Positions 1 to 64,000 of a stretch of 64,000 bases of DNA are shown piece by piece. A model generated the notes under the pieces. That model made no database searches. It saw nothing but the letters and a program-made list of their open reading frames with translations, and was not told the origin of the DNA. The DNA is from Spirosoma sp. 48-14 (GTDB lineage Bacteria; Bacteroidota; Bacteroidia; Cytophagales; Spirosomataceae). A program made the position numbers and the translations under genes. Within the stretch, counting starts at the first letter, position 1; each line of letters opens with the position of its first letter. The stretch lies in assembly GCF_001898575.1 (NCBI RefSeq), contig NZ_MKUD01000032.1, forward strand, positions 26,732-90,731. The letters run 5' to 3'.

Positions 1-2617
1 TATTGGGCCGGGGTTTTAGCGTAATAATCAGGTCGTCAACAGGACGACAGGTGCCATCGGCTGATACCAGTATAGCATAGACGAACAGCCCCATGTTGGC
101 TCCTGTGAGGTTGTCGGGTAATGGTACGTTGCTGAATGTCAGTGTTTTGGTGCCCGTTGCGGTGCTGGACACGACCGACGTTGAGAAGACAGCCCCAGCG
201 GTGGTAGAGTAGGGGTCCGTTTCGGTTGTGAAGGCAACCAGTTTTATACCGTCGGCAGCAACGGCATTAGTCGATACGGTGAATGTCGCTGTACCATTAC
301 CGCAGTACTGAGTGTTGGCCGCTGGCGATGTAAAAGTAATTGTTGGGCATGTATATACACCCGCATCAAACGTATGGACGTTTTGACCATTCACGCCCAG
401 CGTAACATCGGTAACGGCCGTCGTAGACCCTACGGCACTAGGTGTAAAATCGCTGTCTATGGTATTATTCGTTCCTACATCTGAGGGCGAGAGGGAGAAG
501 CCCGTAAGGGCTGACTGAGTCTGAGCGATTCGCAACTGAACGGTAGATCCCGGTGTGAGGGCCGTTAAGCTATAAATAGCTGCGGCTGAGTTGGTACCTG
601 TCAAATCCGATGAGAAATAATACTCGCCATCGGTATTGGTAGTGGCCGTTGCAATCAGCGTATTGCTTTTGTAAAGTGTGACGGTTACGCCCGAAATACC
701 CGCTTCGTTCGGATCCTGAATGCCGTTGCGGTTGGCATCATTCCAGACCCGGTTGCCAATTTCAATGGGGGCTATGTTACAAAGGGCTTGAATATCGCCT
801 AAGCCAGTTGCTTTAGCAAAAAACGGTACATCGCCATTAAACACCTGAAAATTGCTTGTTTGCAGGCCAGTGGTATTACTGAGCTTGATAGTTCCCCCAG
901 TGTTAACAGCTAGTGGGTCCATAGCAATGGTTACGACTTCGCCTTTCCCTTTCACCAGCGCTAGCCCTCCCTGCGCTGTTTCGTAATGGGAAGATGCGTA
1001 TAATTCGCCACTATAAAATTCCAACGGGGTACCTGTAGTGGTATAATTCAGGGACTCAATGGTCCAGGTATTTCCCGATGGCGCTGCTCGCAGGATATCG
1101 CCCCCCGAGATATTTGTTTCCTGCAGGTTATTGGAAGAATTGCCCGTTGGTTGGTAGTTTGAGCTACCAATCTGGTGCGAAGTCCGGTCAATAAAACCTA
1201 AAATCATGCTACCATCGAGATCGAACTCAATATCTGAAAACAGAGGTGTTGGGTGCGAAATCCGATCTTGCGTAGTGTTGCCTACAACATGCACGGCACT
1301 AAAGGCTGATGAGGTGTAGGTGTTTACCCAAGGATACCAGTAACGCGAATGCTCAACCATATCGGTTTGCCCGTTATTGGCGTAGTAGGATTCATTCCAG
1401 GCAGATGTTCGTCGGTAGTTCAGGTTGGTTTGCAGTACTGGCGTGGTTGAAAAGGCATTAGTAGCCGCATCCATCACATATACATAAGCCATCAGATCGG
1501 CCCGGCTGTTCGAAGTCGATGCGTCGCAGGTAACCCCTACATAAACTTTTCCTGCCCGATAGGCTAATGCAAATGGATGATACGTGCCACCCGAACAGCC
1601 AGGATCAGGTACGCTAACGCTGGTTACCACGGTTTGCGAACTGATGTCAACTACATATACCTTCTTATCGTTCAGGTTGGTAACGTACAGGTACTGTTCA
1701 TCATCGGAGATATCCAGGTCGCCTAGCCCAATGGCACCAACCAGCGGAAACGCAGTTGGATCGGCATTAATGGCCGATGGTGCTCCTAGCCCCCGCGTAC
1801 TATTACTGGCAATGGTACCCGCGTTTGGAATGGTAATAAATACCGAAGCACCCGTCGTCGTCGAATTCGGATTCGATACATAGATCGCCCCAAGTCCCCC
1901 CGGCCCAACGGCCACGTGCCGCTTCAGAAAAGCTGCTGTATACACCAGCTTACGGGTCCGACTGTAGGCGATTCCCCATCCTGACCCAATCTGTGCTTTG
2001 GTCGACAGCGTTTTTTCATTGGTGGTAGTGGTACCCGAATCGTTATAATTCCAGCTGACCAGCGCATCGACGGGAGTAGTGGTGTTGGCATCACCATTCA
2101 CATAGCAGGCCGTCACCAGTTTAGGGTTATCCTGGCAGTAGTCATTCGGTAGGTTGACTGCAAAATTTATGTTGGTGGCCGTGTTACCAGCTGTAACAAA
2201 TTGAACAGAGGTACCATTACCTGCTGTTGCTGGCGAAAAAGGACCACTATAATTTCCGGTTGGGAAGCCGCTGAATTCGAGTCGAACGGGTGTTCCTGAT
2301 GGAATAGTAGCGGCTGCAAAACTGTACGATCCGGCAGTGGTGCTGACCACACTGGTGCTTGTATTGTTGTAATAAGCGGTTACAGTTATACCGCCTACCC
2401 CTGGCTCACCAGTATCTTTTACGCCATTACCTATGAAATCCCGGAAAACTGTACCCGACACCTGAGCACTTAGGCTATTACTAACAACCAGTAGGGCCAT
2501 CGACACGATCCAAAACCAGACTTTGGCTCCGGTCTGTCGTGACGTCTTATATGGTGAAAGGGGTGGTTGATTGTAGTGGGTAAATTTACTTATTCGTGGA
2601 GTACAAGTATCTGACAT
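1..2617 (-). CDS. Secreted SdrD B-like repeat protein (3' part beyond window)
   Basis: The reverse strand reads open from an ATG at 2617 to the window edge (872 codons), so the C-terminus is missing. A hydrophobic stretch at residues 33-48 followed by SLSAQ looks like a signal peptide after a long basic N-terminus. Residues 54 to about 135 form one SdrD/Cna-B-like unit (GTVFRDFIGNGVKDTGEPGV). A second lies near residues 620-720 (GNRVWNDANRNGIQDPNEAG). The Asp/Asn-rich turns fit calcium-binding collagen-adhesin-type folds. Between them is a region of about 450 residues with NLNDKKVYVVD-type strands that may form a beta-propeller. Such proteins are usually cell-surface or type IX-secreted adhesins. 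The sorting domain would be in the missing part, so the export route is inferred. Confidence 0.85.
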   Translation of the reverse strand, partial: MSDTCTPRISKFTHYNQPPLSPYKTSRQTGAKVWFWIVSMALLVVSNSLSAQVSGTVFRDFIGNGVKDTGEPGVGGITVTAYYNNTSTSVVSTTAGSYSFAAATIPSGTPVRLEFSGFPTGNYSGPFSPATAGNGTSVQFVTAGNTATNINFAVNLPNDYCQDNPKLVTACYVNGDANTTTPVDALVSWNYNDSGTTTTNEKTLSTKAQIGSGWGIAYSRTRKLVYTAAFLKRHVAVGPGGLGAIYVSNPNSTTTGASVFITIPNAGTIASNSTRGLGAPSAINADPTAFPLVGAIGLGDLDISDDEQYLYVTNLNDKKVYVVDISSQTVVTSVSVPDPGCSGGTYHPFALAYRAGKVYVGVTCDASTSNSRADLMAYVYVMDAATNAFSTTPVLQTNLNYRRTSAWNESYYANNGQTDMVEHSRYWYPWVNTYTSSAFSAVHVVGNTTQDRISHPTPLFSDIEFDLDGSMILGFIDRTSHQIGSSNYQPTGNSSNNLQETNISGGDILRAAPSGNTWTIESLNYTTTGTPLEFYSGELYASSHYETAQGGLALVKGKGEVVTIAMDPLAVNTGGTIKLSNTTGLQTSNFQVFNGDVPFFAKATGLGDIQALCNIAPIEIGNRVWNDANRNGIQDPNEAGISGVTVTLYKSNTLIATATTNTDGEYYFSSDLTGTNSAAAIYSLTALTPGSTVQLRIAQTQSALTGFSLSPSDVGTNNTIDSDFTPSAVGSTTAVTDVTLGVNGQNVHTFDAGVYTCPTITFTSPAANTQYCGNGTATFTVSTNAVAADGIKLVAFTTETDPYSTTAGAVFSTSVVSSTATGTKTLTFSNVPLPDNLTGANMGLFVYAILVSADGTCRPVDDLIITLKPRPN

Positions 2618-3618
2618 ATGCCAAAATGGTGGTTGGTTGTTCACGCAAAAAAGAAGAGGTGTATTTTAGGTAGCTTTAAGTTCAATACAAATCAAAAAAG
2701 ATTGATATGTTTACTAAATTGTTTATTTGTTGGATTATTGATCTACCAATTAGTTTCCTAATTCGTTAAACTAGTTTCATAAAAAGCGCACTGCAAATCA
2801 TATGCCAACGTCTTTCATCTGAGTGATTTTACGAAAAAAGCGTGACTACTCTGTCTGGATAGTTTTATGCCAGTCGGTTTATCGATCAGGAGTTACTTCT
2901 TTATGTACGTGGAGATTTTACGGCTACAGATAACTTGAGACTGTTGCTAATTAACCAAAAGGTAAGAATCAAGTAGCTGGTAGTGAATTGGTTGGCTGGT
3001 GGGCGGGATACGTGCACGCGCACCTTTACGAATGAAATACAAACGGATGCCCAGCACACTAGCCGACGATTGAGAATCTTAAATACGTAAGTTTGCTCTT
3101 TGCTATAAGTTTTACCGCCTACGATTGTATCTAGTCGTTGACTGGGCAATCACAGCAGCTGGTCAGGACCGACGGAAAAGATTGGCATCCTTTGTGCTAA
3201 ACGCCAGGAAAATAAGTTTACTCGCCTATGTATGGTTTACACTATAACTCAGGTACGTTATAGGAGCAGTGTAAGGTAGGTCAGTGTTGTAAAGCCGTAA
3301 CAAAACCATGGCAGTTTGTATGGTGTTACTTAGTTGGGCTTTGTGTTTTTTTATTACGGCACATATATTGCTCCACCGTGCCATCTTGGTGTAAAGTACT
3401 GCCTGTACTCAAGAAAGAGGAGTCTGGTTTGGCCGGATGGCTACCACTGCCCTTCCCCCTTTGATAAGCTAGTTTTTGGGCGATTTAAGCCGTTTTTTGA
3501 GGGTTCCTAACGCTTGGGAGAAGGGCAACTGATTGCCTGTCAATTAATGATAACGCCTTGCTTGACAGGCCAATGGTAAAGGTTGATTAGGCGCTGGTAG
3601 CTAACGCTCTAATCCCGC
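2618..3618. other. 1-kb gene-free region
   Basis: I see no convincing coding sequence here. The longest reading frame is an 82-codon minus frame with no recognisable protein character. The stretch separates the starts and ends of two leftward genes, so it probably holds the promoter of the SdrD-like gene near 2620-2800, where the sequence is AT-rich. One inverted repeat lies near its right end. It may contain a decayed gene or an RNA, but nothing specific can be supported. Confidence 0.5.
3535..3570. repeat. Inverted repeat downstream of fmt
   Basis: GCCTGTCAA and TTGACAGGC form a perfect 9-bp stem around an 18-nt loop. It lies about 50 bp past the stop codon of the leftward fmt gene. There is no strong T-run, so it may be a weak terminator or a processing hairpin. 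Confidence 0.4.
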
Positions 3619-4542
3619 TCACAACTTATTACCGCGCAAAAACTCCTCGGCGGTCATGCGTCGTTTGCCTTCGGCCTGGAGCGAGTCAATTTGTAGCCAG
3701 CCATCGGCTGCTCGTACCAGAATCGTTTTTTTGTTGTCGGAATACGCCTGTCCAGGGTCAGCGGCAAAGGGGGATTCATTGGCTACCGAAACCTCATAGA
3801 GTTTAAACACTTTACCGTTGATCAGCGTCCACGCTGCTGGATAGGGTGATAAACCCCGTACGAAATTTCGAATCGAGTGAACCGATTGATTCCAGTTGAT
3901 TTCGGTGGTTTCTCGACTGAGTTTAGGAGCCGGTTTCAGGTCGTCGGTTGCGGGTTGAGAAATACGTGGGTAGTCTCCGGCTTCAATGGCTTTCACCGTT
4001 TTTACGACCAGATTAGCCCCTCGTTCCATCAGTCGGTCATGCAAGGTTCCGGCCGTATCGCTGGGGTAGATGGGTTCGTGGTCCTGAAAAATCATTTGCC
4101 CGGTATCGATTTCCTTTTCGATGAAGAAAGTCGTAACCCCCGTTTCAGTTTCTCCATTGATAACGGCCCAGTTGATGGGGGCCGCTCCCCGGTATTGCGG
4201 CAACAATGATCCGTGCAGGTTGAACGTTCCTATGGTAGGCATTGCCCAAACCACTTCGGGAAGCATCCGAAAGGCGACTACCACCTGCAAATCGGCCTGG
4301 TAGCTGGCGAGTTGTTCGAGAAAGGCGGGGTCGCGGAGTTTTTCGGGTTGTAGAACCGGTAAATTGGCAGCTTCAGCGGCTTTCTTAACTGGAGAGGAGG
4401 CCAGTTGCAAACCCCGACCCGATGGGCGGTCGGGAGCCGTCACAACGGCAACAATCTGGTAACCCGCTCCGAGCAGTCGTTGTAAGCTGGCAACGGCAAA
4501 ATCGGGTGTACCCATGAATATAATGCGAAGGGGTGTTGGCAT
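3619..4542 (-). CDS. fmt: Methionyl-tRNA formyltransferase
   Basis: The enzyme transfers a formyl group from 10-formyl-tetrahydrofolate to initiator Met-tRNA in the cytoplasm, preparing it for translation initiation. The protein has the N-terminal Rossmann-like start RIIFMGTPDFA, the PDRPSGRG segment, and the folate-site motif HGSLLPQYRGAAPINWA with its catalytic His. A C-terminal OB-like tRNA-binding part follows. I chose the ATG at 4542 (MPTPLRIIF, 307 aa) because it places the first strand right at the N-terminus, as in the family. An upstream in-frame ATG at 4566 would add eight residues read from an intergenic repeat. No def gene is adjacent, and the gene appears monocistronic. Confidence 0.95.
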   Translation of the reverse strand: MPTPLRIIFMGTPDFAVASLQRLLGAGYQIVAVVTAPDRPSGRGLQLASSPVKKAAEAANLPVLQPEKLRDPAFLEQLASYQADLQVVVAFRMLPEVVWAMPTIGTFNLHGSLLPQYRGAAPINWAVINGETETGVTTFFIEKEIDTGQMIFQDHEPIYPSDTAGTLHDRLMERGANLVVKTVKAIEAGDYPRISQPATDDLKPAPKLSRETTEINWNQSVHSIRNFVRGLSPYPAAWTLINGKVFKLYEVSVANESPFAADPGQAYSDNKKTILVRAADGWLQIDSLQAEGKRRMTAEEFLRGNKL

Positions 4543-4577
4543 GAATCGATTTAGATAAATGAACAATGTATAATGTA

Positions 4578-4646
4578 CAATGAATAATGGGTTTTAGTTG
4601 ATAATCAGTCTGTGGATTGTCATTTTACATTATCCATTATTCATTG
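4578..4646. repeat. AATGGATAATG-type palindrome
   Basis: CAATGAATAATGG (4578-4590) is exactly inverted at 4634-4646. Both arms are built from the same AAT(G/A)ATAATG units seen in the palindromes at 26981-27061 and 61698-61950. It lies just upstream of fmt. Confidence 0.7.
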
Positions 4647-4659
4647 CCTACAGTATATG

Positions 4660-4690
4660 TTGATATAGCGCAGAACTCTTTCTATTTTTG
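4660..4690 (+). promoter_or_regulatory. Bacteroidota-type promoter for the 4691-4880 transcript
   Basis: TTG at 4660-4662 and TATTTTTG at 4683-4690 are separated by 20 nt. This matches the phylum consensus TTG / TAnnTTTG. The predicted start is near 4696, over 230 bp before greA, with a terminator in between. Confidence 0.5.
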
Positions 4691-4880
4691 TCTCATCAAT
4701 GCGCTGCTCCAACCGCATGACAGTAGAACATGATTAGCCGCTTACTGGCACAGCCTATGCGACGAACCATTTTTTATATTCCTGAATCGCTTGCTTCGGG
4801 TATCCGACGGCGACTCTGACGCGTCTGCAAAGAAAACCAATTTGGTTGCAGAACGGTCGGTGTACCGTTCTTTTTGTTTT
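4691..4880 (+). ncRNA. Candidate small RNA of about 185 nt
   Basis: This segment has its own promoter-like sequence at one end and a strong intrinsic terminator at the other, with no plausible reading frame between. Internal stems can be seen: CGCAT with ATGCG around 4713-4765, TCGG/CCGA near 4797-4807, and AACCAA/TTGGTT just before the terminator. The length is in the range of 6S RNA, but I could not fit the 6S central-bubble structure, so the family is left open. It could instead be a terminated greA leader. Confidence 0.35.
4850..4880 (+). terminator. Intrinsic terminator before greA
   Basis: AGAACGGT (4850-4857) pairs perfectly with ACCGTTCT (4864-4871) around a 6-nt loop, followed by TTTTGTTTT. 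Confidence 0.7.
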
Positions 4881-4928
4881 AAGGAGCAGGCTAAACCAAT
4901 GTGAATAACGAGTAAGTATTAATGGATT

Positions 4929-5402
4929 ATGGGAAAAATTTCATACTACACCGAGGAAGGACTCAACCGGCTCAAGGCGGAATTAAATGAGTTGAAAACC
5001 AAAGGCCGGGCTGCTATTGCCCGTCAGATTGCCGAAGCCCGTGATAAAGGCGATCTTAGCGAAAACGCTGAGTATGATGCCGCTAAGGACGCGCAGGGTC
5101 TTCACGAACTGAAAATATCGAAGCTGGAAGAAGTGCTTTCCAATGCGCGTGTTCTGGACGAGTCGACCATCGATACATCGCTGGTTTCGGTACTGTCGAA
5201 GGTGAAAATAAAGAACAAGAAAAACGGCGCTGTGGTAACCTACACGCTGGTATCGGAAGAAGAAGCCGATTTGAAAGCGGGACGTATCTCGGTGAGTTCT
5301 CCGATTGGAAAAGGACTGCTGGGCAAGCGGGTCGGGGATGTTGCCGAAATCAAGGTGCCTGCCGGTATTATGGAGTTTGAAGTAATTGAGATTGGACGAT
5401 AA
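4929..5402 (+). CDS. greA: Transcription elongation factor GreA
   Basis: GreA enters the secondary channel of backtracked RNA polymerase and stimulates cleavage of the nascent transcript. The 157-residue length is typical. The N-terminal coiled coil (residues 1-75) carries the signature GDLSENAEYDAAKDAQ, with the acidic tip residues needed for cleavage. The C-terminal FKBP-like domain ends with the usual SPIGKGLLGKRVGD segment. The stop codon is followed at once by a 36-bp perfect palindrome and then by the HIT gene in the same direction. Confidence 0.97.
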   Translation: MGKISYYTEEGLNRLKAELNELKTKGRAAIARQIAEARDKGDLSENAEYDAAKDAQGLHELKISKLEEVLSNARVLDESTIDTSLVSVLSKVKIKNKKNGAVVTYTLVSEEEADLKAGRISVSSPIGKGLLGKRVGDVAEIKVPAGIMEFEVIEIGR

Positions 5403-5410
5403 AAAGTAGC

Positions 5411-5495
5411 TAGTAGTTAGGAGCGAGGAGTGAGAATGGCTGACGCCAGAGTAATAAATGCGTCAGCCATTCTCACTCCTCGCTCCTAACTACTA
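5411..5495. repeat. 36-bp perfect palindrome with TGACGC apex
   Basis: Arms 5411-5446 and 5460-5495 are perfectly inverted over 36 bp around a 13-nt loop. The apical part of the left arm contains GAATGGCTGACGCCA, shared with the palindromes near 42851 and 56981. It fills the gap between greA and the HIT gene and ends 16 bp before the HIT start codon. It could act as terminator, RNA stabiliser or translation block. Confidence 0.85.
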
Positions 5496-5511
5496 ATGAC
5501 TAGAAGAAACT

Positions 5512-5901
5512 ATGGCTTCTATCTTCTCCCGAATTGTGGCTGGTGAAATTCCGGCGCATAAAATTGCTGAAACCGACGAGTATCTGGCTTTTCTGGATGT
5601 GATGCCTACGGCTATGGGGCATACGCTCGTGATTCCGAAAAAAGAAGTGGATTATCTGTTCGACCTGGACGATGCGTTGTATATGGGACTGATGGCTTTT
5701 GCCAAAAAAATTGCCCCAGCTATCGAGAAAGCGATTCCGTGTAAGCGCATTGGTGTAGCTGTGGTTGGTCTGGAAGTGCCACACGCTCACGTCCATTTGA
5801 TTCCGCTCAACTCGATGGCCGACATGAATTTTCACAATAAACTGAAGCCGACTCAGGAAGAGCTGGCCGCTACAGCTGAGAAAATTCGGGCATTTCTGTA
5901 A
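5512..5901 (+). CDS. HIT family nucleotide hydrolase
   Basis: A 129-residue protein with the histidine triad HAHVHL at residues 91-96, the nucleophile region that defines HIT enzymes. The start SIFSRIVAGEIPAHKI and the segment GHTLVIPKKEVDYLFDL are typical of the HINT/Hit branch, cytoplasmic hydrolases of nucleoside phosphoramidates and dinucleoside polyphosphates. The exact substrate cannot be read from sequence. The gene follows greA in the same direction, but a long hairpin lies directly upstream of its start. A terminator follows it. Confidence 0.93.
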   Translation: MASIFSRIVAGEIPAHKIAETDEYLAFLDVMPTAMGHTLVIPKKEVDYLFDLDDALYMGLMAFAKKIAPAIEKAIPCKRIGVAVVGLEVPHAHVHLIPLNSMADMNFHNKLKPTQEELAATAEKIRAFL

Positions 5902-5922
5902 GCTATTTGTTTCTCGTGTAAG

Positions 5923-5960
5923 ATACGGTACCAACTAATACCTGGTGCCGTATTTTTTTT
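5923..5960 (+). terminator. Intrinsic terminator after HIT gene
   Basis: ATACGGTACCA (5923-5933) pairs with TGGTGCCGTAT (5943-5953) with one G-U pair, followed by a run of eight T. Confidence 0.8.
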
Positions 5961-6047
5961 GTCTCAGACTAACTCTTTTAGTAAGTAATAATGACGTTTT
6001 TGTTTAATTATCGTCAAAGCACAGAGTAGTTTACTTATTGTGCTTTA

Positions 6048-9000
6048 ATGAAAAATATATACATTATTGTCTTTACGGGTCTGCTAATTTGCTTAACTAC
6101 ATTTGCTACTGCACAAACACCTCTCACTTGCGGAGTTGACGACCGAAATCTCCCTGATAGTACCATTCGGCTGATGGGGCAATTGCCTCGCCTGATGGCA
6201 GCACAAAACGCGCGTAAAGCGGCTGGTGAACGGAATATATGCCGAATTGCCGTAGAAATTGATTCTGACACGTATCTGGAATTTGAGAAAGATACCAACC
6301 GGATACGCAGCTATTTTCTGGAACGGATTGAGCAGGCATCGAAGATTTTCGAGCGTGAAATCAATACCCAGTTGGTCGTTGTCTATTTCCACATCTGGAA
6401 AGATACCGAGCCTGACCCCTATCGGGGTGAACTGGATATGTTCAGGCTATCTACAATTTTTTCGAATAAATGGGCGACTCAGTTCAATCAGATTCCCTAC
6501 GATAAGCGGGTGTATTTCCCAACCAAATCCGTAACGGGAGCAGGTGGTTTGGGTGGTGGTAATCAGGCTATATCGGCTAATGGAACTGATCTTTCGACAC
6601 TTTCTCATGAATTGGGCCATTGTTTTGGTTCACCCCATACGCACAACTGTTCGTGGCCCGGTGGCCCTATCGATTATTGCTCAACTGCTGAAGGTGATTG
6701 TTATAAGGGGGCTCTGCAAACGATCCAGGGTACCATCATGAGCTATTGTCAGGTGGTAAATAATGCACTCAACATAACGTTTCACCCCCTTTGTCAGGCG
6801 TTAATGACTGATTACGCAGTGAAGAGCCTGCCTAAACTGTCGGCCGCTAACCAGGCACCCGTGTTGCCCGCCCAATTGGCGTTGTCGGGTATACCGTTTA
6901 TGTACTGGAATGGCCAGGCGATGGCCGAACGGTACGATGTGGAAGTAGCCAGTGATGCTGATTTCGCGCAAAAAATCATCAGCGACACCACTCAGGTGAA
7001 TGGTTATGCCATGAGCAAACTGGCAGTGGGGCAAACATACTATGTTCGGGTTCGATCTGTAAACAGATTAGGTACTTCAGCCTGGTCAACTAGTTGTCAA
7101 TTGCAGCGTGTAGTGGTTGGAGTTGCTGCCCCTATTCTGCTGGTACCAACGCAGGATCAGCGGTTAATCCCTTACAATAACGGTATTTGCCAGATGGCGG
7201 TACAACCTGTGGAAGGTGCTACGGGTTACGAGATGCAGTTTACACAGTCAACGGACCCGCTCTTTAAATACTCATCGGCTATTTCAACATCAACGGCCTC
7301 CTTTACGGTCAGTTTGAACCGTATAGGAACAGTTTTATGGAGAACCAGAGCGATTGTGGGTAATACAAAAGGCCCCTGGTCGGCAACAGGTCGGTTTGTG
7401 GTAAACCCAGCATCTTATTATATCAATCTGCCTTTTAATACAAACGAATCTGCACCCCTAACCTTCCCCTATGTTTTTACCAAATCCCACGACCGCACGG
7501 AGATTCAGATGACGCTGGCAACTGATACGACATTTGCCAAACCGATATCAGTCCGAACGACTACCCATACCATGAGCTATTATTATGCGCTTGGAATGGC
7601 CGAAAATTTACAGCCCAACACGCAGTATTATATTAAGGTAGAAGAATGGAATACGCAAATACTGGATTACCCAACAGGGCTTCTTACAAGGACGGTTATA
7701 CCGTTCAAAACAGGTAGCGCCAAAATGCCGGATGGCTGGTCGTTTATAAACAACATACATAATCCAGACTGGCCAGTGGGCAATAATATGAGGTCGCTGG
7801 TACTGTCGCCAACGGCCGCCTGGATCAGTACAGTCAATGGTATTACTCGAATTAGCCTGGATAGCTTAACAGTACGCTCCTATACACCTAAAAACACCAA
7901 TGGCAAAATCGGTAATGTGGGGGCCATCTTGACGACTGAAGATCAGGGCAATGTTTGGCTGGTAAATCGAAAATCAGTTAACGTTTTTAAGAACTCCTTT
8001 GCGGTGCCGTACTATCAGTTAGGGAAAATTGCCGAACAAACCGTCGACCTGACTGAAGCAGTGGTATATAACACGAACGCTAATTATTCATCGATTAGCC
8101 TTTCACCTAAGTTATTTCATAGCTACAATGCTATTTACGAGCAGAAAGCCGATACACTGGCGAAGTTCTATACCGCTCCCGAAAATCGGGGTATAAATCA
8201 GACGGTGGCCAGGGCGGGCATAGTTTGGATACTACAATATAACGGTAGCAGCGCTACTGCGCCATATGAGTTGGTACGATTGAACACCCTAACCCGCACC
8301 ACTCAGGTATTTAATGCTGATAATACACCACAACTGAGAAAGTACCTCAATCGCATAGTTATCGATGGATTAGGTAATCTGTGGGTGTCGCAGTCAGATT
8401 TGACCTTCTCATTTCCACCACTGGCCCGATATGATGGGCAAACATGGACGACATTCAGCCAAAATAGCACAATGCCTATCTCGTATGTCAATAATATGGC
8501 CAGCGATCCATTGGGAAATTTATATGTAATCGATAACGCGTCTCCTCGTAGAATCTTTAAATATGATGGACTTAGCTGGAAGAAAATAACGACTATGCCG
8601 CTAAATGACATAGGTACCATGAGCGCTGATATCAATGGTAATCTGTGGTTTAGCGGCAGTGCCTATCAGGTAATACGGTACAGCGCCTGCGCAAATGTGG
8701 CTACACCAACCCTGACAGTCTCTAAGCAGACCATTGAAATTGGCGAGAGTGCTACACTTCAGGCGGCTGGCTGCTCCGACGTGATCTGGTCATGGGCCAG
8801 CGAAACCGAAACGGTCACGAACCGTCTGGTTCGGGGAAATAATCAACTGCTCGTAAAACCCGAAGTCAACACCACTTATCGGGCGCGGTGCTATACTGGA
8901 AGTTGTGCCGGAGCCGATACGACACTGTCAGTGACCGTCTTACCCAAACTTTCCTTAATGCAAACTGGCAAAACGGTTTATTGCCCCGGCGATTCACTGA

Positions 9001-9752
9001 CGGTCGGATATGGCGTACAAGGAAAGGTAGTCAACCCAAATCAATACTGGTTTGTGGTGAAATCGGCTGGTAAAACCACGACCTTACCTGCTACGGTTCG
9101 GGGAGGTACGGTGTCGATGCCCATATCGAATACATTTACCCCTGGTCAGTATGTGTTCTTTCTGGAAGCCTCCCAACCCGTTGTGCGCACACGCGACTCA
9201 CTTCAGATCACTGTGTCGGCATTACCTACTGCTGAGCTCAGTAGTAATAAGCTTACGTTCCCACTCGGCGACAGTGCACGTGTTTCTATTACATTAACCG
9301 GATCAACACCCTGGCAGTTTACACGTTGGGACAATCAGATTATACGCGCCGATAATTCGCCTTATGTAGTGAGCCTTAAAGCCAATCAGCCAACGAACTA
9401 CAGCTTATCGATCACTGGGTTGAGCGATGCCAACTGTGCTACGGGTACTATCAAAAACTCCATAGTGATCAGCGCGCTGGCATTGGCCAATGAGCCGCTT
9501 CTGTTGGAAGGAATTAGCGTATACCCAAATCCAGTAACTGACCAGATAACGATTGAATTAAAGGCGGGTACTGCGCCATTGGCCCGACTTCAATTACGCG
9601 ATGAACAAGGGCGCGACATTCGTCAAAAAAACCTTACAGGGCGATCATTCAGGGAACAGTGGGATATGCGGGGCCTGCCTTCGGGATCCTATGTTCTGCA
9701 CATTGAAACGCAGGATGGCCGAGCGGCCAACTGGAAAGTGGTCAAGCAATAA
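6048..9752 (+). CDS. Type IX-secreted metzincin metalloprotease
   Basis: A 1234-residue exported protein. A signal peptide ends near residue 22 (ATAQT). Near residues 187-197 is the zinc motif HELGHCFGSPH (HExxHxxGxxH), with a Met-turn GTIMSYC about 40 residues on, so the catalytic domain is a metzincin of the reprolysin-like (M12B) type. Fibronectin III-like strands follow at about 270-460, then repeats resembling beta-propeller blades (GNLWVSQSD, GNLWFSGSA) at about 600-900, then Ig-like segments. The last 75 residues form a type A sorting domain (SVYPNPVTDQITIEL ... WKVVKQ), which directs export by the type IX system and attachment to the cell surface. It stands alone, ends at a strong terminator, and probably degrades extracellular protein. 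Confidence 0.9.
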   Translation: MKNIYIIVFTGLLICLTTFATAQTPLTCGVDDRNLPDSTIRLMGQLPRLMAAQNARKAAGERNICRIAVEIDSDTYLEFEKDTNRIRSYFLERIEQASKIFEREINTQLVVVYFHIWKDTEPDPYRGELDMFRLSTIFSNKWATQFNQIPYDKRVYFPTKSVTGAGGLGGGNQAISANGTDLSTLSHELGHCFGSPHTHNCSWPGGPIDYCSTAEGDCYKGALQTIQGTIMSYCQVVNNALNITFHPLCQALMTDYAVKSLPKLSAANQAPVLPAQLALSGIPFMYWNGQAMAERYDVEVASDADFAQKIISDTTQVNGYAMSKLAVGQTYYVRVRSVNRLGTSAWSTSCQLQRVVVGVAAPILLVPTQDQRLIPYNNGICQMAVQPVEGATGYEMQFTQSTDPLFKYSSAISTSTASFTVSLNRIGTVLWRTRAIVGNTKGPWSATGRFVVNPASYYINLPFNTNESAPLTFPYVFTKSHDRTEIQMTLATDTTFAKPISVRTTTHTMSYYYALGMAENLQPNTQYYIKVEEWNTQILDYPTGLLTRTVIPFKTGSAKMPDGWSFINNIHNPDWPVGNNMRSLVLSPTAAWISTVNGITRISLDSLTVRSYTPKNTNGKIGNVGAILTTEDQGNVWLVNRKSVNVFKNSFAVPYYQLGKIAEQTVDLTEAVVYNTNANYSSISLSPKLFHSYNAIYEQKADTLAKFYTAPENRGINQTVARAGIVWILQYNGSSATAPYELVRLNTLTRTTQVFNADNTPQLRKYLNRIVIDGLGNLWVSQSDLTFSFPPLARYDGQTWTTFSQNSTMPISYVNNMASDPLGNLYVIDNASPRRIFKYDGLSWKKITTMPLNDIGTMSADINGNLWFSGSAYQVIRYSACANVATPTLTVSKQTIEIGESATLQAAGCSDVIWSWASETETVTNRLVRGNNQLLVKPEVNTTYRARCYTGSCAGADTTLSVTVLPKLSLMQTGKTVYCPGDSLTVGYGVQGKVVNPNQYWFVVKSAGKTTTLPATVRGGTVSMPISNTFTPGQYVFFLEASQPVVRTRDSLQITVSALPTAELSSNKLTFPLGDSARVSITLTGSTPWQFTRWDNQIIRADNSPYVVSLKANQPTNYSLSITGLSDANCATGTIKNSIVISALALANEPLLLEGISVYPNPVTDQITIELKAGTAPLARLQLRDEQGRDIRQKNLTGRSFREQWDMRGLPSGSYVLHIETQDGRAANWKVVKQ

Positions 9753-9757
9753 ACTAA

Positions 9758-9785
9758 AAAAAGCGGGTCACAAAACCCGCTTTTT
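9758..9785 (+). terminator. Intrinsic terminator after protease gene
   Basis: AAAAAGCGGGT (9758-9768) and ACCCGCTTTTT (9775-9785) form a perfect 11-bp stem with a 6-nt loop and flanking A/T runs, so it could work in both directions. Confidence 0.85.
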
Positions 9786-9839
9786 CATGTGTCAATAGTG
9801 CATTATTTATGAAAGAAATTAGCTTGACTCAGTAACCAG

Positions 9840-10592
9840 TTAATTGTCGGCGGAGATGAGTAAAGTTACCGTCGCAACAACAATCAGCGCCAGCCAGGAA
9901 AGCCAGAAGCGCCGACTGTCACGCTTCCGTTCATCGGCCGTCATATCCCGTCGTCGTTTGGGTGAACGTTGAAAGGCTTTACTGAAGTAGTAAAAAGAAC
10001 CCGCCAGTCCGCCGAGGCCGAGGTAAAAGGTCAACAAGGCTCCAAAACCATAACCGGCACAGAGAACATTACAGGCCAAACCTGCCAGTACATAGGCTAC
10101 GGCAATTCCGGCTATGCCCAGCAGTATGTACACGATGCGTGGAGGAGCCGTGTTGTCTGCACGGGTTAACCTGGCTTTTGTCGTTGAATGAGCAGGTTGC
10201 TGGATGGTATCGGGCCGGGCGAGGCTATCGTTAACAACCGCTATTCGTCGACTGCCCAGCACAATGCTCGTTGCATCTGAAGCCTGGACGCGATGCGCCC
10301 ACAGGCCACCTAACAGACTAAATAACAGTAAGCTTCCTGTAAAAGCTATAAAAGCCCATCGGCGTACAGCCCAGTAGGAATAGCTAGCTTCCGAATGTGT
10401 TGCCTGTATGTGGACGGATAGAATCAGCCCGATAATCGATAACGAGCTGATATAGAGCCAGAGTGGAGGTAGCTTATTAAATAGGCTCGCTCCTAAAAGT
10501 ATGGCATTGAACCCATTGGCTAGTTCACCAAAAATAATAAGTCCAATCGCCAGGATAGGATGCCGACTGGCCCACACGGAAAGAGTTTTCAT
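9840..10592 (-). CDS. Multipass membrane protein of unknown function
   Basis: I do not recognise this 250-residue protein. It has about seven hydrophobic segments: near residues 12-36, 44-62, 82-100, 152-172, 176-200 and 230-247. A hydrophilic loop of about 45 residues sits at 103-148, and a strongly basic stretch (SPKRRRDMTADERKRDSRR) precedes the last helix, probably facing the cytoplasm. The gene stands between a convergent protease gene and the uxaB-like gene. A terminator between it and uxaB suggests separate transcription. No catalytic motif is visible. Confidence 0.7.
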   Translation of the reverse strand: MKTLSVWASRHPILAIGLIIFGELANGFNAILLGASLFNKLPPLWLYISSLSIIGLILSVHIQATHSEASYSYWAVRRWAFIAFTGSLLLFSLLGGLWAHRVQASDATSIVLGSRRIAVVNDSLARPDTIQQPAHSTTKARLTRADNTAPPRIVYILLGIAGIAVAYVLAGLACNVLCAGYGFGALLTFYLGLGGLAGSFYYFSKAFQRSPKRRRDMTADERKRDSRRFWLSWLALIVVATVTLLISADN

Positions 10593-10662
10593 ATGGTTAG
10601 GGGTTTATTGCCTGTAACCACCTAAACCTGAAAGTGTTACTGAAATGAAACGCTCCGTAAAA

Positions 10663-10703
10663 AAAATAACTCCTGCCAGAGAGCATCTGGCAGGAGTTAT
10701 TTT
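10663..10703 (-). terminator. Intrinsic terminator after uxaB-like gene
   Basis: AAAATAACTCCTGCCAGA (10663-10680) is perfectly inverted at 10686-10703 around a 5-nt loop. Read leftward it ends in a T-run and follows the uxaB-like stop codon. Confidence 0.85.
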
Positions 10704-10726
10704 GGGTTGATGAACAGCCCGGGATG

Positions 10727-12265
10727 TTAAGCGAGCGCTTTCGCCAGTGTTTTTTCAACGCCGGATGCAAGCATTGAACTAAGATCGTCGGCAACTGCTT
10801 CAACAAATCCCGGCAATGTACTTAGATCGGCCAGCCAGAGCTTTTGGTCGGAAAGAACACTTTTTACAAACGCTTGTACGGTCGATTTGTCTTTAGGTTT
10901 GACGGTTTTCCAGTCGCCGTAGAAATAGCCCGCTTTATCGTCGCGGATCGGGTAGGTGAGTATGCCGCCGTTTACCGCGATTTCACCGAAAAACTGGCCC
11001 CCTTCTTCGCGAATGGCTTTCATGAAAAGCAGGTAGGCTGCAAACCCTAACGTGGTCATCTTCGGAACGGCGTTGAACTGGTCGAAGTAGCGCTGAATGG
11101 TGGCTACGTTACGGGCCTGCATTTTCGCTGTTTCCTGCAACGAGATATTCAGCAGCAAATGGTCCAGATGCGGATTGCGGAAGCGGTCGAGTACGTCGTG
11201 AGCAAATTGACGAACGGCTTCTTTATCCATCCCCGAAACACCATAGTCTGGCACGGTAGGGACGATCTCGTTCAGCATCAGTGACTCAACGAACTGGCTC
11301 ATGAGCGGATGGCGCATCTCGTCGGCAACAGTTTCCAGGCCGAGCAGATACCCAAGTGGCATGGTGAGGGTGTGCGTACCGTTCAATACCCGCAGTTTAC
11401 GCTCCCGGTAGAAATTTATATCTTCGTCAATAATGATTTGCGGGGTATTCCCATCCGCAAAACCAAGTGTTTCCTTGACCCGGTCGTCGCCTTCGATGGC
11501 CCACAGATGATATGGTTCCGTGAAGGTGAGCAGGGCGTCTTCGTATCCGGCTTCCTGTTGCAGAGCCTGTTGTGCTTCGTCGGTCGGACGAGTCACAATT
11601 CGGTCGACCAGTGAGTTACAGAAACGAACATGGAATTTGAGCCATTTGGTGAACAGCTTACCCAATTCGTTGAACTGCGCCAGTTTCTCGACAGCTTCGC
11701 GGAGTTTGAGCCCGTTGTCGGTTACCAGTTCGGTCGGAATGACAATTAACCCTTTGGCTTTGGAACCACCTACACTCCGGAATCGCTCATATAAAAAGGC
11801 TGTCAGTTTTGCCGGAAACGACTGTGGAGGATGTTGAAAAATGCTTTCCTCGACATAGTTCAGACCAACTTCGGTCGTATTGGAAATAACGATCTGGAGT
11901 TTAGGGTTTCGGGCTAGCATCAGCACCTCTTTCCACTGGGTTTGGGCGGCTAGTACCCGGCTGATGGCCGAAACAATGGTCGTTTCCGAAACGTCCTGCC
12001 CTTGTTGTACACCACGGACAGCGACTGTATATAAATTATCCTGTTCGGCAAATTCATCCGTCTGGCTGTCCGTCGATTTGACAACGACGATTGAGCCGCC
12101 AAAGCGGCCGTTGGCATTTGCTTTATTGACTAAATAATCTGGCAAGCCCCGGAGTAGCACGCCAGTGCCGAACTGGAGAATTTTTTCGGGATAAACAGGA
12201 GCGGGATGCGTTGAACGCGTTAGTTTGGGCATGGTTGGAGGGGCGGCAATCGGCTCTTCGGTCAT
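10727..12265 (-). CDS. uxaB: Tagaturonate/fructuronate reductase (mannitol dehydrogenase family)
   Basis: A cytoplasmic NAD-dependent reductase of hexuronate catabolism, 512 residues. It follows the UxaB pattern along its length: ILQFGTGVLLRG at the nucleotide site, IVISNTTEVGLNY, FCNSLVDRIVTRP, and RKLRVLNGTHT with the catalytic His region. UxaB reduces tagaturonate to altronate. The next cluster enzyme, UxuA, instead uses mannonate, the product of the related fructuronate reductase UxuB, so the substrate here is uncertain. A shorter start at 12232 (MPKLTRS) is possible. It lies 171 bp downstream of kdgK in the same direction and is followed by a terminator. Confidence 0.87.
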   Translation of the reverse strand: MTEEPIAAPPTMPKLTRSTHPAPVYPEKILQFGTGVLLRGLPDYLVNKANANGRFGGSIVVVKSTDSQTDEFAEQDNLYTVAVRGVQQGQDVSETTIVSAISRVLAAQTQWKEVLMLARNPKLQIVISNTTEVGLNYVEESIFQHPPQSFPAKLTAFLYERFRSVGGSKAKGLIVIPTELVTDNGLKLREAVEKLAQFNELGKLFTKWLKFHVRFCNSLVDRIVTRPTDEAQQALQQEAGYEDALLTFTEPYHLWAIEGDDRVKETLGFADGNTPQIIIDEDINFYRERKLRVLNGTHTLTMPLGYLLGLETVADEMRHPLMSQFVESLMLNEIVPTVPDYGVSGMDKEAVRQFAHDVLDRFRNPHLDHLLLNISLQETAKMQARNVATIQRYFDQFNAVPKMTTLGFAAYLLFMKAIREEGGQFFGEIAVNGGILTYPIRDDKAGYFYGDWKTVKPKDKSTVQAFVKSVLSDQKLWLADLSTLPGFVEAVADDLSSMLASGVEKTLAKALA

Positions 12266-12436
12266 CAGTTAAGTAGTCGTTACTGTTATCAAAAATCGAT
12301 TTTTCTAGCTGGTGTCGTCATCATTCAGCAATATTACGAACTACATCAATAACCCGTACTTTCATTTTAGTAAATGTGCGGCTAGCTGTGTTTTGTTGAT
12401 TAAGAGGCCAACCGACTTCGCTTTAACTTGTTCGGC

Positions 12437-13429
12437 TCAGCGTTTTAATTTGCCTGAGCTATCGCCACTGGCCAGGGTTTCTATTTCGGCTACAGTTGCC
12501 AGATTGACATCGCCCGAAATGGTATGTTTCAGCGCGGAGGCTGCTGCCCCGAACTCAACGGCTCGTTGCAGGTCGTTGAATGTCAGTAAACCATAAATCA
12601 GGCCTGCTATGTAGGCATCACCTGTGCCGATGCGGTCGGTGATGGGGCGAATGTCGTAGGTCCTTGATTTATAGACGGCTTGTCCGTCGAAAAGCTTTCC
12701 CGAAAACTGATTATGCGAAGCACTGAGCGAATTTCGTTTGGTATCGGTAATGTACCGCACAGTAGGGAATCGCTTGAACATGGCACGGCCAGCTTCCTGA
12801 AAGGTACTACCCACTACATCGTATAATTCGGAGAAAAGCCCTTTGCTGCCGAGCACTAATGTGCAGCCTTCGGTCAGGGCGGGCATAATCTCCTGAGGAC
12901 TGCGACCGTATTGCCAGAGATTGCTCCGGTACACAATATCGGCCGACACAGGTACGCCCAGCCGATTTGCTGTCTGAATTCCCTTGAGCAGGCAGTCGGC
13001 AGCACCTTGCGATAGAGCTGGTGTAATCCCCGTCCAGTGAAACCAGTTAGCCCCCTGCAGAATAGGTTCCCAGTCAATGTCGTCTGCTTTTATTCGGGCA
13101 AAGGCCGAGTCGGCCCTATCATAAATAATCTGGCTGGCCCGGCTCCCGGCTCCTGTTTCCAGAAAATATAGCCCTAATCGACCATCTCCGTATTGGATGT
13201 ATTGGGTGTTGACATCGTATTTACGCAGGTATCCGGCAGCGGCTCTACCCAGCGCATGATCGGGGAATCGGGTAACATGGTTCGCCTGTAAGCCCAGCTG
13301 CGCCAATGATACGGCTACGTTGGCTTCGGTACCACCAAAATGCATCTCAAGGGAATCGGTTTGGGCAAACCGCTCAACACCCGGCGGACTCAGCCGAAGC
13401 ATAACTTCTCCAAAAGTGACTATTTTCAT
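12437..13429 (-). CDS. kdgK: 2-keto-3-deoxygluconate kinase (PfkB family)
   Basis: This sugar kinase phosphorylates 2-keto-3-deoxygluconate to KDPG, the step after UxuA. At 330 residues it has the PfkB start VTFGEVMLRLSPPG, the GGTEANVAVSLAQLG sugar-binding segment, and the C-terminal anion-hole and catalytic-base motif IGTGDAYIAGLIYG near residue 270. The first segment matches KDG kinases better than fructokinases. It begins 6 bp after the transporter gene ends, so the two are surely co-transcribed. No KDPG aldolase gene is in the window. Confidence 0.88.
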   Translation of the reverse strand: MKIVTFGEVMLRLSPPGVERFAQTDSLEMHFGGTEANVAVSLAQLGLQANHVTRFPDHALGRAAAGYLRKYDVNTQYIQYGDGRLGLYFLETGAGSRASQIIYDRADSAFARIKADDIDWEPILQGANWFHWTGITPALSQGAADCLLKGIQTANRLGVPVSADIVYRSNLWQYGRSPQEIMPALTEGCTLVLGSKGLFSELYDVVGSTFQEAGRAMFKRFPTVRYITDTKRNSLSASHNQFSGKLFDGQAVYKSRTYDIRPITDRIGTGDAYIAGLIYGLLTFNDLQRAVEFGAAASALKHTISGDVNLATVAEIETLASGDSSGKLKR

Positions 13430-13435
13430 CCGTTT

Positions 13436-14797
13436 TTATAATCTAGTGCCTGCCAGCCAATGGGTACTACTTTCTAAATCTTCGGCCTTTAGCGGCTCCA
13501 ATTTCGGTAATATTAAATGAATAAGTACAAGGGCAATCAGATATGAGCAACTGGCAATGATAAACATAGGTAAATAACCGAACGAGGTAATAATCCGCCC
13601 AGCCAGCAAGCTTAACAGAATACCGCCTACAGCGCCAAACATGCCGCCAATGCCGGTCACAGAGGCTACCACATTTTTTGGGAAAAGATCCGACGCAAAG
13701 GTATACATATTGGCAGCCCAGCCCTGGTGAGCGGCTGTTGCCAGGGCTAATAGACCAATCGCGACGGTGAGGCTACTGGTCTGGGCCGCAAAGAAAATCG
13801 GGATTACACAGACCGCACAAATCATCATTGTGGTTTTTCGAGCCTGGTTGGCAGTCCAGCCCCAACTCATGAATTGAGTGCTGAGCCAGCCGAAAAAGAT
13901 GCTGCCAGCATCCGAAACGATGTAGATAATCAAAAAGGGAACCCCAAATGTTTTGAGTTCCAGTTTTTCTTCAAAGGCATCGTTGGAGTTAAAGAAGTCG
14001 GGAAGCCACGAAATATAAAACCACCAGATCGGGTCAGCCATGAACTTACCTACAGCAAACGCCCACGTTTGTTTATAACCCAGCAGTTGACCCCACGAAA
14101 CATGTACCGGAATTGTTTTCTCATTGTCGCTGCGGATGTAGGCCAGTTCTTCGGTCGACAGATTGACCTGTCGCTCAGGCTTGGTGTACGTAAACCACCA
14201 GATAATTAGCAGGACAAAACCCAGCATTCCGGTAATGAGGAATGAACTACGCCAGCCAAGTTCAAGAATAAGATAAGGCGTCACAAAGGCCGTCAGAATA
14301 ATGCCAACGTTGGTTCCGGCGTTGAAAAGGCCACTGGCAAACGATCGCTCACTTTTGGGAAACCATTCAGATACGGTTTTAATAGCCGATGGAAAGTTGG
14401 CCGACTCACCCAGACCCAGAAAAGCCCGCGCCCATCGAAGTCCAGCCATATTATGGACAAACCCGGTCATTACAGCGGCTATGCTCCAGACAAGAATACC
14501 CAATGAGAACCCCCGTTTTGTACCAAACCGATCGATGAGCCAGCCAACCAGCAGAAAGCCAATGGCATAGGCGAATTTAAAGGCCGCATCAACGTCACCA
14601 TACAGCACTTTAAACCGGTCGGTGGCTTCTTTGGTCAGAACGGTGTCGGGCGCTACATCGAGCATTTCCTTTCGGAACAGGTCGTCAGTCATCGTAAACG
14701 ATAACACCTGCCGATCTACGTAATTTATGGTCGTTGCCAGAAACAACAACGCGACAATACGCCAGCGAAAGCGGCCCGAAGGGGTTGGAATTTGCAC
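13436..14797 (-). CDS. exuT: Hexuronate transporter (MFS, ExuT-like)
   Basis: A 453-residue inner-membrane protein of the major facilitator superfamily, anion:cation symporter group. It opens with RWRIVALLFLATTINYVDRQVLSF, shared by hexuronate and phthalate-type symporters, and shows about 12 hydrophobic segments. The loop WLIDRFGTKRGFSLGILVWS carries the MFS signature between helices 2 and 3. A 45-residue insert near residues 40-75 precedes it. It is the first gene of a leftward unit with kdgK and probably uxaB, and divergent from uxuA. The context makes galacturonate or glucuronate the likely cargo. Confidence 0.88.
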   Translation of the reverse strand: MQIPTPSGRFRWRIVALLFLATTINYVDRQVLSFTMTDDLFRKEMLDVAPDTVLTKEATDRFKVLYGDVDAAFKFAYAIGFLLVGWLIDRFGTKRGFSLGILVWSIAAVMTGFVHNMAGLRWARAFLGLGESANFPSAIKTVSEWFPKSERSFASGLFNAGTNVGIILTAFVTPYLILELGWRSSFLITGMLGFVLLIIWWFTYTKPERQVNLSTEELAYIRSDNEKTIPVHVSWGQLLGYKQTWAFAVGKFMADPIWWFYISWLPDFFNSNDAFEEKLELKTFGVPFLIIYIVSDAGSIFFGWLSTQFMSWGWTANQARKTTMMICAVCVIPIFFAAQTSSLTVAIGLLALATAAHQGWAANMYTFASDLFPKNVVASVTGIGGMFGAVGGILLSLLAGRIITSFGYLPMFIIASCSYLIALVLIHLILPKLEPLKAEDLESSTHWLAGTRL

Positions 14798-15002
14798 AAC
14801 AATGAAAATAGGTTGGGGAGAAAAGAAAATTAAAATGCTTATTTACCCGAAAAAAGTGGTTCACGGTATATCGTATTCGGTTTTCTATTTGTAGTGGGCT
14901 GGCGCAGGAAACATCAGGCGAGTCTGACACTCATTGAAACCCTAACGTGAATACTATAAACTGTAACGAACAAACAGCCATTGATGATTAACAACTGTTT
15001 TT
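14798..15002. promoter_or_regulatory. Divergent control region of hexuronate genes
   Basis: This 205-bp region separates the leftward exuT unit from the rightward uxuA gene and must hold both promoters. It is AT-rich. I could not identify a confident TAnnTTTG box or a clear operator palindrome, and no GntR or LacI regulator gene is adjacent. Confidence 0.5.
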
Positions 15003-16181
15003 ATGCTTGAACAAACCTGGCGATGGTTCGGTCCAAACGATCCGGTATCGCTCAATGATGTCCGACAGGCAGGCGCTACGGGTATTGTAACCGCCCTGCA
15101 TCATATTCCGAACGGCGAAGTATGGACCGTTGAAGAAATTCAGACCCGTAAAGCCCTGATCGAAACCAATCACCTGAGCTGGTCGGTGGTCGAAAGTATT
15201 CCGGTGCATGAAGGAATCAAAACCCGAACCGGCGATTTTCGTCGGTATATTGACAACTACAAAGAGTCGATTGTAAACCTGGCGGAGGTCGGTATCGATA
15301 CGGTCTGCTATAATTTTATGCCGGTTCTCGACTGGACGCGCACCGACCTCGATTACCCAATGCCCGACGGTTCGACCGGCCTTCGGTTCGACGCTACGGA
15401 GTTTGCGGCTTTTGAGTTGTATATTCTCCAGCGTCCGGGGGCTGAGTATCTGTATAATGACGAACAGAAACGGCTGGCCAGAACCAAGCTCGATAGCATG
15501 AACGATGCGCAGGTCAAACGGCTGACGCGCACTATCATTGCTGGATTGCCGGGTTCGGAGGAAAGTTATACGGTCGAGAAGTTTCGCGATGCGCTGGCAG
15601 CGTATAAGGACATTAGTGACCGCGAACTCCGACAGAATCTGTATGCTTTCCTTCGGGAAATTGTCCCGGTTGCTGAATCGGTCGGCGTCCGGCTGGCCAT
15701 TCACCCCGACGATCCTCCATACCCGATTCTGGGCCTTCCACGGGTAGTCAGTACCGAAGCCGATGCCCGTGCTTTGCTGGCGGCTGCCGATTCACCGTCG
15801 AATGGGCTGTGTTTCTGTACCGGCTCCTATGGGGTCCGGGCCGACAACGACCTGGCAGGTATGGCCGAACGACTCGCGCCAAATATCCATTTTATTCACC
15901 TGCGCAGTACTCAGCGCGATACAGACGGAAGCTTCCAGGAGGCTAACCACCTCGAAGGTGATGTGCCGATGCCAGCCGTTATGCGGGCGCTACTTACCGA
16001 ACAAAAACGCAGACAGGACGAAGGACGATCGGATATACGGATGCCGTTCCGCCCTGACCACGGCCACCGAATGCTCGACGACCTGACATCAGGAAAACGG
16101 ACCAATCCCGGTTATACAGCCATCGGCCGGTTGCGCGGCCTGGCTGAATTGCGTGGCCTGATGCTGGGACTACTGAGTTAA
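15003..16181 (+). CDS. uxuA: Mannonate dehydratase
   Basis: UxuA dehydrates D-mannonate to 2-keto-3-deoxygluconate, using Fe2+ or Mn2+ in the cytoplasm. The 392-residue protein has the family start [20 protein letters not shown] and the segments [59 protein letters not shown] and [12 protein letters not shown], which carry the metal-binding His, Cys and Asp residues of this TIM-barrel enzyme. It is transcribed away from the transporter/kinase/reductase unit. Its product is the substrate of KdgK. Confidence 0.96.
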
Positions 16182-16188
16182 TACTCCT

Positions 16189-16242
16189 CAGTCGATAGGT
16201 ACAAAGCCCATCATTGACGGCGAGTGCCTATCGACTGTTTTT
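16189..16242 (+). terminator. Intrinsic terminator after uxuA
   Basis: CAGTCGATAGG (16189-16199) pairs with CCTATCGACTG (16227-16237), followed by TTTTTC. Confidence 0.8.
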
Positions 16243-16266
16243 CGTATATTAGTGCTGTAAAATCGT

Positions 16267-16905
16267 TTGATGATGGAAGCTGCCAATAAATCCAAACGTC
16301 CTCCTCTTACTGCTGAACAGAAACAGCGCCGGGTCGAACGAGCCCGCTTGCTGAAATCGCTCGTCTACGAAATGTGGGCTGGCAAGCCGGTGTATTACGC
16401 TGGTTACGATGACGTCCTGAAAGGGGTAAAAACAGTAGAGCAGGTTATGAGTTCAAGTATTTTACAGAGTTTACTGGTGAGTCGATTGATCGTTCATCTA
16501 TCGACGGTCCTTGATATGGATGTTTATGCCGTATTAGGAAATGAACTTGGTATTCAATTCGGTAAGGGGGATTGGCGAGCTTGTGATGTAGCTATTTTCG
16601 AGCTAAGTGCGTTGGAAGGCCAGGATGAGACAAAATATGCATGGGTGCCCCCCAAAGTCGCAATTGAAGTAGATACGAAAGCAAGCCTGAGCCAATTCGA
16701 CTCTGAATTTGACTACTACGAGCAGAAAACGACAAAACTTCTTCAGTTTGGCGTTGAAAAAGTGATCTGGTTATTCACGAAATCACATAAAGTACTGATT
16801 GCCGAACCCGGAAAAGACTGGCTCATTCGCGACTGGAGCCAAGTAGTTGAGGTGTTGCCTGACTGCCAGTTTATTCCCGATGAACTAGTCGTGAAAAAGA
16901 AATAA
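16267..16905 (+). CDS. Uma2 family putative endonuclease (DUF820)
   Basis: A 212-residue protein with a PD-(D/E)xK-like core: CDVAIFEL, then PPKVAIEVDTKAS and FDYYEQKTTKLLQFGVEKVIWL. These match the Asp, Glu-x-Asp and Lys positions of the restriction-endonuclease-like fold of Uma2 proteins. The N-terminus is a basic helix (LTAEQKQRRVERARLL). Uma2 proteins are often multicopy and their substrate is unknown. This window holds three. The start could be any of the first three Met codons. It converges on an amidohydrolase gene. Confidence 0.8.
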   Translation: MMMEAANKSKRPPLTAEQKQRRVERARLLKSLVYEMWAGKPVYYAGYDDVLKGVKTVEQVMSSSILQSLLVSRLIVHLSTVLDMDVYAVLGNELGIQFGKGDWRACDVAIFELSALEGQDETKYAWVPPKVAIEVDTKASLSQFDSEFDYYEQKTTKLLQFGVEKVIWLFTKSHKVLIAEPGKDWLIRDWSQVVEVLPDCQFIPDELVVKKK

Positions 16906-16924
16906 GTAATAGATAGAACTTAGT

Positions 16925-16995
16925 TAAACCGCGAGATCGCAACGATTTGATGGGTAGCTTTTAGACTTCTTGCATCTCGGCATTCTCGCGGCTTA
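16925..16995. terminator. Convergent hairpin between Uma2 and amidohydrolase genes
   Basis: TTAAACCGCGAGA (from 16924) is nearly inverted at 16984-16996 (TCTCGCGGCTTAA), with a core of 8 perfect bp. The long loop makes it a weaker terminator candidate. Confidence 0.5.
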
Positions 16996-17010
16996 AGTAA
17001 GTAGGGAGAT

Positions 17011-18288
17011 CTACTGCTTATACACCTTGCCGTCTTTCATAACAAACTTGACGGCCTGTAGGGTCTTGATGTTCTGAAGAGGATTTTCATCGACGGCAAT
17101 GATGTCCGCAAATTTGCCCGATTCAATCGACCCGATTTGTGCGTCCATATTGAGTAGTTTGGCATTGGTTAGCAGCGCCGATTTGATGGCTTCAACGGAT
17201 GGCATTCCGGCTTCGACCATGTACTCAAACTCTTTAGCGTTATAGCCGTGAATGAATACACCCGCATCGGTCCCGAACGCAATCTTTACCCCCGCTTTGT
17301 AGGCTTTAGCAAACGTAGCCTGAATTTTAGGGCCGATAGCTAAGGCTTTAGGCGTAACCAGAGCGGTGTAATAGCCGAAATGCTTGGCTGAGTCGGCTAC
17401 CGTTTTTCCGGCGATGATGGTGGGTACAAAATAGGTGCCGTGTTTTTTGAATAGCTCGATGGTTTCATCATCCATGAAAGTGCCATGTTCGATGGTCTGA
17501 ACCCCCGCCCGAATGGCTCGTTTCATGCCTTCGGCACCGTGGGCATGAGCAGCTACCGAAAAACCGTAATCTTTGGCAGCATCCACAATCGCTTTGGCTT
17601 CTTCTTCCGTAAACTGTGGGCCTGAACCATCCTTGGCATTGCTCAGAACGCCACCTGTAGCCGTAATTTTGATCAGGTCAGAACCGTCTTTGTACCGTTG
17701 CCGAACGGCCTTGCGGGCATCATCCGGGCCGTTGATGACCCCATCTTCCGGGCCGGGGTCTCCCATCAAATCTTTGCGATAGCCGTTGGTAGGATCGGCA
17801 TGGCCACCCGTAGTAGCGATGGATTTTCCTGCCGTTAATACACGCGGCCCTTCCACCAGACCCGCATTGATGGCATTCCGGAGCGATACGTTGATGCCGG
17901 AGCCACCCAGGTCCCGAACCGTTGTAAATCCAGCTAATAGGGTTGTTTTTGCAAAACGGGCCGCCCGGAACGCCACATCGGCCGGATTGCTCGTAAAGCC
18001 ATCGATGGCCCCACCACGCCGGGTCTGGGTTTCGAGGTGAACGTGCATATCGATCAGGCCGGGCAGTACAGTTTTCGATTTGAGATCAACGACCTGGTCC
18101 TGACTCGAGGCTGCTGTATAGCCTTTCTGAACGGCCGTAATTTTGTTGCCTTCGACAACGATGGTCATTTGCGGCTGGACACTGTTGCCAACCCCATCGA
18201 ACAGATTACCGCAGTGAATAAGCGTACGTTGGGCAAAAAGGGGAAACGCCAGTAGCGAAAGACCGGCCAGCAGGTATATTTTTTTCAT
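17011..18288 (-). CDS. Exported imidazolonepropionase-like amidohydrolase
   Basis: A 425-residue protein with a signal peptide ending near residue 19 (FPLFAQ). The amidohydrolase TIM barrel shows all metal-site motifs: GLIDMHVHLET (first HxH), KITATGG with the metal-site Lys region, AAHAHG, EHGTFMDD and FGTDAGV. It belongs to the group containing imidazolonepropionase-like and Xaa-Pro dipeptidase-like enzymes. Exported members of this group are often peptidases or cyclic-amide hydrolases, but the substrate cannot be assigned. It follows a perfect 26-bp palindrome that separates it from the upstream lipoprotein genes. Confidence 0.88.
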   Translation of the reverse strand: MKKIYLLAGLSLLAFPLFAQRTLIHCGNLFDGVGNSVQPQMTIVVEGNKITAVQKGYTAASSQDQVVDLKSKTVLPGLIDMHVHLETQTRRGGAIDGFTSNPADVAFRAARFAKTTLLAGFTTVRDLGGSGINVSLRNAINAGLVEGPRVLTAGKSIATTGGHADPTNGYRKDLMGDPGPEDGVINGPDDARKAVRQRYKDGSDLIKITATGGVLSNAKDGSGPQFTEEEAKAIVDAAKDYGFSVAAHAHGAEGMKRAIRAGVQTIEHGTFMDDETIELFKKHGTYFVPTIIAGKTVADSAKHFGYYTALVTPKALAIGPKIQATFAKAYKAGVKIAFGTDAGVFIHGYNAKEFEYMVEAGMPSVEAIKSALLTNAKLLNMDAQIGSIESGKFADIIAVDENPLQNIKTLQAVKFVMKDGKVYKQ

Positions 18289-18313
18289 TGACTATAGTGG
18301 TTGGGTACGAAAA

Positions 18314-18339
18314 AGGCCGTAACGAATTCGTTACGGCCT
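18314..18339 (-). terminator. Perfect 26-bp palindrome, terminator of lipoprotein genes
   Basis: AGGCCGTAACGAA is followed directly by its complement TTCGTTACGGCCT, with A-rich flanks (T-rich when read leftward). It lies between the lipoprotein gene stop and the amidohydrolase start. Confidence 0.75.
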
Positions 18340-18367
18340 GAAAATACGGAAAAGACGCTAATAATGC

Positions 18368-18775
18368 CTATAAACGGGCAACCTCAACGATCGCTTTTTG
18401 AGTTGGATCTGGCATAAACGAAGTTGGATAGGGTGTCACATCTTTCAGAACTACTTTGTAGGCCTGGCTACTCAGAGTAACCTTCGTTGAATCCAGGCGA
18501 TTGTTCTTGTCATAATACCCTAGCGTCAATCGGACTGCGCTGGAGTCGACAGACTTTGACAGGAGCAGTTTAACCGTAACCGACCCTGCTGTTAAACAGG
18601 AAAAGGACGTTGAGTTCGGACATCGGCCATCCCAGATAGAATCAACACGCACTATAATGTCAGAGCTCAGTCGAGCTGATTGATGAAGCCTCACCGAGAC
18701 CTGATTGGCCGGTAGCGTGTCATTGGATTGACAAGCCGAAAAGACGATGGTTCCGATAATCAGGAATCGCTTCAT
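18368..18775 (-). CDS. Small lipoprotein, paralog of neighbour (diverged copy)
   Basis: A 135-residue predicted lipoprotein with a lipobox ending at Cys15 (IVFSAC). It aligns along its whole length with the upstream gene product: both have NQVSVRLHQSAR / DQVSLGLHQSAR, VRVDSI, an RCP motif, and LSSQAYKV / LSSQTYKV. Here the conserved CIWAG motif of the neighbour has become CLTAG with two extra residues before it. The function is unknown. The two probably arose by tandem duplication and form one leftward unit. Confidence 0.75.
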   Translation of the reverse strand: MKRFLIIGTIVFSACQSNDTLPANQVSVRLHQSARLSSDIIVRVDSIWDGRCPNSTSFSCLTAGSVTVKLLLSKSVDSSAVRLTLGYYDKNNRLDSTKVTLSSQAYKVVLKDVTPYPTSFMPDPTQKAIVEVARL

Positions 18776-18815
18776 TGGGCCTACTTTCCTTTACTTATCG
18801 TACGTGTTCTGAACC

Positions 18816-19244
18816 CTATAGCTTCGTGACCTGCACAACCGCCGTTTGAGGCTGATTGCTCGGTGTCGTATCCGGATAGGGGTTTACTTCACGCAGAATC
18901 ACTTTATACGTTTGACTACTGAGCGTTACATTCGTCGAATCGGGACGTTTGTTTGTACTGCCGGGTTCAGCGCCTAAAGACAGCCGCACCGTGGTTGAAT
19001 CCTGATTAGCCGATAGTTGCATCTTCACCTTCGCCTGGCCTGCCCAGATACACGTGGCATTGGCTGGACAGCGACTGTCCTGAATAGAATCGACCCGAAC
19101 GGTTACGTCGGAACCAATCCGTGCTGATTGATGAAGCCCCAATGACACCTGATCAGTAGGGTCGGTGTTGGCATGTTGACAAGCGGCAAAAACAAGTGTT
19201 CCAACGAAGAGTAAACCAGAAAGCTTTTTCTTGAACTGTATCAT
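18816..19244 (-). CDS. Small lipoprotein with RCPxNxxCIWAG motif
   Basis: A 142-residue predicted lipoprotein, lipidated at Cys22 (VFAAC). The motif SRCPANATCIWAGQAKVKMQL with two conserved Cys is common in small Bacteroidota lipoproteins of unknown role. The rest is predicted beta-strand, ending in PYPDTTPSNQPQTAVVQVTKL. It lies 40 bp upstream of its diverged paralog in the same direction. I cannot assign a function. Confidence 0.77.
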   Translation of the reverse strand: MIQFKKKLSGLLFVGTLVFAACQHANTDPTDQVSLGLHQSARIGSDVTVRVDSIQDSRCPANATCIWAGQAKVKMQLSANQDSTTVRLSLGAEPGSTNKRPDSTNVTLSSQTYKVILREVNPYPDTTPSNQPQTAVVQVTKL

Positions 19245-19301
19245 ACTATAATCCTTTTTTTAGCAGGACTCAAGAACTAAAAAAAGGGTTGTAACAGTCA
19301 G

Positions 19302-19751
19302 CTATCTTTTTACGATAACGCCATCGGCCACAAACGTCAGGGCTTTTTCGGGCTGGGTAATTTTCTCGATTTCTTCCTTCGACTTTCCAGCGTCTTGTGC
19401 GTAGTGACGCAGGTCGGCTACAGGTGTAGTGGTAGTTTCTGCCAGTCCTTCAACAACCACGGTTTTGCCTTCAATATCTTTTGGGACAAAGAAGCCGTAA
19501 TCTTTAAACGTGACGCGCATAGTTTGCCCATCGGCCGTTTTCAGTTTCATCCAGCAGCCTTTTACTTTACAGACCGACTCAACCGTTCCTTCTACTTTAG
19601 CTGGCATTTGTGGTTTGTCGCCCATTTTATTGGCGAGCTGAGTCGCTGGAATGGCGCCGGTCTCTGTAATTTTTTTGCCGTGGAAGCTGGTTTGTGCGAA
19701 GACGCCGACCGAAGCGGTAAGCAAAAACGCAGTAAGCAGGAAGTGTTTCAT
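19302..19751 (-). CDS. DUF4920 domain exported protein
   Basis: A 149-residue protein with a signal peptide ending near residue 20 (GVFAQT). The mature part has the DUF4920 pattern: FHGKKITETGAIPATQL, a beta-barrel segment with VCKVKGCWMKL (two Cys, possibly a disulfide or metal site), and YGFFVPKDIEGKTVVVEG. The fold resembles an OB-like barrel. The function is unknown, and it probably acts in the periplasm. It lies upstream of the two lipoprotein genes in the same direction, 57 bp away. Confidence 0.83.
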   Translation of the reverse strand: MKHFLLTAFLLTASVGVFAQTSFHGKKITETGAIPATQLANKMGDKPQMPAKVEGTVESVCKVKGCWMKLKTADGQTMRVTFKDYGFFVPKDIEGKTVVVEGLAETTTTPVADLRHYAQDAGKSKEEIEKITQPEKALTFVADGVIVKR

Positions 19752-19957
19752 TACTTTGTTATTTTGATGGACGAGTGTTCGTCAAAAATACGACTTTTTG
19801 CGGTATCCGCTGGCTAGTGCTACTTTTAGCGTACAATACAGCCTTGTGAATTATATCGTTGACTTTACTACTTTGACCATCAATTAGAAAAATAAGCGAA
19901 AGCCTGCGTAGGTCTCGCTTCCCAAAACGGGAGGGGGCCAGGGGTGAAGAAAACGCT

Positions 19958-20458
19958 ATGCAAACGATTTCAGAACGAATTACCGCCGATTGTCATGCAT
20001 TTGTTGACGTGGCTAACCGATTATCGGAAGAGGAGTTTCAGAGTCATACCGGCGATAAATGGTCCGTAGCTGATGTGATGCAGCATCTGTACCTATCGGC
20101 CCGGCCCGTTGTTAAAGTAATGGCAGGCCCGCGTGAGGTATTGACGCAGTGGGGAAAAGCTGATCATCTACCCAAAACGTATGACCAACTTGCTGCGGAG
20201 TATGGCGCCGTGCTTTCTACTGGCATGAAAGCGCCAACGCCCTTTGTTCCCCGGCCTGAGGATATGAACGTTGAGAAACAGGTTGTCATTGATCGATTTA
20301 CAGCGATGTATACGGCTGTAAACAATGCACTTGAAAGCTGGACGGAACAGGAATTGGATGCGTATTGTATGCCACATCCTGCATTGGGCAAACTGACCGT
20401 GCGGGAAATGCTTTATTTTATCAGCATTCACACGCAACATCACCTTAACCGGCTATAA
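19958..20458 (+). CDS. DinB family putative metal-dependent hydrolase
   Basis: A 166-residue four-helix-bundle protein of the DinB/YfiT superfamily. The expected metal-site histidines are visible: one in VMQHLYLSARP and two in HTQHHLNRL at the C-terminus. GDKWSVADVMQHL is the usual helix-2 segment. Such proteins include thiol transferases for bacillithiol and related thiols, but most have no known substrate. It converges on serC, with a strong terminator between them. Confidence 0.85.
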   Translation: MQTISERITADCHAFVDVANRLSEEEFQSHTGDKWSVADVMQHLYLSARPVVKVMAGPREVLTQWGKADHLPKTYDQLAAEYGAVLSTGMKAPTPFVPRPEDMNVEKQVVIDRFTAMYTAVNNALESWTEQELDAYCMPHPALGKLTVREMLYFISIHTQHHLNRL

Positions 20459-20478
20459 ATTAAGTCGTTACTATAAAC

Positions 20479-20514
20479 CAGTGCGCATCACAAAACTCTT
20501 TGTGATGCGCACTG
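20479..20514. terminator. Bidirectional terminator between DinB and serC
   Basis: CAGTGCGCATCACAAA (20479-20494) and TTTGTGATGCGCACTG (20499-20514) form a perfect 16-bp stem with a 4-nt loop between convergent genes. Confidence 0.8.
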
Positions 20515-20528
20515 AGTAAGTAAATGAA

Positions 20529-21605
20529 CTAACGTTGCAACTGCTCTAGTAAAGCGGCTACCTGATCGGCCGAAGTGGCCGGGAAATTGGCAATCCGAAT
20601 CTGGCTTTCCTTGAACTTACCGTATCCGCTGCCTACGACCATATTCGCGGCTTTGGCGCCTGCAATGACATCGGCAGATGGCTTTTGAGTGGTGGCTACA
20701 ACGACGGTTTGCGAGCGGTGGCGCTCCTGCTTAACAAAAGCCTCAAAAGCATCGGAGTTGTCAATGAATTTATAAATCATTTTCGCCTTTTCTTCGGTCT
20801 GCTTCCGAATGGTATCGATACCGATCCGGTTGAAATCTTCGGCGATCTTGCCCAGCAAATAGATAAATAATACGTTCGGCGTAGCTGGTGTTTCAAACGT
20901 TTTATAATGTTTCCAGAGCGTTGGCAGCGTATGATGGGCGCCAATAGTAAGCGAATCGGACTTCTGCAACCGCTCGGCTTTGGCCAGACAGCCTTCACTG
21001 GCAATCCAGACACCCAGACCGGCAGGCATGCCAAATGCCTTTTGTACCGAGAAGAAAGCCGAATCAATGATACTAAAGTCAAGATCGGGGTAGGGGGCCG
21101 ACGAAACCATATCCACGCAGAATAGCTTTTTCGGGTATTTGCGTTTGAGCTTATGGATTTCGGAGGTTTTCATCTGCACGCCCGAAGAGGTTTCATTGTG
21201 CGCCAGACAGACAACCTCGGCATACTCGGGGACCTGAATTTCGGCTGCGTCGAATCCCTCGCCAAACGGCTTTTCGAACACTTGCGCGTGTTTGTGAAGC
21301 GCATTGGCGTAATCGTAAAACTTCTGCGAGAATGAACCGTTGACGAGGTGAAAACTCTCAAACTCAACGCAGTTCAACAGCATGCGTTCCCACACTTCGG
21401 AGGCTGAGCCCGTAAAGAAAATACCGTGCGTAGCCGGAATGCTCAATAACGTCCGAAGCTGCTCGTCAGTGAACTTATAGAGGTCCCGGAACCGTTGGCT
21501 ACGGTGCGAAATCGAGCCAATTTGCTCATCCATAGCCGTCTGCAAATGCTTGTAAAAGGTCGGATAGAGTTCGGCAGGGCCGGGCGTAAAGTACGTTTGA
21601 GGCAT
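20529..21605 (-). CDS. serC: Phosphoserine aminotransferase (class V)
   Basis: SerC converts 3-phosphohydroxypyruvate and glutamate to 3-phosphoserine, using pyridoxal phosphate. The 358-residue protein opens with FTPGPAELYP, has the class V GSASEVWERM segment, and carries the cofactor Lys near residue 189 in SVQKAFGMPAGLGVW. SHRSQRFRDL holds the His-Arg pair that binds substrate phosphate in the family. The serB-serA fusion lies about 2 kb upstream on the same strand, which supports the serine-pathway role. A large membrane-protein gene lies between them. Confidence 0.88.
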   Translation of the reverse strand: MPQTYFTPGPAELYPTFYKHLQTAMDEQIGSISHRSQRFRDLYKFTDEQLRTLLSIPATHGIFFTGSASEVWERMLLNCVEFESFHLVNGSFSQKFYDYANALHKHAQVFEKPFGEGFDAAEIQVPEYAEVVCLAHNETSSGVQMKTSEIHKLKRKYPKKLFCVDMVSSAPYPDLDFSIIDSAFFSVQKAFGMPAGLGVWIASEGCLAKAERLQKSDSLTIGAHHTLPTLWKHYKTFETPATPNVLFIYLLGKIAEDFNRIGIDTIRKQTEEKAKMIYKFIDNSDAFEAFVKQERHRSQTVVVATTQKPSADVIAGAKAANMVVGSGYGKFKESQIRIANFPATSADQVAALLEQLQR

Positions 21606-21615
21606 AATAATTGAA

Positions 21616-23547
21616 TTAGGGATTGAGTGGGCAGCCGCAGGGAAACCGTACCGACTGGCCTAGTAAGCGATTGACTTTTTGCCGCATGGCAGCTGATTTG
21701 GGGATGAACACAACATGACCGGCCCCTGGCACTTCAGTAGCAGCCACTGGCCGACCCATCTGTTTATAAAACAAATCTACGCACGATTTAGGCAGCAAAT
21801 CTATGCAAAGATTGATACCGGCGAAGTCATTGGCCTGATAGAATTCCTTAAAAAAACGCCATTGGTCATCAGTCAGGCAGGTGGTCAACTGCTTGGCCTC
21901 CCAGATACTCGACGTGTCTGGATGATTCAGCAGGTCAGGCCAGCCCGCCCGAATAAAGGGTTTGATCTGCGACTCGTGCAACCGCCCGAAATAATGACCG
22001 ATTGTTTTCTTATCGTGAAAGCGCTGAAGCGCATAGAGCATATTCGTTCGATTATACAACGGACAAAGTCCTTCCGGCAAACCAACCGAATTGCCCCCAA
22101 TCAGGCAGAAAGGCCAGTCTAAAATGGCTTCACCGGGTTGTTGCTTGATTCGGTCGATGTAAGCCTTGAATGAGTCGGAATAATAATACGGTTGCTGACT
22201 ATAGCGATACTGATATACGCTGACAGCCTCGATAAGCCCAATCACCAACCAAAAAACGAGAAAGGCAGGGCGAATACGACCACTCCAATGCAGCGCAAAA
22301 ATGACCAAGATAACCGGGTAAGTGATGGTAACCCGCGAAGGCATCCGGTTGAATCGATCCCAGGGGAAAATTTGGAGCGTAGGGATTCGAATCGGGTGAT
22401 AGAGGGCATGTATCAGGCCAAAGATAAGGAGGGGGACATACGCCCAGCGAATGGGTTTGCGGGTGGTCCAGAAACCCAGCAGACCCAGGAAAAGCAGAAA
22501 CCAGCCGGCACTTCCTGCCCCATAGCCTTCGGGCATGTCCTTAAGATACCCTCCTAACGGGTCGATAATCGGATCAAATCCGGGTAAGTAAGGGGCCAGC
22601 AACCGGAGCGGATGTACCCAGCCATGCCCATTGGCAAAACGGTCTTTAAAGACAAATGACTGCGTTTGTTGTACAATTTCGAGCAGCAGCGGCAGGTAAA
22701 GAAAGCTAATCAGCAGCGTAGCGAATAGCAATGCAATCGGAATGAGCGGCTTTTGTCGTTCACCACGCCAACTGACCAATAGATTCCTGATTTGTTCACC
22801 CGGTTTTTGTGGGCTTCGAACCAATCGCCAGCCCAGTAGTCCGGTTACAAACAACGAATTGACTGTAAATGAACTCAAGGCATACCCAGCCATATAGGTC
22901 AGGTCGTGGCCCAGGCATAAGAGGATTAGAAGAATTTTCAGGAGAAGAAACCGGAGACTTACCCGTTCCTGCAACACAACCCGCCGGGTTAGCAGGAAAT
23001 CGGTTAAGATACTTAGCACCGTCCAGTGGATGACCGCATGGGTGAAATGGCCGGGGTATTTGTTGAGCGCGTAAAAGTTGAAGAAGCAGACAAACAAACC
23101 TGCCAATGCGGCCCGGAATTCCCCGTAATCGTGCCGAAGCAATACATAGGGCCCAAAGCTGAGCAGAAACAGACTGATCAGGTAATAGATGTTCAGCCAG
23201 GGGCCGTTGCCCAGAAACAGGTACCAGCCTGCGTACCAGTAATCCTGCTCAAAAGCCCAGCTCTGAAAAACGTGGTTGGTTCCGTAGGGGTAAAAGGTTT
23301 TATCGTTCAGCAGATCCAGATGGGGGAATGGGCTGAACGACAGATTCTTAGCGAAGTAATAGCCAATATAATCCCATTGGTCGGTATCGCTGGGAACCAT
23401 ACTGGCCAGAGGGCCACTGAAATTTCGGATAAAAAAGATGCCATACAGCAGGGCTAATCCTGCGAAGCATATAGCTACTCTACCGGGTGATATCCATTGC
23501 GCATAACGTGATTCGAATGAGGAAGGTTGAAAGTAGCGGTTGGGCAT
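21616..23547 (-). CDS. Large polytopic membrane protein, GT-C glycosyltransferase-like
   Basis: A 643-residue protein with roughly 11-13 hydrophobic segments, starting near residue 24, and a hydrophilic C-terminal third (about 440-640) likely in the periplasm. An acidic first periplasmic loop (SMVPSDTDQWDYIGYY) contains the DxD-like acidic cluster common in GT-C enzymes, which use polyprenyl-phosphate sugars. That assignment is by topology only. It ends 10 bp before serC begins on the same strand, so the two may be co-transcribed, though no functional link to serine synthesis is evident. Confidence 0.65.
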   Translation of the reverse strand: MPNRYFQPSSFESRYAQWISPGRVAICFAGLALLYGIFFIRNFSGPLASMVPSDTDQWDYIGYYFAKNLSFSPFPHLDLLNDKTFYPYGTNHVFQSWAFEQDYWYAGWYLFLGNGPWLNIYYLISLFLLSFGPYVLLRHDYGEFRAALAGLFVCFFNFYALNKYPGHFTHAVIHWTVLSILTDFLLTRRVVLQERVSLRFLLLKILLILLCLGHDLTYMAGYALSSFTVNSLFVTGLLGWRLVRSPQKPGEQIRNLLVSWRGERQKPLIPIALLFATLLISFLYLPLLLEIVQQTQSFVFKDRFANGHGWVHPLRLLAPYLPGFDPIIDPLGGYLKDMPEGYGAGSAGWFLLFLGLLGFWTTRKPIRWAYVPLLIFGLIHALYHPIRIPTLQIFPWDRFNRMPSRVTITYPVILVIFALHWSGRIRPAFLVFWLVIGLIEAVSVYQYRYSQQPYYYSDSFKAYIDRIKQQPGEAILDWPFCLIGGNSVGLPEGLCPLYNRTNMLYALQRFHDKKTIGHYFGRLHESQIKPFIRAGWPDLLNHPDTSSIWEAKQLTTCLTDDQWRFFKEFYQANDFAGINLCIDLLPKSCVDLFYKQMGRPVAATEVPGAGHVVFIPKSAAMRQKVNRLLGQSVRFPCGCPLNP

Positions 23548-23568
23548 AAAAGAGGAGGAAAAGAGAAA

Positions 23569-23635
23569 GGGAGTAACGCAAAAAGGAGGCCGGTAGTTTT
23601 TTCATTCTTCCCTTCCTCCTTTTTGCGTTACTCCC
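23569..23635. repeat. 21-bp perfect palindrome after serB-serA
   Basis: GGGAGTAACGCAAAAAGGAGG (23569-23589) is exactly inverted at 23615-23635 around a 25-nt loop. It starts just past the stop codon of the fusion gene and ends about 20 bp before the next start. It may terminate or attenuate transcription into the membrane-protein gene. Confidence 0.75.
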
Positions 23636-23638
23636 TTA

Positions 23639-25543
23639 TTAATAGAGAAGCCTAAACTTGATCGTATTATCGATTTTCTTCAGCTCATCGACAACTTCCT
23701 CGGCATATTCTTTCGCCACGTCTGTAATCACATAGCCAATCTGCTCGTTGGTTTTGAGGTATTGGCCGTGAATGTTGATGTGATATTTGGCGAAAATCGA
23801 GTTCATTTTTGCCAGAATACCTGGTACGTTGGCGTGAATGTGGAGCAGTCGGTGTGCGCCTTTGAGCAGTGGCAACTGAAGTTCCGGGAAATTGACACTG
23901 CCATACGTACTGCCATTATTGATGTATTCGAGCAGTTTGCCTGGTACAAAATTGCCAATATTTTCCTGGGCTTCCTCGGTGCTGCCACCGATGTGCGGAG
24001 TCAGAATCACGTTTGGTAAGTTCCGAAGAGCACTGACAAACTCTTCGTTGTTGGTTTTGGGTTCGTGCGGGAACACATCGACGCCCGCACCTGCCACTTT
24101 ACCCCGCTCAATGGCATCGACCAGAGCCGGAACATCTACAATATGACCCCGCGACAGGTTCAGGAAAATAACCCCGGCTTTCATGAGCGAGAACTCCCGG
24201 TAGCTGATCAGGTTTTTGTTTTCCTTACGGCCGTCGGTATGCAGGCTGATGATGTCGGCAATAGCCAGCAGTTCATCCAGCGATTTGCATTTACGGGCAT
24301 TGCCCAGCGCCAGCTTATCCACGATGTCGTAGAAGTACACTTCCATACCCAGGGCTTCGGCCACAACCGATAACTGGGTGCCGATGTTGCCATAACCGAC
24401 CAGCCCCAGTTTTTTACCCCGCACTTCGAAGCTGTTCTTTGCCGACTTATCCCAGCCGCCCTGGTGCATAAGATTACTTTTCGGAACAATGCTCCGGATC
24501 AGCATAATGATCTCACCAATCGCCAGTTCGACTACCGAACGTGTGTTGCTGTAAGGGGCATTGAACACCGCAATGCCTTTCCGGGTGCAGGCGTCCAGGT
24601 CAATCTGATTGGTGCCAATACAGAATGCGCCGACTGTCATCAGTTTGTTGGCGTGTTCGAGGACGCGGGCAGTCACGTTGGTTTTGGAACGGATGCCCAG
24701 GATCGATACGTCGCGAATGGCTTCGATGAGTTCATCTTCATCCAGCGCCCCTTTTCGGATTTCGACGTTAAAGCCTTCCTGTTCGAAGAGCTGAACCGCC
24801 ACCGGGTGGACGTTCTCCAGCAGTAGTACTTTGATCCGACTCTTGGGATAGGATTGACTGCGATTCAAATTGTTATGGTATAAAAATTCATCGAGTGAAG
24901 GCGCAATGTGATCCGCTTTTTCGACCACTCGTGGACGCATCACATTTTCAGTAAAGGCATAAAAACGGTTCGCCAGCCCCGACGCCCGGATTTCATAATC
25001 CGTATAGCCATCACCCAGCACGTACACTTCGCCATCCAGATTCAGGTTACGAATTACCTGCGATTTTCCCCCATTGGCCGACAACGGATTTTCTGGGTCA
25101 AAACCGATAATGGCACCGCTGTCATCGAACACAAACGTATTGGCAAACACATTGTCGGCCAGAACCCCCAGCGATGTAACAATCGGTACGATGAATTCTT
25201 TAAATCCGTTCGATACCACGTAAATGTTCTCGGCATTCTCGGTCAGAAAATTCTTGTTGCGCTGAAACGAGTCGGAGATTTTGCCCATCAGATTGTCGAT
25301 GAGCGCCGGAAGATGATCGCGATGTGCTTTGAGCAGGTTCAGCCGTAGATTGAGCGATTCGGTAAACGAAATCTCGCCCGACATGCCCCGGTCGGTAATG
25401 GCTTTAATTTCGTTGAGTACATCCTCCCGGTCGGGTCGGCCGATGAGTGAGATTTCGCCCAGCACGTCGAGGGCCTCTACCTTTGTGAAGGTACTGTCGA
25501 AATCAATGATGTAGTACGTCTGTTCCAATGGTTTGGTGAGCAT
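23639..25543 (-). CDS. Fused phosphoserine phosphatase / phosphoglycerate dehydrogenase
   Basis: A 634-residue two-enzyme fusion. Residues 1 to about 225 form a HAD phosphatase of the SerB type: DFDST (nucleophile Asp14, acid Asp16), VVSNGF (motif II, 109-114), Lys160, and LGDGYTDYEI (motif IV, 176-185). Residues 235-545 form a D-3-phosphoglycerate dehydrogenase with the NAD loop GLVGYGNIGTQL, the catalytic Arg in LNLSRGHIVD and the catalytic His in LTPHIGGSTEEAQ. The last 80 residues are an ACT domain (HANVPGILAKMNSIFAKYHI), the usual site for serine feedback. It would catalyse the first and last steps of serine synthesis, with SerC supplying the middle step from nearby. Confidence 0.9.
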   Translation of the reverse strand: MLTKPLEQTYYIIDFDSTFTKVEALDVLGEISLIGRPDREDVLNEIKAITDRGMSGEISFTESLNLRLNLLKAHRDHLPALIDNLMGKISDSFQRNKNFLTENAENIYVVSNGFKEFIVPIVTSLGVLADNVFANTFVFDDSGAIIGFDPENPLSANGGKSQVIRNLNLDGEVYVLGDGYTDYEIRASGLANRFYAFTENVMRPRVVEKADHIAPSLDEFLYHNNLNRSQSYPKSRIKVLLLENVHPVAVQLFEQEGFNVEIRKGALDEDELIEAIRDVSILGIRSKTNVTARVLEHANKLMTVGAFCIGTNQIDLDACTRKGIAVFNAPYSNTRSVVELAIGEIIMLIRSIVPKSNLMHQGGWDKSAKNSFEVRGKKLGLVGYGNIGTQLSVVAEALGMEVYFYDIVDKLALGNARKCKSLDELLAIADIISLHTDGRKENKNLISYREFSLMKAGVIFLNLSRGHIVDVPALVDAIERGKVAGAGVDVFPHEPKTNNEEFVSALRNLPNVILTPHIGGSTEEAQENIGNFVPGKLLEYINNGSTYGSVNFPELQLPLLKGAHRLLHIHANVPGILAKMNSIFAKYHINIHGQYLKTNEQIGYVITDVAKEYAEEVVDELKKIDNTIKFRLLY

Positions 25544-25555
25544 GAATTTGAGAAT

Positions 25556-25915
25556 CTATTCCGACTCTTTATTAAATTGTTGTAATAAGAATTCCAGTTT
25601 TACTCGAAGCGGTGGGATGTCTTGCTGAATAACAGCCCAAATAATATCGTAATCAATGCCAAAATATTCGTGGACAATTACATTACGGATTCCAGTTAGT
25701 ACTCGCCATTCTATATCTGTAAAGCGATTTTTGGTTTCCTCTGTAACATGATTTGATGCTTCGCCAATTATCTCAATCAGTCGGGTTAAGGCAAGTTGTA
25801 GCTTTCGGTCTATTAAGTATTCGTCATAGTTGGTAGTAGCTGCAAACTCCTGAATCTCAGCAATCGCACTTAACATATGCTGGATGCGAACCTGTTCATT
25901 TAGCTGTTTTTTCAT
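25556..25915 (-). CDS. hepT: HepT-like HEPN ribonuclease toxin
   Basis: A 119-residue alpha-helical HEPN protein (DUF86). It carries the active-site motif RX4HXY as RNVIVHEY, with Arg77, His82 and Tyr84. In studied HepT/MntA pairs HepT is an RNase toxin, and MntA silences it by adding AMP to the Tyr of this motif. The gene overlaps the end of the mntA gene by 20 bp on the same strand, the usual arrangement, and lies 13 bp upstream of serB-serA. Confidence 0.88.
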   Translation of the reverse strand: MKKQLNEQVRIQHMLSAIAEIQEFAATTNYDEYLIDRKLQLALTRLIEIIGEASNHVTEETKNRFTDIEWRVLTGIRNVIVHEYFGIDYDIIWAVIQQDIPPLRVKLEFLLQQFNKESE

Positions 25916-26186
25916 AAATCAGCTTTTTGTCCTGATCAATGTACGGCTTTATGTAAGGCGAAAGGCCATTGGCAGACACCAGATCGACGGATACATGCAG
26001 AAGTTCTTCTAACTGTATCTTCATTCGCACGAAGTCAAATAAAGATACCTTTGGCTCCAATTCAACCAAAATATCAACATCACTTTCCTGGGTAGCTTCT
26101 CCTCGAGCGTGTGAGCCAAATAAATAAGCTCTCTTAACTGGTTGAGAGTTAAAATATTGCTGTATATCTACTTGATAAGGTATCAT
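25896..26186 (-). CDS. mntA: MntA-like nucleotidyltransferase antitoxin
   Basis: A 96-residue minimal nucleotidyltransferase. The motif GSX10DXD is intact: Gly24-Ser25 in GSHARGEATQESDVD, with Asp36 and Asp38 as metal ligands. A third acidic residue is expected further on. In characterised pairs it AMPylates and neutralises the HEPN toxin encoded next to it. The gene starts 8 bp past the end of the YheT-like gene on the same strand, so toxin-antitoxin transcription may come from the yheT promoter or an internal one. Confidence 0.88.
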   Translation of the reverse strand: MIPYQVDIQQYFNSQPVKRAYLFGSHARGEATQESDVDILVELEPKVSLFDFVRMKIQLEELLHVSVDLVSANGLSPYIKPYIDQDKKLIYEKTAK

Positions 26187-26193
26187 ACCAGGA

Positions 26194-27225
26194 CTATAAT
26201 TTTGTTAAAAACTCGAGCGCTCGCTTTTCCGACCAGTAGGTACCCTGAAGGCTGCTGTGCCTGTCGGGGAAGCCACAGTGGCCACCTTGCTCTGGAAACT
26301 CCATCCAGACGTTGGGTAGTTCCCGGGCCAACGATTCTGGGAAACATTCGGGCGAAAGAAACGGGTCGTTTTTCGCATTGATAATCAGCGTGGGTATCGC
26401 AATATTCGGAATAAACTGAAGCGAGCTGCTTTGCGTATAGTAGTCCAGTGCATCCCGAAAGCCGTTCATAGGTGCCGTAAAGGTATTATCGAACTCTCGA
26501 ACGCTCCGAACTTTTCGAACAGCTTCGGTCGGAAAAACACCCGGCATCACTTCGGCTTTCTGCAATACCTTTCGTTTAAGCGTTCGATTAAATCGGTAAT
26601 TATACACCCAGCTATCCCATTGCTCCAGCCGTCGGGCTGAGCCCATCAGATCGAGGGGGACCGAAAAAACAACAGATTTTTTGATAGCTGGATGGATTGC
26701 TCTGCCTTGTTCGCCGAGGTATTTCAAGGTTACATTGCCACCTGCGCTAAACCCCATCAAATACAGGGTTGTATACCCTTTCGTGAGGGCATAGTTAACT
26801 ACAAAGTCCAGGTCGCTGGTTTCACCAACGTGATAAAAACGTTGCTGGCGGTTCATCTCACCACTGCACGACCGATAGTGCCAGGCCAGGCAATCGAATC
26901 CATGATTAGTCAGCTGCCTGACCATACCTGCCAGATACGGACTCGTTGAACTGCCTTCCAGACCATGGGAGAGAATAACTAATGGATAATGATCAATGGA
27001 TAATGGATAATGAGCACTCGCAGCTTTTTCATTATTCATTATCCATTGATCATTATCCATTGCCCTTCCCCAGTCCAGATCCAGAAAATCATCATCGGGC
27101 GTTTCGATACGTTCGCGGACGTAAGCAACCGATACCTTGCGAAACAGCGAGGGAATAATGGTTTGTAGGTGGCCGTTCCATAAACGGGCGGGCGGCTCAT
27201 AGCTGGATGGGGCAATCAGCGGCAT
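26194..27225 (-). CDS. YheT-like alpha/beta hydrolase with in-frame palindrome insert
   Basis: A cytoplasmic alpha/beta hydrolase of the YheT/AB-hydrolase 4 group. Family marks are PARLWNGHLQTIIPSLFRK at the start, LVILSHGLEGSS (oxyanion strand), and the nucleophile elbow LMGFSAGGNVTLKYLG. The catalytic Asp region is NAKNDPFLSPE and the His is in GGHCGF. I chose the ATG at 27225 (343 aa), because MPLIAPSSYEPPARL fits the family start and the longer start at 27252 adds nine odd residues. Residues 56-82 are encoded entirely by an 81-bp palindrome (27 codons) of the type found between genes elsewhere. They sit just before the oxyanion strand, in a surface loop, so the enzyme may still fold. Confidence 0.85.
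   Translation of the reverse strand: MPLIAPSSYEPPARLWNGHLQTIIPSLFRKVSVAYVRERIETPDDDFLDLDWGRAMDNDQWIMNNEKAASAHYPLSIDHYPLVILSHGLEGSSTSPYLAGMVRQLTNHGFDCLAWHYRSCSGEMNRQQRFYHVGETSDLDFVVNYALTKGYTTLYLMGFSAGGNVTLKYLGEQGRAIHPAIKKSVVFSVPLDLMGSARRLEQWDSWVYNYRFNRTLKRKVLQKAEVMPGVFPTEAVRKVRSVREFDNTFTAPMNGFRDALDYYTQSSSLQFIPNIAIPTLIINAKNDPFLSPECFPESLARELPNVWMEFPEQGGHCGFPDRHSSLQGTYWSEKRALEFLTKL
26981..27061. repeat. AATGGATAATG-type palindrome inside a coding sequence
   Basis: Arms 26981-27013 and 27029-27061 are inverted over 33 bp with one mismatch and a 15-nt loop. The total length is 81 bp, exactly 27 codons, and no stop codon is created. Units are the same as at 4578-4646 and 61698-61950, which are intergenic. 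Confidence 0.9.
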
Positions 27226-27609
27226 TGCACACGCGGGCGATTGAAGCCGCAAAGGTAAGCGTTCTACTGCTTAGAAACCTGGTAAATTCAAAAAAAGAGG
27301 GCGATTGGTTTGTTTTCTTTTAGTGGTTGCCCGATTCTATTGCTAATTCGGTATTGATAGTAACTATTTGCTGAATGAATGTGAACGTATAAAAATAAAA
27401 AGGCTGGTCGTAGTGCGGCCAGCCTTTCCCATTGAATACAACCTGAATTGAAAAAAGCAATGATGGATGCCGCGTTAGCAGCAAGTGAGTCAAAATTGGT
27501 AAATAAAAAGATTTAATACAACTATTTCGATAAAGAAAAATTATTTTATTACTAATCATTCTTTTGGAGGCCCTATATTGCATGACGATCATATATCTAA
27601 CACCTTCCT
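27226..27609. other. Divergent intergenic region, yheT-like / kelch gene
   Basis: This 384-bp AT-rich region holds the promoters for the leftward hydrolase gene and the rightward kelch operon. A TACCTTTG box on the minus strand (27250-27257) resembles a -7 element for the hydrolase, but no well-spaced TTG was found. A hairpin lies at 27399-27427. I see no gene in it. Confidence 0.45.
27399..27427. terminator. Hairpin in divergent region
   Basis: AAAGGCTGG (27399-27407) pairs with CCAGCCTTT (27419-27427), with an A-run before it and a pyrimidine run after. It lies upstream of both neighbours, so it may end a small or antisense transcript. Confidence 0.5.
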
Positions 27610-28929
27610 GTGAATAATCGGTTAAGATGGTGGCTGCTTGGGCTAACCGTGTGTTTAATAACAGGCTGTTCGAAAACTCCTGAACCGGCCAAAATTGTAA
27701 ACACAAATGTGGTGTTGCCGTCGCAGGCGGCTCTGGTGTCGGTACAGCCAACCGGACCGGCAACCGCTGAGGTGATCGTTAAGCTAACTTCGGCCATTAA
27801 ACCGACCGATTGGCGATTGACCGCTCAGACCGCATCAGGCACGGTATTAGCCCTAAACTCGGTCGAGGAGCAGGTTTATGATCCGTTTAGTCTGACTATA
27901 TTGCAGTTGTCAGCCTTAAATCCGGGGCAAGCCTATACGCTACGACTGGGCTTTCGCTACAATCAGAAAGATACCCTTACTCTTGAGCGAACGTATACGC
28001 ATACGACCTATAATCCGTGGAAGCGACTGGCTCAGTTGCCGTTCAATAGTGGTGATTTTACCGGGTCGATTGTCAGCTTCGTTTCGGATCTGGATCGGAC
28101 GGGCAGTACGGTGCAGGTCACGCGGTATGTGGATGCCGAAACCTGGCAGAGGGCCTTGTTTAACTATCAATTAAATACCTGGTACGACTATAACCCGCCC
28201 TATCTGACACTGCGCCGGGGATTGATCGAGTATGTCCTGTATTACCACAATGTCGACCGATCGTATTTCTATGGGATGGGCTACCAGACCGACGATCTGT
28301 TTCCTGATAAGTATATTTATTCACGGGATTTATACGCCATTTTTCCGGCTGGGGGCAGCCGGGTATTTCCGTATTATCAAGGCGAAGATGGCGAAGTGGT
28401 GTATTTTACCACCACCGAATGGGCGTTTTTTCTGACCAACAACGGTTCACCGGCCATGCGTGGTATTTATGCTCAGTTTGATCAGGAAGCTCGCGCTCCC
28501 CTGCCCGAAAAACCAGGTATTATGGCCACGTTTAGTCTGGGTGAAACGGGCTATGTGGTCAATCAGGTGTTAGGAAGCCAACCCCATTTGTTCGCCTACG
28601 ATTCGCAAAAGGATATCTGGACCCGTAAAGCGGATTTTCCAGGTACACAGCGATCAAGAGGCATTGGGTTTTCGGTGAATGGAAAAGGATACTTCGGCCT
28701 GGGTACAGCTTCTGACCAGCGTGGCCTGCGCGACATCTGGCAGTATGACCCGGCTACGGATAAATGGCAGTATCTGACCGACTATCCGGGGCAGGGTAAT
28801 CGCTATCTGGTGGTGTGGAGCGGGCCTAAGCGGGCGTATCTAGGTTGGGGATACGAAAGCCAGACGGAGGTCGAATCGTCGGGTCATAGGCTGGTGGGCT
28901 GTACCGATTTCTGGGAGTTTGCTCCCTGA
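27610..28929 (+). CDS. Kelch-repeat lipoprotein
   Basis: A 439-residue predicted lipoprotein starting at a GTG, with lipobox LITGC and lipidated Cys20. The N-terminal 120 residues look like an Ig/fibronectin-type domain. Residues about 130-439 contain kelch-like blades (KGYFGLGTASDQRGLRDIWQYDPATDKW, in which the Gly pair, Tyr and Trp are spaced as in kelch repeats). It is the first gene of a unit with a DUF4249 lipoprotein and a TonB-dependent receptor. It could be a surface-exposed binding partner of that receptor, but the ligand is unknown. Confidence 0.82.
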   Translation: MNNRLRWWLLGLTVCLITGCSKTPEPAKIVNTNVVLPSQAALVSVQPTGPATAEVIVKLTSAIKPTDWRLTAQTASGTVLALNSVEEQVYDPFSLTILQLSALNPGQAYTLRLGFRYNQKDTLTLERTYTHTTYNPWKRLAQLPFNSGDFTGSIVSFVSDLDRTGSTVQVTRYVDAETWQRALFNYQLNTWYDYNPPYLTLRRGLIEYVLYYHNVDRSYFYGMGYQTDDLFPDKYIYSRDLYAIFPAGGSRVFPYYQGEDGEVVYFTTTEWAFFLTNNGSPAMRGIYAQFDQEARAPLPEKPGIMATFSLGETGYVVNQVLGSQPHLFAYDSQKDIWTRKADFPGTQRSRGIGFSVNGKGYFGLGTASDQRGLRDIWQYDPATDKWQYLTDYPGQGNRYLVVWSGPKRAYLGWGYESQTEVESSGHRLVGCTDFWEFAP

Positions 28930-28981
28930 TTAGTTGGGCGTGAGGGTGGTATTTTGAACTTGGTCTGCTTGTTATTGATAT

Positions 28982-30022
28982 ATGCGAAATCTGCTACTAG
29001 CTGGTGTTTTTATTTTACTGATTGCCTGTGTCGATGAGGTTCAATTGCCGATTCGGCAGGTCGAACCCCGATTGGTGGTGGATGGGTTTATTACGGATGA
29101 AGCGCCACCCTATCCGATTAAACTGACTTTTTCAGGAACCTATTCGTCAGGAAACCTTTTTCCGGAAGAACTGATAATCAATGGGGCCATCGTTACGATT
29201 ACGGATAATGGCGAACGAACCGTAGCCCTGGAACAGGACCCTTTGTTACCGTCCTATTATTGGATGCGTAATCCGGCTTTTCGGGGCCAGCCAGGTCATC
29301 GGTACACGTTAAAGATCGTTCTCCCCGACGGCCGTACTTATGTTTCCTCGCCGGAGCTGCTGGCTCCTATAGCGCCAATCGAACGGGTTTATGCTGAGTA
29401 TCGGCAGTCGGACGGATATTCTGGTCAGCCAGACCTGTACAACATTCTGATAGATACCCAGGACCCGGCTACACCGGGTGATTATTACCGATGGTCGACC
29501 TACAGTTATGTACCTCGTTGGGCGAGCTATGACCCGAAGCATCCACCAGTGGGTGCTATGACACTTTGTAGTACCTGTTCCTGTTGGGTGCCTTACTTTA
29601 GTCAGTTGACTAGTGTATTATCCGATGCACTGATCAATGGCAACCGCATCAGTCATCGCTCTGTGTTCAATTCGCCAGTCTATGCCGTCGGCAGGCAATA
29701 TGTTGAGGTCAGGCAATATTCACTGAGCCGGGCAGCTTATCAACACTGGACACATTTTGACGAGCAGCGTAGTCGTACGGGGTCCTTGTTCGACCCTCAA
29801 CCGGCTTCTATTGAGGGTAATGTGCATCTACAGGCCGATACGACCGTACTGGCACTAGGGTATTTTGGGGCTTCGGCCGTCAGTAAACAACGGTTGGTTA
29901 TTCCAGGTGATACAATTAACTATGATAAATTTCTCAATCGTCTGAACAAGTCCTTTATTCCACCCGGCGACTGCGGGTCGAACTTCCCTCAGTTTCAACT
30001 AGACGTACCGGTAGGATGGTAA
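28982..30022 (+). CDS. DUF4249 lipoprotein
   Basis: A 346-residue lipoprotein with lipobox LLIAC and lipidated Cys16. The opening after it (VEPRLVVDGFITDEAPPYPIKLTFS) and GHRYTLKIVLPDGRTYVS are typical of DUF4249, a Bacteroidota-specific family usually encoded beside a TonB-dependent receptor. A cluster of Cys (CSTCSC) lies near residues 198-203. Its end overlaps the receptor start by 7 bp, so the two are translated together. It probably sits on the outer membrane and helps capture or deliver the receptor ligand. Confidence 0.88.
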   Translation: MRNLLLAGVFILLIACVDEVQLPIRQVEPRLVVDGFITDEAPPYPIKLTFSGTYSSGNLFPEELIINGAIVTITDNGERTVALEQDPLLPSYYWMRNPAFRGQPGHRYTLKIVLPDGRTYVSSPELLAPIAPIERVYAEYRQSDGYSGQPDLYNILIDTQDPATPGDYYRWSTYSYVPRWASYDPKHPPVGAMTLCSTCSCWVPYFSQLTSVLSDALINGNRISHRSVFNSPVYAVGRQYVEVRQYSLSRAAYQHWTHFDEQRSRTGSLFDPQPASIEGNVHLQADTTVLALGYFGASAVSKQRLVIPGDTINYDKFLNRLNKSFIPPGDCGSNFPQFQLDVPVGW

Positions 30023-32397
30023 ACCAAACGAAAGGCAAGGCTATTCGCTACGGAATACTGACGTTGCTTTGTTTCTATACCTGTACCGTGCAGGCCCAGA
30101 TTCGGGTTCGGATTTATGGGCAGGTAAACGACGGGGTGACGGGTAAGCCAATCACGAACGTGTCGGTTTATGATAAAAAGCAGGGAGCAGGCACCACTAC
30201 CGATAGTACAGGAGCGTTTAGTATGCAGGTGCTACCAGGCCCGTATAATCTGACCTTCTCAGCGGTTGGGTATTATTCGCGGAGCCGGTTTCTGGAAGCT
30301 GGGCGGAATACCATACGGCTGGAAGTGGCCCTGAATCCCGACACACGCCAACTGGACGAAGTGAACGTTACGGGCCGAACCCCCGATGCCAACGTGTCGG
30401 CTACGCAGATGAGCGTGGTACGGCTGGACATGAAAAACCTGCGTAACATTCCAGTGGTATTTGGTGAAGTCGATATTCTGAAAGCATTGACCTTACAACC
30501 GGGTGTCAGTACCGTAGGAGAGGGCGCAGGCGGTTTCAATGTGCGCGGAGGGCGTACCGACCAGAATCTGGTGCTGCTGGATGGGGCCCCGCTATTTAAT
30601 ACGAGCCATATGCTGGGTTTGCTGAGCAACCTGAATGCCGATGCCATTCAGGATGTAACGCTCTACAAAGGGGGCATCCCGGCGGCATATGGCGGACGAT
30701 TATCGTCTTTATTGCTGATGAACACCAAAGCGGGCGAAACCGAGCGGGTCAGTGTAACTGGTGGTATCGGTTTATTAACCAGTCGATTGCTGGTGCAAGG
30801 ACCCGCAAGTCGGAATAAAAAGCTAACGTTTCTGGCGGGGGGGCGGATCGCATATCCTTCATTTATACTTGGTTTATTCCCGGCTCCAACGAATAAAGAT
30901 CGAGCGTTTTTCTATGATATCAATGGCCGGCTGACGTACCGGATTAACGAAAATAGTCAGGTGTCAGCTACTGCCTATCGGAGTTATGACACCTTTAAAT
31001 TTCCGCAAGACACACTCTATACAACGCAATCGACACTGTTTACAGCCCGATGGAGCCAACGTTTGAGTCCACATCTTTCGTTTAATCTGAATGCTACGCA
31101 AAGCGATTATCGGTTTTTTCTGGATGGACTGACTAGTTTCAATACCTACCGCTATCAGTCAACCATCCGCCAGCGCGATGCCCGTTTCGATGGTTTGTGG
31201 ACCCCAACGGCAGCGCATCGGATTGAGTTTGGCAGTTCATTGACGGGCTATCAGTTGCTCCCGGGAGCCATCAGCCCGACGGGGACTAATTCAACGATTA
31301 TCAACATAACCTTGCCAACCGAACAGGCGCGTGAATGGGCGGGGTACGTATCGGAAGAGTGGACGCCTACCCGCGTAGTATCGGTGCAGGCGGGTATTCG
31401 GTATGCGCAGTTTACGAATGTGGGGCCAGGAGTGGCCTATACATATGCTGAAGGACAACCGCGTACCCGCGAGAGCATAACCGATACCCTGCATTTTGGG
31501 AGTGGGCAGTCACTGGCAAAATACGGTGGCTGGGAGCCCCGGTTAACTATCCGAGCCAACGTAACAAAGAATAGTTCGTTGAAAATCAGCTATAACCGAA
31601 CCCGGCAGTATCTGCACCTGATTTCCAATACAACGGCTATTTCGCCCGTCGATTTCTGGAAAGTAAGTGATGGACTGGTGCCTCCGCAGGTAGCCGATCA
31701 GTTTGCGATAGGGTACTTTCATAATGTTCTGGACAATGCCTACGAAACGTCGGTGGAGGTATACCATAAAACCCTTGAAAATCTGGTCGAGTACCGTAAC
31801 GGGGCTACTTTATTGCTCAATCCGACGCTGGATGCCGATCTGCTACGGGCGCAGGGACGTGCCTATGGAGTGGAAGTGAGTATCCAGAAAACGCGTGGCC
31901 TACTGACTGGCTTGGTTGCTTACACCTATTCGCGTACACTGGCGCGGGTGCCTAGTCCCTATGCCAGCGTACAGATCAACGGAGGAAACTGGTATCCATC
32001 CACTTTCGACCGACCACATAACCTGACCATCGCAACCCAGTGGAAATGGAGTCGGGGCTGGACGTTCGGTACTAATTTCGTGTATACCAGTGGCCGACCG
32101 ACTACTTATCCCGATGGCACTTACCGGCTCAACGGCACAAAAGTGCTGGACTACTCACAGCGAAACGTTGACCGGATTCCCGATTACCATCGGCTGGATA
32201 TATCGTTTACGAAAGATGGCCGACGAACGCCAGGGCAGCGTCGATACAGCAACTGGGCCTTTTCGTTTTACAATGTCTACGCCCGTAAGAACCCGTATTC
32301 CATTTATTTTCAACGTGTAAACACCACAACGAAAAGCTATCAGCTATCCGTTTTCGGTACGATCATTCCGTCGGTAAGCTGGAATTTTAACTGGTAA
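30016..32397 (+). CDS. TonB-dependent receptor with carboxypeptidase-like domain
   Basis: A 793-residue outer-membrane receptor. A signal peptide ends near residue 28 (TVQAQI). Next comes a carboxypeptidase-regulatory-like beta-sandwich (about 30-118: YGQVNDGVTGKPITNVSVYDKK), then the plug (about 125-235: GEGAGGFNVRGGRTDQNLVLLDGAPLFN), then a beta-barrel ending in an aromatic terminal strand (SWNFNW). It forms a DUF4249/receptor pair with the gene before. TonB-ExbBD would energise uptake. The substrate is unknown, and no SusD partner is present, so a glycan role is not implied. Confidence 0.93.
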   Translation: MVNQTKGKAIRYGILTLLCFYTCTVQAQIRVRIYGQVNDGVTGKPITNVSVYDKKQGAGTTTDSTGAFSMQVLPGPYNLTFSAVGYYSRSRFLEAGRNTIRLEVALNPDTRQLDEVNVTGRTPDANVSATQMSVVRLDMKNLRNIPVVFGEVDILKALTLQPGVSTVGEGAGGFNVRGGRTDQNLVLLDGAPLFNTSHMLGLLSNLNADAIQDVTLYKGGIPAAYGGRLSSLLLMNTKAGETERVSVTGGIGLLTSRLLVQGPASRNKKLTFLAGGRIAYPSFILGLFPAPTNKDRAFFYDINGRLTYRINENSQVSATAYRSYDTFKFPQDTLYTTQSTLFTARWSQRLSPHLSFNLNATQSDYRFFLDGLTSFNTYRYQSTIRQRDARFDGLWTPTAAHRIEFGSSLTGYQLLPGAISPTGTNSTIINITLPTEQAREWAGYVSEEWTPTRVVSVQAGIRYAQFTNVGPGVAYTYAEGQPRTRESITDTLHFGSGQSLAKYGGWEPRLTIRANVTKNSSLKISYNRTRQYLHLISNTTAISPVDFWKVSDGLVPPQVADQFAIGYFHNVLDNAYETSVEVYHKTLENLVEYRNGATLLLNPTLDADLLRAQGRAYGVEVSIQKTRGLLTGLVAYTYSRTLARVPSPYASVQINGGNWYPSTFDRPHNLTIATQWKWSRGWTFGTNFVYTSGRPTTYPDGTYRLNGTKVLDYSQRNVDRIPDYHRLDISFTKDGRRTPGQRRYSNWAFSFYNVYARKNPYSIYFQRVNTTTKSYQLSVFGTIIPSVSWNFNW

Positions 32398-32410
32398 TGG
32401 CGAGTTATCG

Positions 32411-32444
32411 TTGTATAGAATTGGCCGATAAATCGTTACCTTTG
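32411..32444 (+). promoter_or_regulatory. Promoter of second Uma2 gene
   Basis: TTG at 32411-32413 and TACCTTTG at 32437-32444 are 26 nt apart start to start, exactly the -33/-7 spacing of the phylum. It lies just past the receptor stop codon and 19 bp before the ATG at 32463, which supports that start over the ATG at 32397. Confidence 0.6.
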
Positions 32445-32462
32445 GTAAATGCCCACTTAGCC

Positions 32463-33125
32463 ATGTCTGAACTACTATTGCAGATTTTAGATACTCCCCA
32501 AGCCCCGCTTATACTTCAGAAAGTGCAGGCTATTCTGGATGAGGAGCGCCAGAAACGGTATGCTTTTTATGAATGGCTGGACGAAGATAAAAAAGCCGAG
32601 TTTATCAATGGTGAAGTCGTGGTGCATTCACCAGCCCTGGATCGCCATAACTCGGCAATGCTGCTATTGGCTACGTTGCTGACTGTTTATGTAAATGACC
32701 GCCAGTTAGGGTATGTTCGGGCTGAAAAAGCGCTGGTTGAACTGACGCGCAATAGTTACGAGCCAGACATTTGCTATTTTGGACCCGCCAAGGCTGCACA
32801 GATTACGCCCGATCAGCTTTATTATCCCGCCCCGGATCTGGTGGTTGAAGTGTTATCGAAGAGTACCGAAAAAATTGACCGTGAAATCAAGTTTGCCGAT
32901 TATGCGGCTCATCGTGTAGCTGAATACTGGATCATTGACCCGCTGCGCCGAACTATTGCGCAGTATGGCATTGATGCCGATACGCTGGAATACGCATTGA
33001 CGGGATCATTTGGGTTGAAAGAGACTATTACCAGCCAAACATTGCCAGGCTTTTCGATTCCGGTTCGGGCTGTGTTCGATGAAACGGCAAATATCCTTGC
33101 CCTGCGAAATCTGCTTACGTCCTGA
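32463..33125 (+). CDS. Uma2 family putative endonuclease (DUF820)
   Basis: A 220-residue Uma2 protein closer to the family consensus than the copy at 16267. RYAFYEWLDEDKKAEFINGEVV is the standard N-terminal segment, and the nuclease-like core is YEPDICYFG, PAPDLVVEVLSKSTEKIDREIKFADYA and VAEYWIIDP. These supply the Asp, Glu and Lys positions of the PD-(D/E)xK fold. A residue run before it (ILQKVQAILDEERQKR) is helical. An ATG at 32397 would add 22 residues, but it overlaps the receptor stop and the promoter. Confidence 0.86.
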   Translation: MSELLLQILDTPQAPLILQKVQAILDEERQKRYAFYEWLDEDKKAEFINGEVVVHSPALDRHNSAMLLLATLLTVYVNDRQLGYVRAEKALVELTRNSYEPDICYFGPAKAAQITPDQLYYPAPDLVVEVLSKSTEKIDREIKFADYAAHRVAEYWIIDPLRRTIAQYGIDADTLEYALTGSFGLKETITSQTLPGFSIPVRAVFDETANILALRNLLTS

Positions 33126-33148
33126 GCGAAACTTAACAGTCAGGGGCT

Positions 33149-34171
33149 TTAGGAGGCTAATCCTGGATTGGTAAGTACCGTTGGCGGTACAAAATGCTTC
33201 TGATTCAGTTGCAGATTTTCGGCCGTCCATTCCACATCGCTGATAAAGGCTGACCCTCGCACCGGGCAGTTGGCAACCCGGCAGTAATGGCAACAGTCCT
33301 GTATACATGGATCGGTGTGTACAAAAATTTCTACTTCGGCGTCAAACCCATCCTTCAGCGTATCTTCGAAATGGTGAACTTCATCGTGTACCCTGGTCAG
33401 TTCCCAGTAGTATGGAAGAGTCAGATGGCAGTCGATATGGAGGTCGGCTCCGTATTTCTGTACGCGTAAGTTATGGACGTCGATCCAGTGGCGATCCCGA
33501 TTAGTGTTGAGCAAGTCAACGACCCGGTTCATGGTCGGGATGTCGGTTTCGTCCATAAGCCGGGCTACCGACTGGCGGGTGATCTGGAAACCATTGTAAA
33601 TGATTACCAGCGATAAACCCAGTGATAAAGAACTATCGATCCAATGCTGACCTGTGAGCGCCACCAGGGCTACGCCCACCATGACCACAATGCTGCTAAA
33701 CGTATCGGTAAGCAGGTGTTTCCCATCGGCCGTGAGTGCCGCCGAATCGGTTTGCCGACCTGCCCGGATGAGCATCCAGCCGACAAACGCATTGGCAGCC
33801 GCTGTAATGCCTACCAGGGCAAAGCCCCAATCGAGGTTGCTTAACACCTTGGGTTCAAAAAAGCTCAGAATGGCCTGCCAGACAATAACGATCCCTGCCG
33901 ATAGAATCATGGCTCCCTCGAAACCAGACGACAAAAATTCGATTTTCCCGTGTCCGTATGGGTGGTTCAGGTCGCGCGGTTGCCCGGCCAGATAGATGCT
34001 GTAAAAGGCAAATCCACTGGCAATTACATTCACAATCGATTCGACCGCATCCGACAGAATCGCCGTCGAATACGTTAAAAAGTAAGCCGTGAACTTGATA
34101 ATCAGCAGGGTTATACTTAGCCCCAGTGAGATGCCCATCCAGCGGTATTTCGTTTGTTGACTGGCACTCAT
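33149..34171 (-). CDS. Cation diffusion facilitator metal efflux transporter
   Basis: A 340-residue inner-membrane antiporter of the CDF family, exporting Zn2+, Fe2+, Co2+ or similar in exchange for protons. Six hydrophobic segments span residues 12-210. The metal-site acidic residues lie in LSDAVESIVNV (helix 2) and HLLTDTFSS (HxxxD, helix 5). A cytoplasmic ferredoxin-like domain follows (VHNLRVQKYGADLHIDCHLTLPYYWE). It ends in a Cys-rich tail, DPCIQDCCHYCRVANCPVRG, with six Cys in 17 residues that may bind metal. It converges on the Uma2 gene. Confidence 0.9.
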   Translation of the reverse strand: MSASQQTKYRWMGISLGLSITLLIIKFTAYFLTYSTAILSDAVESIVNVIASGFAFYSIYLAGQPRDLNHPYGHGKIEFLSSGFEGAMILSAGIVIVWQAILSFFEPKVLSNLDWGFALVGITAAANAFVGWMLIRAGRQTDSAALTADGKHLLTDTFSSIVVMVGVALVALTGQHWIDSSLSLGLSLVIIYNGFQITRQSVARLMDETDIPTMNRVVDLLNTNRDRHWIDVHNLRVQKYGADLHIDCHLTLPYYWELTRVHDEVHHFEDTLKDGFDAEVEIFVHTDPCIQDCCHYCRVANCPVRGSAFISDVEWTAENLQLNQKHFVPPTVLTNPGLAS

Positions 34172-34278
34172 GCGGCCATTTTTAGCTTGTTAGAAACAAC
34201 AAAGATAACGATTCTGACGCGGATTGCAGGGTATTTTAGCAACCAGGGAAGGATTTGGTTATCGGAAAAGGTGGTCTG

Positions 34279-36429
34279 CTACGGCGTCATAAATTGCCAA
34301 CTGATGGACGTATAATGAAAGCCGGGCGTCCGGGGTTGGGTCCAGCTACCGACGAGTTTGCCTTGGCGATTACGCTTGACGGTTAACGGTGTCCAGGAGA
34401 AAAGACCTCGTTCATAGTCGTAGGTTTCGCCGTCGTCATCGTAAAGTGACCAGCTCGTTTCTTTCGTCCCATAATGGCGTACGATCAGAGGAAGTGTTTC
34501 CTGCTTGTTGGGAGTATGCAGCCGGGGTGGAAGCATGGGAATAATTCCACCATCTTTTACAAACAACGGGATGTGTGAAAGGCCGGGGCTAATTTCGATA
34601 AGCTGAGCCTCGCCCACCAATTGCCCGGTATAGAAATCGTACCATTTTCCCGCAGGCAGCCATACAGTCCGTTTGGATTGTCCGGCAAACATGGGGGCTA
34701 CTAACACATAATCGCCAACCATAAATTGATCATTCAGGTCTTTGGTAGCGGCCATCGCGTAGGGGTTATCGGTCGAATTCAACCGTCCTTCCGTCGTTTG
34801 CGAAACGGCCGAAAACCCATCTACCAGGTGCATCGCTCGGATAGGTGGTTTTCCATCGAAATGGTATTGTGCGAAGGTGGTGTATAGGTAGGGGAGTAGT
34901 TGCATGCGAAGCTGCATGACCTCTTTAACGTCCTGGGCTACATCGGCAAATGTCCAAGGTTTAGTCCCATCGGCCCAGGCATTTAGCATGGCCATTGGCG
35001 AAAAACAAACCGACTGCATCCTCCGGAGCCATTCTTCCGAGGTTTTGGAGGAGCGTGCTTCGGGTGTCCATAACACACCGATAAAGCTGCTGGTACATAG
35101 GGCCGTAATGAAGTCGTGGTGGTCGTAGTAGTCGTTGTAAATCACATAAGGCAGTGCCGAAGCCCCGGCATTGGAGCCTCGAACCAGTCCATACGTTCGC
35201 TGGTTACGTTCCCGAAACCAGCTGTCGGTCATTTTCTGGAATTGTAACCCGTAAATCTGGCGCATCTGCTCGGCTGGAATCCCCGACGGAAATGTAGCCA
35301 CATCCGGCCAGAGCCAATGATCGTATCCATCGACCTCATCGACTTTATATCCCGAAATGCCCATCGACAGGTGTTGCTGGGTAAATAACTGCTTGTACAA
35401 CGCCTGCGCTTTCGGAAGGGTAAAATCAGGCACGCGCCCAACCCAAACCATATGCGAGCCCGTGTACGGCAGGATGTCCTTAAAAATTGGTGAATGCGAC
35501 GAAACGTACGGATTGATCCATAAATTGGCCCGAATCTCCTTTTGCCTTAGGGCGTCCAGAAATTGCTGCGGCTTCGGAAACCGGGTACTGTCCCATACAA
35601 AACTATTCGGATAAGAGCGGGATTGCCAGCCAGGTTCCAGCCCGACAAAACTCAATGGGTAGCCTTTGGCTTCGAAATCGGCTACTTCGGCTAGAATCTG
35701 TTTGTCGGAAAACAGCGTTGGCGTTCGATGCGTGAAGCCCAGGCCCCATTTCGGTGGTAACACCCCCCCGCCATTATACAGATTATACCGCTGGACTACT
35801 TCCATGGGCGAACGGCCTGCAAAAATATATACTTCGGTGCCGGAAGCTGGAACCAGAATGTCGACCGCATCGGAATAAGGCTGGGCGCTCCAATCGCGTT
35901 GGGTGTTCCGATCTTTTTCGGGTGGAAGGTTCGGACTGTCGATTCGAACGGCTGTACCGGCATACACGGTGATGTATCGCGCCGAGTTGATCAATACCCC
36001 ATAACCCAGACTGGATACATAGAAAGGAACCGGAGCATGCGTCCGTCCATTGTCTTTGCCATTGTAATGATCGACATGCAGGGTTTTGATTTGTCCCCGT
36101 TGCTGAACGGTTTTGAAGTTAAGGCCCAGACCAAACAGTTGCTCCTCTTTCTGTAAAGGAAAGCGCAGGTAGGTTTTTCCGTCGACCGACTGATGGCTAC
36201 TTCCGGCCAGTACATCGGGGAATGCGGGTTCGCCTAATGATTTCAATCGGTCGATACGAGGTGTAATACCCGCTACGGCCAACGGTGTAATTCGGTCCGA
36301 CTGCCCTACAACGGCTTTCCAGACACCGGGAGCAACCGATTCCCATCGAAAGTCTGTTGACTGAGCGGTTACGGCTGCGCCGAAATTCAGGTTTATTAAA
36401 ATCAAAAGGGTAAGTAATCGTCGGGGCAT
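34279..36429 (-). CDS. Glycoside hydrolase family 31 (alpha-glycosidase)
   Basis: GH31 enzymes cleave alpha-glucosides or alpha-xylosides with retention. I chose the ATG at 36429 (716 aa) because a signal peptide begins there (PRRLLTLLILINL ... TAQS), while the ATG at 36486 puts 19 polar residues before it. The catalytic barrel holds the nucleophile Asp in SGYKVDEVDGYD and the flanking segments FVGLEPGWQSRSYP and RANLWINPYVSSHSP. The beta-sandwich end (YDDDGETYDYERG) is typical. It is exported and probably periplasmic. The exact substrate is not readable. It is divergent from the amidohydrolase at 36660. Confidence 0.9.
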   Translation of the reverse strand: MPRRLLTLLILINLNFGAAVTAQSTDFRWESVAPGVWKAVVGQSDRITPLAVAGITPRIDRLKSLGEPAFPDVLAGSSHQSVDGKTYLRFPLQKEEQLFGLGLNFKTVQQRGQIKTLHVDHYNGKDNGRTHAPVPFYVSSLGYGVLINSARYITVYAGTAVRIDSPNLPPEKDRNTQRDWSAQPYSDAVDILVPASGTEVYIFAGRSPMEVVQRYNLYNGGGVLPPKWGLGFTHRTPTLFSDKQILAEVADFEAKGYPLSFVGLEPGWQSRSYPNSFVWDSTRFPKPQQFLDALRQKEIRANLWINPYVSSHSPIFKDILPYTGSHMVWVGRVPDFTLPKAQALYKQLFTQQHLSMGISGYKVDEVDGYDHWLWPDVATFPSGIPAEQMRQIYGLQFQKMTDSWFRERNQRTYGLVRGSNAGASALPYVIYNDYYDHHDFITALCTSSFIGVLWTPEARSSKTSEEWLRRMQSVCFSPMAMLNAWADGTKPWTFADVAQDVKEVMQLRMQLLPYLYTTFAQYHFDGKPPIRAMHLVDGFSAVSQTTEGRLNSTDNPYAMAATKDLNDQFMVGDYVLVAPMFAGQSKRTVWLPAGKWYDFYTGQLVGEAQLIEISPGLSHIPLFVKDGGIIPMLPPRLHTPNKQETLPLIVRHYGTKETSWSLYDDDGETYDYERGLFSWTPLTVKRNRQGKLVGSWTQPRTPGFHYTSISWQFMTP

Positions 36430-36553
36430 AGGGGTATACGAATTGTATTGATCATGATAAGCGAGTTGGGGTTTACGGCTACTCAAATTGGCTTATCCGC
36501 GATATATAGCGGACGAGAGACGATGAAAATTTAATTCACTAAATGTCTTTGTG

Positions 36554-36587
36554 TTGTTTTTACATAATAAGTCTTTATGTACTTTTG
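36554..36587 (+). promoter_or_regulatory. Promoter of exported amidohydrolase gene
   Basis: TTG at 36554-36556 and TACTTTTG at 36580-36587 are 26 nt apart start to start, matching the phylum -33/-7 pattern. The predicted start is near 36594, about 66 nt upstream of the ATG at 36660. Confidence 0.6.
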
Positions 36588-36659
36588 ACGTAAAGGTTCT
36601 ATTGTTCTCCTTTAGCACCTGATTAGTCCGTTCCTAACGATGTTATAGTTCTGTTCTTC

Positions 36660-37652
36660 ATGAAAAAAATTGTTCTGTTCGTTGTTGCCTTTTTTACTGT
36701 AGGGTGTGCTTTGGCCCAAACGACTCCACCAAAGCGACCACTGCCGATCATCGACGTCCATGTGCACGCGATGAAAGTAAGCCCTGGGTTTGCCGTCGAA
36801 ATGTGCCCGTGGTTCCTGCGGGATATGCCCGGAGGAGACCCAACCCAGAATCTACAGATGCGGGCCTTCCTGAATACAGATTGCGTAGACCCCTTACAAC
36901 CGGCCAAGTCGGACGAGGAAATGCAGAAGGCCGTACTCGCTACGATGGAGCGGCTCAACATGACTATTGTTGCTTACGGTGATCCACAGATCTTACGGAA
37001 ATGGAAAAAAGCAGCCCCCGATCGGGTTATTCCGGGTATTGGAGTTAGCTCGCCCAATGAAATGAGTGTACAGGCCTTCACCGATTCACTTTCGTCTGGT
37101 TTTTATAAGGTGATGGGTGAAGTTGCGCCACAATATCAGGGACTTTCACCTAGCGATATGTCATTGGATGGCTACTTTGCAGCCGCTGAAAAACTGAATA
37201 TCCCCGTTGGTATTCATATGGGTACGGGAGGAAATGGTATGGCCAACTTAACGCAGGCGAAATACCGCGCTTCGCTGGGACGTCCGTTCCTGCTCGAAGA
37301 TGTACTGGCCCGGCATCCCAAATTGAAAATATGGGTGATGCACGCAGGTTACCCGATGTTGGATGAAATGATTGCCCTCATGGGCGCCAATGCCTATGTG
37401 TATGTCGATCTGGCGGGCTTCATCTGGAGTTATCCGCAGGCCGAAATCCATGCCTACCTGAAGCGATTGGTGCAGGCTGGTTTTGGTAAACGGATTCTGT
37501 ACGGCACCGATTTCATGATGTGGCCCAAGCTATTCGAAGCGTCGATTAGTGTGATCGAGAATGCTGACTACCTTTCGTTCGATCAGAAGCGTGATATTCT
37601 GTTCAATAATGCCGTTCGCTTCTTCCGGCTGGACGCCAACAAATTCAACTAA
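36660..37652 (+). CDS. Exported amidohydrolase-2 family protein
   Basis: A 330-residue protein with a signal peptide ending near residue 20 (ALAQT). The TIM barrel shows the amidohydrolase-2 marks: IIDVHVHAM (HxH), GIHMGTGG, WVMHAGYPMLDEM and YGTDFMMW with the final metal Asp. This group includes decarboxylases and lactonases such as ACMSD. An exported form with an Asn/Cys-rich loop (MCPWFLRDMPGG) is of unknown substrate. It is transcribed alone from its own promoter and converges on the M61 peptidase gene. Confidence 0.85.
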   Translation: MKKIVLFVVAFFTVGCALAQTTPPKRPLPIIDVHVHAMKVSPGFAVEMCPWFLRDMPGGDPTQNLQMRAFLNTDCVDPLQPAKSDEEMQKAVLATMERLNMTIVAYGDPQILRKWKKAAPDRVIPGIGVSSPNEMSVQAFTDSLSSGFYKVMGEVAPQYQGLSPSDMSLDGYFAAAEKLNIPVGIHMGTGGNGMANLTQAKYRASLGRPFLLEDVLARHPKLKIWVMHAGYPMLDEMIALMGANAYVYVDLAGFIWSYPQAEIHAYLKRLVQAGFGKRILYGTDFMMWPKLFEASISVIENADYLSFDQKRDILFNNAVRFFRLDANKFN

Positions 37653-37683
37653 TCGGAATACAGAGTCCGTTCGAAACGGTTGT

Positions 37684-37730
37684 CGCCATTCCTGTCTGAT
37701 ATTCGCCAATGCGAACAGCCAGGAATGGCG
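37684..37730. terminator. Convergent hairpin between amidohydrolase and M61 genes
   Basis: CGCCATTCCTG (37684-37694) is perfectly inverted at 37720-37730 around a 25-nt loop between convergent genes. There is no T-run, so strength is uncertain. Confidence 0.5.
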
Positions 37731-37754
37731 CCAACTCGTTAGTGGGGCGGGGAA

Positions 37755-39569
37755 TTATTTCACAGACTTTGCTCCCAGCCAACTGTCACGAAATGTCTGC
37801 ATCGCAGGTGTCAGCGAAAGGCTGGCATTTTCGTAGAGTTGAACCGAAATAGCCGGATTTTCGGCCAGAGTAACCGATGCTGTTTTAGGTTCACCCCGAT
37901 GCAGGTAGGCGATTTGAAGGGTTTCGCCGGGTTTGTGCTGGTTGAGAATAGTCGATATATCGGCAGTTTTGGTAACGGACTGCCCTGCCAGGCTGGTAAT
38001 CACATCATCGATATCCAGACCCGATTTGTAAAGAGGGGTATCCCGAATGGTACTGGTCAGCAAAGTGAGCCCTTTATCCGTCTCGCCATAGCGGACATTA
38101 CCAAACCAGGCTTTTCCTTCCTGCGCTTTCTTGAGTGCGACCCCGGCTTTGGTCAGGAGCGAGGCATAGTCGACCGCTTCGTGACCGTAGATGTATTTAC
38201 TGAAAAACTGTCTGGCAAAATCGGGTGTGGTGAGCTTGCCAAGTTCGCTTTGCAGGCCATCGACCGTATAGGGTTGTTCCGTTTTGCCGAACCGTTGCCA
38301 GACCGCCTGCATATACGCATCCAGTGATAGATTCCGCTGTCGTAATTCCAGATCCAGCGCCAGGGCCACAGCGGCTCCATACGTGTAGTAGGACGTAAAC
38401 ATATTGGCGTAATTCGTACGATCTATAGAAACCCCGGCATCGACAAAGACGGCGTGGCAACTGGCATCAATGGGCGAAAAATACGTACCACCCGGTGTCA
38501 ACTGTTTTCCCGATATGATGCCGGTAAGGGTATTCATATAACTATCAACCGGTGTAAAGCCTGCCCGAACCAGTAGTAATTCGCCGTAATACTGGGTGAA
38601 TCCCTCAGCGAACCAGAGTTCGTAACTCATGTTGCTTTTCTCGAAATTGAACGGTTCGAGGGTTTTCGGCCGTATCCGTTCCACATTCCAGCCATGAAAA
38701 AACTCGTGTGCAAATACGCCCAATACGCGTTCGGGGCCAGTGAAGGCAATGGGTACAGCAATCATGGTTGAGTTCCGATGTTCCATGCCATCGCCCCGCA
38801 CATAGGGGTTCAGGCTGGCCAGAAAAGTATAGGTGCCGTAATCATAGTTGGGAAACTCGCCATATACTGCCTTCGCCTGATCGACGATTCGGCTGATCTT
38901 TTTGGCGAAACCATCGGCAGTTGAGTCGGGTACAGCCGCTTCCAGCGCTACCCGGAACGTAATTGATTTCCCATCGGTGTTGGATCGTTGCCATTCCTTG
39001 ATCGCCAGTTTACCAATCTTTATCGGCGAATCCATAAAATACTGTAGTCCCGGAGCGGTGTACGTGAAGCGGTCTGCCGTGGGAACCAGTTGGGTGGCAA
39101 CTACACCCATATTGTCGGCAGGGAGGTTGAACTTTACCTCGATAGGGCGTTGGTCAAAGCCTTTGATCCACATGAACGTAGCGGGTATATTCAGGTGAAT
39201 GCTCTGTGGATCAATGCCCATGTAGGTGCCATCCGGGTAATTGCCAAACAACGTGTAGCTTAACGTAACAGTCCCCTTGTGATTGGCTACACTGTATACA
39301 TCGCCATCAATCCGGGTGACGGTTAAAGGCTGGTTCTGTTCATCGACCGCTCGCACATTGTATACGTTTTTACCGAATTCGTGGGTGGCATAACGTCCCG
39401 GCGAAGATCGACTCATGCGAAAAATGGCGGGATGTTTTGGTAACTGATTAACCGTCAGGCTAATTTCGGCTTCGTGGTGAATGGCGTTGGGAAAGGAAAC
39501 AGCGTACCGGATCGACTGGGCCATGCTCAGGTGGGCGAGCAGGAGAAAAAAGAAAGGGGCAATTTTCAT
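37755..39569 (-). CDS. M61 family peptidase with PDZ domain
   Basis: A 604-residue exported metallopeptidase of the glycyl aminopeptidase (M61) family. A signal peptide ends near residue 18 (LSMAQS). Two N-terminal beta domains are followed by the zinc motif FAHEFFHGWNVERIRP (HExxH) and the third ligand Glu in LWFAEGFTQYYGELL. A C-terminal PDZ domain (LYKSGLDIDDVITSLAGQSV) fills about residues 490-590. M61 enzymes release N-terminal residues, often Gly or Ala, from peptides. It lies next to the M28 peptidase gene, same strand, suggesting a joint role in periplasmic peptide use. Confidence 0.92.
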   Translation of the reverse strand: MKIAPFFFLLLAHLSMAQSIRYAVSFPNAIHHEAEISLTVNQLPKHPAIFRMSRSSPGRYATHEFGKNVYNVRAVDEQNQPLTVTRIDGDVYSVANHKGTVTLSYTLFGNYPDGTYMGIDPQSIHLNIPATFMWIKGFDQRPIEVKFNLPADNMGVVATQLVPTADRFTYTAPGLQYFMDSPIKIGKLAIKEWQRSNTDGKSITFRVALEAAVPDSTADGFAKKISRIVDQAKAVYGEFPNYDYGTYTFLASLNPYVRGDGMEHRNSTMIAVPIAFTGPERVLGVFAHEFFHGWNVERIRPKTLEPFNFEKSNMSYELWFAEGFTQYYGELLLVRAGFTPVDSYMNTLTGIISGKQLTPGGTYFSPIDASCHAVFVDAGVSIDRTNYANMFTSYYTYGAAVALALDLELRQRNLSLDAYMQAVWQRFGKTEQPYTVDGLQSELGKLTTPDFARQFFSKYIYGHEAVDYASLLTKAGVALKKAQEGKAWFGNVRYGETDKGLTLLTSTIRDTPLYKSGLDIDDVITSLAGQSVTKTADISTILNQHKPGETLQIAYLHRGEPKTASVTLAENPAISVQLYENASLSLTPAMQTFRDSWLGAKSVK

Positions 39570-39683
39570 TGATGATAGGGGAGAGTACTAAATTCGTTCG
39601 TAGGGTCTTACGATACATCCTGCCCACAGGGTAGCTAAACTATAGGTAGTAGCCTATGAGCAGGATGTTGGCCTTGCAAATAA

Positions 39684-41246
39684 CTAGCGCGCGGCCTGAG
39701 TAGCGGGCGCTTTGCGAGGTAATTTTTGATCGCGCATGGCCGCGTTATAGACAAAACCGGCTACAACGGTGGCAGCCTGTTTCAGGTCGTCGGGTTGCAG
39801 GTGATCGTATGTGTCCATATTGGTGTGGTGCGTGCGGGTGCTGTATTCGATCGGGTCCTGAATGAACTGGAAACCCGGCAAACCAACCCGGTCGAACGAG
39901 AGATGGTCGGTGCCGCCTGTGTTTTTAGGCGTTATCGTAGTGGCCCCCAGGTCGTTGAACGGTTTGAGCCACTGGGCAAAAATCGGTCCTGCTTCCTGAT
40001 TGCCCTGCAAATACACCCCTCGAATTTTACCGGTCCCATTATCGACATTGAAGTAAGCCGCTATGTTGTCGCCTTCTTTGTTGAGTTTAGTGGTGCCCGA
40101 TTCGACCAGGTGATTGGCCACGTAATTTTTAGAGCCATGCAGACCCTGTTCCTCACCACTCCAGAGCGCCAGCCGGATGGTACGACGGGGTTTGACGCCA
40201 ATCGTTTTCAGAATTCGAACGGCCTCCATCATCACCGAACTTCCGGCAGCGTTGTCGGTAGCCCCCGTAGCCGCATGCCAGGAGTCGAAGTGGGCACCCA
40301 GTATCACTACTTCGTCTTTAAGTTTCGGATCAGTCCCTGGAATTTCGGCCAGTATATTATATCCTTTGGTATCGTCGGTATAAAATTTTGTTTTAACGTC
40401 GATTTCTAGTTTGACAGGTACACCGGCTTTCATAAGTCGGCAGAGCGTCAGATAGTCTTCCACAGATATAGATAAGTCAGCCAGATCGTCGGGCGTTGAC
40501 CCTAGGGCAGCATTGGCATAATCGCCACTAACAAACAGGGTGCCGTCGATGCTGTTCTGAGTGGAGTTGAGAATCCCCAGTGCCCCTTCCTGCTTGGCTA
40601 GTTTCCGCATTTTCTGGTTGAACGCGTTTTGGGTACGCATCGCCAGCATCCGGCTACGGAACGTAGTGTCGGCACCCGCTCGTGGGCTGGGAGCGGCTTC
40701 GTTCGCCATTTTCTGGAGTTCTTCGTCGGTAAAGCGACTGGCATCGGCCTTGTACGTGGGCGGAATCTTGTACGACTGTTCGATCAGAATAACCTTATTT
40801 TTCAGTTTACTGCGGTAGCTTTCCAGGGCTGTCGTATCGGTGGCACTGATGTATAAAATATCGGCCGCCTGTAGTTTATTGGTGCTGCCACTCCAGGCTC
40901 TGGGTACGGCAATAATCGATTTGTAATACGGAGCGGTCATGGCCAGATAGCTGTGCTCAACGGCCCAGCCTTTGCCCCATTCGCCCCAGGATTCCAGCCG
41001 GGGATTTTGCAGGCCCCAACTGGCTAGTTTTGTTTTAGCCCAGTTGGCCGCTTTCATGAAACCGGGACCCTGTAAGCGGGGGCCATTCACATCGGTCAGG
41101 TAAAAAGCCGTTTCCATAACCTGCGAGTGTTGCAGCCCCTCCTCGCGAATTTTCTGAATGGTAGCCATATCCAGTTTCTCGTCCTGCCCATACGTTAGCA
41201 GCGATGTACCAAGAAATAAACTGGCTACCAGAAGTTTGTTGTGCAT
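39684..41246 (-). CDS. Exported M28 family zinc peptidase
   Basis: A 520-residue protein with a signal peptide ending near residue 20 (LLTYGQ). A protease-associated (PA) domain is likely at about 140-270. The M28 catalytic domain holds the di-zinc ligands in LGAHFDSWHAATGATDNAAG, SGEEQGLHGSK, the Asp in FNVDNGTG and the His in THHTNMDTYDHL. It is an aminopeptidase or carboxypeptidase acting outside the cytoplasm. It is encoded 114 bp upstream of the M61 gene on the same strand. Confidence 0.92.
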   Translation of the reverse strand: MHNKLLVASLFLGTSLLTYGQDEKLDMATIQKIREEGLQHSQVMETAFYLTDVNGPRLQGPGFMKAANWAKTKLASWGLQNPRLESWGEWGKGWAVEHSYLAMTAPYYKSIIAVPRAWSGSTNKLQAADILYISATDTTALESYRSKLKNKVILIEQSYKIPPTYKADASRFTDEELQKMANEAAPSPRAGADTTFRSRMLAMRTQNAFNQKMRKLAKQEGALGILNSTQNSIDGTLFVSGDYANAALGSTPDDLADLSISVEDYLTLCRLMKAGVPVKLEIDVKTKFYTDDTKGYNILAEIPGTDPKLKDEVVILGAHFDSWHAATGATDNAAGSSVMMEAVRILKTIGVKPRRTIRLALWSGEEQGLHGSKNYVANHLVESGTTKLNKEGDNIAAYFNVDNGTGKIRGVYLQGNQEAGPIFAQWLKPFNDLGATTITPKNTGGTDHLSFDRVGLPGFQFIQDPIEYSTRTHHTNMDTYDHLQPDDLKQAATVVAGFVYNAAMRDQKLPRKAPATQAAR

Positions 41247-41513
41247 ATGATTGAGTCAATTGAGTAGTAGCCCGAAGATACCGTTTTTAAACAATCGACC
41301 TGTGAGTCACGTACAATCTTTCATCTGAAATCGTCTGGCTACGGCATTGATGGACGCGAAGAGCCACCTGGTTGATCATACCGGAAAAGAGATCGATTTA
41401 TCAAAAGCCTGGGAAAACAGGAAGGGAGTCGTTACGAATGGCCGAAAGGGGTTAACTTAGCGACTTTTTACGGCACAATTCGACTATCGGCAAGCTGAAA
41501 AAGCCTGGAGAGG

Positions 41514-42089
41514 ATGAACTCTTCTGCCGCTTTTATTTCTATGGAAACAACCGAAAACCCCTGGCAGACACTTAATTCGTCGGTCAAATATGAAAATCCC
41601 TGGTTAGCGATTCGTCATGAAGAGGTGATCACCCCCGCCGGAACACCTGGTATTTACGGCGTGGTCAGTTTTAAAAACAAAGCCATCGGGGTCGTTCCAA
41701 TCGACAGCGAAGGAAATACTTATCTGGTTGGCCAATACCGCTATGCACTGAATGAATATTCCTGGGAAATTCCCGAAGGCGGTTGCCCACTTGGCACCGA
41801 TCCGCTCGATTCGGCCAAGCGTGAACTAAAAGAAGAAACGGGCCTGGAAGCCGCAAAATGGACAAAAATAGCCCGTATTCATACCTCGAACTCGGCGACT
41901 GACGAAGAAGGTTTTCTCTACATTGCCGAGGAACTGGTACAGGGCGAACATGAACCTGAAGAAACCGAAGACCTGCGCGTGTGGAAACTGCCGCTGGCCG
42001 AAGCTATCAATATGGTTATGACCAGTCAGATTACGGATTCGCTCAGTGTTAGTGGCCTCCTGATTGTAGCCCGATTGCGGGGAATTTAA
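41514..42089 (+). CDS. NUDIX hydrolase, ADP-ribose pyrophosphatase-like
   Basis: A 191-residue NUDIX protein. The Nudix box reads GGCPLGTDPLDSAKRELKEETGLE: the REL.EETG catalytic core is intact, but the first Glu of the GX5E half is replaced by Thr, a variation seen in some ADP-ribose-type members. The upstream strand EYSWEIPEGG also fits that group. Its products would be AMP and ribose 5-phosphate if ADP-ribose is the substrate. The ATG at 41541 (METTENPW) is an equally plausible start. A palindrome and then a LysE gene follow. Confidence 0.87.
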   Translation: MNSSAAFISMETTENPWQTLNSSVKYENPWLAIRHEEVITPAGTPGIYGVVSFKNKAIGVVPIDSEGNTYLVGQYRYALNEYSWEIPEGGCPLGTDPLDSAKRELKEETGLEAAKWTKIARIHTSNSATDEEGFLYIAEELVQGEHEPEETEDLRVWKLPLAEAINMVMTSQITDSLSVSGLLIVARLRGI

Positions 42090-42109
42090 ACACAGTTTAT
42101 CGTTTATGG

Positions 42110-42184
42110 TTTACAGTTTACAGGGCTTTGATGCGCCAGGAACGTGCGTCAACTCACTGTAAGTGATGAGCCGTAAACTGTAAA
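42110..42184. repeat. GTTTACAGTTTAC-type inverted repeat
   Basis: TTTACAGTTTAC (42110-42121) is exactly inverted at 42173-42184, inside longer imperfect arms made of GTTTA/CGTTTA units. The region between includes TGATGCGCCAGG and TGCGTCAAC. It lies between the NUDIX and LysE genes and is built like the other palindromes. Confidence 0.65.
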
Positions 42185-42205
42185 TCGTAAACTTTTTCAC
42201 ATCCT

Positions 42206-42844
42206 GTGTTCTTACCCATTCTCTTTGGTTTTTTATTGGGCGTTGCGCTGTGCCTGACCTTCGGAACTGTCTTTTTTGCGCTGATTCAGAATAGCGTCGA
42301 TAATGGATTTCGGTCGGGGCTTAAGATGGTATTCGGCGTTATTGTGGGCGATATTATCTTCGTCATTGCTGCCCTGATCGGAACGTCATTTATTCCTAAG
42401 GTTCAAGGCTTCGAAAATATCATGGCCATCGTTGGGGTGGTCTTTTTGGTCGCTCTGGGGCTGGTGAATATCCTGAAAGGGACGCCCCGGCTGGCTTACC
42501 CCAAAACTCGTTTAGGCAATTTTGTCTATTACTTCACAACAGGCTTTTTTCTGAATGCGCTCAATCCCGTCAATTTTGTGGCTTGGGTGGCTATTGTAGC
42601 CTATATCCGGTCGCACCTGCATTATTCCGATGCTCAGCAGTATGCCTTTATGACTGCCGCATTGGTAGGTGTCTTTAGCACTGAGACAGCACTGGCTTAT
42701 TACGCCAACCGGCTCAAGCGGTTGTTTACGCCCCGTGTCGTCAAGATTTTCAACCGTACCACCGGCGTAGTTTTCCTGATTGGGGCCGCCAACATCGCCT
42801 ACACGCGTCTGCTGGAGCCCCTATCGAAGGCGATGAACTGGTAG
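42206..42844 (+). CDS. LysE family translocator
   Basis: A 212-residue inner-membrane exporter of the LysE/RhtB superfamily with six hydrophobic segments. The start FLPILFGFLLGVALCLTFGTVFFALIQNSVDNGFRSGLKM keeps the family pattern of a conserved first helix and basic loop, and GFFLNALNPVNFVAWVAIVA is the family helix-4 motif. The substrate is probably an amino acid. It begins at a GTG codon. It ends 6 bp before a long palindrome shared with the convergent GH3 gene. Confidence 0.87.
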   Translation: MFLPILFGFLLGVALCLTFGTVFFALIQNSVDNGFRSGLKMVFGVIVGDIIFVIAALIGTSFIPKVQGFENIMAIVGVVFLVALGLVNILKGTPRLAYPKTRLGNFVYYFTTGFFLNALNPVNFVAWVAIVAYIRSHLHYSDAQQYAFMTAALVGVFSTETALAYYANRLKRLFTPRVVKIFNRTTGVVFLIGAANIAYTRLLEPLSKAMNW

Positions 42845-42850
42845 GAGGTT

Positions 42851-42936
42851 AAAGAGCGAAAGATAGAAAGAGTGAAAGAGCGAATGGCTGTCGCAAGCTT
42901 TTTTCGCTCTTTCTATCTTTCTATCTTTCGCTCTTT
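42851..42936. repeat. GAAAGAG-type palindrome overlapping GH3 stop codon
   Basis: Arms 42851-42884 and 42903-42936 are inverted over 34 bp with two mismatches. The apex contains GAATGGCTGTCGCAA, matching the cores at 5411-5495 and 56981-57047. The right arm supplies the last codons and the stop of the convergent GH3 gene (KSER then TAG). Confidence 0.85.
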
Positions 42937-44468
42937 AAAAAGTTTTCCCACTCCTTCACGAGTCCCTTCTTCAGCACGCGCGGGAATTTGTGCTGGCCGC
43001 CCATTTTGCCCCGCGATTCCATCCAGTCGTAGAAGGTTTTGGCGGGCAGTACCGTTACCGAAATATCTTTCAGGGCATGCTCACGTTCAACGGCATAATC
43101 GTCGTTGAGTTCTTTGAGCCGGGCATCGATCCGGTCGCGGAGAAGGTTGGCATCCACTTTATCGTCGGTGCCGATATACCAGTCGTGGGCGAAGAGTGTA
43201 CCATGCGCAACCCCGGCCACGGTAAATTCACGCACCGAAATCCCCAATTCCTGCGACACCAGTTCAATCGCTTTATTCATGTTATCGACCGAAAGGTGTT
43301 CGCCACACAAGCTCAGGAAGTGCTTCGTTCGGCCTGTAATCACGATTTCAGCCTGCTTTTTGTCGACAAACCGAATCGTATCCCCGATGAGATAACGCCA
43401 GGCACCCGCACAGGTCGAGAGGAGCAGGGCATATTCTTTACCTTCCTCCACTTCATCGATCATAAGCGTTTGTGGATTGTCGGTTAGCTCACCATCGGGC
43501 GTGAAGTTCTTTTCGTTGAAGGGAATAAATTCAAAAAACAGACCGTTGTTTAGTACCAGTTGCATCCCTTCGGCATTGGGGTGCGTCTGGAATGCAATGA
43601 AGCCTTCGGAGGCCAGGTAGGTTTCGATGTAGGTAATGGGGTGCGCAAGCAGTTTCTCAAAGCCTGCCTTATAGGGCTCAAACGAAACACCACCATGGCC
43701 AAATACCATTAAGTTGGGCCAGATATCGTGGATGGTTTTTACCTTGTACCGGGCAATGATTTTCTCCATCAGCAGTTGAATCCAGGCCGGAACGCCCACC
43801 ACATAGCCAATATCCCAGTCGGCCGCCTGCTCGGTGATTTCGTCCAGCTTCAGCGCCCAGTCGCGTTCCTGAGCTATGTCTTTACCGGGCTTATAAAATC
43901 GCTGAAACCAGAACGGAATCTGACTGGCTGTAATCCCACTCAGATCGCCCTCGAAATGCCCCTGTCGCGCGTTCAGATTAGTACTGCCTCCCAGCATCAG
44001 ATAGCCTTTTTCGTAGAGTGTAGCCGGTAGGTTCTGGTATTTGCCCAATGTCAGGATTTGCCGGATACTAGCCCGCTGAATAGCCCTCGACATGGCTTTC
44101 GTTACCGGAATGTATTTGGTAGAGGCTTCGGAGGTTCCCGAGCTTAGAGCAAAATATTTGACCCGACCGGGCCAGGTGATGTTTCGTTCGCCAGCCAGCG
44201 TGCGATTCCACCAGCCATCGAACATTTTGTTATAGTCGTGTATGGGGACGTTCTTCTTGAATTTCTCGTAGAACTCATGGTGGGCCCCAAACTCGACCGC
44301 CCGGAGCAATTCGTCGAAATGAAAGGTCGTGCCAAATTGCGTAAATTGTGCTTTCTGAATGAGTTTTCGAAAGGCTTTTCGTTGTTGACTGAACGGATTC
44401 GTTTTTCGTAGTCGAACGGCATTGGTGAGCCGAATACCACTTTTAAGCAAACTTCCTAAGAGAGCCAT
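42921..44468 (-). CDS. GH3 auxin-responsive-promoter-like acyl adenylase
   Basis: A 515-residue protein of the GH3 branch of the adenylate-forming superfamily. The ATP site is visible in ALSSGTSEASTKYIPVTKAM, with FGHGGVSFEPYK and TYLASEGFIAF following, and the hinge region FLSLCGEHLSVDN leads to the C-terminal domain. Plant GH3 enzymes join acyl acids to amino acids. The bacterial substrate is unknown. I chose the ATG at 44468 (MALLGSLLKS), because an upstream start at 44516 would read through a palindrome. Its last four codons lie inside another palindrome. Confidence 0.87.
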   Translation of the reverse strand: MALLGSLLKSGIRLTNAVRLRKTNPFSQQRKAFRKLIQKAQFTQFGTTFHFDELLRAVEFGAHHEFYEKFKKNVPIHDYNKMFDGWWNRTLAGERNITWPGRVKYFALSSGTSEASTKYIPVTKAMSRAIQRASIRQILTLGKYQNLPATLYEKGYLMLGGSTNLNARQGHFEGDLSGITASQIPFWFQRFYKPGKDIAQERDWALKLDEITEQAADWDIGYVVGVPAWIQLLMEKIIARYKVKTIHDIWPNLMVFGHGGVSFEPYKAGFEKLLAHPITYIETYLASEGFIAFQTHPNAEGMQLVLNNGLFFEFIPFNEKNFTPDGELTDNPQTLMIDEVEEGKEYALLLSTCAGAWRYLIGDTIRFVDKKQAEIVITGRTKHFLSLCGEHLSVDNMNKAIELVSQELGISVREFTVAGVAHGTLFAHDWYIGTDDKVDANLLRDRIDARLKELNDDYAVEREHALKDISVTVLPAKTFYDWMESRGKMGGQHKFPRVLKKGLVKEWENFLKSER

Positions 44469-44475
44469 AGTTTGT

Positions 44476-44532
44476 TGATGTATGATGTAGAATGTATGAT
44501 ATAGAAATAAATACATTCTACATCATACATCA
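44476..44532. repeat. 22-bp perfect palindrome between surE and GH3 genes
   Basis: TGATGTATGATGTAGAATGTAT (44476-44497) is exactly inverted at 44511-44532, loop 13 nt. It lies between the stop of surE and the start of the GH3 gene, both leftward. The ATGATGTA units resemble the AATGGATAATG class. Confidence 0.8.
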
Positions 44533-44539
44533 TATATCC

Positions 44540-45316
44540 TCAGAGTTTCCAGTTCTTCAATTCGTCCATCATGCTGTAGGCTGTCAGGTCGTAATGACAG
44601 GGAACAACAGACGTATAATTGTTGGCGAGCGCGTATTCGTCGGTGTCTTCAGCATGGGTGTCGAAGTTGACAAAGTCGCCAGCCAGCCAGAAATACCGAC
44701 GTCCGTGTGGATCGCGTCGTTCGTCGAATACTTCCTGCCATTTAGCGTTGGCCTGTCGGCAGATACGGATGCCTTTCAACGGCTCAGGTCCACGGGCCGG
44801 GAAGTTGACATTCAACGCCGTACCACGCTGAACACCCTGCTGGAGCACGTTGCGGGCAATGGTCAGGATGTGCTCATGCGTATGCGAAAAATCGGGTTGC
44901 CGCGTAAAATCGCTTAACGAAAAACCAATAGCGGGTATCCCCTCAATGGCCGCTTCGATGGCTGCGGACATCGTTCCCGAATACAAAATGCTGATCGACG
45001 AATTGCTGCCGTGATTGATCCCACTGACCACCAGATCGGGCGAACGATCTTTCAGCACATGATGCTTGGCTAGTTTCACACAATCGGCAGGAGTGCCCGA
45101 ACATTCATAGGCAGGTACGTCGCCAAAAATATCGGACGGATACAGCCGGATTGGATTGGCAATGGTAATGGCGTGCCCCATACCCGATTGGGGGCTGTTG
45201 GGGGCTACCACAACCACCGAGCCAAGTTGTTTCATTAAATCGACCAAGGTGCGAATGCCGTGAGAAGTGATCCCATCGTCATTTGTTACTAATATCAGTG
45301 GTTTTTGTTCAGACAT
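44540..45316 (-). CDS. surE: 5'/3'-nucleotidase SurE
   Basis: SurE is a cytoplasmic metal-dependent phosphatase for nucleoside monophosphates, linked to stationary-phase survival. The 258-residue length is typical. LVTNDDGITSHGIRTL at residues 8-23 holds the metal-binding Asp pair, VVVAPNSPQSGMGHAIT gives the Ser ligand, and SGINHGSNSSISILYSGTM the Asn ligand. It is followed by the GH3 gene on the same strand, separated by a palindrome. The opposite neighbour is a divergent LysR gene. Confidence 0.95.
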   Translation of the reverse strand: MSEQKPLILVTNDDGITSHGIRTLVDLMKQLGSVVVVAPNSPQSGMGHAITIANPIRLYPSDIFGDVPAYECSGTPADCVKLAKHHVLKDRSPDLVVSGINHGSNSSISILYSGTMSAAIEAAIEGIPAIGFSLSDFTRQPDFSHTHEHILTIARNVLQQGVQRGTALNVNFPARGPEPLKGIRICRQANAKWQEVFDERRDPHGRRYFWLAGDFVNFDTHAEDTDEYALANNYTSVVPCHYDLTAYSMMDELKNWKL

Positions 45317-45526
45317 AAAACGGCATAGTCAATAGGTTTATGCATCGCCAGGCCTTATCGGCTGAGGCTACAGACTGGCGACTATTGACGATTGAAATGC
45401 AATACTACGGAAATCAGCCCAACCTTTGGGCCGAAAAACCAGTCAATGACGCGTTAAATAATCATGTATCGTTCCGAATACAGCGAATAACTCGAAATTA
45501 GTATCCGATTTTTCATCACTGGATTT

Positions 45527-46432
45527 ATGCTTTCGTCAAGGCACAAAATTTTTATGGAAGTGGCTCGTCTGCTGAGCTTTACCAAAGCCAGCCAGACGTT
45601 GTTTTTGAGCCAGTCGGCCATCAGCAAACACATTAAATCGCTGGAGTATTTTTACAAAACAGGGTTGTTTGAGCGGCATGGTACCAGCATCAGCTTGACC
45701 CCAGCCGGGCAAACACTCTACGCCAAGCTCCTGGAAGCCGGGCAGTTGCAAGAAGAACTACACCAGGAGCTTCAGCAGATCAACGAGCATTTTTTACCGC
45801 CCACCAAGCTGGCCGTCGGCTCCAGTACCACCATCAGCCTTTATGTGCTGCCGCCCGTGCTGTCGGCCTATCTGAAGCGGTATACCAATATCCAGATCAA
45901 CGTTTTGAACCGCAACTCGAACAATATTCAGAATGCGTTGCTGGCTCACGACATTGATGTCGGCATTGTAGAGGTCATGACCCGAATTAATACGCTGACG
46001 TACACACCCTTTATGACCGACGATGTACTGGCGGTATGCTCGGCCCGGAGCCCGTTGCGAAACAGAACCCTTACCGTGGCCGATTTACCGACTATTCCGT
46101 TGGCCTTGCGCGAAAATGGATCAGGCACCCTCGCCGTTGTTGAAGATGCACTGAATAAGCAGGGCCTTGCCACCGCTTCATTACGAATCCTGATTCGATT
46201 GGGGGGAACCGAAGCCCTGAAAAACTTTGTCCTGGCCGATACCTGTCTGGCGTTTTTACCAAAGCGGGCCATTCTGAAAGAACTGGTAGCGGGCGAACTG
46301 GTCGAAGTACCTATTCAGGATTTGACACTCCAGCGGACCTTCTATTTCATTCAGCGGAAAGGCACCGAAAACAATCGACTTGTCAGCGGATTTATTCAAT
46401 TTGCCCTCCGCTATTATTCCAAACGGGAATAA
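45527..46432 (+). CDS. LysR family transcriptional regulator
   Basis: A 301-residue LysR-type regulator. The N-terminal winged helix-turn-helix is clear (EVARLLSFTKASQTLFLSQSAISKHIKSLE), followed by the effector-binding domain (LAVGSSTTISLYVLPPVLSAYLKRY). It is divergent from surE and lies 64 bp upstream of thrC on the same strand, so it could control either gene or itself. The effector is unknown. Cysteine and sulfur-type LysR proteins have similar cores, which is no more than a hint. Confidence 0.9.
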   Translation: MLSSRHKIFMEVARLLSFTKASQTLFLSQSAISKHIKSLEYFYKTGLFERHGTSISLTPAGQTLYAKLLEAGQLQEELHQELQQINEHFLPPTKLAVGSSTTISLYVLPPVLSAYLKRYTNIQINVLNRNSNNIQNALLAHDIDVGIVEVMTRINTLTYTPFMTDDVLAVCSARSPLRNRTLTVADLPTIPLALRENGSGTLAVVEDALNKQGLATASLRILIRLGGTEALKNFVLADTCLAFLPKRAILKELVAGELVEVPIQDLTLQRTFYFIQRKGTENNRLVSGFIQFALRYYSKRE

Positions 46433-46496
46433 CTCATCTCAAAACGGTATTTGCTTCGTGGCTGGTTAACCGGGATTTTTCGGAAAAAATACAACC

Positions 46497-47696
46497 ATGA
46501 ACGTAGCTATTACATCATCACTATTAGGCGATTTACACTGTTCGCAATGTGGGAAAACCTACGACCCGTTTAGTCGGCAGACGGTGTCTCGATGCTGTCA
46601 GGCTCCTTTGCTTTGTGACTATGTACTGGATGTAGGTAGTGTATTGCCCGGTGATTTGGCCTCCCGGCCTAAATCGCTCTGGCGTTATGAAGAGCTGCTA
46701 CCTGGTATTCAGCCCGAGAATCGGGTGAGCCTGGGTGAAGGGTTTACACCGATTCTGACCCTGAATCGACTGGCTAGCCAAAATAATCTGCAACACCTCC
46801 TCCTGAAAGACGAAGGACTAAATCCGACGGGCTCGTTCAAAGCGCGCGGGTTAAGTATGGCAATTTCGAAAGCGAAAGAAAACGGTGAACAGGCCTGTAT
46901 TATTCCAACGGCTGGTAACGCGGGGGTGGCAATGGCCGCTTATTGTGCACGGGCTGGTATGGAAGCCGTAGTCGTGATGCCCCGTCACACGCCTGATGCC
47001 TTTAAGGAAGCTTGCCGGGCCTATAATGCTCGCCTTATTGAAGTAGATGGGTTGATCAACGACTGTGCGGCCAATGTGCAGGAAATCAATCAGTCTGGCG
47101 CGTATTTCGACGTATCGACCTTAAAGGAACCTTATCGGCTGGAGGGTAAGAAAACTATGGGCTTTGAAATCGCTGAGCAGTTGGCCTGGCAGCTACCCGA
47201 CGTGATTGTTTACCCGACTGGAGGAGGAACCGGCCTGATCGGCATCTGGAAAGCGTTCGATGAGATGCAATCGTTGGGGTGGCTTCCGCAGGAGGTAACC
47301 CTGCCGCGCATGGTAGCCGTACAGGCTGAATCGTGTTGTCCCATTGTGACCACCTGGCAGGGCAAACAACTGAATAGCAAGCAATATGTCGGGCGACCTA
47401 CTCTGGCCAACGGACTAGCGGTTCCGCGCCCAATCGGCGAACCACTTATTCTGAGTGTGTTGCTTGAATCGGGTGGAACCGCCATTGCCGTTTCGGACGA
47501 GGAGATGGTGAAAGGTGTACGCGAACTTGCCCGGTATGAAGGAATTTTTGGCGCGCCAGAAGGCGGGGCTGTATGGGCAGCTACCAAAAAACTGCTGGAA
47601 CAAGGCTGGATTCAACCCAACGAACGGGTACTGCTTCTGAATACCGGATCGGGACAGAGCTATCTGGATAATCTGAAGGGGAAGCTGACCGATTGA
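46497..47696 (+). CDS. thrC: Threonine synthase
   Basis: ThrC converts O-phosphohomoserine to threonine with pyridoxal phosphate. The 399-residue protein has a short N-terminal Cys-rich segment (Cys15, Cys18, Cys33, Cys34, Cys40) that may bind zinc, then the fold-type II core. The cofactor Lys115 is in LNPTGSFKARG, and the phosphate loop is YPTGGGTGLIG. The C-terminus LLLNTGSGQSYLD is typical. This is the shorter class of threonine synthase. No hom or thrB gene is nearby. Its stop codon lies within a 28-bp palindrome shared with convergent trhO. Confidence 0.9.
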   Translation: MNVAITSSLLGDLHCSQCGKTYDPFSRQTVSRCCQAPLLCDYVLDVGSVLPGDLASRPKSLWRYEELLPGIQPENRVSLGEGFTPILTLNRLASQNNLQHLLLKDEGLNPTGSFKARGLSMAISKAKENGEQACIIPTAGNAGVAMAAYCARAGMEAVVVMPRHTPDAFKEACRAYNARLIEVDGLINDCAANVQEINQSGAYFDVSTLKEPYRLEGKKTMGFEIAEQLAWQLPDVIVYPTGGGTGLIGIWKAFDEMQSLGWLPQEVTLPRMVAVQAESCCPIVTTWQGKQLNSKQYVGRPTLANGLAVPRPIGEPLILSVLLESGGTAIAVSDEEMVKGVRELARYEGIFGAPEGGAVWAATKKLLEQGWIQPNERVLLLNTGSGQSYLDNLKGKLTD

Positions 47697-47761
47697 ATGC
47701 TAAAGCGGTTGATTGACGCAGGCGATTCCAACGCGTCAATCAACCGCTTTAGCATTCAATC
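47691..47761. repeat. 28-bp perfect palindrome between thrC and trhO
   Basis: Arms 47692-47719 and 47733-47760 are perfectly inverted (one more pair outside). The loop-proximal part is TTGATTGACGC, sharing TGACGC with the cores at 5411-5495 and 56981-57047. It contains the thrC stop and ends 4 bp before the trhO stop, so it probably terminates both transcripts. Confidence 0.85.
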
Positions 47762-47764
47762 AAG

Positions 47765-48736
47765 TTATAAATTAACCGCCAGCGTTTGTCCTTTCCGGCT
47801 TTTGAAACCTTGCAGAGGGGAGTAACTGTCGGTTGTTTTTCCATAGTACCCCGTACCGTCGTATTCACGGAGTTGCGGATCGTTCTTGCATGCGTCAGAA
47901 CAGGTCCCCTGGTGCTCGAGGCCGCAGGATTCGCAGAGGGTAAAATGATTGTTGCAGGCAGGGCTCGCGCAGTTGACCATCCGGCTGGTAGGCGTGCCAC
48001 AGCGATGACAGGTCGATATAACGGCCGGATTGACCTGGTTAACGGGCACCGTAACCCGATTGTCGAACACATAGCATTCGCCGTCAAAATCTTCACCACC
48101 CGCTTCCATACCGTATTTGATGATGCCGCCGTGAAGCTGGTACACATTGTCGAATCCCTGTGCAAGCAGATAAGCCGACGCTTTTTCGCATTTAATGCCG
48201 CCCGTACAGTAGGTGACAATCTTTTTGCCGGAGCCTTTCAGGTGCTCGATTTCTGCTATGTGTTCAGGCAGCTCACGCAGGTTTTCCATGTCGAACGTAA
48301 TGGCTCCTTTGAACTTGCCTACCGAGTGCTCATAATTGGACCGCATATCGACCAGCACCACATCCGGGTCATTTTTCAGGTTCAGAAACTCGTCGGGCTC
48401 AACGTAAATACCCGTTTGCCGGAGCGGATCGACAGGGAGGTCGGAGTGAACAATTTCGGGTTTTACCCGAACGTGTAACTTCTGGAACGTATGGCCGTCG
48501 GCTTCATCGACTTTGAATTCAATACCAGCAAAACGAGGATCGTTGCGAAGTGTATCCATATAGGCTTCGCAATCGGCGGTCAGGCCCGATACGGTTCCAT
48601 TGAGACCTTCGGGGGCGACAATAATCCGCCCCAGCAAGTTAAGGTTGAGGCACAGCATATGATGTTCCTCCCGATATTGCTCCGGATTCTCAATGGGCGA
48701 ATAGATGTAATACAAAAGCACTCGATACGGTTTCAT
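47765..48736 (-). CDS. trhO: tRNA uridine(34) hydroxylase (rhodanese-like)
   Basis: TrhO (YceA, UPF0176) makes 5-hydroxyuridine at the wobble position of some tRNAs using oxygen. I chose the ATG at 48736 (323 aa), since MKPYRVLLYYIYSPIENPEQY is the family start; a longer frame from 48964 is intergenic. Domains: an N-terminal ferredoxin-like part (IIVAPEGLNGTVSG), the rhodanese domain with active Cys in VTYCTGGIKCEKASAYL, and a C-terminal Cys-rich zinc-like part (CHRCGTP, CASPACNNHF, CESC, CSDAC). Divergent from the deoxynucleoside kinase gene. Confidence 0.93.
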   Translation of the reverse strand: MKPYRVLLYYIYSPIENPEQYREEHHMLCLNLNLLGRIIVAPEGLNGTVSGLTADCEAYMDTLRNDPRFAGIEFKVDEADGHTFQKLHVRVKPEIVHSDLPVDPLRQTGIYVEPDEFLNLKNDPDVVLVDMRSNYEHSVGKFKGAITFDMENLRELPEHIAEIEHLKGSGKKIVTYCTGGIKCEKASAYLLAQGFDNVYQLHGGIIKYGMEAGGEDFDGECYVFDNRVTVPVNQVNPAVISTCHRCGTPTSRMVNCASPACNNHFTLCESCGLEHQGTCSDACKNDPQLREYDGTGYYGKTTDSYSPLQGFKSRKGQTLAVNL

Positions 48737-48747
48737 AGGCAAAAAGT

Positions 48748-48792
48748 GAAAGAGTGAATTACCGGGCTGGCGCACCAGTGAAAGAGCGGATT
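48748..48792. repeat. Degenerate GAAAGAG / GGCTGGCGC repeat upstream of trhO
   Basis: AGTGAAAGAGTGAATT and AGTGAAAGAGCGGA flank GGGCTGGCGCACC. Units match the arms and core of the palindromes near 42851 and 56981, but the two flanks are direct rather than inverted, so this looks like a broken copy. Confidence 0.5.
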
Positions 48793-48895
48793 CGCAACGG
48801 CAAATCAGACTCCTGATTAAGGCTCTTTTCAAATACAAAATTAAACTCAAAACACGAAAGTTCGTTATAGAAGGAATAAAGGTATCTGTTTGCGT

Positions 48896-49537
48896 ATGCA
48901 TATCGCCATTACTGGAAATATCGGTGCGGGGAAAACTACGCTGGCCGAAATGCTGGCTACTCAATTTGGCTGGGAAGTTTTGTATGAAGCAGTCGAGGGG
49001 AATCCGTACCTGGCTGATTTCTACGCGGATATGCCGCGCTGGTCATTTAATCTGCAAATCTTTTTTCTGAATAGCCGCTTTGCGCAAATGAAACGCATTC
49101 TGGATCGTCAACAGGCTATAGAAGCTATATCCGGTCGGCCAGGGGTAATGATTCAGGATCGGACCATTTATGAGGATGCCGCTATTTTTGCCCGTAATCT
49201 GTACCAGCGTGGCGATATGACCGAGCGCGATTACCTGACATACCGACAGGTGTTTGAAAACATGACGAGTCTGGTTCGGCCGCCCGATCTGATGATTTAC
49301 CTTCGAGCCAGTCTGCCCCGACTTCGCCAGCGCATTCGAAAGCGAGGGCGGGATTTCGAACAGGCCATAAGCGATGAATACCTTGATAGCCTGAATCAAC
49401 TCTACGAAGAGTTTGCTTCAGGCTATCAGTTAGGACCTCTACTGGTACTGGATGTCGATCGGCTGGATTATGTAGCTCGCCCGTCTGATTTCGACGAAGT
49501 AGTGAGCCTGATCAATACGTCGCTCTCCGATTTATAA
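48896..49537 (+). CDS. Deoxynucleoside kinase
   Basis: A 213-residue salvage kinase that phosphorylates deoxynucleosides (deoxyadenosine or deoxyguanosine type). The P-loop GNIGAGKTT is at residues 7-15, the DRT/S motif in IQDRTIYEDA, and the LID segment RIRKRGRDFEQ has the usual Arg residues. YEAVEGNPYLADFYADM carries the base-binding Glu. The TTG at 48890 gives two extra residues, but the ATG at 48896 places the P-loop as in the family. Its stop codon overlaps the end of a decayed gene on the other strand by 6 bp. Confidence 0.9.
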   Translation: MHIAITGNIGAGKTTLAEMLATQFGWEVLYEAVEGNPYLADFYADMPRWSFNLQIFFLNSRFAQMKRILDRQQAIEAISGRPGVMIQDRTIYEDAAIFARNLYQRGDMTERDYLTYRQVFENMTSLVRPPDLMIYLRASLPRLRQRIRKRGRDFEQAISDEYLDSLNQLYEEFASGYQLGPLLVLDVDRLDYVARPSDFDEVVSLINTSLSDL

Positions 49538-49966
49538 TCCACTAATAATTCGGGCGTATACATTATTGGCTGAGTTCCCATCGTAGGTTTGCGTAGCATC
49601 ATTACTCACATTGACCGTAATGTTGGCCCCCCCTGAATTAGCAGTAGTACAGGTAACACTAAAACCCAGCAACGCCGTCGCATTGGTGGTAACAATTTAC
49701 CCTTTATTGATCGCCAGGGCACTAATCGGGAAAGTAAGGCGATCGACCAGCGTGTTTGAGGCATCATAACTATTGAGCTAATCCCAGTTTCCCAGATTTT
49801 AGTTATTGCTACCGACAACTTTTATGGTAGAAGGTAAATACCAGGCTGTTCGGAAGACTGCCGCCGATGGGTCCAGTAAGTGGGGGATGGCGGCAAAAAG
49901 AGGAGAATCTGTTACCAGGTACAGAATGGTGAGCAATACATTGCTTGTTAGGCTATAGTTTTTCAT
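49532..49966 (-). pseudogene. Secreted-protein gene with three premature stops
   Basis: One minus frame runs 145 codons from an ATG at 49966 to a TAA at 49532 and is protein-like throughout, but holds stops at codons 56 (TAA, 49799-49801), 63 (TAG, 49778-49780) and 90 (TAA, 49697-49699). The start resembles a signal peptide (SNVLLTILYLVTDSPLFAA). The rest is rich in Asn, Thr and Ser (SYDASNTLVDRLTFP, NITVNVSNDATQTY), like secreted Bacteroidota beta-sandwich proteins. Each stop is one C-to-T change from a Gln codon. No frameshift is needed. It is most simply a recent pseudogene. The intact protein is not recognised. Confidence 0.7.
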
Positions 49967-50447
49967 AATTGATAGGTTTACTTGATGAGGATCCTTTTGG
50001 TTGCTTACGAGGATTGTAAGGGAAAGTTAAAATTTGGTTACAGGAAAAATGATAATATGTAGAATAAATGTTATTTTTTCGTTAAACAAGTAAGTGTACA
50101 GGTTTTAAGGCAATCGCTTATCGTTAAAGACTCCTCTGTTTAGCGGGTAGTTGTGAAGTTTGGCTTAGTAATTGCACAAGTGCCTTTTCCTGAACAAACA
50201 TTGGTTTTAACCATCAGCCTTCTTTGTGGCGGAGCTTAGTTATTGAGGTGATTTAAGCGCTCAAAATGCTGATCTTAAGATGCTTTAATAGCGAAGGAAA
50301 AACAGTTGTCGTAAAAAATAATTACCGTATTGGGCTTTGGCGTAATTCTTGTAACCGTGATTCGGTAAGTAAAAATAACTAAGTAATGGCATGGGGAGCT
50401 GATAGCATAATTCCAGGAAATTTCCAGTCAGAAACTTAGATTTTACG
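49967..50447. other. Gene-free region upstream of LytTR gene
   Basis: A stretch of about 480 bp, AT-rich, with no credible reading frame. It should contain the promoter of the LytTR gene at 50510 and the former promoter of the decayed gene. I found no well-spaced TTG / TAnnTTTG pair. Confidence 0.4.
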
Positions 50448-50513
50448 ATGGAAGCTCAACCAGATTTGTTGAGAACTGAAATGATTTACTCAACCGGTTT
50501 GCCTATCGAATGA
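50448..50513 (+). CDS. Possible 21-residue leader peptide before LytTR gene
   Basis: A 22-codon frame begins at an ATG at 50448 and ends in TGA at 50511-50513. The TGA overlaps the ATG of the LytTR gene (ATGA), the arrangement of translational coupling. The peptide (MEAQPDLLRTEMIYSTGLPI then E) has no known match. It may be chance. Confidence 0.2.
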   Translation: MEAQPDLLRTEMIYSTGLPIE

Positions 50514-51007
50514 TTGTCTACATTCATCAACCAGCCAGTAATCCTGCTGAATTACTTTCCTGGCCACCCTTACGGGTTTATTCGAGCGATAGCGGTGCAA
50601 AATGGCGAGCTGTTGCCGACTTAATGTATTTGCGGGGTGAGGCCAATTATACATGGCTTCATTGGAGGAGCGATCCGCCCATATTAGTCCCATACACGCT
50701 TAAACGGGTTGAAGCCAAGTTGCCTTCAACCTGGTTTACGCGTACGCATCGGCATTATGTGGTAAATCAGCGATTTATGGAACGAATCGAGCTTGGCAAC
50801 GCCAGTGCCATGTTGCATCTGACAAATGGGGCTGCTTTACCGATTTCCCGTCGTAAATGGTCACTCCTACGCCGTGAATGGGCTGGTGTGGAGGCTGCGG
50901 AAATGGCTGGGCCTGAATCCCGTTCTGTTCGCCCGGCAGTCGCCCCCAGACTAACCATTTTTCCGCCTGAGAAAAACGTTTTTGCGTCTATTCTGATGCG
51001 CGACTAG
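50510..51007 (+). CDS. Stand-alone LytTR DNA-binding protein
   Basis: A 165-residue protein with one LytTR domain at about residues 25-125: MYLRGEANYTWLHW, YTLKRVEAKLPSTWFTRTHRHYVVNQRF and LTNGAALPISRRKW are the family segments that insert into the DNA major groove. There is no receiver domain and no histidine kinase gene nearby, so control must come from something other than a standard two-component pair. A 40-residue tail follows the domain. A second short LytTR gene lies 0.9 kb downstream, with a small membrane-protein gene between. Confidence 0.87.
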   Translation: MIVYIHQPASNPAELLSWPPLRVYSSDSGAKWRAVADLMYLRGEANYTWLHWRSDPPILVPYTLKRVEAKLPSTWFTRTHRHYVVNQRFMERIELGNASAMLHLTNGAALPISRRKWSLLRREWAGVEAAEMAGPESRSVRPAVAPRLTIFPPEKNVFASILMRD

Positions 51008-51099
51008 GTCGTTAGCGAACTAATTTCGTTACCTATCGAGTCCATGCCGATTTCTCGTTGGTGACGTGCCCCCGTTATTTTATGCCATATACCCTAAAA

Positions 51100-51134
51100 A
51101 AAAGCCTGACAGCAACTGCTGAATTCAGGCTTTT
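51100..51134. terminator. Terminator after first LytTR gene
   Basis: AAAAGCCTGA (51100-51109) and TCAGGCTTTT (51125-51134) form a perfect 10-bp stem with A and T runs outside. Confidence 0.75.
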
Positions 51135-51197
51135 AGGCTTATCGTCTTGTCAGATTTAAGGGTACTTACTAGGAAATAGAATTGTGCGCATCCGAAC

Positions 51198-51233
51198 AAA
51201 AATACCCGACTCAAGGGCGGTCGGGTATTTTTT
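51198..51233. terminator. Second hairpin terminator
   Basis: AAAAATACCCGAC (51198-51210) pairs perfectly with GTCGGGTATTTTT (51220-51232), followed by T. Having two full terminators within 135 bp suggests a short transcript may lie between them. Confidence 0.75.
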
Positions 51234-51402
51234 ATAACTAATTGATGAGTTTTATCCTCTACATACGTCAGATCGTAAAAGGTGGATTGGTGCCCAACTA
51301 AAAAAAGGTAAAAAAGTTTAATCCACTGGCTCAATTATATCTGGAATCGACTGAAACTATTCAACGCTAGAGCGGTTATTTCCATAAACAACCTATATAA
51401 TC

Positions 51403-51672
51403 ATGGACAAAAAAGTAACCACTCTGGTTGGACTGGCATTAGGAGCATCGTTGCTGGCTGGTTTTGGGATTTATAAATTGATCAGTAACAAACGTAGTAA
51501 AACCCATAAAACGTCAGCACCCGAGTCCGGTGTTGGTCGAAACGGCTTGGCGGATGGGTTTATTGGCAATGGATTCGTCAAAAGTACTGGTCTTTACAAA
51601 GGGATCGATCTGGCGAACGGTCTGATCGGAGGAGGTTTGTATAAATTGCGTGGGGCTCATATAGGCGGCTGA
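51403..51672 (+). CDS. Small membrane protein with glycine-rich tail
   Basis: An 89-residue protein of unknown function. Residues 6-26 form one hydrophobic segment (TLVGLALGASLLAGFGIYKLI), followed by a basic stretch (NKRSKTHK). The rest is glycine-rich, with repeated units: GLADGFIGNGFV, GLYKGIDLANGLIGGGLYKLRG. The GLYK tetrapeptide occurs twice. It could be a single-span protein with an exposed tail or a peptide precursor. It lies between two LytTR regulator genes on the same strand, which may regulate it. Confidence 0.6.
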   Translation: MDKKVTTLVGLALGASLLAGFGIYKLISNKRSKTHKTSAPESGVGRNGLADGFIGNGFVKSTGLYKGIDLANGLIGGGLYKLRGAHIGG

Positions 51673-51823
51673 TCGTTCGGTGCCAAGAGTTTTGCCACGT
51701 CAGGGCTCATGAATATTCGGTTTACCAATGAATATAAAGAGAGCCGCAGAGGATGAGCATGTGCAATAATTAGGTCTTTTTTACGGTTCAGCAGCTGTTT
51801 TTACCAGTTCATCCATCTGAGTA

Positions 51824-51853
51824 TTTGGCTGGCATAGGGGGCGTTTACTTTTG
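51824..51853 (+). promoter_or_regulatory. Promoter of second LytTR gene
   Basis: TTTG at 51824-51827 and TACTTTTG at 51846-51853 are separated by 18 nt, within the range for this phylum. The predicted start lies about 35 nt before the ATG at 51895. Confidence 0.6.
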
Positions 51854-51894
51854 TCTGCGAAACAACGACACAAGACTTAAACACCCCCTTGCTA

Positions 51895-52242
51895 ATGGAC
51901 ACATTGCTTCTGCCTCACTTTACATCGAAACGCTCTATTCCTATACAAACCATCGAATACCTGGAAGCCATGGGTAATTACACGATGGTTCATTTGATGG
52001 GACAAAAACCGATGCTTGTAGCGATCACGCTGAAACGATTCGAAGAACGATTGCCCTCCTTCCTGCGGATTCATAAAGGGATGCTGGTAAACCCTGCTCA
52101 TATTGTTACTTACCGAATTCGGTACGAATCGAATCCATTTGTTGAACTCTCGCGCGAACGGCAGCTAACCGTATCACGTCGGCAGATTCGAAGGTTAAGA
52201 CCAACCCTGGCCGCTTTCTCAACGGTTACTGCTAAATCCTGA
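51895..52242 (+). CDS. Minimal LytTR DNA-binding protein
   Basis: A 115-residue protein that is little more than a LytTR domain: IEYLEAMGNYTMVHLMG, ITLKRFEERLPSFLRIHKGMLVNPAHI and LTVSRRQIRRLRP. I chose the ATG at 51895, since the TTG at 51889 adds only two residues and the promoter spacing fits either. It shares the ITLKR/YTLKR, ERLP/AKLP and SRR marks with the LytTR protein at 50510 but is clearly diverged. It has its own promoter and terminator. Confidence 0.86.
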   Translation: MDTLLLPHFTSKRSIPIQTIEYLEAMGNYTMVHLMGQKPMLVAITLKRFEERLPSFLRIHKGMLVNPAHIVTYRIRYESNPFVELSRERQLTVSRRQIRRLRPTLAAFSTVTAKS

Positions 52243-52313
52243 TAATCAAATCAGGCCTGTGCAGTTTTAGGTTTTCTTATCATCTAGTTTAAGCGTACTT
52301 TAGATTTAAAGAA

Positions 52314-52341
52314 ACAGGCCATGCTAACTAGCATGGCCTGT
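52314..52341. terminator. Terminator after second LytTR gene
   Basis: ACAGGCCATGCTA (52314-52326) is perfectly inverted at 52329-52341 (TAGCATGGCCTGT) with a very short loop. T-run after it is weak. Confidence 0.65.
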
Positions 52342-52651
52342 CTAATTGCAAGGTGTAAAGTAGACATTTAAAGACAGTTAAATACCATATATGTAAACCG
52401 CCAGCTATACTACTTACTTATTGGTAAACAATATTAATACCATAGTCTATACAAAACAAAACTATTTTAGTTTGTTTAATTACTTTTTAAATAAATTAGA
52501 CAAACTAAAGGCTTTCATAATTAGTATTCTATTGAATAGAGTTTAATCTGGGTGACTGGTAAATAAAAAGTTAATCTTACGTGTATTTACGTAACTATTC
52601 TGTAGAGGTAATAGCAGCGCCCAAGTTATGTGTACTGTATGGGACCTGACC
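52342..52651. other. AT-rich gene-free region
   Basis: About 310 bp, far richer in A and T than the genes around it, with no reading frame of note. It contains a 16-bp inverted repeat. The downstream neighbour is the end of the leftward ThuA gene, so this region is not an obvious promoter for any annotated gene. Confidence 0.5.
52466..52509. repeat. 16-bp inverted repeat in AT-rich region
   Basis: TTTAGTTTGTTTAATT (52466-52481) and AATTAGACAAACTAAA (52494-52509) are inverted with one mismatch around a 12-nt AT loop. It could be a regulator binding site or a terminator for the ThuA transcript. Confidence 0.55.
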
Positions 52652-53629
52652 TTATTCCGTAAAACTTCGTTTACTAGTCGAATTTGGTGTTGGAAAATCA
52701 GGGGGAATGGGAATATCAACTTTACCGGTAGCTGCCCACTGGGCCCCTCGCTGTAGCGAAGTAATGAAGCCTACACATTCGACAGAGTAGTCGACGTGGC
52801 CTAAGGGCGTATGGAAAATCCGCCCCTTTCCGTAGTTGATGGTCATCAGCATAGGTTCATTGCGACCCGTACCCTTGTTCTCCGTAGACGAAAAGGCGGT
52901 TGCCAATACGGCCATATTCTCGGCTGGTCCGCGCAACCGATCGTACATCTCATCTTTCGTATGCATCCAGGTTAAGGGCATTCCTTTCGTGATAGGATGA
53001 TTCGTGTCGCGTACGGTAATCAAAAACTCCTGTTGTGCACCATGCGATCCGGCCCGACCAGGTTGCTGGTCTCTAATCAACTTTCCTTCGTTATCATAAT
53101 ATACGTAAGGACCATCTTTCTCGGTTCGATCACCCCAGCCTCCCAAACCAATCATTTTGTTATAGGCAGGCCACAACGGAAACGAATTATCAGCCGCATG
53201 GACCACAACCAGGCCACCCCCTTTTTTTATGAAGCTTTCGAAGTCAGTCTGCGTTTCATCGGACCAGGGAGCGGCATTCCAGCCAAAATTACAGACAACA
53301 AGATCATAGTTCGAAAAATCGGGGTGAAAGCTGGAATCTGCTCGGGATTTTGGCAGTGCTTTCGTTGTCTGAACACCCGGAATTTTGTATTTGTCAATTA
53401 AATCTGCTCCGTTCCAGGTATAATACGTTCGTTTTACGTCGACCGAAAATTTGCCTGTCTCTTCCAGGTAACGCTTGATCATAAACGTGATTTTGGGCCA
53501 CTGATCATGGTTGTTCTGCCCATCAACGATTAGTGTCCGAATGACTTTCGTTTTAGTCTTATTGGGCGATTGTGCTAATCCCGCGCTGGTAATGACAAGC
53601 AGCAGAAACAGAGTGTATAGGGGTTTCAT
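52652..53629 (-). CDS. Exported ThuA domain protein
   Basis: A 325-residue protein with a signal peptide ending near residue 19 (SAGLAQ). The ThuA (class I glutamine amidotransferase-like) fold shows TLIVDGQNNHDQWP, the strand-turn YDLVVCNFGWNAAPW, GGGLVVVHAADNSFP, GWGDRTEKDGPYVYY, MTINYGKGRIFHTPLGHVDYS. Catalytic Cys of true amidotransferases is absent. ThuA proteins are linked to trehalose and other sugar use and are abundant in Cytophagales, but no reaction is established. It stands alone. Confidence 0.87.
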   Translation of the reverse strand: MKPLYTLFLLLVITSAGLAQSPNKTKTKVIRTLIVDGQNNHDQWPKITFMIKRYLEETGKFSVDVKRTYYTWNGADLIDKYKIPGVQTTKALPKSRADSSFHPDFSNYDLVVCNFGWNAAPWSDETQTDFESFIKKGGGLVVVHAADNSFPLWPAYNKMIGLGGWGDRTEKDGPYVYYDNEGKLIRDQQPGRAGSHGAQQEFLITVRDTNHPITKGMPLTWMHTKDEMYDRLRGPAENMAVLATAFSSTENKGTGRNEPMLMTINYGKGRIFHTPLGHVDYSVECVGFITSLQRGAQWAATGKVDIPIPPDFPTPNSTSKRSFTE

Positions 53630-53853
53630 AAGAACTGTTTGGCCATAATAGATTTACGGACTCGGAAAATGTAGTAGCTGGATGCAAAAACGCGAAATGG
53701 ATTGAATCTACTTGAGCAGTTTGGGAAACTCTTGTGAGCGACTATCAGTAATGTTTGGCTGATCTCCAGTCATTGAGCTGAACTGAACTAACTACCGTAT
53801 CGTAGGCGTGGCAATTGACTTATTGCTAAATGGTCAAGATCAAACTTAACAGA

Positions 53854-55143
53854 TCAGGGACAATAAACGGGTTGGCCAACAGGTGAAGCGGCTTGCCGAC
53901 CGGATGGCAGTATCTGGTTATAATTTAATCGTGTAATCAGTCGGGGTGCTAGTTCGTAATTGTACTGCATAACCAGTGCATCGGAAAGTGTCTGCATCAT
54001 GCTGACACCCGGCCGGTAATAGGGAGTAGTAGCTGGCGATACATAGCTGAACTGGCTGATCAGTATATCCTGTGGAAATTGATCGCGCCAGTATTCGGGA
54101 ACGACATACTGATATCCCCGAGCGGGCTGAGCTTCCAACCTAACTAGTTGATTCACGTAGCCTTTGACCTGAAACTCGCGATACTGATTCCAATAGCTAC
54201 CGCAGGTACCAAGAACCTTCAAAGGGTCACCACCAACCATAAGTGGAAATGTCTGACAATCACGGAGTGTATCGTGTGCTAGTCCAAAGGAATGGCCTAA
54301 CTCATGAGCGGCCAATTCAGCATTGGCATTCAAGCAAACCAGGAATGGACCTTCATAGGTGGAGTAACCTGCATAGGGGTATTTGGGATAACCCGTTGGG
54401 AGGGTTGGGTCTTTCATGAAAAAGACAATCCGGGTAGCTGCTTTAGCTTGTTTGAGGGCTACCAGCTTCTGGGTGAGTGGATCGGTTGAATCCGCAAATA
54501 GTTTATTCATCAAGCCTTCCGGATCTCCACTATCCTTGAAACGAGCCATTTCATCGGCCGACAATGGGTAGATGATATGCTGAAAGACGAGTTTATTCAA
54601 TTCCTGCGGATGTTCTGGTTGGGCACGGTTTAGAAAATCGACAAAAACTCGATTCTGATATGGATCGTAATGATTACCATTGATTGTAGGAAACGCGCTG
54701 ACGAAAGATGGATCAGTGAGTATGTAAAGTAATCGAATGGTATCCCGCTTATTGGATGGTAAGTCTGCAAACGTGCGGGCTAGCCTGGTACCCACTATTA
54801 CCGATTGAATGCCGAAGATCTGTCGGGTATTTCGGTCGATAGTCAGTTTTACCTGATAGGTAGCGTTACGGGTAAATTGATGGGTAATTCGAGGTGACTG
54901 GGTACTCACCTGCGCAGTGCTATCGCCAAAATTCCAGCGATAGGTGGCTCCCTGCTGACTTGAATCCGCCTTAAAAACAACTAGTCCATCCTGCTGGGGA
55001 ACTATGTGAACAGTAAAAAGCGCTGTTTCCGGGCTATCTGGGGGCAGCTCTCTTGAACAAAAAATTAACAGAGAACTCATAGCCACCAGGCAGATGGGGA
55101 GCCATTTTCCAATAGGCGCGATGTTGTGGATTATCGATTTCAT
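53854..55143 (-). CDS. PKD-domain lipoprotein metzincin
   Basis: A 429-residue predicted lipoprotein (lipobox LLIFC, Cys29). Residues about 42-125 are a PKD domain (TYRWNFGDSTAQ ... HQFTRNATYQVKLTI). The C-terminal half holds a metzincin zinc motif ELAAHELGHSFGLAHD (HExxHxxGxxHD) with a possible Met-turn in FPLMVGG about 20 residues on. It is probably a surface-anchored protease. Unlike the protease at 6048 it has no type IX sorting domain. The leftward gene stands alone between ThuA and tRNA-Leu. Confidence 0.83.
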   Translation of the reverse strand: MKSIIHNIAPIGKWLPICLVAMSSLLIFCSRELPPDSPETALFTVHIVPQQDGLVVFKADSSQQGATYRWNFGDSTAQVSTQSPRITHQFTRNATYQVKLTIDRNTRQIFGIQSVIVGTRLARTFADLPSNKRDTIRLLYILTDPSFVSAFPTINGNHYDPYQNRVFVDFLNRAQPEHPQELNKLVFQHIIYPLSADEMARFKDSGDPEGLMNKLFADSTDPLTQKLVALKQAKAATRIVFFMKDPTLPTGYPKYPYAGYSTYEGPFLVCLNANAELAAHELGHSFGLAHDTLRDCQTFPLMVGGDPLKVLGTCGSYWNQYREFQVKGYVNQLVRLEAQPARGYQYVVPEYWRDQFPQDILISQFSYVSPATTPYYRPGVSMMQTLSDALVMQYNYELAPRLITRLNYNQILPSGRQAASPVGQPVYCP

Positions 55144-55320
55144 CGACGTTTGTATTTAACAGTTGAGTGTGAGGCAAAAATTTGCCAGGTAAGCTCCGCC
55201 AATAGGAATCAACTGATGGGTAAGAAGCTCATCAAAAATTAGTAGGTTGATTACTCTGTAAACCTAGAATGTTCCACCTCTTTTGGCCTTGATCTACTAT
55301 TTATACAAACCGAAAAACAA

Positions 55321-55352
55321 ACAAGCACTTACTAGTAAGTGTAAGTGCTTGT
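55321..55352 (-). terminator. Terminator of tRNA-Leu
   Basis: ACAAGCACTTAC (55321-55332) and GTAAGTGCTTGT (55341-55352) form a perfect 12-bp stem. Read leftward it is followed by a T-rich run and lies just downstream of the tRNA. Confidence 0.75.
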
Positions 55353-55368
55353 TTTTTAGTTTGTTATG

Positions 55369-55450
55369 TGACCACGGGGAGACTCGAACTCCCATGCCGT
55401 GAAGCACCACCCCCTCAAGATGGCGTGTCTACCAGTTTCACCACGTGGCC
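55369..55450 (-). tRNA. tRNA-Leu (GAG anticodon)
   Basis: The minus strand folds into an 82-nt class II tRNA. Acceptor GGCCACG pairs with CGTGGTC, discriminator A. The anticodon stem CCATC/GGTGG encloses the loop TTGAGGG with anticodon GAG, reading CUC and CUU Leu codons. A variable arm and the T-loop TTCGAGT are present. CCA is not encoded. Confidence 0.95.
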
Positions 55451-55602
55451 GATTCGGTTATCGAGGTGCAAATATAGCGTTTTAGCTTTTTTCTGCAAAA
55501 GACGCCCGTAAATCTTTTGCTTTTTTCCCTGCGCCAGGGGGGAAACCGACGAAAATTTCGTACTTTTATCTTTCTAAATTAAAAGATTAAAGCCCATATA
55601 GT

Positions 55603-56016
55603 ATGGCACTTGAATTAGTCGGAAAGCTCATAAAAGTATTACCCGAAGTTACGGGGCAGGGTCGGAATGGAGCCTGGAATAAACAGGAATTTGTTATTGA
55701 AACACTGGATAGTCAATATCCTAAGAAAGTTTGCATGACCGCCTGGGGTGAAAAAGCGAATGATCTGAAGCAGTTTGCCGAAGGTGATACGCTGAAAGCC
55801 ACCTTTAGCGCCGAGTCTCGCGAGTATAACGATCGTTGGTATACGGAACTGCGTGCGTTTCGAATCGAACTGACCGATGGCGATAGTGCCCCGGCCGCAC
55901 CGGCAAGACCTGCTACGATGCAACAACCACAAGCGCGTTCAACGCAGCCAGCTCAATCGTCGGCTATGTCGTTCAACGCAGCCTTTGACGAGGAAAGCAA
56001 CGATCTTCCATTTTAA
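55603..56016 (+). CDS. DUF3127 OB-fold protein with SSB-like tail
   Basis: A 137-residue protein of the Bacteroidota DUF3127 family. The first 100 residues form an OB-like barrel (GKLIKVLPEVTGQGRNGAWNKQEFVIET, KVCMTAWGEKANDLKQF, SREYNDRWYTELRAFRIE). A flexible Pro/Gln/Ala-rich linker follows, and the protein ends in DEESNDLPF, which resembles the acidic C-terminal tip of single-strand DNA-binding proteins that recruits repair partners. An SSB-like role is an inference. It lies between two tRNA genes and is followed by a palindrome. Confidence 0.87.
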   Translation: MALELVGKLIKVLPEVTGQGRNGAWNKQEFVIETLDSQYPKKVCMTAWGEKANDLKQFAEGDTLKATFSAESREYNDRWYTELRAFRIELTDGDSAPAAPARPATMQQPQARSTQPAQSSAMSFNAAFDEESNDLPF

Positions 56017-56023
56017 CAACAGC

Positions 56024-56090
56024 AAACGAAGAAGGGTAAGAACAAGAGAATGGATATACCATTTTCTCGTGTTCTTACCCTTCTTCGTTT
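56024..56090. repeat. 25-bp palindrome between DUF3127 gene and tRNA-Lys
   Basis: AAACGAAGAAGGGTAAGAAC and onward (56024-56048) is inverted at 56066-56090 with one mismatch. It lies between convergent genes and ends 14 bp from the tRNA-Lys 3' end. Arms are purine-rich on one strand, as in the GAAAGAG class, but the core motif is absent. Confidence 0.75.
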
Positions 56091-56103
56091 AAGATTCTTT
56101 TTG

Positions 56104-56176
56104 TGATTCGGCTGGGATTCGAACCCAGGACCCATACATTAAAAGTGTATTGCTCTACCAGCTGAGCTACCGAATC
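56104..56176 (-). tRNA. tRNA-Lys (TTT anticodon)
   Basis: The minus strand folds into a 73-nt tRNA. Acceptor GATTCGG pairs with CCGAATC, discriminator A. D-arm GCTCAGCTGGTAGAGC, anticodon stem ATACA/TGTAT with loop CTTTTAA (anticodon TTT), and T-arm CTGGG TTCGAAT CCCAG are complete. CCA is not encoded. Confidence 0.97.
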
Positions 56177-56232
56177 AGTTGAACAGATTTCGCTTTTGAG
56201 AGCGTCTTTGTTCCTAATCGCGGTGCAAAATT

Positions 56233-56976
56233 ATGGCCTTATTTCGTTCATTGCAAGCTATTCGTCTTAAAATAAGCCTATTTTTTTGTTTGCTGTCAGT
56301 TACTGCGCTGGCACAGACGGCCTTAACAGATTCTCTTCATCGAGCAGACTCGCTATTTGCCAGAGGAAATTACGCGCATGCTGCCTATTTATTTGAGATG
56401 GCTTTGGCTGAAGGGCATACCGCTACTGACCCGATATTGTTAAAACTTGCCAGCATTTATGAGCAGCAAAATGACATTCCCCGACTGCTTTATTATCTGG
56501 ATGTCTATTTTGATAGACACCCGGACGATGCTGTGCTGCGCCGAATGAATGAAATCGCTCGAGCCAATAATCTCAGCGGCTATGAGACCGATGACCTGAA
56601 TTATTTCTACCTGTTTTATCGAAAATACGGAATTTATTTTCTCCTCTTTTTGCTAATTCCGGCAGGCTATGTCTTTAGTGTTCTTATCCTGAAGGTGATC
56701 CGCAAAGAAGAGATCCCAACCCGCCAGAAGTGGATTGTCTTTCTGTATCTGTTCCTGTTACTCATCTTTACCAATTTGCCTGAGGGGGTTCAGTCGGGTA
56801 TTACCAGCCATGATCGGGTGCTGCTTCGCACCGACCCTTCTGCGGCTGCACCCGTAGTAGAGGTGATTGGTCGTGGACACAAGCTCAATATCCTGGGCAA
56901 AAAAGATATCTACCTGCGTATCCTCTGGCATAATGAACTCTACTTCATCCGACGTGACAACGTTTGGATAATTTAA
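56233..56976 (+). CDS. TPR/SH3-domain membrane protein, BatE-like
   Basis: A 247-residue protein with a signal peptide ending near residue 28 (ALAQT), two TPR-like helical pairs at about 32-115 (DSLFARGNYAHAAYLFEMAL, PRLLYYLDVYFDRHPDD), two membrane segments at about 131-154 and 165-183, and a C-terminal bacterial SH3-like domain (HDRVLLRTDPSAAAPVVEVIGRG). The layout resembles BatE of the Bacteroidota aerotolerance cluster, but no other bat genes are here, so this is only a likeness. It probably sits in the inner membrane with the SH3 part in the periplasm. Confidence 0.72.
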   Translation: MALFRSLQAIRLKISLFFCLLSVTALAQTALTDSLHRADSLFARGNYAHAAYLFEMALAEGHTATDPILLKLASIYEQQNDIPRLLYYLDVYFDRHPDDAVLRRMNEIARANNLSGYETDDLNYFYLFYRKYGIYFLLFLLIPAGYVFSVLILKVIRKEEIPTRQKWIVFLYLFLLLIFTNLPEGVQSGITSHDRVLLRTDPSAAAPVVEVIGRGHKLNILGKKDIYLRILWHNELYFIRRDNVWII

Positions 56977-56980
56977 TGAG

Positions 56981-57047
56981 CGAAAGAGTGAATGAGTGAA
57001 AGAGCGAAATGCTGACGCAAACTATTCTTCACTCTTTCACTCTTTCG
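56981..57047. repeat. GAAAGAG-type palindrome with TGACGC core
   Basis: Arms 56981-57000 and 57028-57047 are inverted over 20 bp with one mismatch. The loop carries GAAATGCTGACGCAA, matching the cores at 5411-5495 and 42851-42936. It lies between convergent genes, ending 1 bp before the SDR stop codon. Confidence 0.85.
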
Positions 57048-57048
57048 A

Positions 57049-57858
57049 TCATTTCTTAAGTGGCGAGTCTTTTTCTTTGGCCAGCGTGTTGTAGACGAGT
57101 TTGTCGGCAAGGCTGGGTAGCCACTTATTGATGAATACGGTCAGCTTCCCCTGGGTGGTTAGAATAAGTTCACGCTTACGGGATTTTACCGCTTTTAGAA
57201 TATGATCGGAGCATTCTTCGGCGCTCATCATATTGCTTTCGTCGCGCATGGTTTCACCTTTGGCATTACCGTGGGCATCCAGAGCGGAGTAACGAATATT
57301 TGAGGCTGTAAATCCAGGGCAGGCCGTCAATACGTGAACGCCCGTATGCAATAGTTCGGTGCGAACAGCTTCCAGAAACCCGTTCATCGCAAACTTGGAG
57401 GCCGAATAGCCTGACCGTACAGGAAGTCCCCTATATCCAGCTATCGAGGAGATACCGACGATAGAGCCTTTTGATTCGATAAGGTAGGGTAGGGCGTATC
57501 GGGTAGCGTAAACGGTTCCCATAAAGTTGATGTCCATTACTTTCTGAATCACCGACGGATCGGTATCAATCAGCATGGAACGCATGGAAATCCCCGCGTT
57601 ATTGATCAGAACATCCAGGCGGCCGTATTGAGCGATAGTCTGTTCGATAAGCCGTTTGACATCGGCTTCCACACTGACATCGGCTGTTATGGAAAATACA
57701 TCTATACTGGCCTGCTGTAGTTCACTGGTTACGGCTTGTAGCGCGTCGGCCTTGCGTCCGCAGATGACAATATGAGCTCCTTCGCGCCCAAACGCAAAAG
57801 CCAGCGCCCGGCCGATACCCGACGAAGCACCGGTAATCAATACAACTTTATTTTTCAT
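57049..57858 (-). CDS. Short-chain dehydrogenase/reductase
   Basis: A 269-residue SDR enzyme, cytoplasmic, NAD(P)-dependent. The nucleotide loop is TGASSGIG at residues 9-16, NNAG at 87-90, and the catalytic set Ser138 / Tyr151 / Lys155 is in ISSIAGYRGLPVRSGYSASK. Arg at the second strand (CGRKAD) points to NADPH. A C-terminal hydrophobic helix (VFINKWLPSLADKLVY) resembles membrane-associated SDRs such as DltE or DHRS7. The substrate is unknown. A palindrome directly follows its stop. Confidence 0.92.
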   Translation of the reverse strand: MKNKVVLITGASSGIGRALAFAFGREGAHIVICGRKADALQAVTSELQQASIDVFSITADVSVEADVKRLIEQTIAQYGRLDVLINNAGISMRSMLIDTDPSVIQKVMDINFMGTVYATRYALPYLIESKGSIVGISSIAGYRGLPVRSGYSASKFAMNGFLEAVRTELLHTGVHVLTACPGFTASNIRYSALDAHGNAKGETMRDESNMMSAEECSDHILKAVKSRKRELILTTQGKLTVFINKWLPSLADKLVYNTLAKEKDSPLKK

Positions 57859-57935
57859 AGAGGGAACAAAGATAGAGCAATTCGTCGATAGTAAGCAGGG
57901 GTGAATTGAATCGACTCACTGCCTGCCAACGGCGA

Positions 57936-60179
57936 TTAACGAATCAAGGTAACCGTTCCTTTTAGGGTTCGTTGGGTGGTAAGGAGTAGGTAGTAATAGG
58001 TGCCGGTAGGGGAGTTGGTGCCGTACCATCGGAATTTAGGGTCAGTGGACGAAAAAATGGTAGCTCCCCAGCGATTAGTAATGTCAACACGTCTGAACTG
58101 CTCGCTACAGGAGTTTTCAGGTAAGTCTTTGACGGCAAAATAGTCGTTGATCCCGTCGCCATTGGGGGTAAATACATTTGGCACTTTAATGTCGGCCGCG
58201 AATGTTGGGTTGGTAACATGGAAGGTGACGGTCGTAGTAGCGGTATGATTGGGCTGGCAGGATCGATCATCGACCACAAAATCCACCACAAACGTTGCTT
58301 CGGTTTTCCCTGCCATTAGTTCGCAGGTGGGTTTCCAGTCAAAAGCCGATCGGAGCGTAGGCAAACCTGATTTATTTGTGAAGTTCATTCCCAGATCTTT
58401 TACATCGAAACCACGTCCTGTTCCCGAAAGTTGAATCGTATCCCGGTCGGGGTCATTGCCCAGCACATCGAAAGCGGTGTGCCCTGTCGAATCGTTTGGG
58501 CTAACGGTAAGTTCAACCACAGGTTGGGGGAGTGTCGTTTGAACACTAGGTGGCTGACTGGGTTTGCCCACTGCCGACAGATTGACCGTAACCGTATCGC
58601 GCAGGTTCTGATTACAGCGGGTATCCGTAACAATAAAGTCGACTATGTAGTTGGGTTGGGTTGCCTGCGTACAGGTTGGTTTCCAGGTAAAGAGCTGGGA
58701 GACCTTTCCCACTCCCGAAGCTGATCCAAAAGTCATACCTGCCTGGGTCAGCGCAAAGCCTCGCCCCACAGCCTGAATGGTAATATTGTCGTTGTCAATA
58801 TCATTGCCGAAAGCTGTGAATGTCAGCGAGGTTCCTACATTGATTTTGGCCAGATTGTTCAGCAGGTTGGTACTGGCTGTTGGCTTATGGTTTAGGGATG
58901 GAGTTATTGATAGCTGGATGCTGATGGTATCGCTAAGCCCTTGCGGACAACCATCGTCGGTGGCTCGAATCATAAGCGTAACGGGTTTGCCATCGGCACC
59001 AACGCATCGGCCAAAGCAGAATTTCGCCTGTAACGTATCCTTGCTGCTTCGCGTGAACAAATCGCCGGGGGCAATGGTCAGGCCAGGCAGTGACCCACTC
59101 ATATTGATAATGGTAATGTGCTGGTTCGGGTCAATGTCGGTAACATACAGACTTAAACAGTTCGTGTCCTTTTCGGCAATGGTGAGCACGGTTCCTTCTT
59201 TATAAAAGGTTTTCTGACCGTCGGGCCTGAAAAGGAGTTGGGGAGCGTTGTTGCGGGGACAGTCGATCACTAGCACCTGAAAATCACGCCGAACTACCCC
59301 GATCCGTTTACCCGCCCGAAATTCGGCTACTTCGACTGAAAAAACGAATAAGCCTGCCCGGTCGGGCGTGACGCTCAGTAAACCGGTACGGGCATTGACG
59401 CGAAGGGGCGCCGAACCCGGAATTTCATTCGCAACAGAGATGCCGGTATTCCATTGAATAGTCGGATACGGGCCTGAGTAAAAGACGGGTTGATCAAAGG
59501 GATTGCTGGGATTACTGGGAATGGGTATTGCTGCCGTGCTGAAGCCATTGTAAGGAGTAACCAGCGTATAGCTCAGACTATCACCATCGGTATCTTTGGC
59601 GCTGAAATCAAGTGTGAAGGGTTGCCCAATACAGGCATAATCGCCTTTAGGAATTGTAAAATTTGGTGACGAGTTTTTGGTCGATAAAGCTGGAAATTCC
59701 AGGTAGAAGGTCGAGCCTGCCCCGCTGGGATTGACAATATTATTGATGACTCCATTTCGACAACAACGATCCCACGAAATGTAATAGCCGCCCGGATCGT
59801 TGAAGATATTGGGGTCGAACGTTACGTCGTTACTGTATTTGATCAATAACGTACTCAGACTCGATGTGGCACAGGCAGGTCTGGTATATACAACAGGTTG
59901 TTCACTAACGTAAGAAAGAGCGAGCGCACCCATAAACTGGTTAGTCCGTTTGGAAAAAATACCCACCCGGATCACCCCATCTCTAGCACCCTGACTGCCA
60001 TTAACAAGGTCGAAGTACAGATTCAGGTTGACCCGGTGGGTATAAGTTGACTGAGTACCCAGGTACCGCAGTTCAAGTTCTCCCCCGACGATGTGCGTTG
60101 CTGAGCTGAAGTGGCTGATAACCAGAAGGAAGGATGTCAGTAAAAAAGGCAGCCTTATCAGACGGTACAAGTTGAGCAT
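57936..60179 (-). CDS. Type IX-secreted gliding-motility-type protein (CHU_C)
   Basis: A 747-residue secreted protein. A signal peptide ends near residue 28 (SSATHI). Several Ig/cadherin-like regions follow (KDTDGDSLSYTLV), including two tandem ~100-residue copies at about 430-535 and 545-650, each with a GND-D-D turn, a GRGF segment, and a FTWKPTC / FDWKPTC end. The last 90 residues are a CHU_C-type domain (VPNVFTPNGDGINDYF ... NRWGATIF ... GTYYYLL), a type B type IX signal often called gliding motility-associated. It is probably a cell-surface adhesin. Confidence 0.9.
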   Translation of the reverse strand: MLNLYRLIRLPFLLTSFLLVISHFSSATHIVGGELELRYLGTQSTYTHRVNLNLYFDLVNGSQGARDGVIRVGIFSKRTNQFMGALALSYVSEQPVVYTRPACATSSLSTLLIKYSNDVTFDPNIFNDPGGYYISWDRCCRNGVINNIVNPSGAGSTFYLEFPALSTKNSSPNFTIPKGDYACIGQPFTLDFSAKDTDGDSLSYTLVTPYNGFSTAAIPIPSNPSNPFDQPVFYSGPYPTIQWNTGISVANEIPGSAPLRVNARTGLLSVTPDRAGLFVFSVEVAEFRAGKRIGVVRRDFQVLVIDCPRNNAPQLLFRPDGQKTFYKEGTVLTIAEKDTNCLSLYVTDIDPNQHITIINMSGSLPGLTIAPGDLFTRSSKDTLQAKFCFGRCVGADGKPVTLMIRATDDGCPQGLSDTISIQLSITPSLNHKPTASTNLLNNLAKINVGTSLTFTAFGNDIDNDNITIQAVGRGFALTQAGMTFGSASGVGKVSQLFTWKPTCTQATQPNYIVDFIVTDTRCNQNLRDTVTVNLSAVGKPSQPPSVQTTLPQPVVELTVSPNDSTGHTAFDVLGNDPDRDTIQLSGTGRGFDVKDLGMNFTNKSGLPTLRSAFDWKPTCELMAGKTEATFVVDFVVDDRSCQPNHTATTTVTFHVTNPTFAADIKVPNVFTPNGDGINDYFAVKDLPENSCSEQFRRVDITNRWGATIFSSTDPKFRWYGTNSPTGTYYYLLLTTQRTLKGTVTLIR

Positions 60180-60248
60180 AGGGTAGAAATTGTTCGGAAT
60201 GGAGAGTGTCCGAAAATGGATGCTTAAATTAGCGACTTTTTAGGACTT

Positions 60249-61694
60249 ATGCGTAGAAGGATTCATAAAACACCCGAACGGTTGGCAAGCGTCCGAATCG
60301 ATGCGGTGGCTGCCGAAGGAAAGTGTATTGTACGTACCGACGAGGGCGTAATTTTCGTAGATAATCCAACCGGAGGGCCTGGTGTGGCTCCGGGTGATCT
60401 GGTCGATCTGCGCATTACAAATCGAAAAAAACAGTATCGTGAAGCGGTAGCCGAACACATTCATGAATGGTCGCCGGTGCGTGCTGAGCCGTTTTGTGAG
60501 CATTTTGGTACCTGTGGCGGCTGCAAGTGGCAGCATATTCAATACAGTGAACAACTGGGCTTTAAACACCAGCAGGTGATCGATCATCTGACTCGCATCG
60601 GGAAGGTGGCCCTGCCCGAAATACGGCCTATCCTGCCTGCTCATCCCACTCAATACTACCGGAACAAACTGGAATTTACCTGTGCCGAAGGGCGTTGGCT
60701 GACCACGCGTGAGGTCAATACCGATCAGTTGATCGATCAGCGAGCGGTTGGCTTTCACGTTCCGGGCCGGTTCGATAAAGTGCTTCCCATTCATCATTGT
60801 TACCTTCAGCCCGATCCGTCCAATGCGATTCGACAGGCGGTGAATGACTACGTATTTGCACATGGCCTGACGTTGTATAACCTGAAAGCACACACGGGTT
60901 TTCTGCGGACACTGATCATCCGTACTGCTGCCACTACGCAGCAGGTCATGGTAACGTTGCAGGTAGCCCAGGATAATCCCGAGATGCTCAATGAGTTACT
61001 TAGTTACCTTCAGACGCAGTTTCCTCAGATTACATCATTGAATTATATCCTGAACACGAAGAAAAACGATAGCTATCAGGATCAGGAGGTAATCAACTGG
61101 GCGGGCAAACCCTACATTGAGGAGCAAATGGATGAAGCCGACGGGCCACCACTGACGTTTCGGATTGGTCCTAAATCCTTTTACCAGACCAACGCCCAGC
61201 AAGCGCATAATTTGTATAAGATCACGCGTGAATGGGCTGGCCTTACCGGGCGCGAGCGTGTGTATGATCTCTATACCGGAACGGGCACCATTGCCTTGTT
61301 TGTGGCCCGTCGGGCAAAGCAGGTAATTGGGGTGGAATATGTTGAGGCTTCGGTAGCTGATGCGCGAATTAATGCCCAGGTTAATAACATTACCAATACC
61401 ACATTTGTAGCCGGTGATATGCGGGATATTCTGACGGATGGCTTTTTCGATCAGCATGGTCGGCCGGAAGTGGTTATTACCGACCCTCCTCGTGCAGGTA
61501 TGGACGAAGCCGTGACGCGGCAGCTGCTGAAAGCGGCTCCCGAACGGATTGTATATGTAAGCTGCAACACCGCTACCCAGGCCCGCGATTTAGGTATTCT
61601 AGATGAAAGCTATCGCGTGGCCGATGTGCAGCCCGTAGATATGTTTCCGCATACGCACCACGTCGAGAACATTGCGCTTTTGGTGAAGCGGTAA
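60249..61694 (+). CDS. rlmD: 23S rRNA (uracil-5-)-methyltransferase RlmD
   Basis: RlmD methylates U1939 of 23S rRNA (E. coli numbering) using S-adenosylmethionine and a [4Fe-4S] cluster. The 481-residue protein has an N-terminal TRAM-like barrel (about 10-75). The cluster Cys residues are Cys83, Cys89 and Cys92 in EPFCEHFGTCGGCKWQH and the Cys of HHCYLQP. The methyltransferase domain has the SAM loop VYDLYTGTGTIALFVA, DPPRAGMDE and the catalytic Cys in YVSCNTATQARD. The RumA-type TrmA group is close, so the exact uridine target is inferred. A nested palindrome follows 4 bp after the stop. Confidence 0.9.
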   Translation: MRRRIHKTPERLASVRIDAVAAEGKCIVRTDEGVIFVDNPTGGPGVAPGDLVDLRITNRKKQYREAVAEHIHEWSPVRAEPFCEHFGTCGGCKWQHIQYSEQLGFKHQQVIDHLTRIGKVALPEIRPILPAHPTQYYRNKLEFTCAEGRWLTTREVNTDQLIDQRAVGFHVPGRFDKVLPIHHCYLQPDPSNAIRQAVNDYVFAHGLTLYNLKAHTGFLRTLIIRTAATTQQVMVTLQVAQDNPEMLNELLSYLQTQFPQITSLNYILNTKKNDSYQDQEVINWAGKPYIEEQMDEADGPPLTFRIGPKSFYQTNAQQAHNLYKITREWAGLTGRERVYDLYTGTGTIALFVARRAKQVIGVEYVEASVADARINAQVNNITNTTFVAGDMRDILTDGFFDQHGRPEVVITDPPRAGMDEAVTRQLLKAAPERIVYVSCNTATQARDLGILDESYRVADVQPVDMFPHTHHVENIALLVKR

Positions 61695-61697
61695 ACG

Positions 61698-61950
61698 AAT
61701 GGATAATGAATAATGAATAATGTAAGCAATCACGCAGAATTACCTTTTTCTGTATGACCCCGATGGGACGGTCGGCCGTTGCCGTCAGATGTTTATAGTA
61801 GATAGCGCCTTTCTATAAACATTTGACGGCAACGGCCGACCGTCCCATCGGGGTCACACAAAATTTCATTCAATTTAATCCTGCGAGATTGCTTACAATG
61901 CAAAGCCTGGCTATTCCCCATTATTCATTAGACATTATCCATTATCCATT
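61698..61950. repeat. Nested three-layer palindrome after rlmD
   Basis: Outer arms of AATGGATAATG units (61698-61722 / 61919-61950, imperfect). Middle arms GTAAGCAATCACGCAG (61722-61737) / CTGCGAGATTGCTTAC (61881-61896), one mismatch. Inner arms 61755-61798 / 61813-61856, 44 bp with one mismatch and a 14-nt loop. It fills the gap between two convergent genes and has no coding potential. Confidence 0.85.
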
Positions 61951-61953
61951 ACG

Positions 61954-62943
61954 TTAGAATTCCAGATAGGGCGCTAGTTTTTCGATGGTTTTGGCGTCCA
62001 GAACGCGAATGGGTTTTAACGATTCGGCAGACGTGTAGGCACCGTGCTGTTCGCGGTAATTGACAATAATCTGGGCCTGACGACGGGATAAAAACGGGTG
62101 ACGGTCCAATTCGTCGGCAGTAGCTGTATTAATGGGAATCTTACGGACGCCCGACTGGACTTTACCGAATTTCAGCAACTCCTCCAGAGCCAGCGAGTCG
62201 AGCCCGTAAATGTCACGGTATTGCTCGGTTGAAACGAAACCACCGAGGGCATCCCGAAATTTGACAATACGACCAGCTAGTGTGCCACCAATGCCTTTCA
62301 GAGCTATCAACTGCGAGGTATCAGCCGTGTTAATATCAAAAGGTTGCAGTACGGGTTTGGCAGGGCGTTCGAAGGCATTAGACCGATTTGACAAAGCTGG
62401 GCGCTCTGTAGATGTGGGCGCTTCTGTAGAGTAGGGTTTAGAGCCAAACGATTGCTTGGACGGAGCTTCTTTCAGGGTAATATACGGCTCAAGTTGATCG
62501 TAAAGCTCCGGCGGGAAGTCATAAATACGTAGCAAATCGTCTTTCTTTCGAAACTGCCCACCTTTGCTCCGAAATTTCTCGATTCGTTCGGCCAGCCAGC
62601 GGGGTAAACCGAGTTGCTGCCACTGAGCTACGGTTGCTGTATTTGGATCGAACGGAAACAGTTTAGGTTCACTGAAGTGTTCACTAGTGGTTTTTTCTTT
62701 TTCGGAACGACTGCCATACCGGGGTTGTTTTGCTTCTTCCGCCTGCATGATTGCTACCAGACTGTCCAGTTTTCGTTGATCGGCTGGTGACGAGTCGATG
62801 GGTTTCCGATCCGCAAAAAAACGATATACGAACGGAATCAGGAGAAGCAATACGGATAGGAAAAGCAGAACAAGAAAACCTCGGGCTTCTTTATGTGATA
62901 GGCCAAAATAGTCGCGGATAAGCGCCTGAAAACGATTCAGCAT
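61954..62943 (-). CDS. ComEA-like helix-hairpin-helix membrane protein
   Basis: A 329-residue protein with one membrane segment at about 22-41 (GFLVLLFLSVLLLLIPFVY) and three helix-hairpin-helix units outside: PFDPNTATVAQWQQLGLP, PFDINTADTSQLIALKGIGG, and INTATADELDRHPFLSRRQA. HhH repeats of this kind bind DNA non-specifically. ComEA takes up DNA in competent bacteria. Cytophagales proteins like this are annotated by similarity only. A charged linker follows the membrane helix. It lies downstream of the PAP2 gene in the same direction. Confidence 0.85.
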   Translation of the reverse strand: MLNRFQALIRDYFGLSHKEARGFLVLLFLSVLLLLIPFVYRFFADRKPIDSSPADQRKLDSLVAIMQAEEAKQPRYGSRSEKEKTTSEHFSEPKLFPFDPNTATVAQWQQLGLPRWLAERIEKFRSKGGQFRKKDDLLRIYDFPPELYDQLEPYITLKEAPSKQSFGSKPYSTEAPTSTERPALSNRSNAFERPAKPVLQPFDINTADTSQLIALKGIGGTLAGRIVKFRDALGGFVSTEQYRDIYGLDSLALEELLKFGKVQSGVRKIPINTATADELDRHPFLSRRQAQIIVNYREQHGAYTSAESLKPIRVLDAKTIEKLAPYLEF

Positions 62944-63020
62944 GAAAACGATTTGTTGCGGTGTTATGTAACTGCCGCAAACTAAATCGTATTATTATGC
63001 TACGCAACTTTTTGAGGGTT

Positions 63021-63605
63021 TTAGTTGACTAAATGCCTGTTGTGTTGAGGACGACGGGCCTGCCATTTACGATATACATATACACAGAGCCATGCCGCCA
63101 GTACCCCAATACCAGCCCCTGTCAGTACATCCAGCGGATAATGAGCGGCCACATAAATCCGACTGTACGACACAACGATAGCCCATACATAGCCTAAAAT
63201 CAGCCAGGGATACTGCTTTCCAAACAACAACCAGAGACAGGTGGCCAGCGCGAACGTATTGGCAGCATGGGATGATGCAAAGCCATACGGCCCTCCACAT
63301 TCCATAACGGGGTGAATCAGTTTCTGGAGTGTAAAGACATGGCAGGGACGTAACCGATGGGTGAGCGGTTTTAACACCGACGAAGCCGTCTGGTCGCTGA
63401 TCGCTACAGCGGCAATGAGGGTAATTAATAGACCAATGGCCTGTTTTCGATAGCGGTATATGAGCCAGCCTATCAGGAGGGCATACAGTGGAAACCAGCT
63501 ATTTCGCTCCGTTACCCAAATCATGATCGGATCGAGCCAGGAAGCATAATGGCCGTTGAGCCACAGAAAAAGATCAGTATCGAGTTGATTAAGCGTTTGG
63601 AGCAC
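63021..63605 (-). CDS. PAP2 family phosphatase
   Basis: A 194-residue membrane phosphatase, likely acting on undecaprenyl pyrophosphate or a phospholipid. The three catalytic signatures are intact: KPLTHRLRP (KX6RP), SSHAANT (variant of PSGH) and SRIYVAAHYPLD (SRX5HX3D). I chose the GTG at 63605, because the residues after it (LQTLNQLDTDLFLWLNG) fit the family start, and ATG codons further upstream would overlap most of the next gene. With this start it overlaps the Uma2 gene by 17 bp. Five to six membrane segments. Confidence 0.88.
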   Translation of the reverse strand: MLQTLNQLDTDLFLWLNGHYASWLDPIMIWVTERNSWFPLYALLIGWLIYRYRKQAIGLLITLIAAVAISDQTASSVLKPLTHRLRPCHVFTLQKLIHPVMECGGPYGFASSHAANTFALATCLWLLFGKQYPWLILGYVWAIVVSYSRIYVAAHYPLDVLTGAGIGVLAAWLCVYVYRKWQARRPQHNRHLVN

Positions 63606-64000
63606 TGTCAATGGCCACTTTGTGGTAAATATCCTGCATCGGAATAGTAAAATCGCCAAGTTGGATAGCCATATCAAGAGAATCATAATCCTCGTTAAGC
63701 CAGTGACGACTATCCTGTTGTTTGGTGTACACCGACACGAAATGTACTGCCTGATCGATGTAGACAATATGCTGCACCGACTCGAGCTGCTTATAACAAC
63801 GTAACTTGGTCGATAAGTCCTGGCGGTAGGTTGAATCGGAATGTACTTCGACCAGCAGATAGGGATTAGTGATGCCTGCTTCCTGCCCTTGCCGAAGTAT
63901 AAGCTGACTTTCGCCTTTCATGACCAGCACATCGGGTTTCACAGCCAATTCACAGGCTGAAACAAAAACCAGTTTATTGCTACCCATCACCCGTATATCG
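63589..64000 (-). CDS. Uma2 family putative endonuclease (5' end beyond window)
   Basis: The leftward frame stays open to the window edge, so the N-terminus is missing. The visible part gives DIRVMGSNKLVFVS, AVKPDVLVMKGES (Asp of the PD-(D/E)xK-like core), TNPYLLVEVHSDST (Glu) and LSTKLRCYKQLESVQHIVYID (Lys), the Uma2 C-terminal core. It is the third Uma2 protein of the window and differs clearly from the other two. Its stop overlaps the PAP2 start. Confidence 0.78.
   Translation of the reverse strand, partial: DIRVMGSNKLVFVSACELAVKPDVLVMKGESQLILRQGQEAGITNPYLLVEVHSDSTYRQDLSTKLRCYKQLESVQHIVYIDQAVHFVSVYTKQQDSRHWLNEDYDSLDMAIQLGDFTIPMQDIYHKVAIDSAPNA

Follow-up and report, generated by a model that had tools for sequence, protein, structure and literature searches.

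An in-frame palindrome in a Spirosoma yheT-like gene as a probable slot of a dispersed family of heptad-repeat hairpins

The palindrome at positions 26981–27061 of the window (the whole 64,000-nucleotide stretch of Spirosoma sp. 48-14 DNA analysed here) sits in frame within a yheT-like hydrolase gene and is best explained, at a probability of about 0.6, as one slot of a dispersed family of hairpins with arms of degenerate 7- or 8-nt repeats, which would be maintained and flipped by template switching and overwritten by ectopic copying while selection keeps the frame. Arms pair near-perfectly, loops are inverted, length changes in frame by whole heptads, and unlike repeat classes occupy one slot; slots also persist, arms are shared between loci and the frame is kept. 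Judged from sequence comparison, what appears to be new is a coding slot that has been overwritten by many heptad classes and is tied to the genome-wide class.

The source genome of the window, here called G000, comprises 8.68 Mb in 89 contigs. Inverted-repeat analysis of the window confirmed the 33-bp arms that the initial annotation had described for the palindrome and placed them at 26981–27013 (AATGGAT-class heptads) and 27029–27061 (the reverse complement of the first, with 32 of 33 positions paired, i.e. 97% complementary), around a 15-nt loop at 27014–27028; hairpin features are reported here without a strand. Folded as single-stranded DNA it reaches −30.4 kcal/mol, whereas 200 shuffled versions average −7.43 (sd 2.17). 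A known RNA family was ruled out for the palindrome, which had no match, the sole match in the window at the gathering threshold being a tRNA. The host ORF (26194–27252, minus strand) encodes 352 aa from a TTG, with an ATG at codon 10, and the 81 bp do amount to 27 stop-free codons in its frame; the residue numbers 56–82 originally assigned to them hold when counted from the ATG and become approximately 65–91 from the TTG.

The product matches Abhydrolase_1 in Pfam (2.2e-13) and, among NCBIfam models, PRK10985, which we take to be the YheT-type model, at 239.3 bits, under the model cut-off of 267 bits. All Pfam and NCBIfam matches were to hydrolase models, and the slot peptide matched no known domain in them. 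A PDB sequence search gave one weak match (5h3h, 5.1e-4), and Foldseek retrieved many alpha/beta hydrolases. The AlphaFold2 model has a mean pLDDT of 89.4, with residues 70–73 and 75–85 below 50, and the added residues are predicted to form a low-confidence loop between strands 55–62 and 91–95. Orthologue comparison defines a variable slot of 31 aa, W61–L91 in the numbering of the listed ORF (26980–27072, minus strand).

The gene was matched in all 36 same-genus genomes searched, a set that includes G024, which groups with Fibrella in the yheT tree. In all 36, the segment flanked by DFLDLDW and LVILSHG keeps the frame, has no stop and is 11–55 residues long; the single stop reported, in G020, is the natural end of the gene. 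Arm-class labels at the slots were assigned by eye, and on this basis heptad arrays of eight classes are present in 23 of the 36: AATGGAT (G000, G001, G008, G022, G032), GGGCANN (G015, G035), AGTGAAG (G003, G012), GGAGTTA (G007, G010, G027), CAGTNAN (G004, G005, G024), GAATGAT (G006, G011, G028, G030, G033), GATGAGT (G002, G017) and GRGAGCG (G029). No array was recognisable by eye in 13 slots. The hairpin finder called a hairpin in 14 of the 36; G004, G005, G026 and G034 carry segments of 23–32 residues in which it called none, and such hairpin-free segments of similar length may be decayed hairpins. Larkinella punicea and L. knui have hairpins at the same slot, with different arms. Outside Spirosomataceae the segment is 9–14 residues long (16 resolved rows), 22 of the 65 loci in this cross-family set giving no slot by regular expression.

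These comparisons revise the initial annotation, which read the palindrome as an insertion that would show as a clean 27-residue gap in close orthologues. No such gap was found: the slots of close relatives are filled, several with other repeats, and a unique recent insertion is thereby ruled out. A single insertion agrees with the extra length relative to other families and disagrees with a slot that is old and already filled in close relatives. Segments of similar length free of palindromic DNA, which would speak against insertion if they occurred in many genera, were found in part, inside Spirosomataceae only. The proposal that the palindromes move or expand agrees with the sharing of arm sequence among loci; because the slot is filled in close relatives, several times with other repeats, what yheT itself displays is an old slot that has been turned over and overwritten, and not one recent jump.

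Placing the class labels on a tree of the remaining yheT gene (44 rows, L. knui being scored "none" although hairpin-bearing) required at least 17 changes, where the possible minimum is 8; shuffled labels required 25.5 on average, and none of 200 shuffles was as low as 17. This tree left out four of the 12 other-genus rows (Larkinella C7, rosea, terrae and arboricola) and the second G025 copy. Strongly supported sisters carry unlike classes in two cases, namely G003 against G032 and G015 against the pair G000/G001. The nearest genome, G001, has the G000 class with one arm short by 21 bp, i.e. three heptads or seven codons, probably through a loss in G001 since the long form is the one found in G008, G022 and G032.

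Hairpins of this kind are widespread. The finder called 15 in the window against none in one third-order Markov copy, and 229 in eight stretches from six genomes, orthologues included. Among arms of at least 20 nt (n = 147), 29 have a period of 7 and 17 a period of 8, compared with 2 and 0 after shuffling. Within-genome arm pairs that share at least 10 bases do so almost always in the same sense (same versus opposite: 33:0, 24:1, 9:0, 9:0 and 3:0 in five genomes), and the 5' arm is mostly the G-richer strand (G>C in 126, G<C in 51). The palindrome in yheT had been assigned to the same class as the intergenic hairpins, which proved correct. That the class is otherwise intergenic in the window also fits, since only the yheT hairpin has a frame open for at least 50 codons past both ends there, in a stretch where not every gene is annotated.

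Long open frames are rare around these hairpins. Only six of 198 with arms of at least 16 nt in the eight stretches lie in frames open at least 50 codons past both ends, and four of the six are yheT copies; three more in-frame candidates were not counted, two overlapping just the frame start and one lying in frames of 63–73 codons. When period-7/8 hairpins are taken frame by frame, 21 of 156 cases are open, a count slightly raised by three yheT copies of other species among the 52 hairpins sampled, and in 19 of the 52 the length is a multiple of three. Because the yheT slot is always open, against 21 of 156 for such hairpins, the sequences point to purifying selection on its frame. In-frame placement recurs in UvrA of G022 (L366:798-3806, minus strand; 1003 aa; TIGR00630, 1050.8 bits), in which an AATGGAT-class hairpin (G022:C1:78369-78476) covers codons 611–646. 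The corresponding stretch is 31 residues long here and 3 in the solved UvrA chain 3pih, so about 28 have been added, and the slot peptide (KWLMNNEQ...HYPLAINHYPF) resembles that of yheT. Other than L366 itself, only a partial UvrA-like gene on L104 was present among the fetched loci.

The sites of the hairpins outlast their sequences. When the gaps orthologous to window hairpins were compared genome by genome, 26 of 34 comparisons showed a hairpin; at control intergenic sites 2 of 61 did. Two slots, at 42849–42938 and at C10:175746, were followed through 30 of the 36 genomes. At the first, 6 of the 30 gave no clean anchors and 23 of the 24 that were resolved have a hairpin; at the second, 1 of the 30 gave no clean anchors and 26 of the 29 resolved have one, and the arms at both are of many classes. 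The former lies between convergent ORFs, belongs to the AAAGAGCG class in the window and to other classes elsewhere, and contains the end of the minus-strand ORF. The slot at 5411–5495 is GGAGCGA in G000 and G001, AATGGAT in G032 and G022, and AGTGAAG in G003, and the yheT slot, about 21 kb away, agrees with it in the last three: both are AGTGAAG in G003 and both AATGGAT in G032 and G022. At 44476–44532 the arms are of the GATGTAT class, with other classes in G032, G022 and G003; the slot at 42102–42192 has GTTTANN-class arms, and at 56975–57053 lies a GAGTGAAA-type hairpin with GCTGACGC in its loop and no anchors in five relatives. A further two-class slot was aligned via both flanks, with an AGTGAAG type at G035:C9:1165 and an AATGGAT type at G000:C39:10045. 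The candidate pair G003:C12:563798 and G000:C9:311016 was ruled out as one slot, these hairpins flanking opposite ends of one gene.

Arm sequence is shared between loci. A nearly identical 30-nt arm recurs at unrelated loci with mostly unlike loops, and up to 31 arm bases agree gap-free between unlinked loci whose loops mostly differ. The 20-mer TAGAGTGAAAAGTGAAGAAT is present in 5 of 36 genomes, and each of the 12 loci inspected has a hairpin; at G029:3905197 most of the 20-mer sits in the loop. Mean loop similarity is 4.42 in 130 arm-alike pairs compared with 4.26 in 38 other pairs. Some arm-alike paralogues nevertheless have GCTGACGC-type loops in common, and 18 copies of a loop module, GCTGNCGCAAGCTTT, are spread over 6 of 36 genomes (4 copies for the reversed control), in several arm classes and always in a hairpin (17 called by the finder, one by eye), which suggests that some of the spread includes the loop. 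Retention of the loop while the arms are swapped was ruled out, since loops across class differences are no more alike within a slot (mean similarity 4.83) than between slots (4.85); as loops are not kept, whole hairpins and not arms alone may be replaced.

Class abundance agrees with the class in yheT. Counting ATGGATAATG on both strands gave 314 in G032, 309 in G022, 261 in G008, 190 in G000 and 130 in G001, and it is precisely these five, the richest of the 36 genomes, whose yheT carries AATGGAT arms. Next come G016 (97) and G017 (93), both fairly rich yet without this class in their yheT, and then 73, while the differing sisters are near control (G003, 39 against 32; G015, 31 against 18). 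On sequence grounds we rate this match as strong but not independent evidence, because one class is covered and the five genomes fall in two clades.

Loops were compared between G000 and G001, which are about 91% identical. Of 35 loops of at least 8 nt, 15 are direct, 6 inverted and 14 unresolved, whereas random loop pairs were called inverted in 8 of 1810 cases; the loops came from two hairpin sets, in which 5 of 19 and 6 of 54 had no clean G001 anchor and 2 and 10 no G001 hairpin, and 15 loops were dropped as too short. The clearest inversion is at C10:380410, where a 25-nt loop lies between 40-nt arms. In the window, the 42849 loop is inverted relative to G001, as is the 13-nt loop of the hairpin at 47691–47761. 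Such inversions with the arms kept are what template switching predicts: at quasipalindromes in yeast it homogenises arms and inverts spacers, in coding DNA too, according to the portions available of PMC8604942 and PMC8794818. Arms altered together are likewise seen, by eye and uncounted, at C10:134290 and C10:221088 of G000 (L082 and L087), two terminator-like hairpins whose outer arms differ from G001 on both sides while the core is kept. The inverted spacers described in yeast genes in the same portions yield substitutions of 2–5 bp, whereas in Spirosoma the loops that flip measure 12–38 nt and entire arms differ in class.

In the mechanism that we favour, a DNA polymerase that switches template on the folded hairpin would copy arm onto arm and flip the loop, and slippage by heptads would alter its length. 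Ectopic template switching or gene conversion among the dispersed hairpins would spread whichever arm sequence prevails; slots within one genome, yheT included, would consequently drift or switch class together, and the family may thus change its sequence in step. A point against this account is that GGGCANN and CAGTNAN look too remote from AATGGAT to be linked to it by gradual drift. In yheT, selection would purge frameshifts and stops, and the peptide (the whole segment of 11–55 residues) would be free to vary because it is modelled as a surface loop; most likely it has no function and is tolerated.

A different account is that a palindromic element of the MITE or REPIN-like kind, moved by a transposase in trans, inserted repeatedly at one permissive site in each species. 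Dispersed copies with common arms, the loop module common to several loci and six Y1_Tnp matches to Y1 transposase genes in G000 would all suit it, as would the AATGNNN-class hairpin at 4558–4645, which is found in G000 only among 30 resolved genomes and is absent from the other 29. This hairpin, whose arms agree at 23 of 26 positions, seems to retain the older sequence within its loop, which is awkward for an insertion; against the mechanism that we favour, no donor above 77% identity for it was seen in G000 among the matches listed. Most arm-alike paralogues have unlike loops, an unsystematic inspection noticed no end tag or target duplication, and strikes at the same codons in many lineages would need a strong target rule. 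A RAYT was rejected as the obvious mover since no heptad hairpin closely flanks any of the six Y1 loci: with about 1–1.5 kb inspected on each side, a hairpin pair of another kind was called at L103, an octad-type hairpin at the extreme edge of L101, and none at the other four. We therefore consider repeated transposition unlikely, if still worth entertaining. A trans-acting copier (e.g. RNA- or single-strand-templated) whose master arm rewrites hundreds of slots, the yheT and uvrA peptides included, with its class shifting over time, appears improbable to us.

Each slot might instead evolve singly, through slippage together with template switching by fold-back and without sequence passing from locus to locus; likeness would then come from common ancestry or simple-repeat convergence. 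Arm homogenisation and loop flips need local events only, and heptad classes do intergrade (AATGGAT, AATGAAG and AGTGAAG, for example). What makes this account distinctly improbable is the joint AGTGAAG state of two G003 slots about 21 kb apart next to AATGGAT in its sister G032, the genome-wide difference in class abundance between sisters, and the unlike classes of sister species some 0.15 substitutions per site apart. A further account, in which selection would keep a hairpin of whatever sequence in place as an RNA terminator or for mRNA processing, would suit the slot between convergent ORFs and the terminator-like intergenic hairpins at C10:134290 and C10:221088; it leaves the yheT and uvrA slots, the 7-nt period and the arm sharing between loci unexplained, and we give it very little credence.

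By analogy, the closest known case is the P6b stem of the Nostoc tRNA-Leu(UAA) intron, in which 7-nt repeats form the stem and classes I and II have replaced each other repeatedly across lineages, apparently as a whole region, going by the available part of PMC4476775. Here too heptads form both sides of the stem (29 of 147 arms with period 7) and the class is replaced at a fixed site (at least 17 changes over 44 rows, with labels by eye). The Nostoc stem is a single non-coding site in a cyanobacterial group I intron with two classes, whereas the Spirosoma site is protein-coding, has about eight classes and belongs to a dispersed family. Cyanobacteria also harbour very small dispersed repeats that form hairpins. 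Rickettsia palindromic elements, 105–146 bp long, are both intergenic and inserted in frame in conserved genes, where the protein tolerates them (PMC2229807, as far as its accessible text goes). The resemblance to them that was first noted stands as a matter of behaviour, with yheT joined by UvrA of G022, but Spirosoma arms are short-period repeats and one coding site holds different classes in different species. The R. conorii elements bear a CGTC tag at one end, and repeats with CGTC occur in five phyla, Bacteroidetes among them, according to the consulted sections of PMC3733652; the yheT element ends in AATGG...CCATT, without that tag.

High copy number and Y1 transposase genes in the genome are features shared with REPIN/RAYT systems and the GTAG/CGTC-tagged REPs (PMC3733652, same sections), from which the yheT element differs in lacking a GTAG end and in that the RAYT-like gene with close hairpins is flanked by another hairpin. 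That gene, a RAYT-like Y1 gene on L103 (G000:C1 near 318616), lies between two GTAACGCGGGTGGAAACCCGCGCTCT hairpins at 1126-1214 and 1864-1940, whose loops are mutually reverse-complementary. Long perfect inverted repeats in coding genes are also known from the mitochondria of Nematomorpha, where they are dynamic and template switching has been proposed (PMC6649704); the available extract describes no single site overwritten by short-period classes. A search by title and abstract of the openly licensed literature found no published account of such palindromes in Spirosoma or Bacteroidetes, and Spirosoma is not mentioned in the portions available of PMC12306157 or PMC13155455.

The 36 genomes provide a natural series of one coding position rewritten many times between known flanks, so that the invasion and spread of palindromic repeats in a bacterial genome, and the way in which they stay in step, can be put to the test. 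They also show how a conserved enzyme can acquire and exchange a disordered peptide as long as about 50 residues, and such slots would mislead ordinary alignment of Spirosoma genes.

Several other palindromes were seen in passing. The longest in the window, at 61748–61863, is GC-rich and non-heptad, with 51-nt arms, a 14-nt loop and no usable anchors in five relatives. The stretches of G032, G022 and G003 (L069–L080) contain further recurrent classes beside heptads, e.g. TTTTTGTCATTCCGAC...GGAGGAATCTC and ACACAGAG types. GC-rich mini-palindromes of the CCGGGCCGCCGGAGCGG type are nested in heptad hairpins at L322, L330 and the yheT slots of G006 and G027 (L110, L335), and at L322 and L330 they occupy both arms, as if one arm had been copied onto the other. 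Finally, three near-identical hairpins with nearly equal loops (L191, L196 and L201; G032:C1:1886533-1891982) recur at a spacing of about 2.7 kb, each preceding similar sequence, which is consistent with duplication of the segment.
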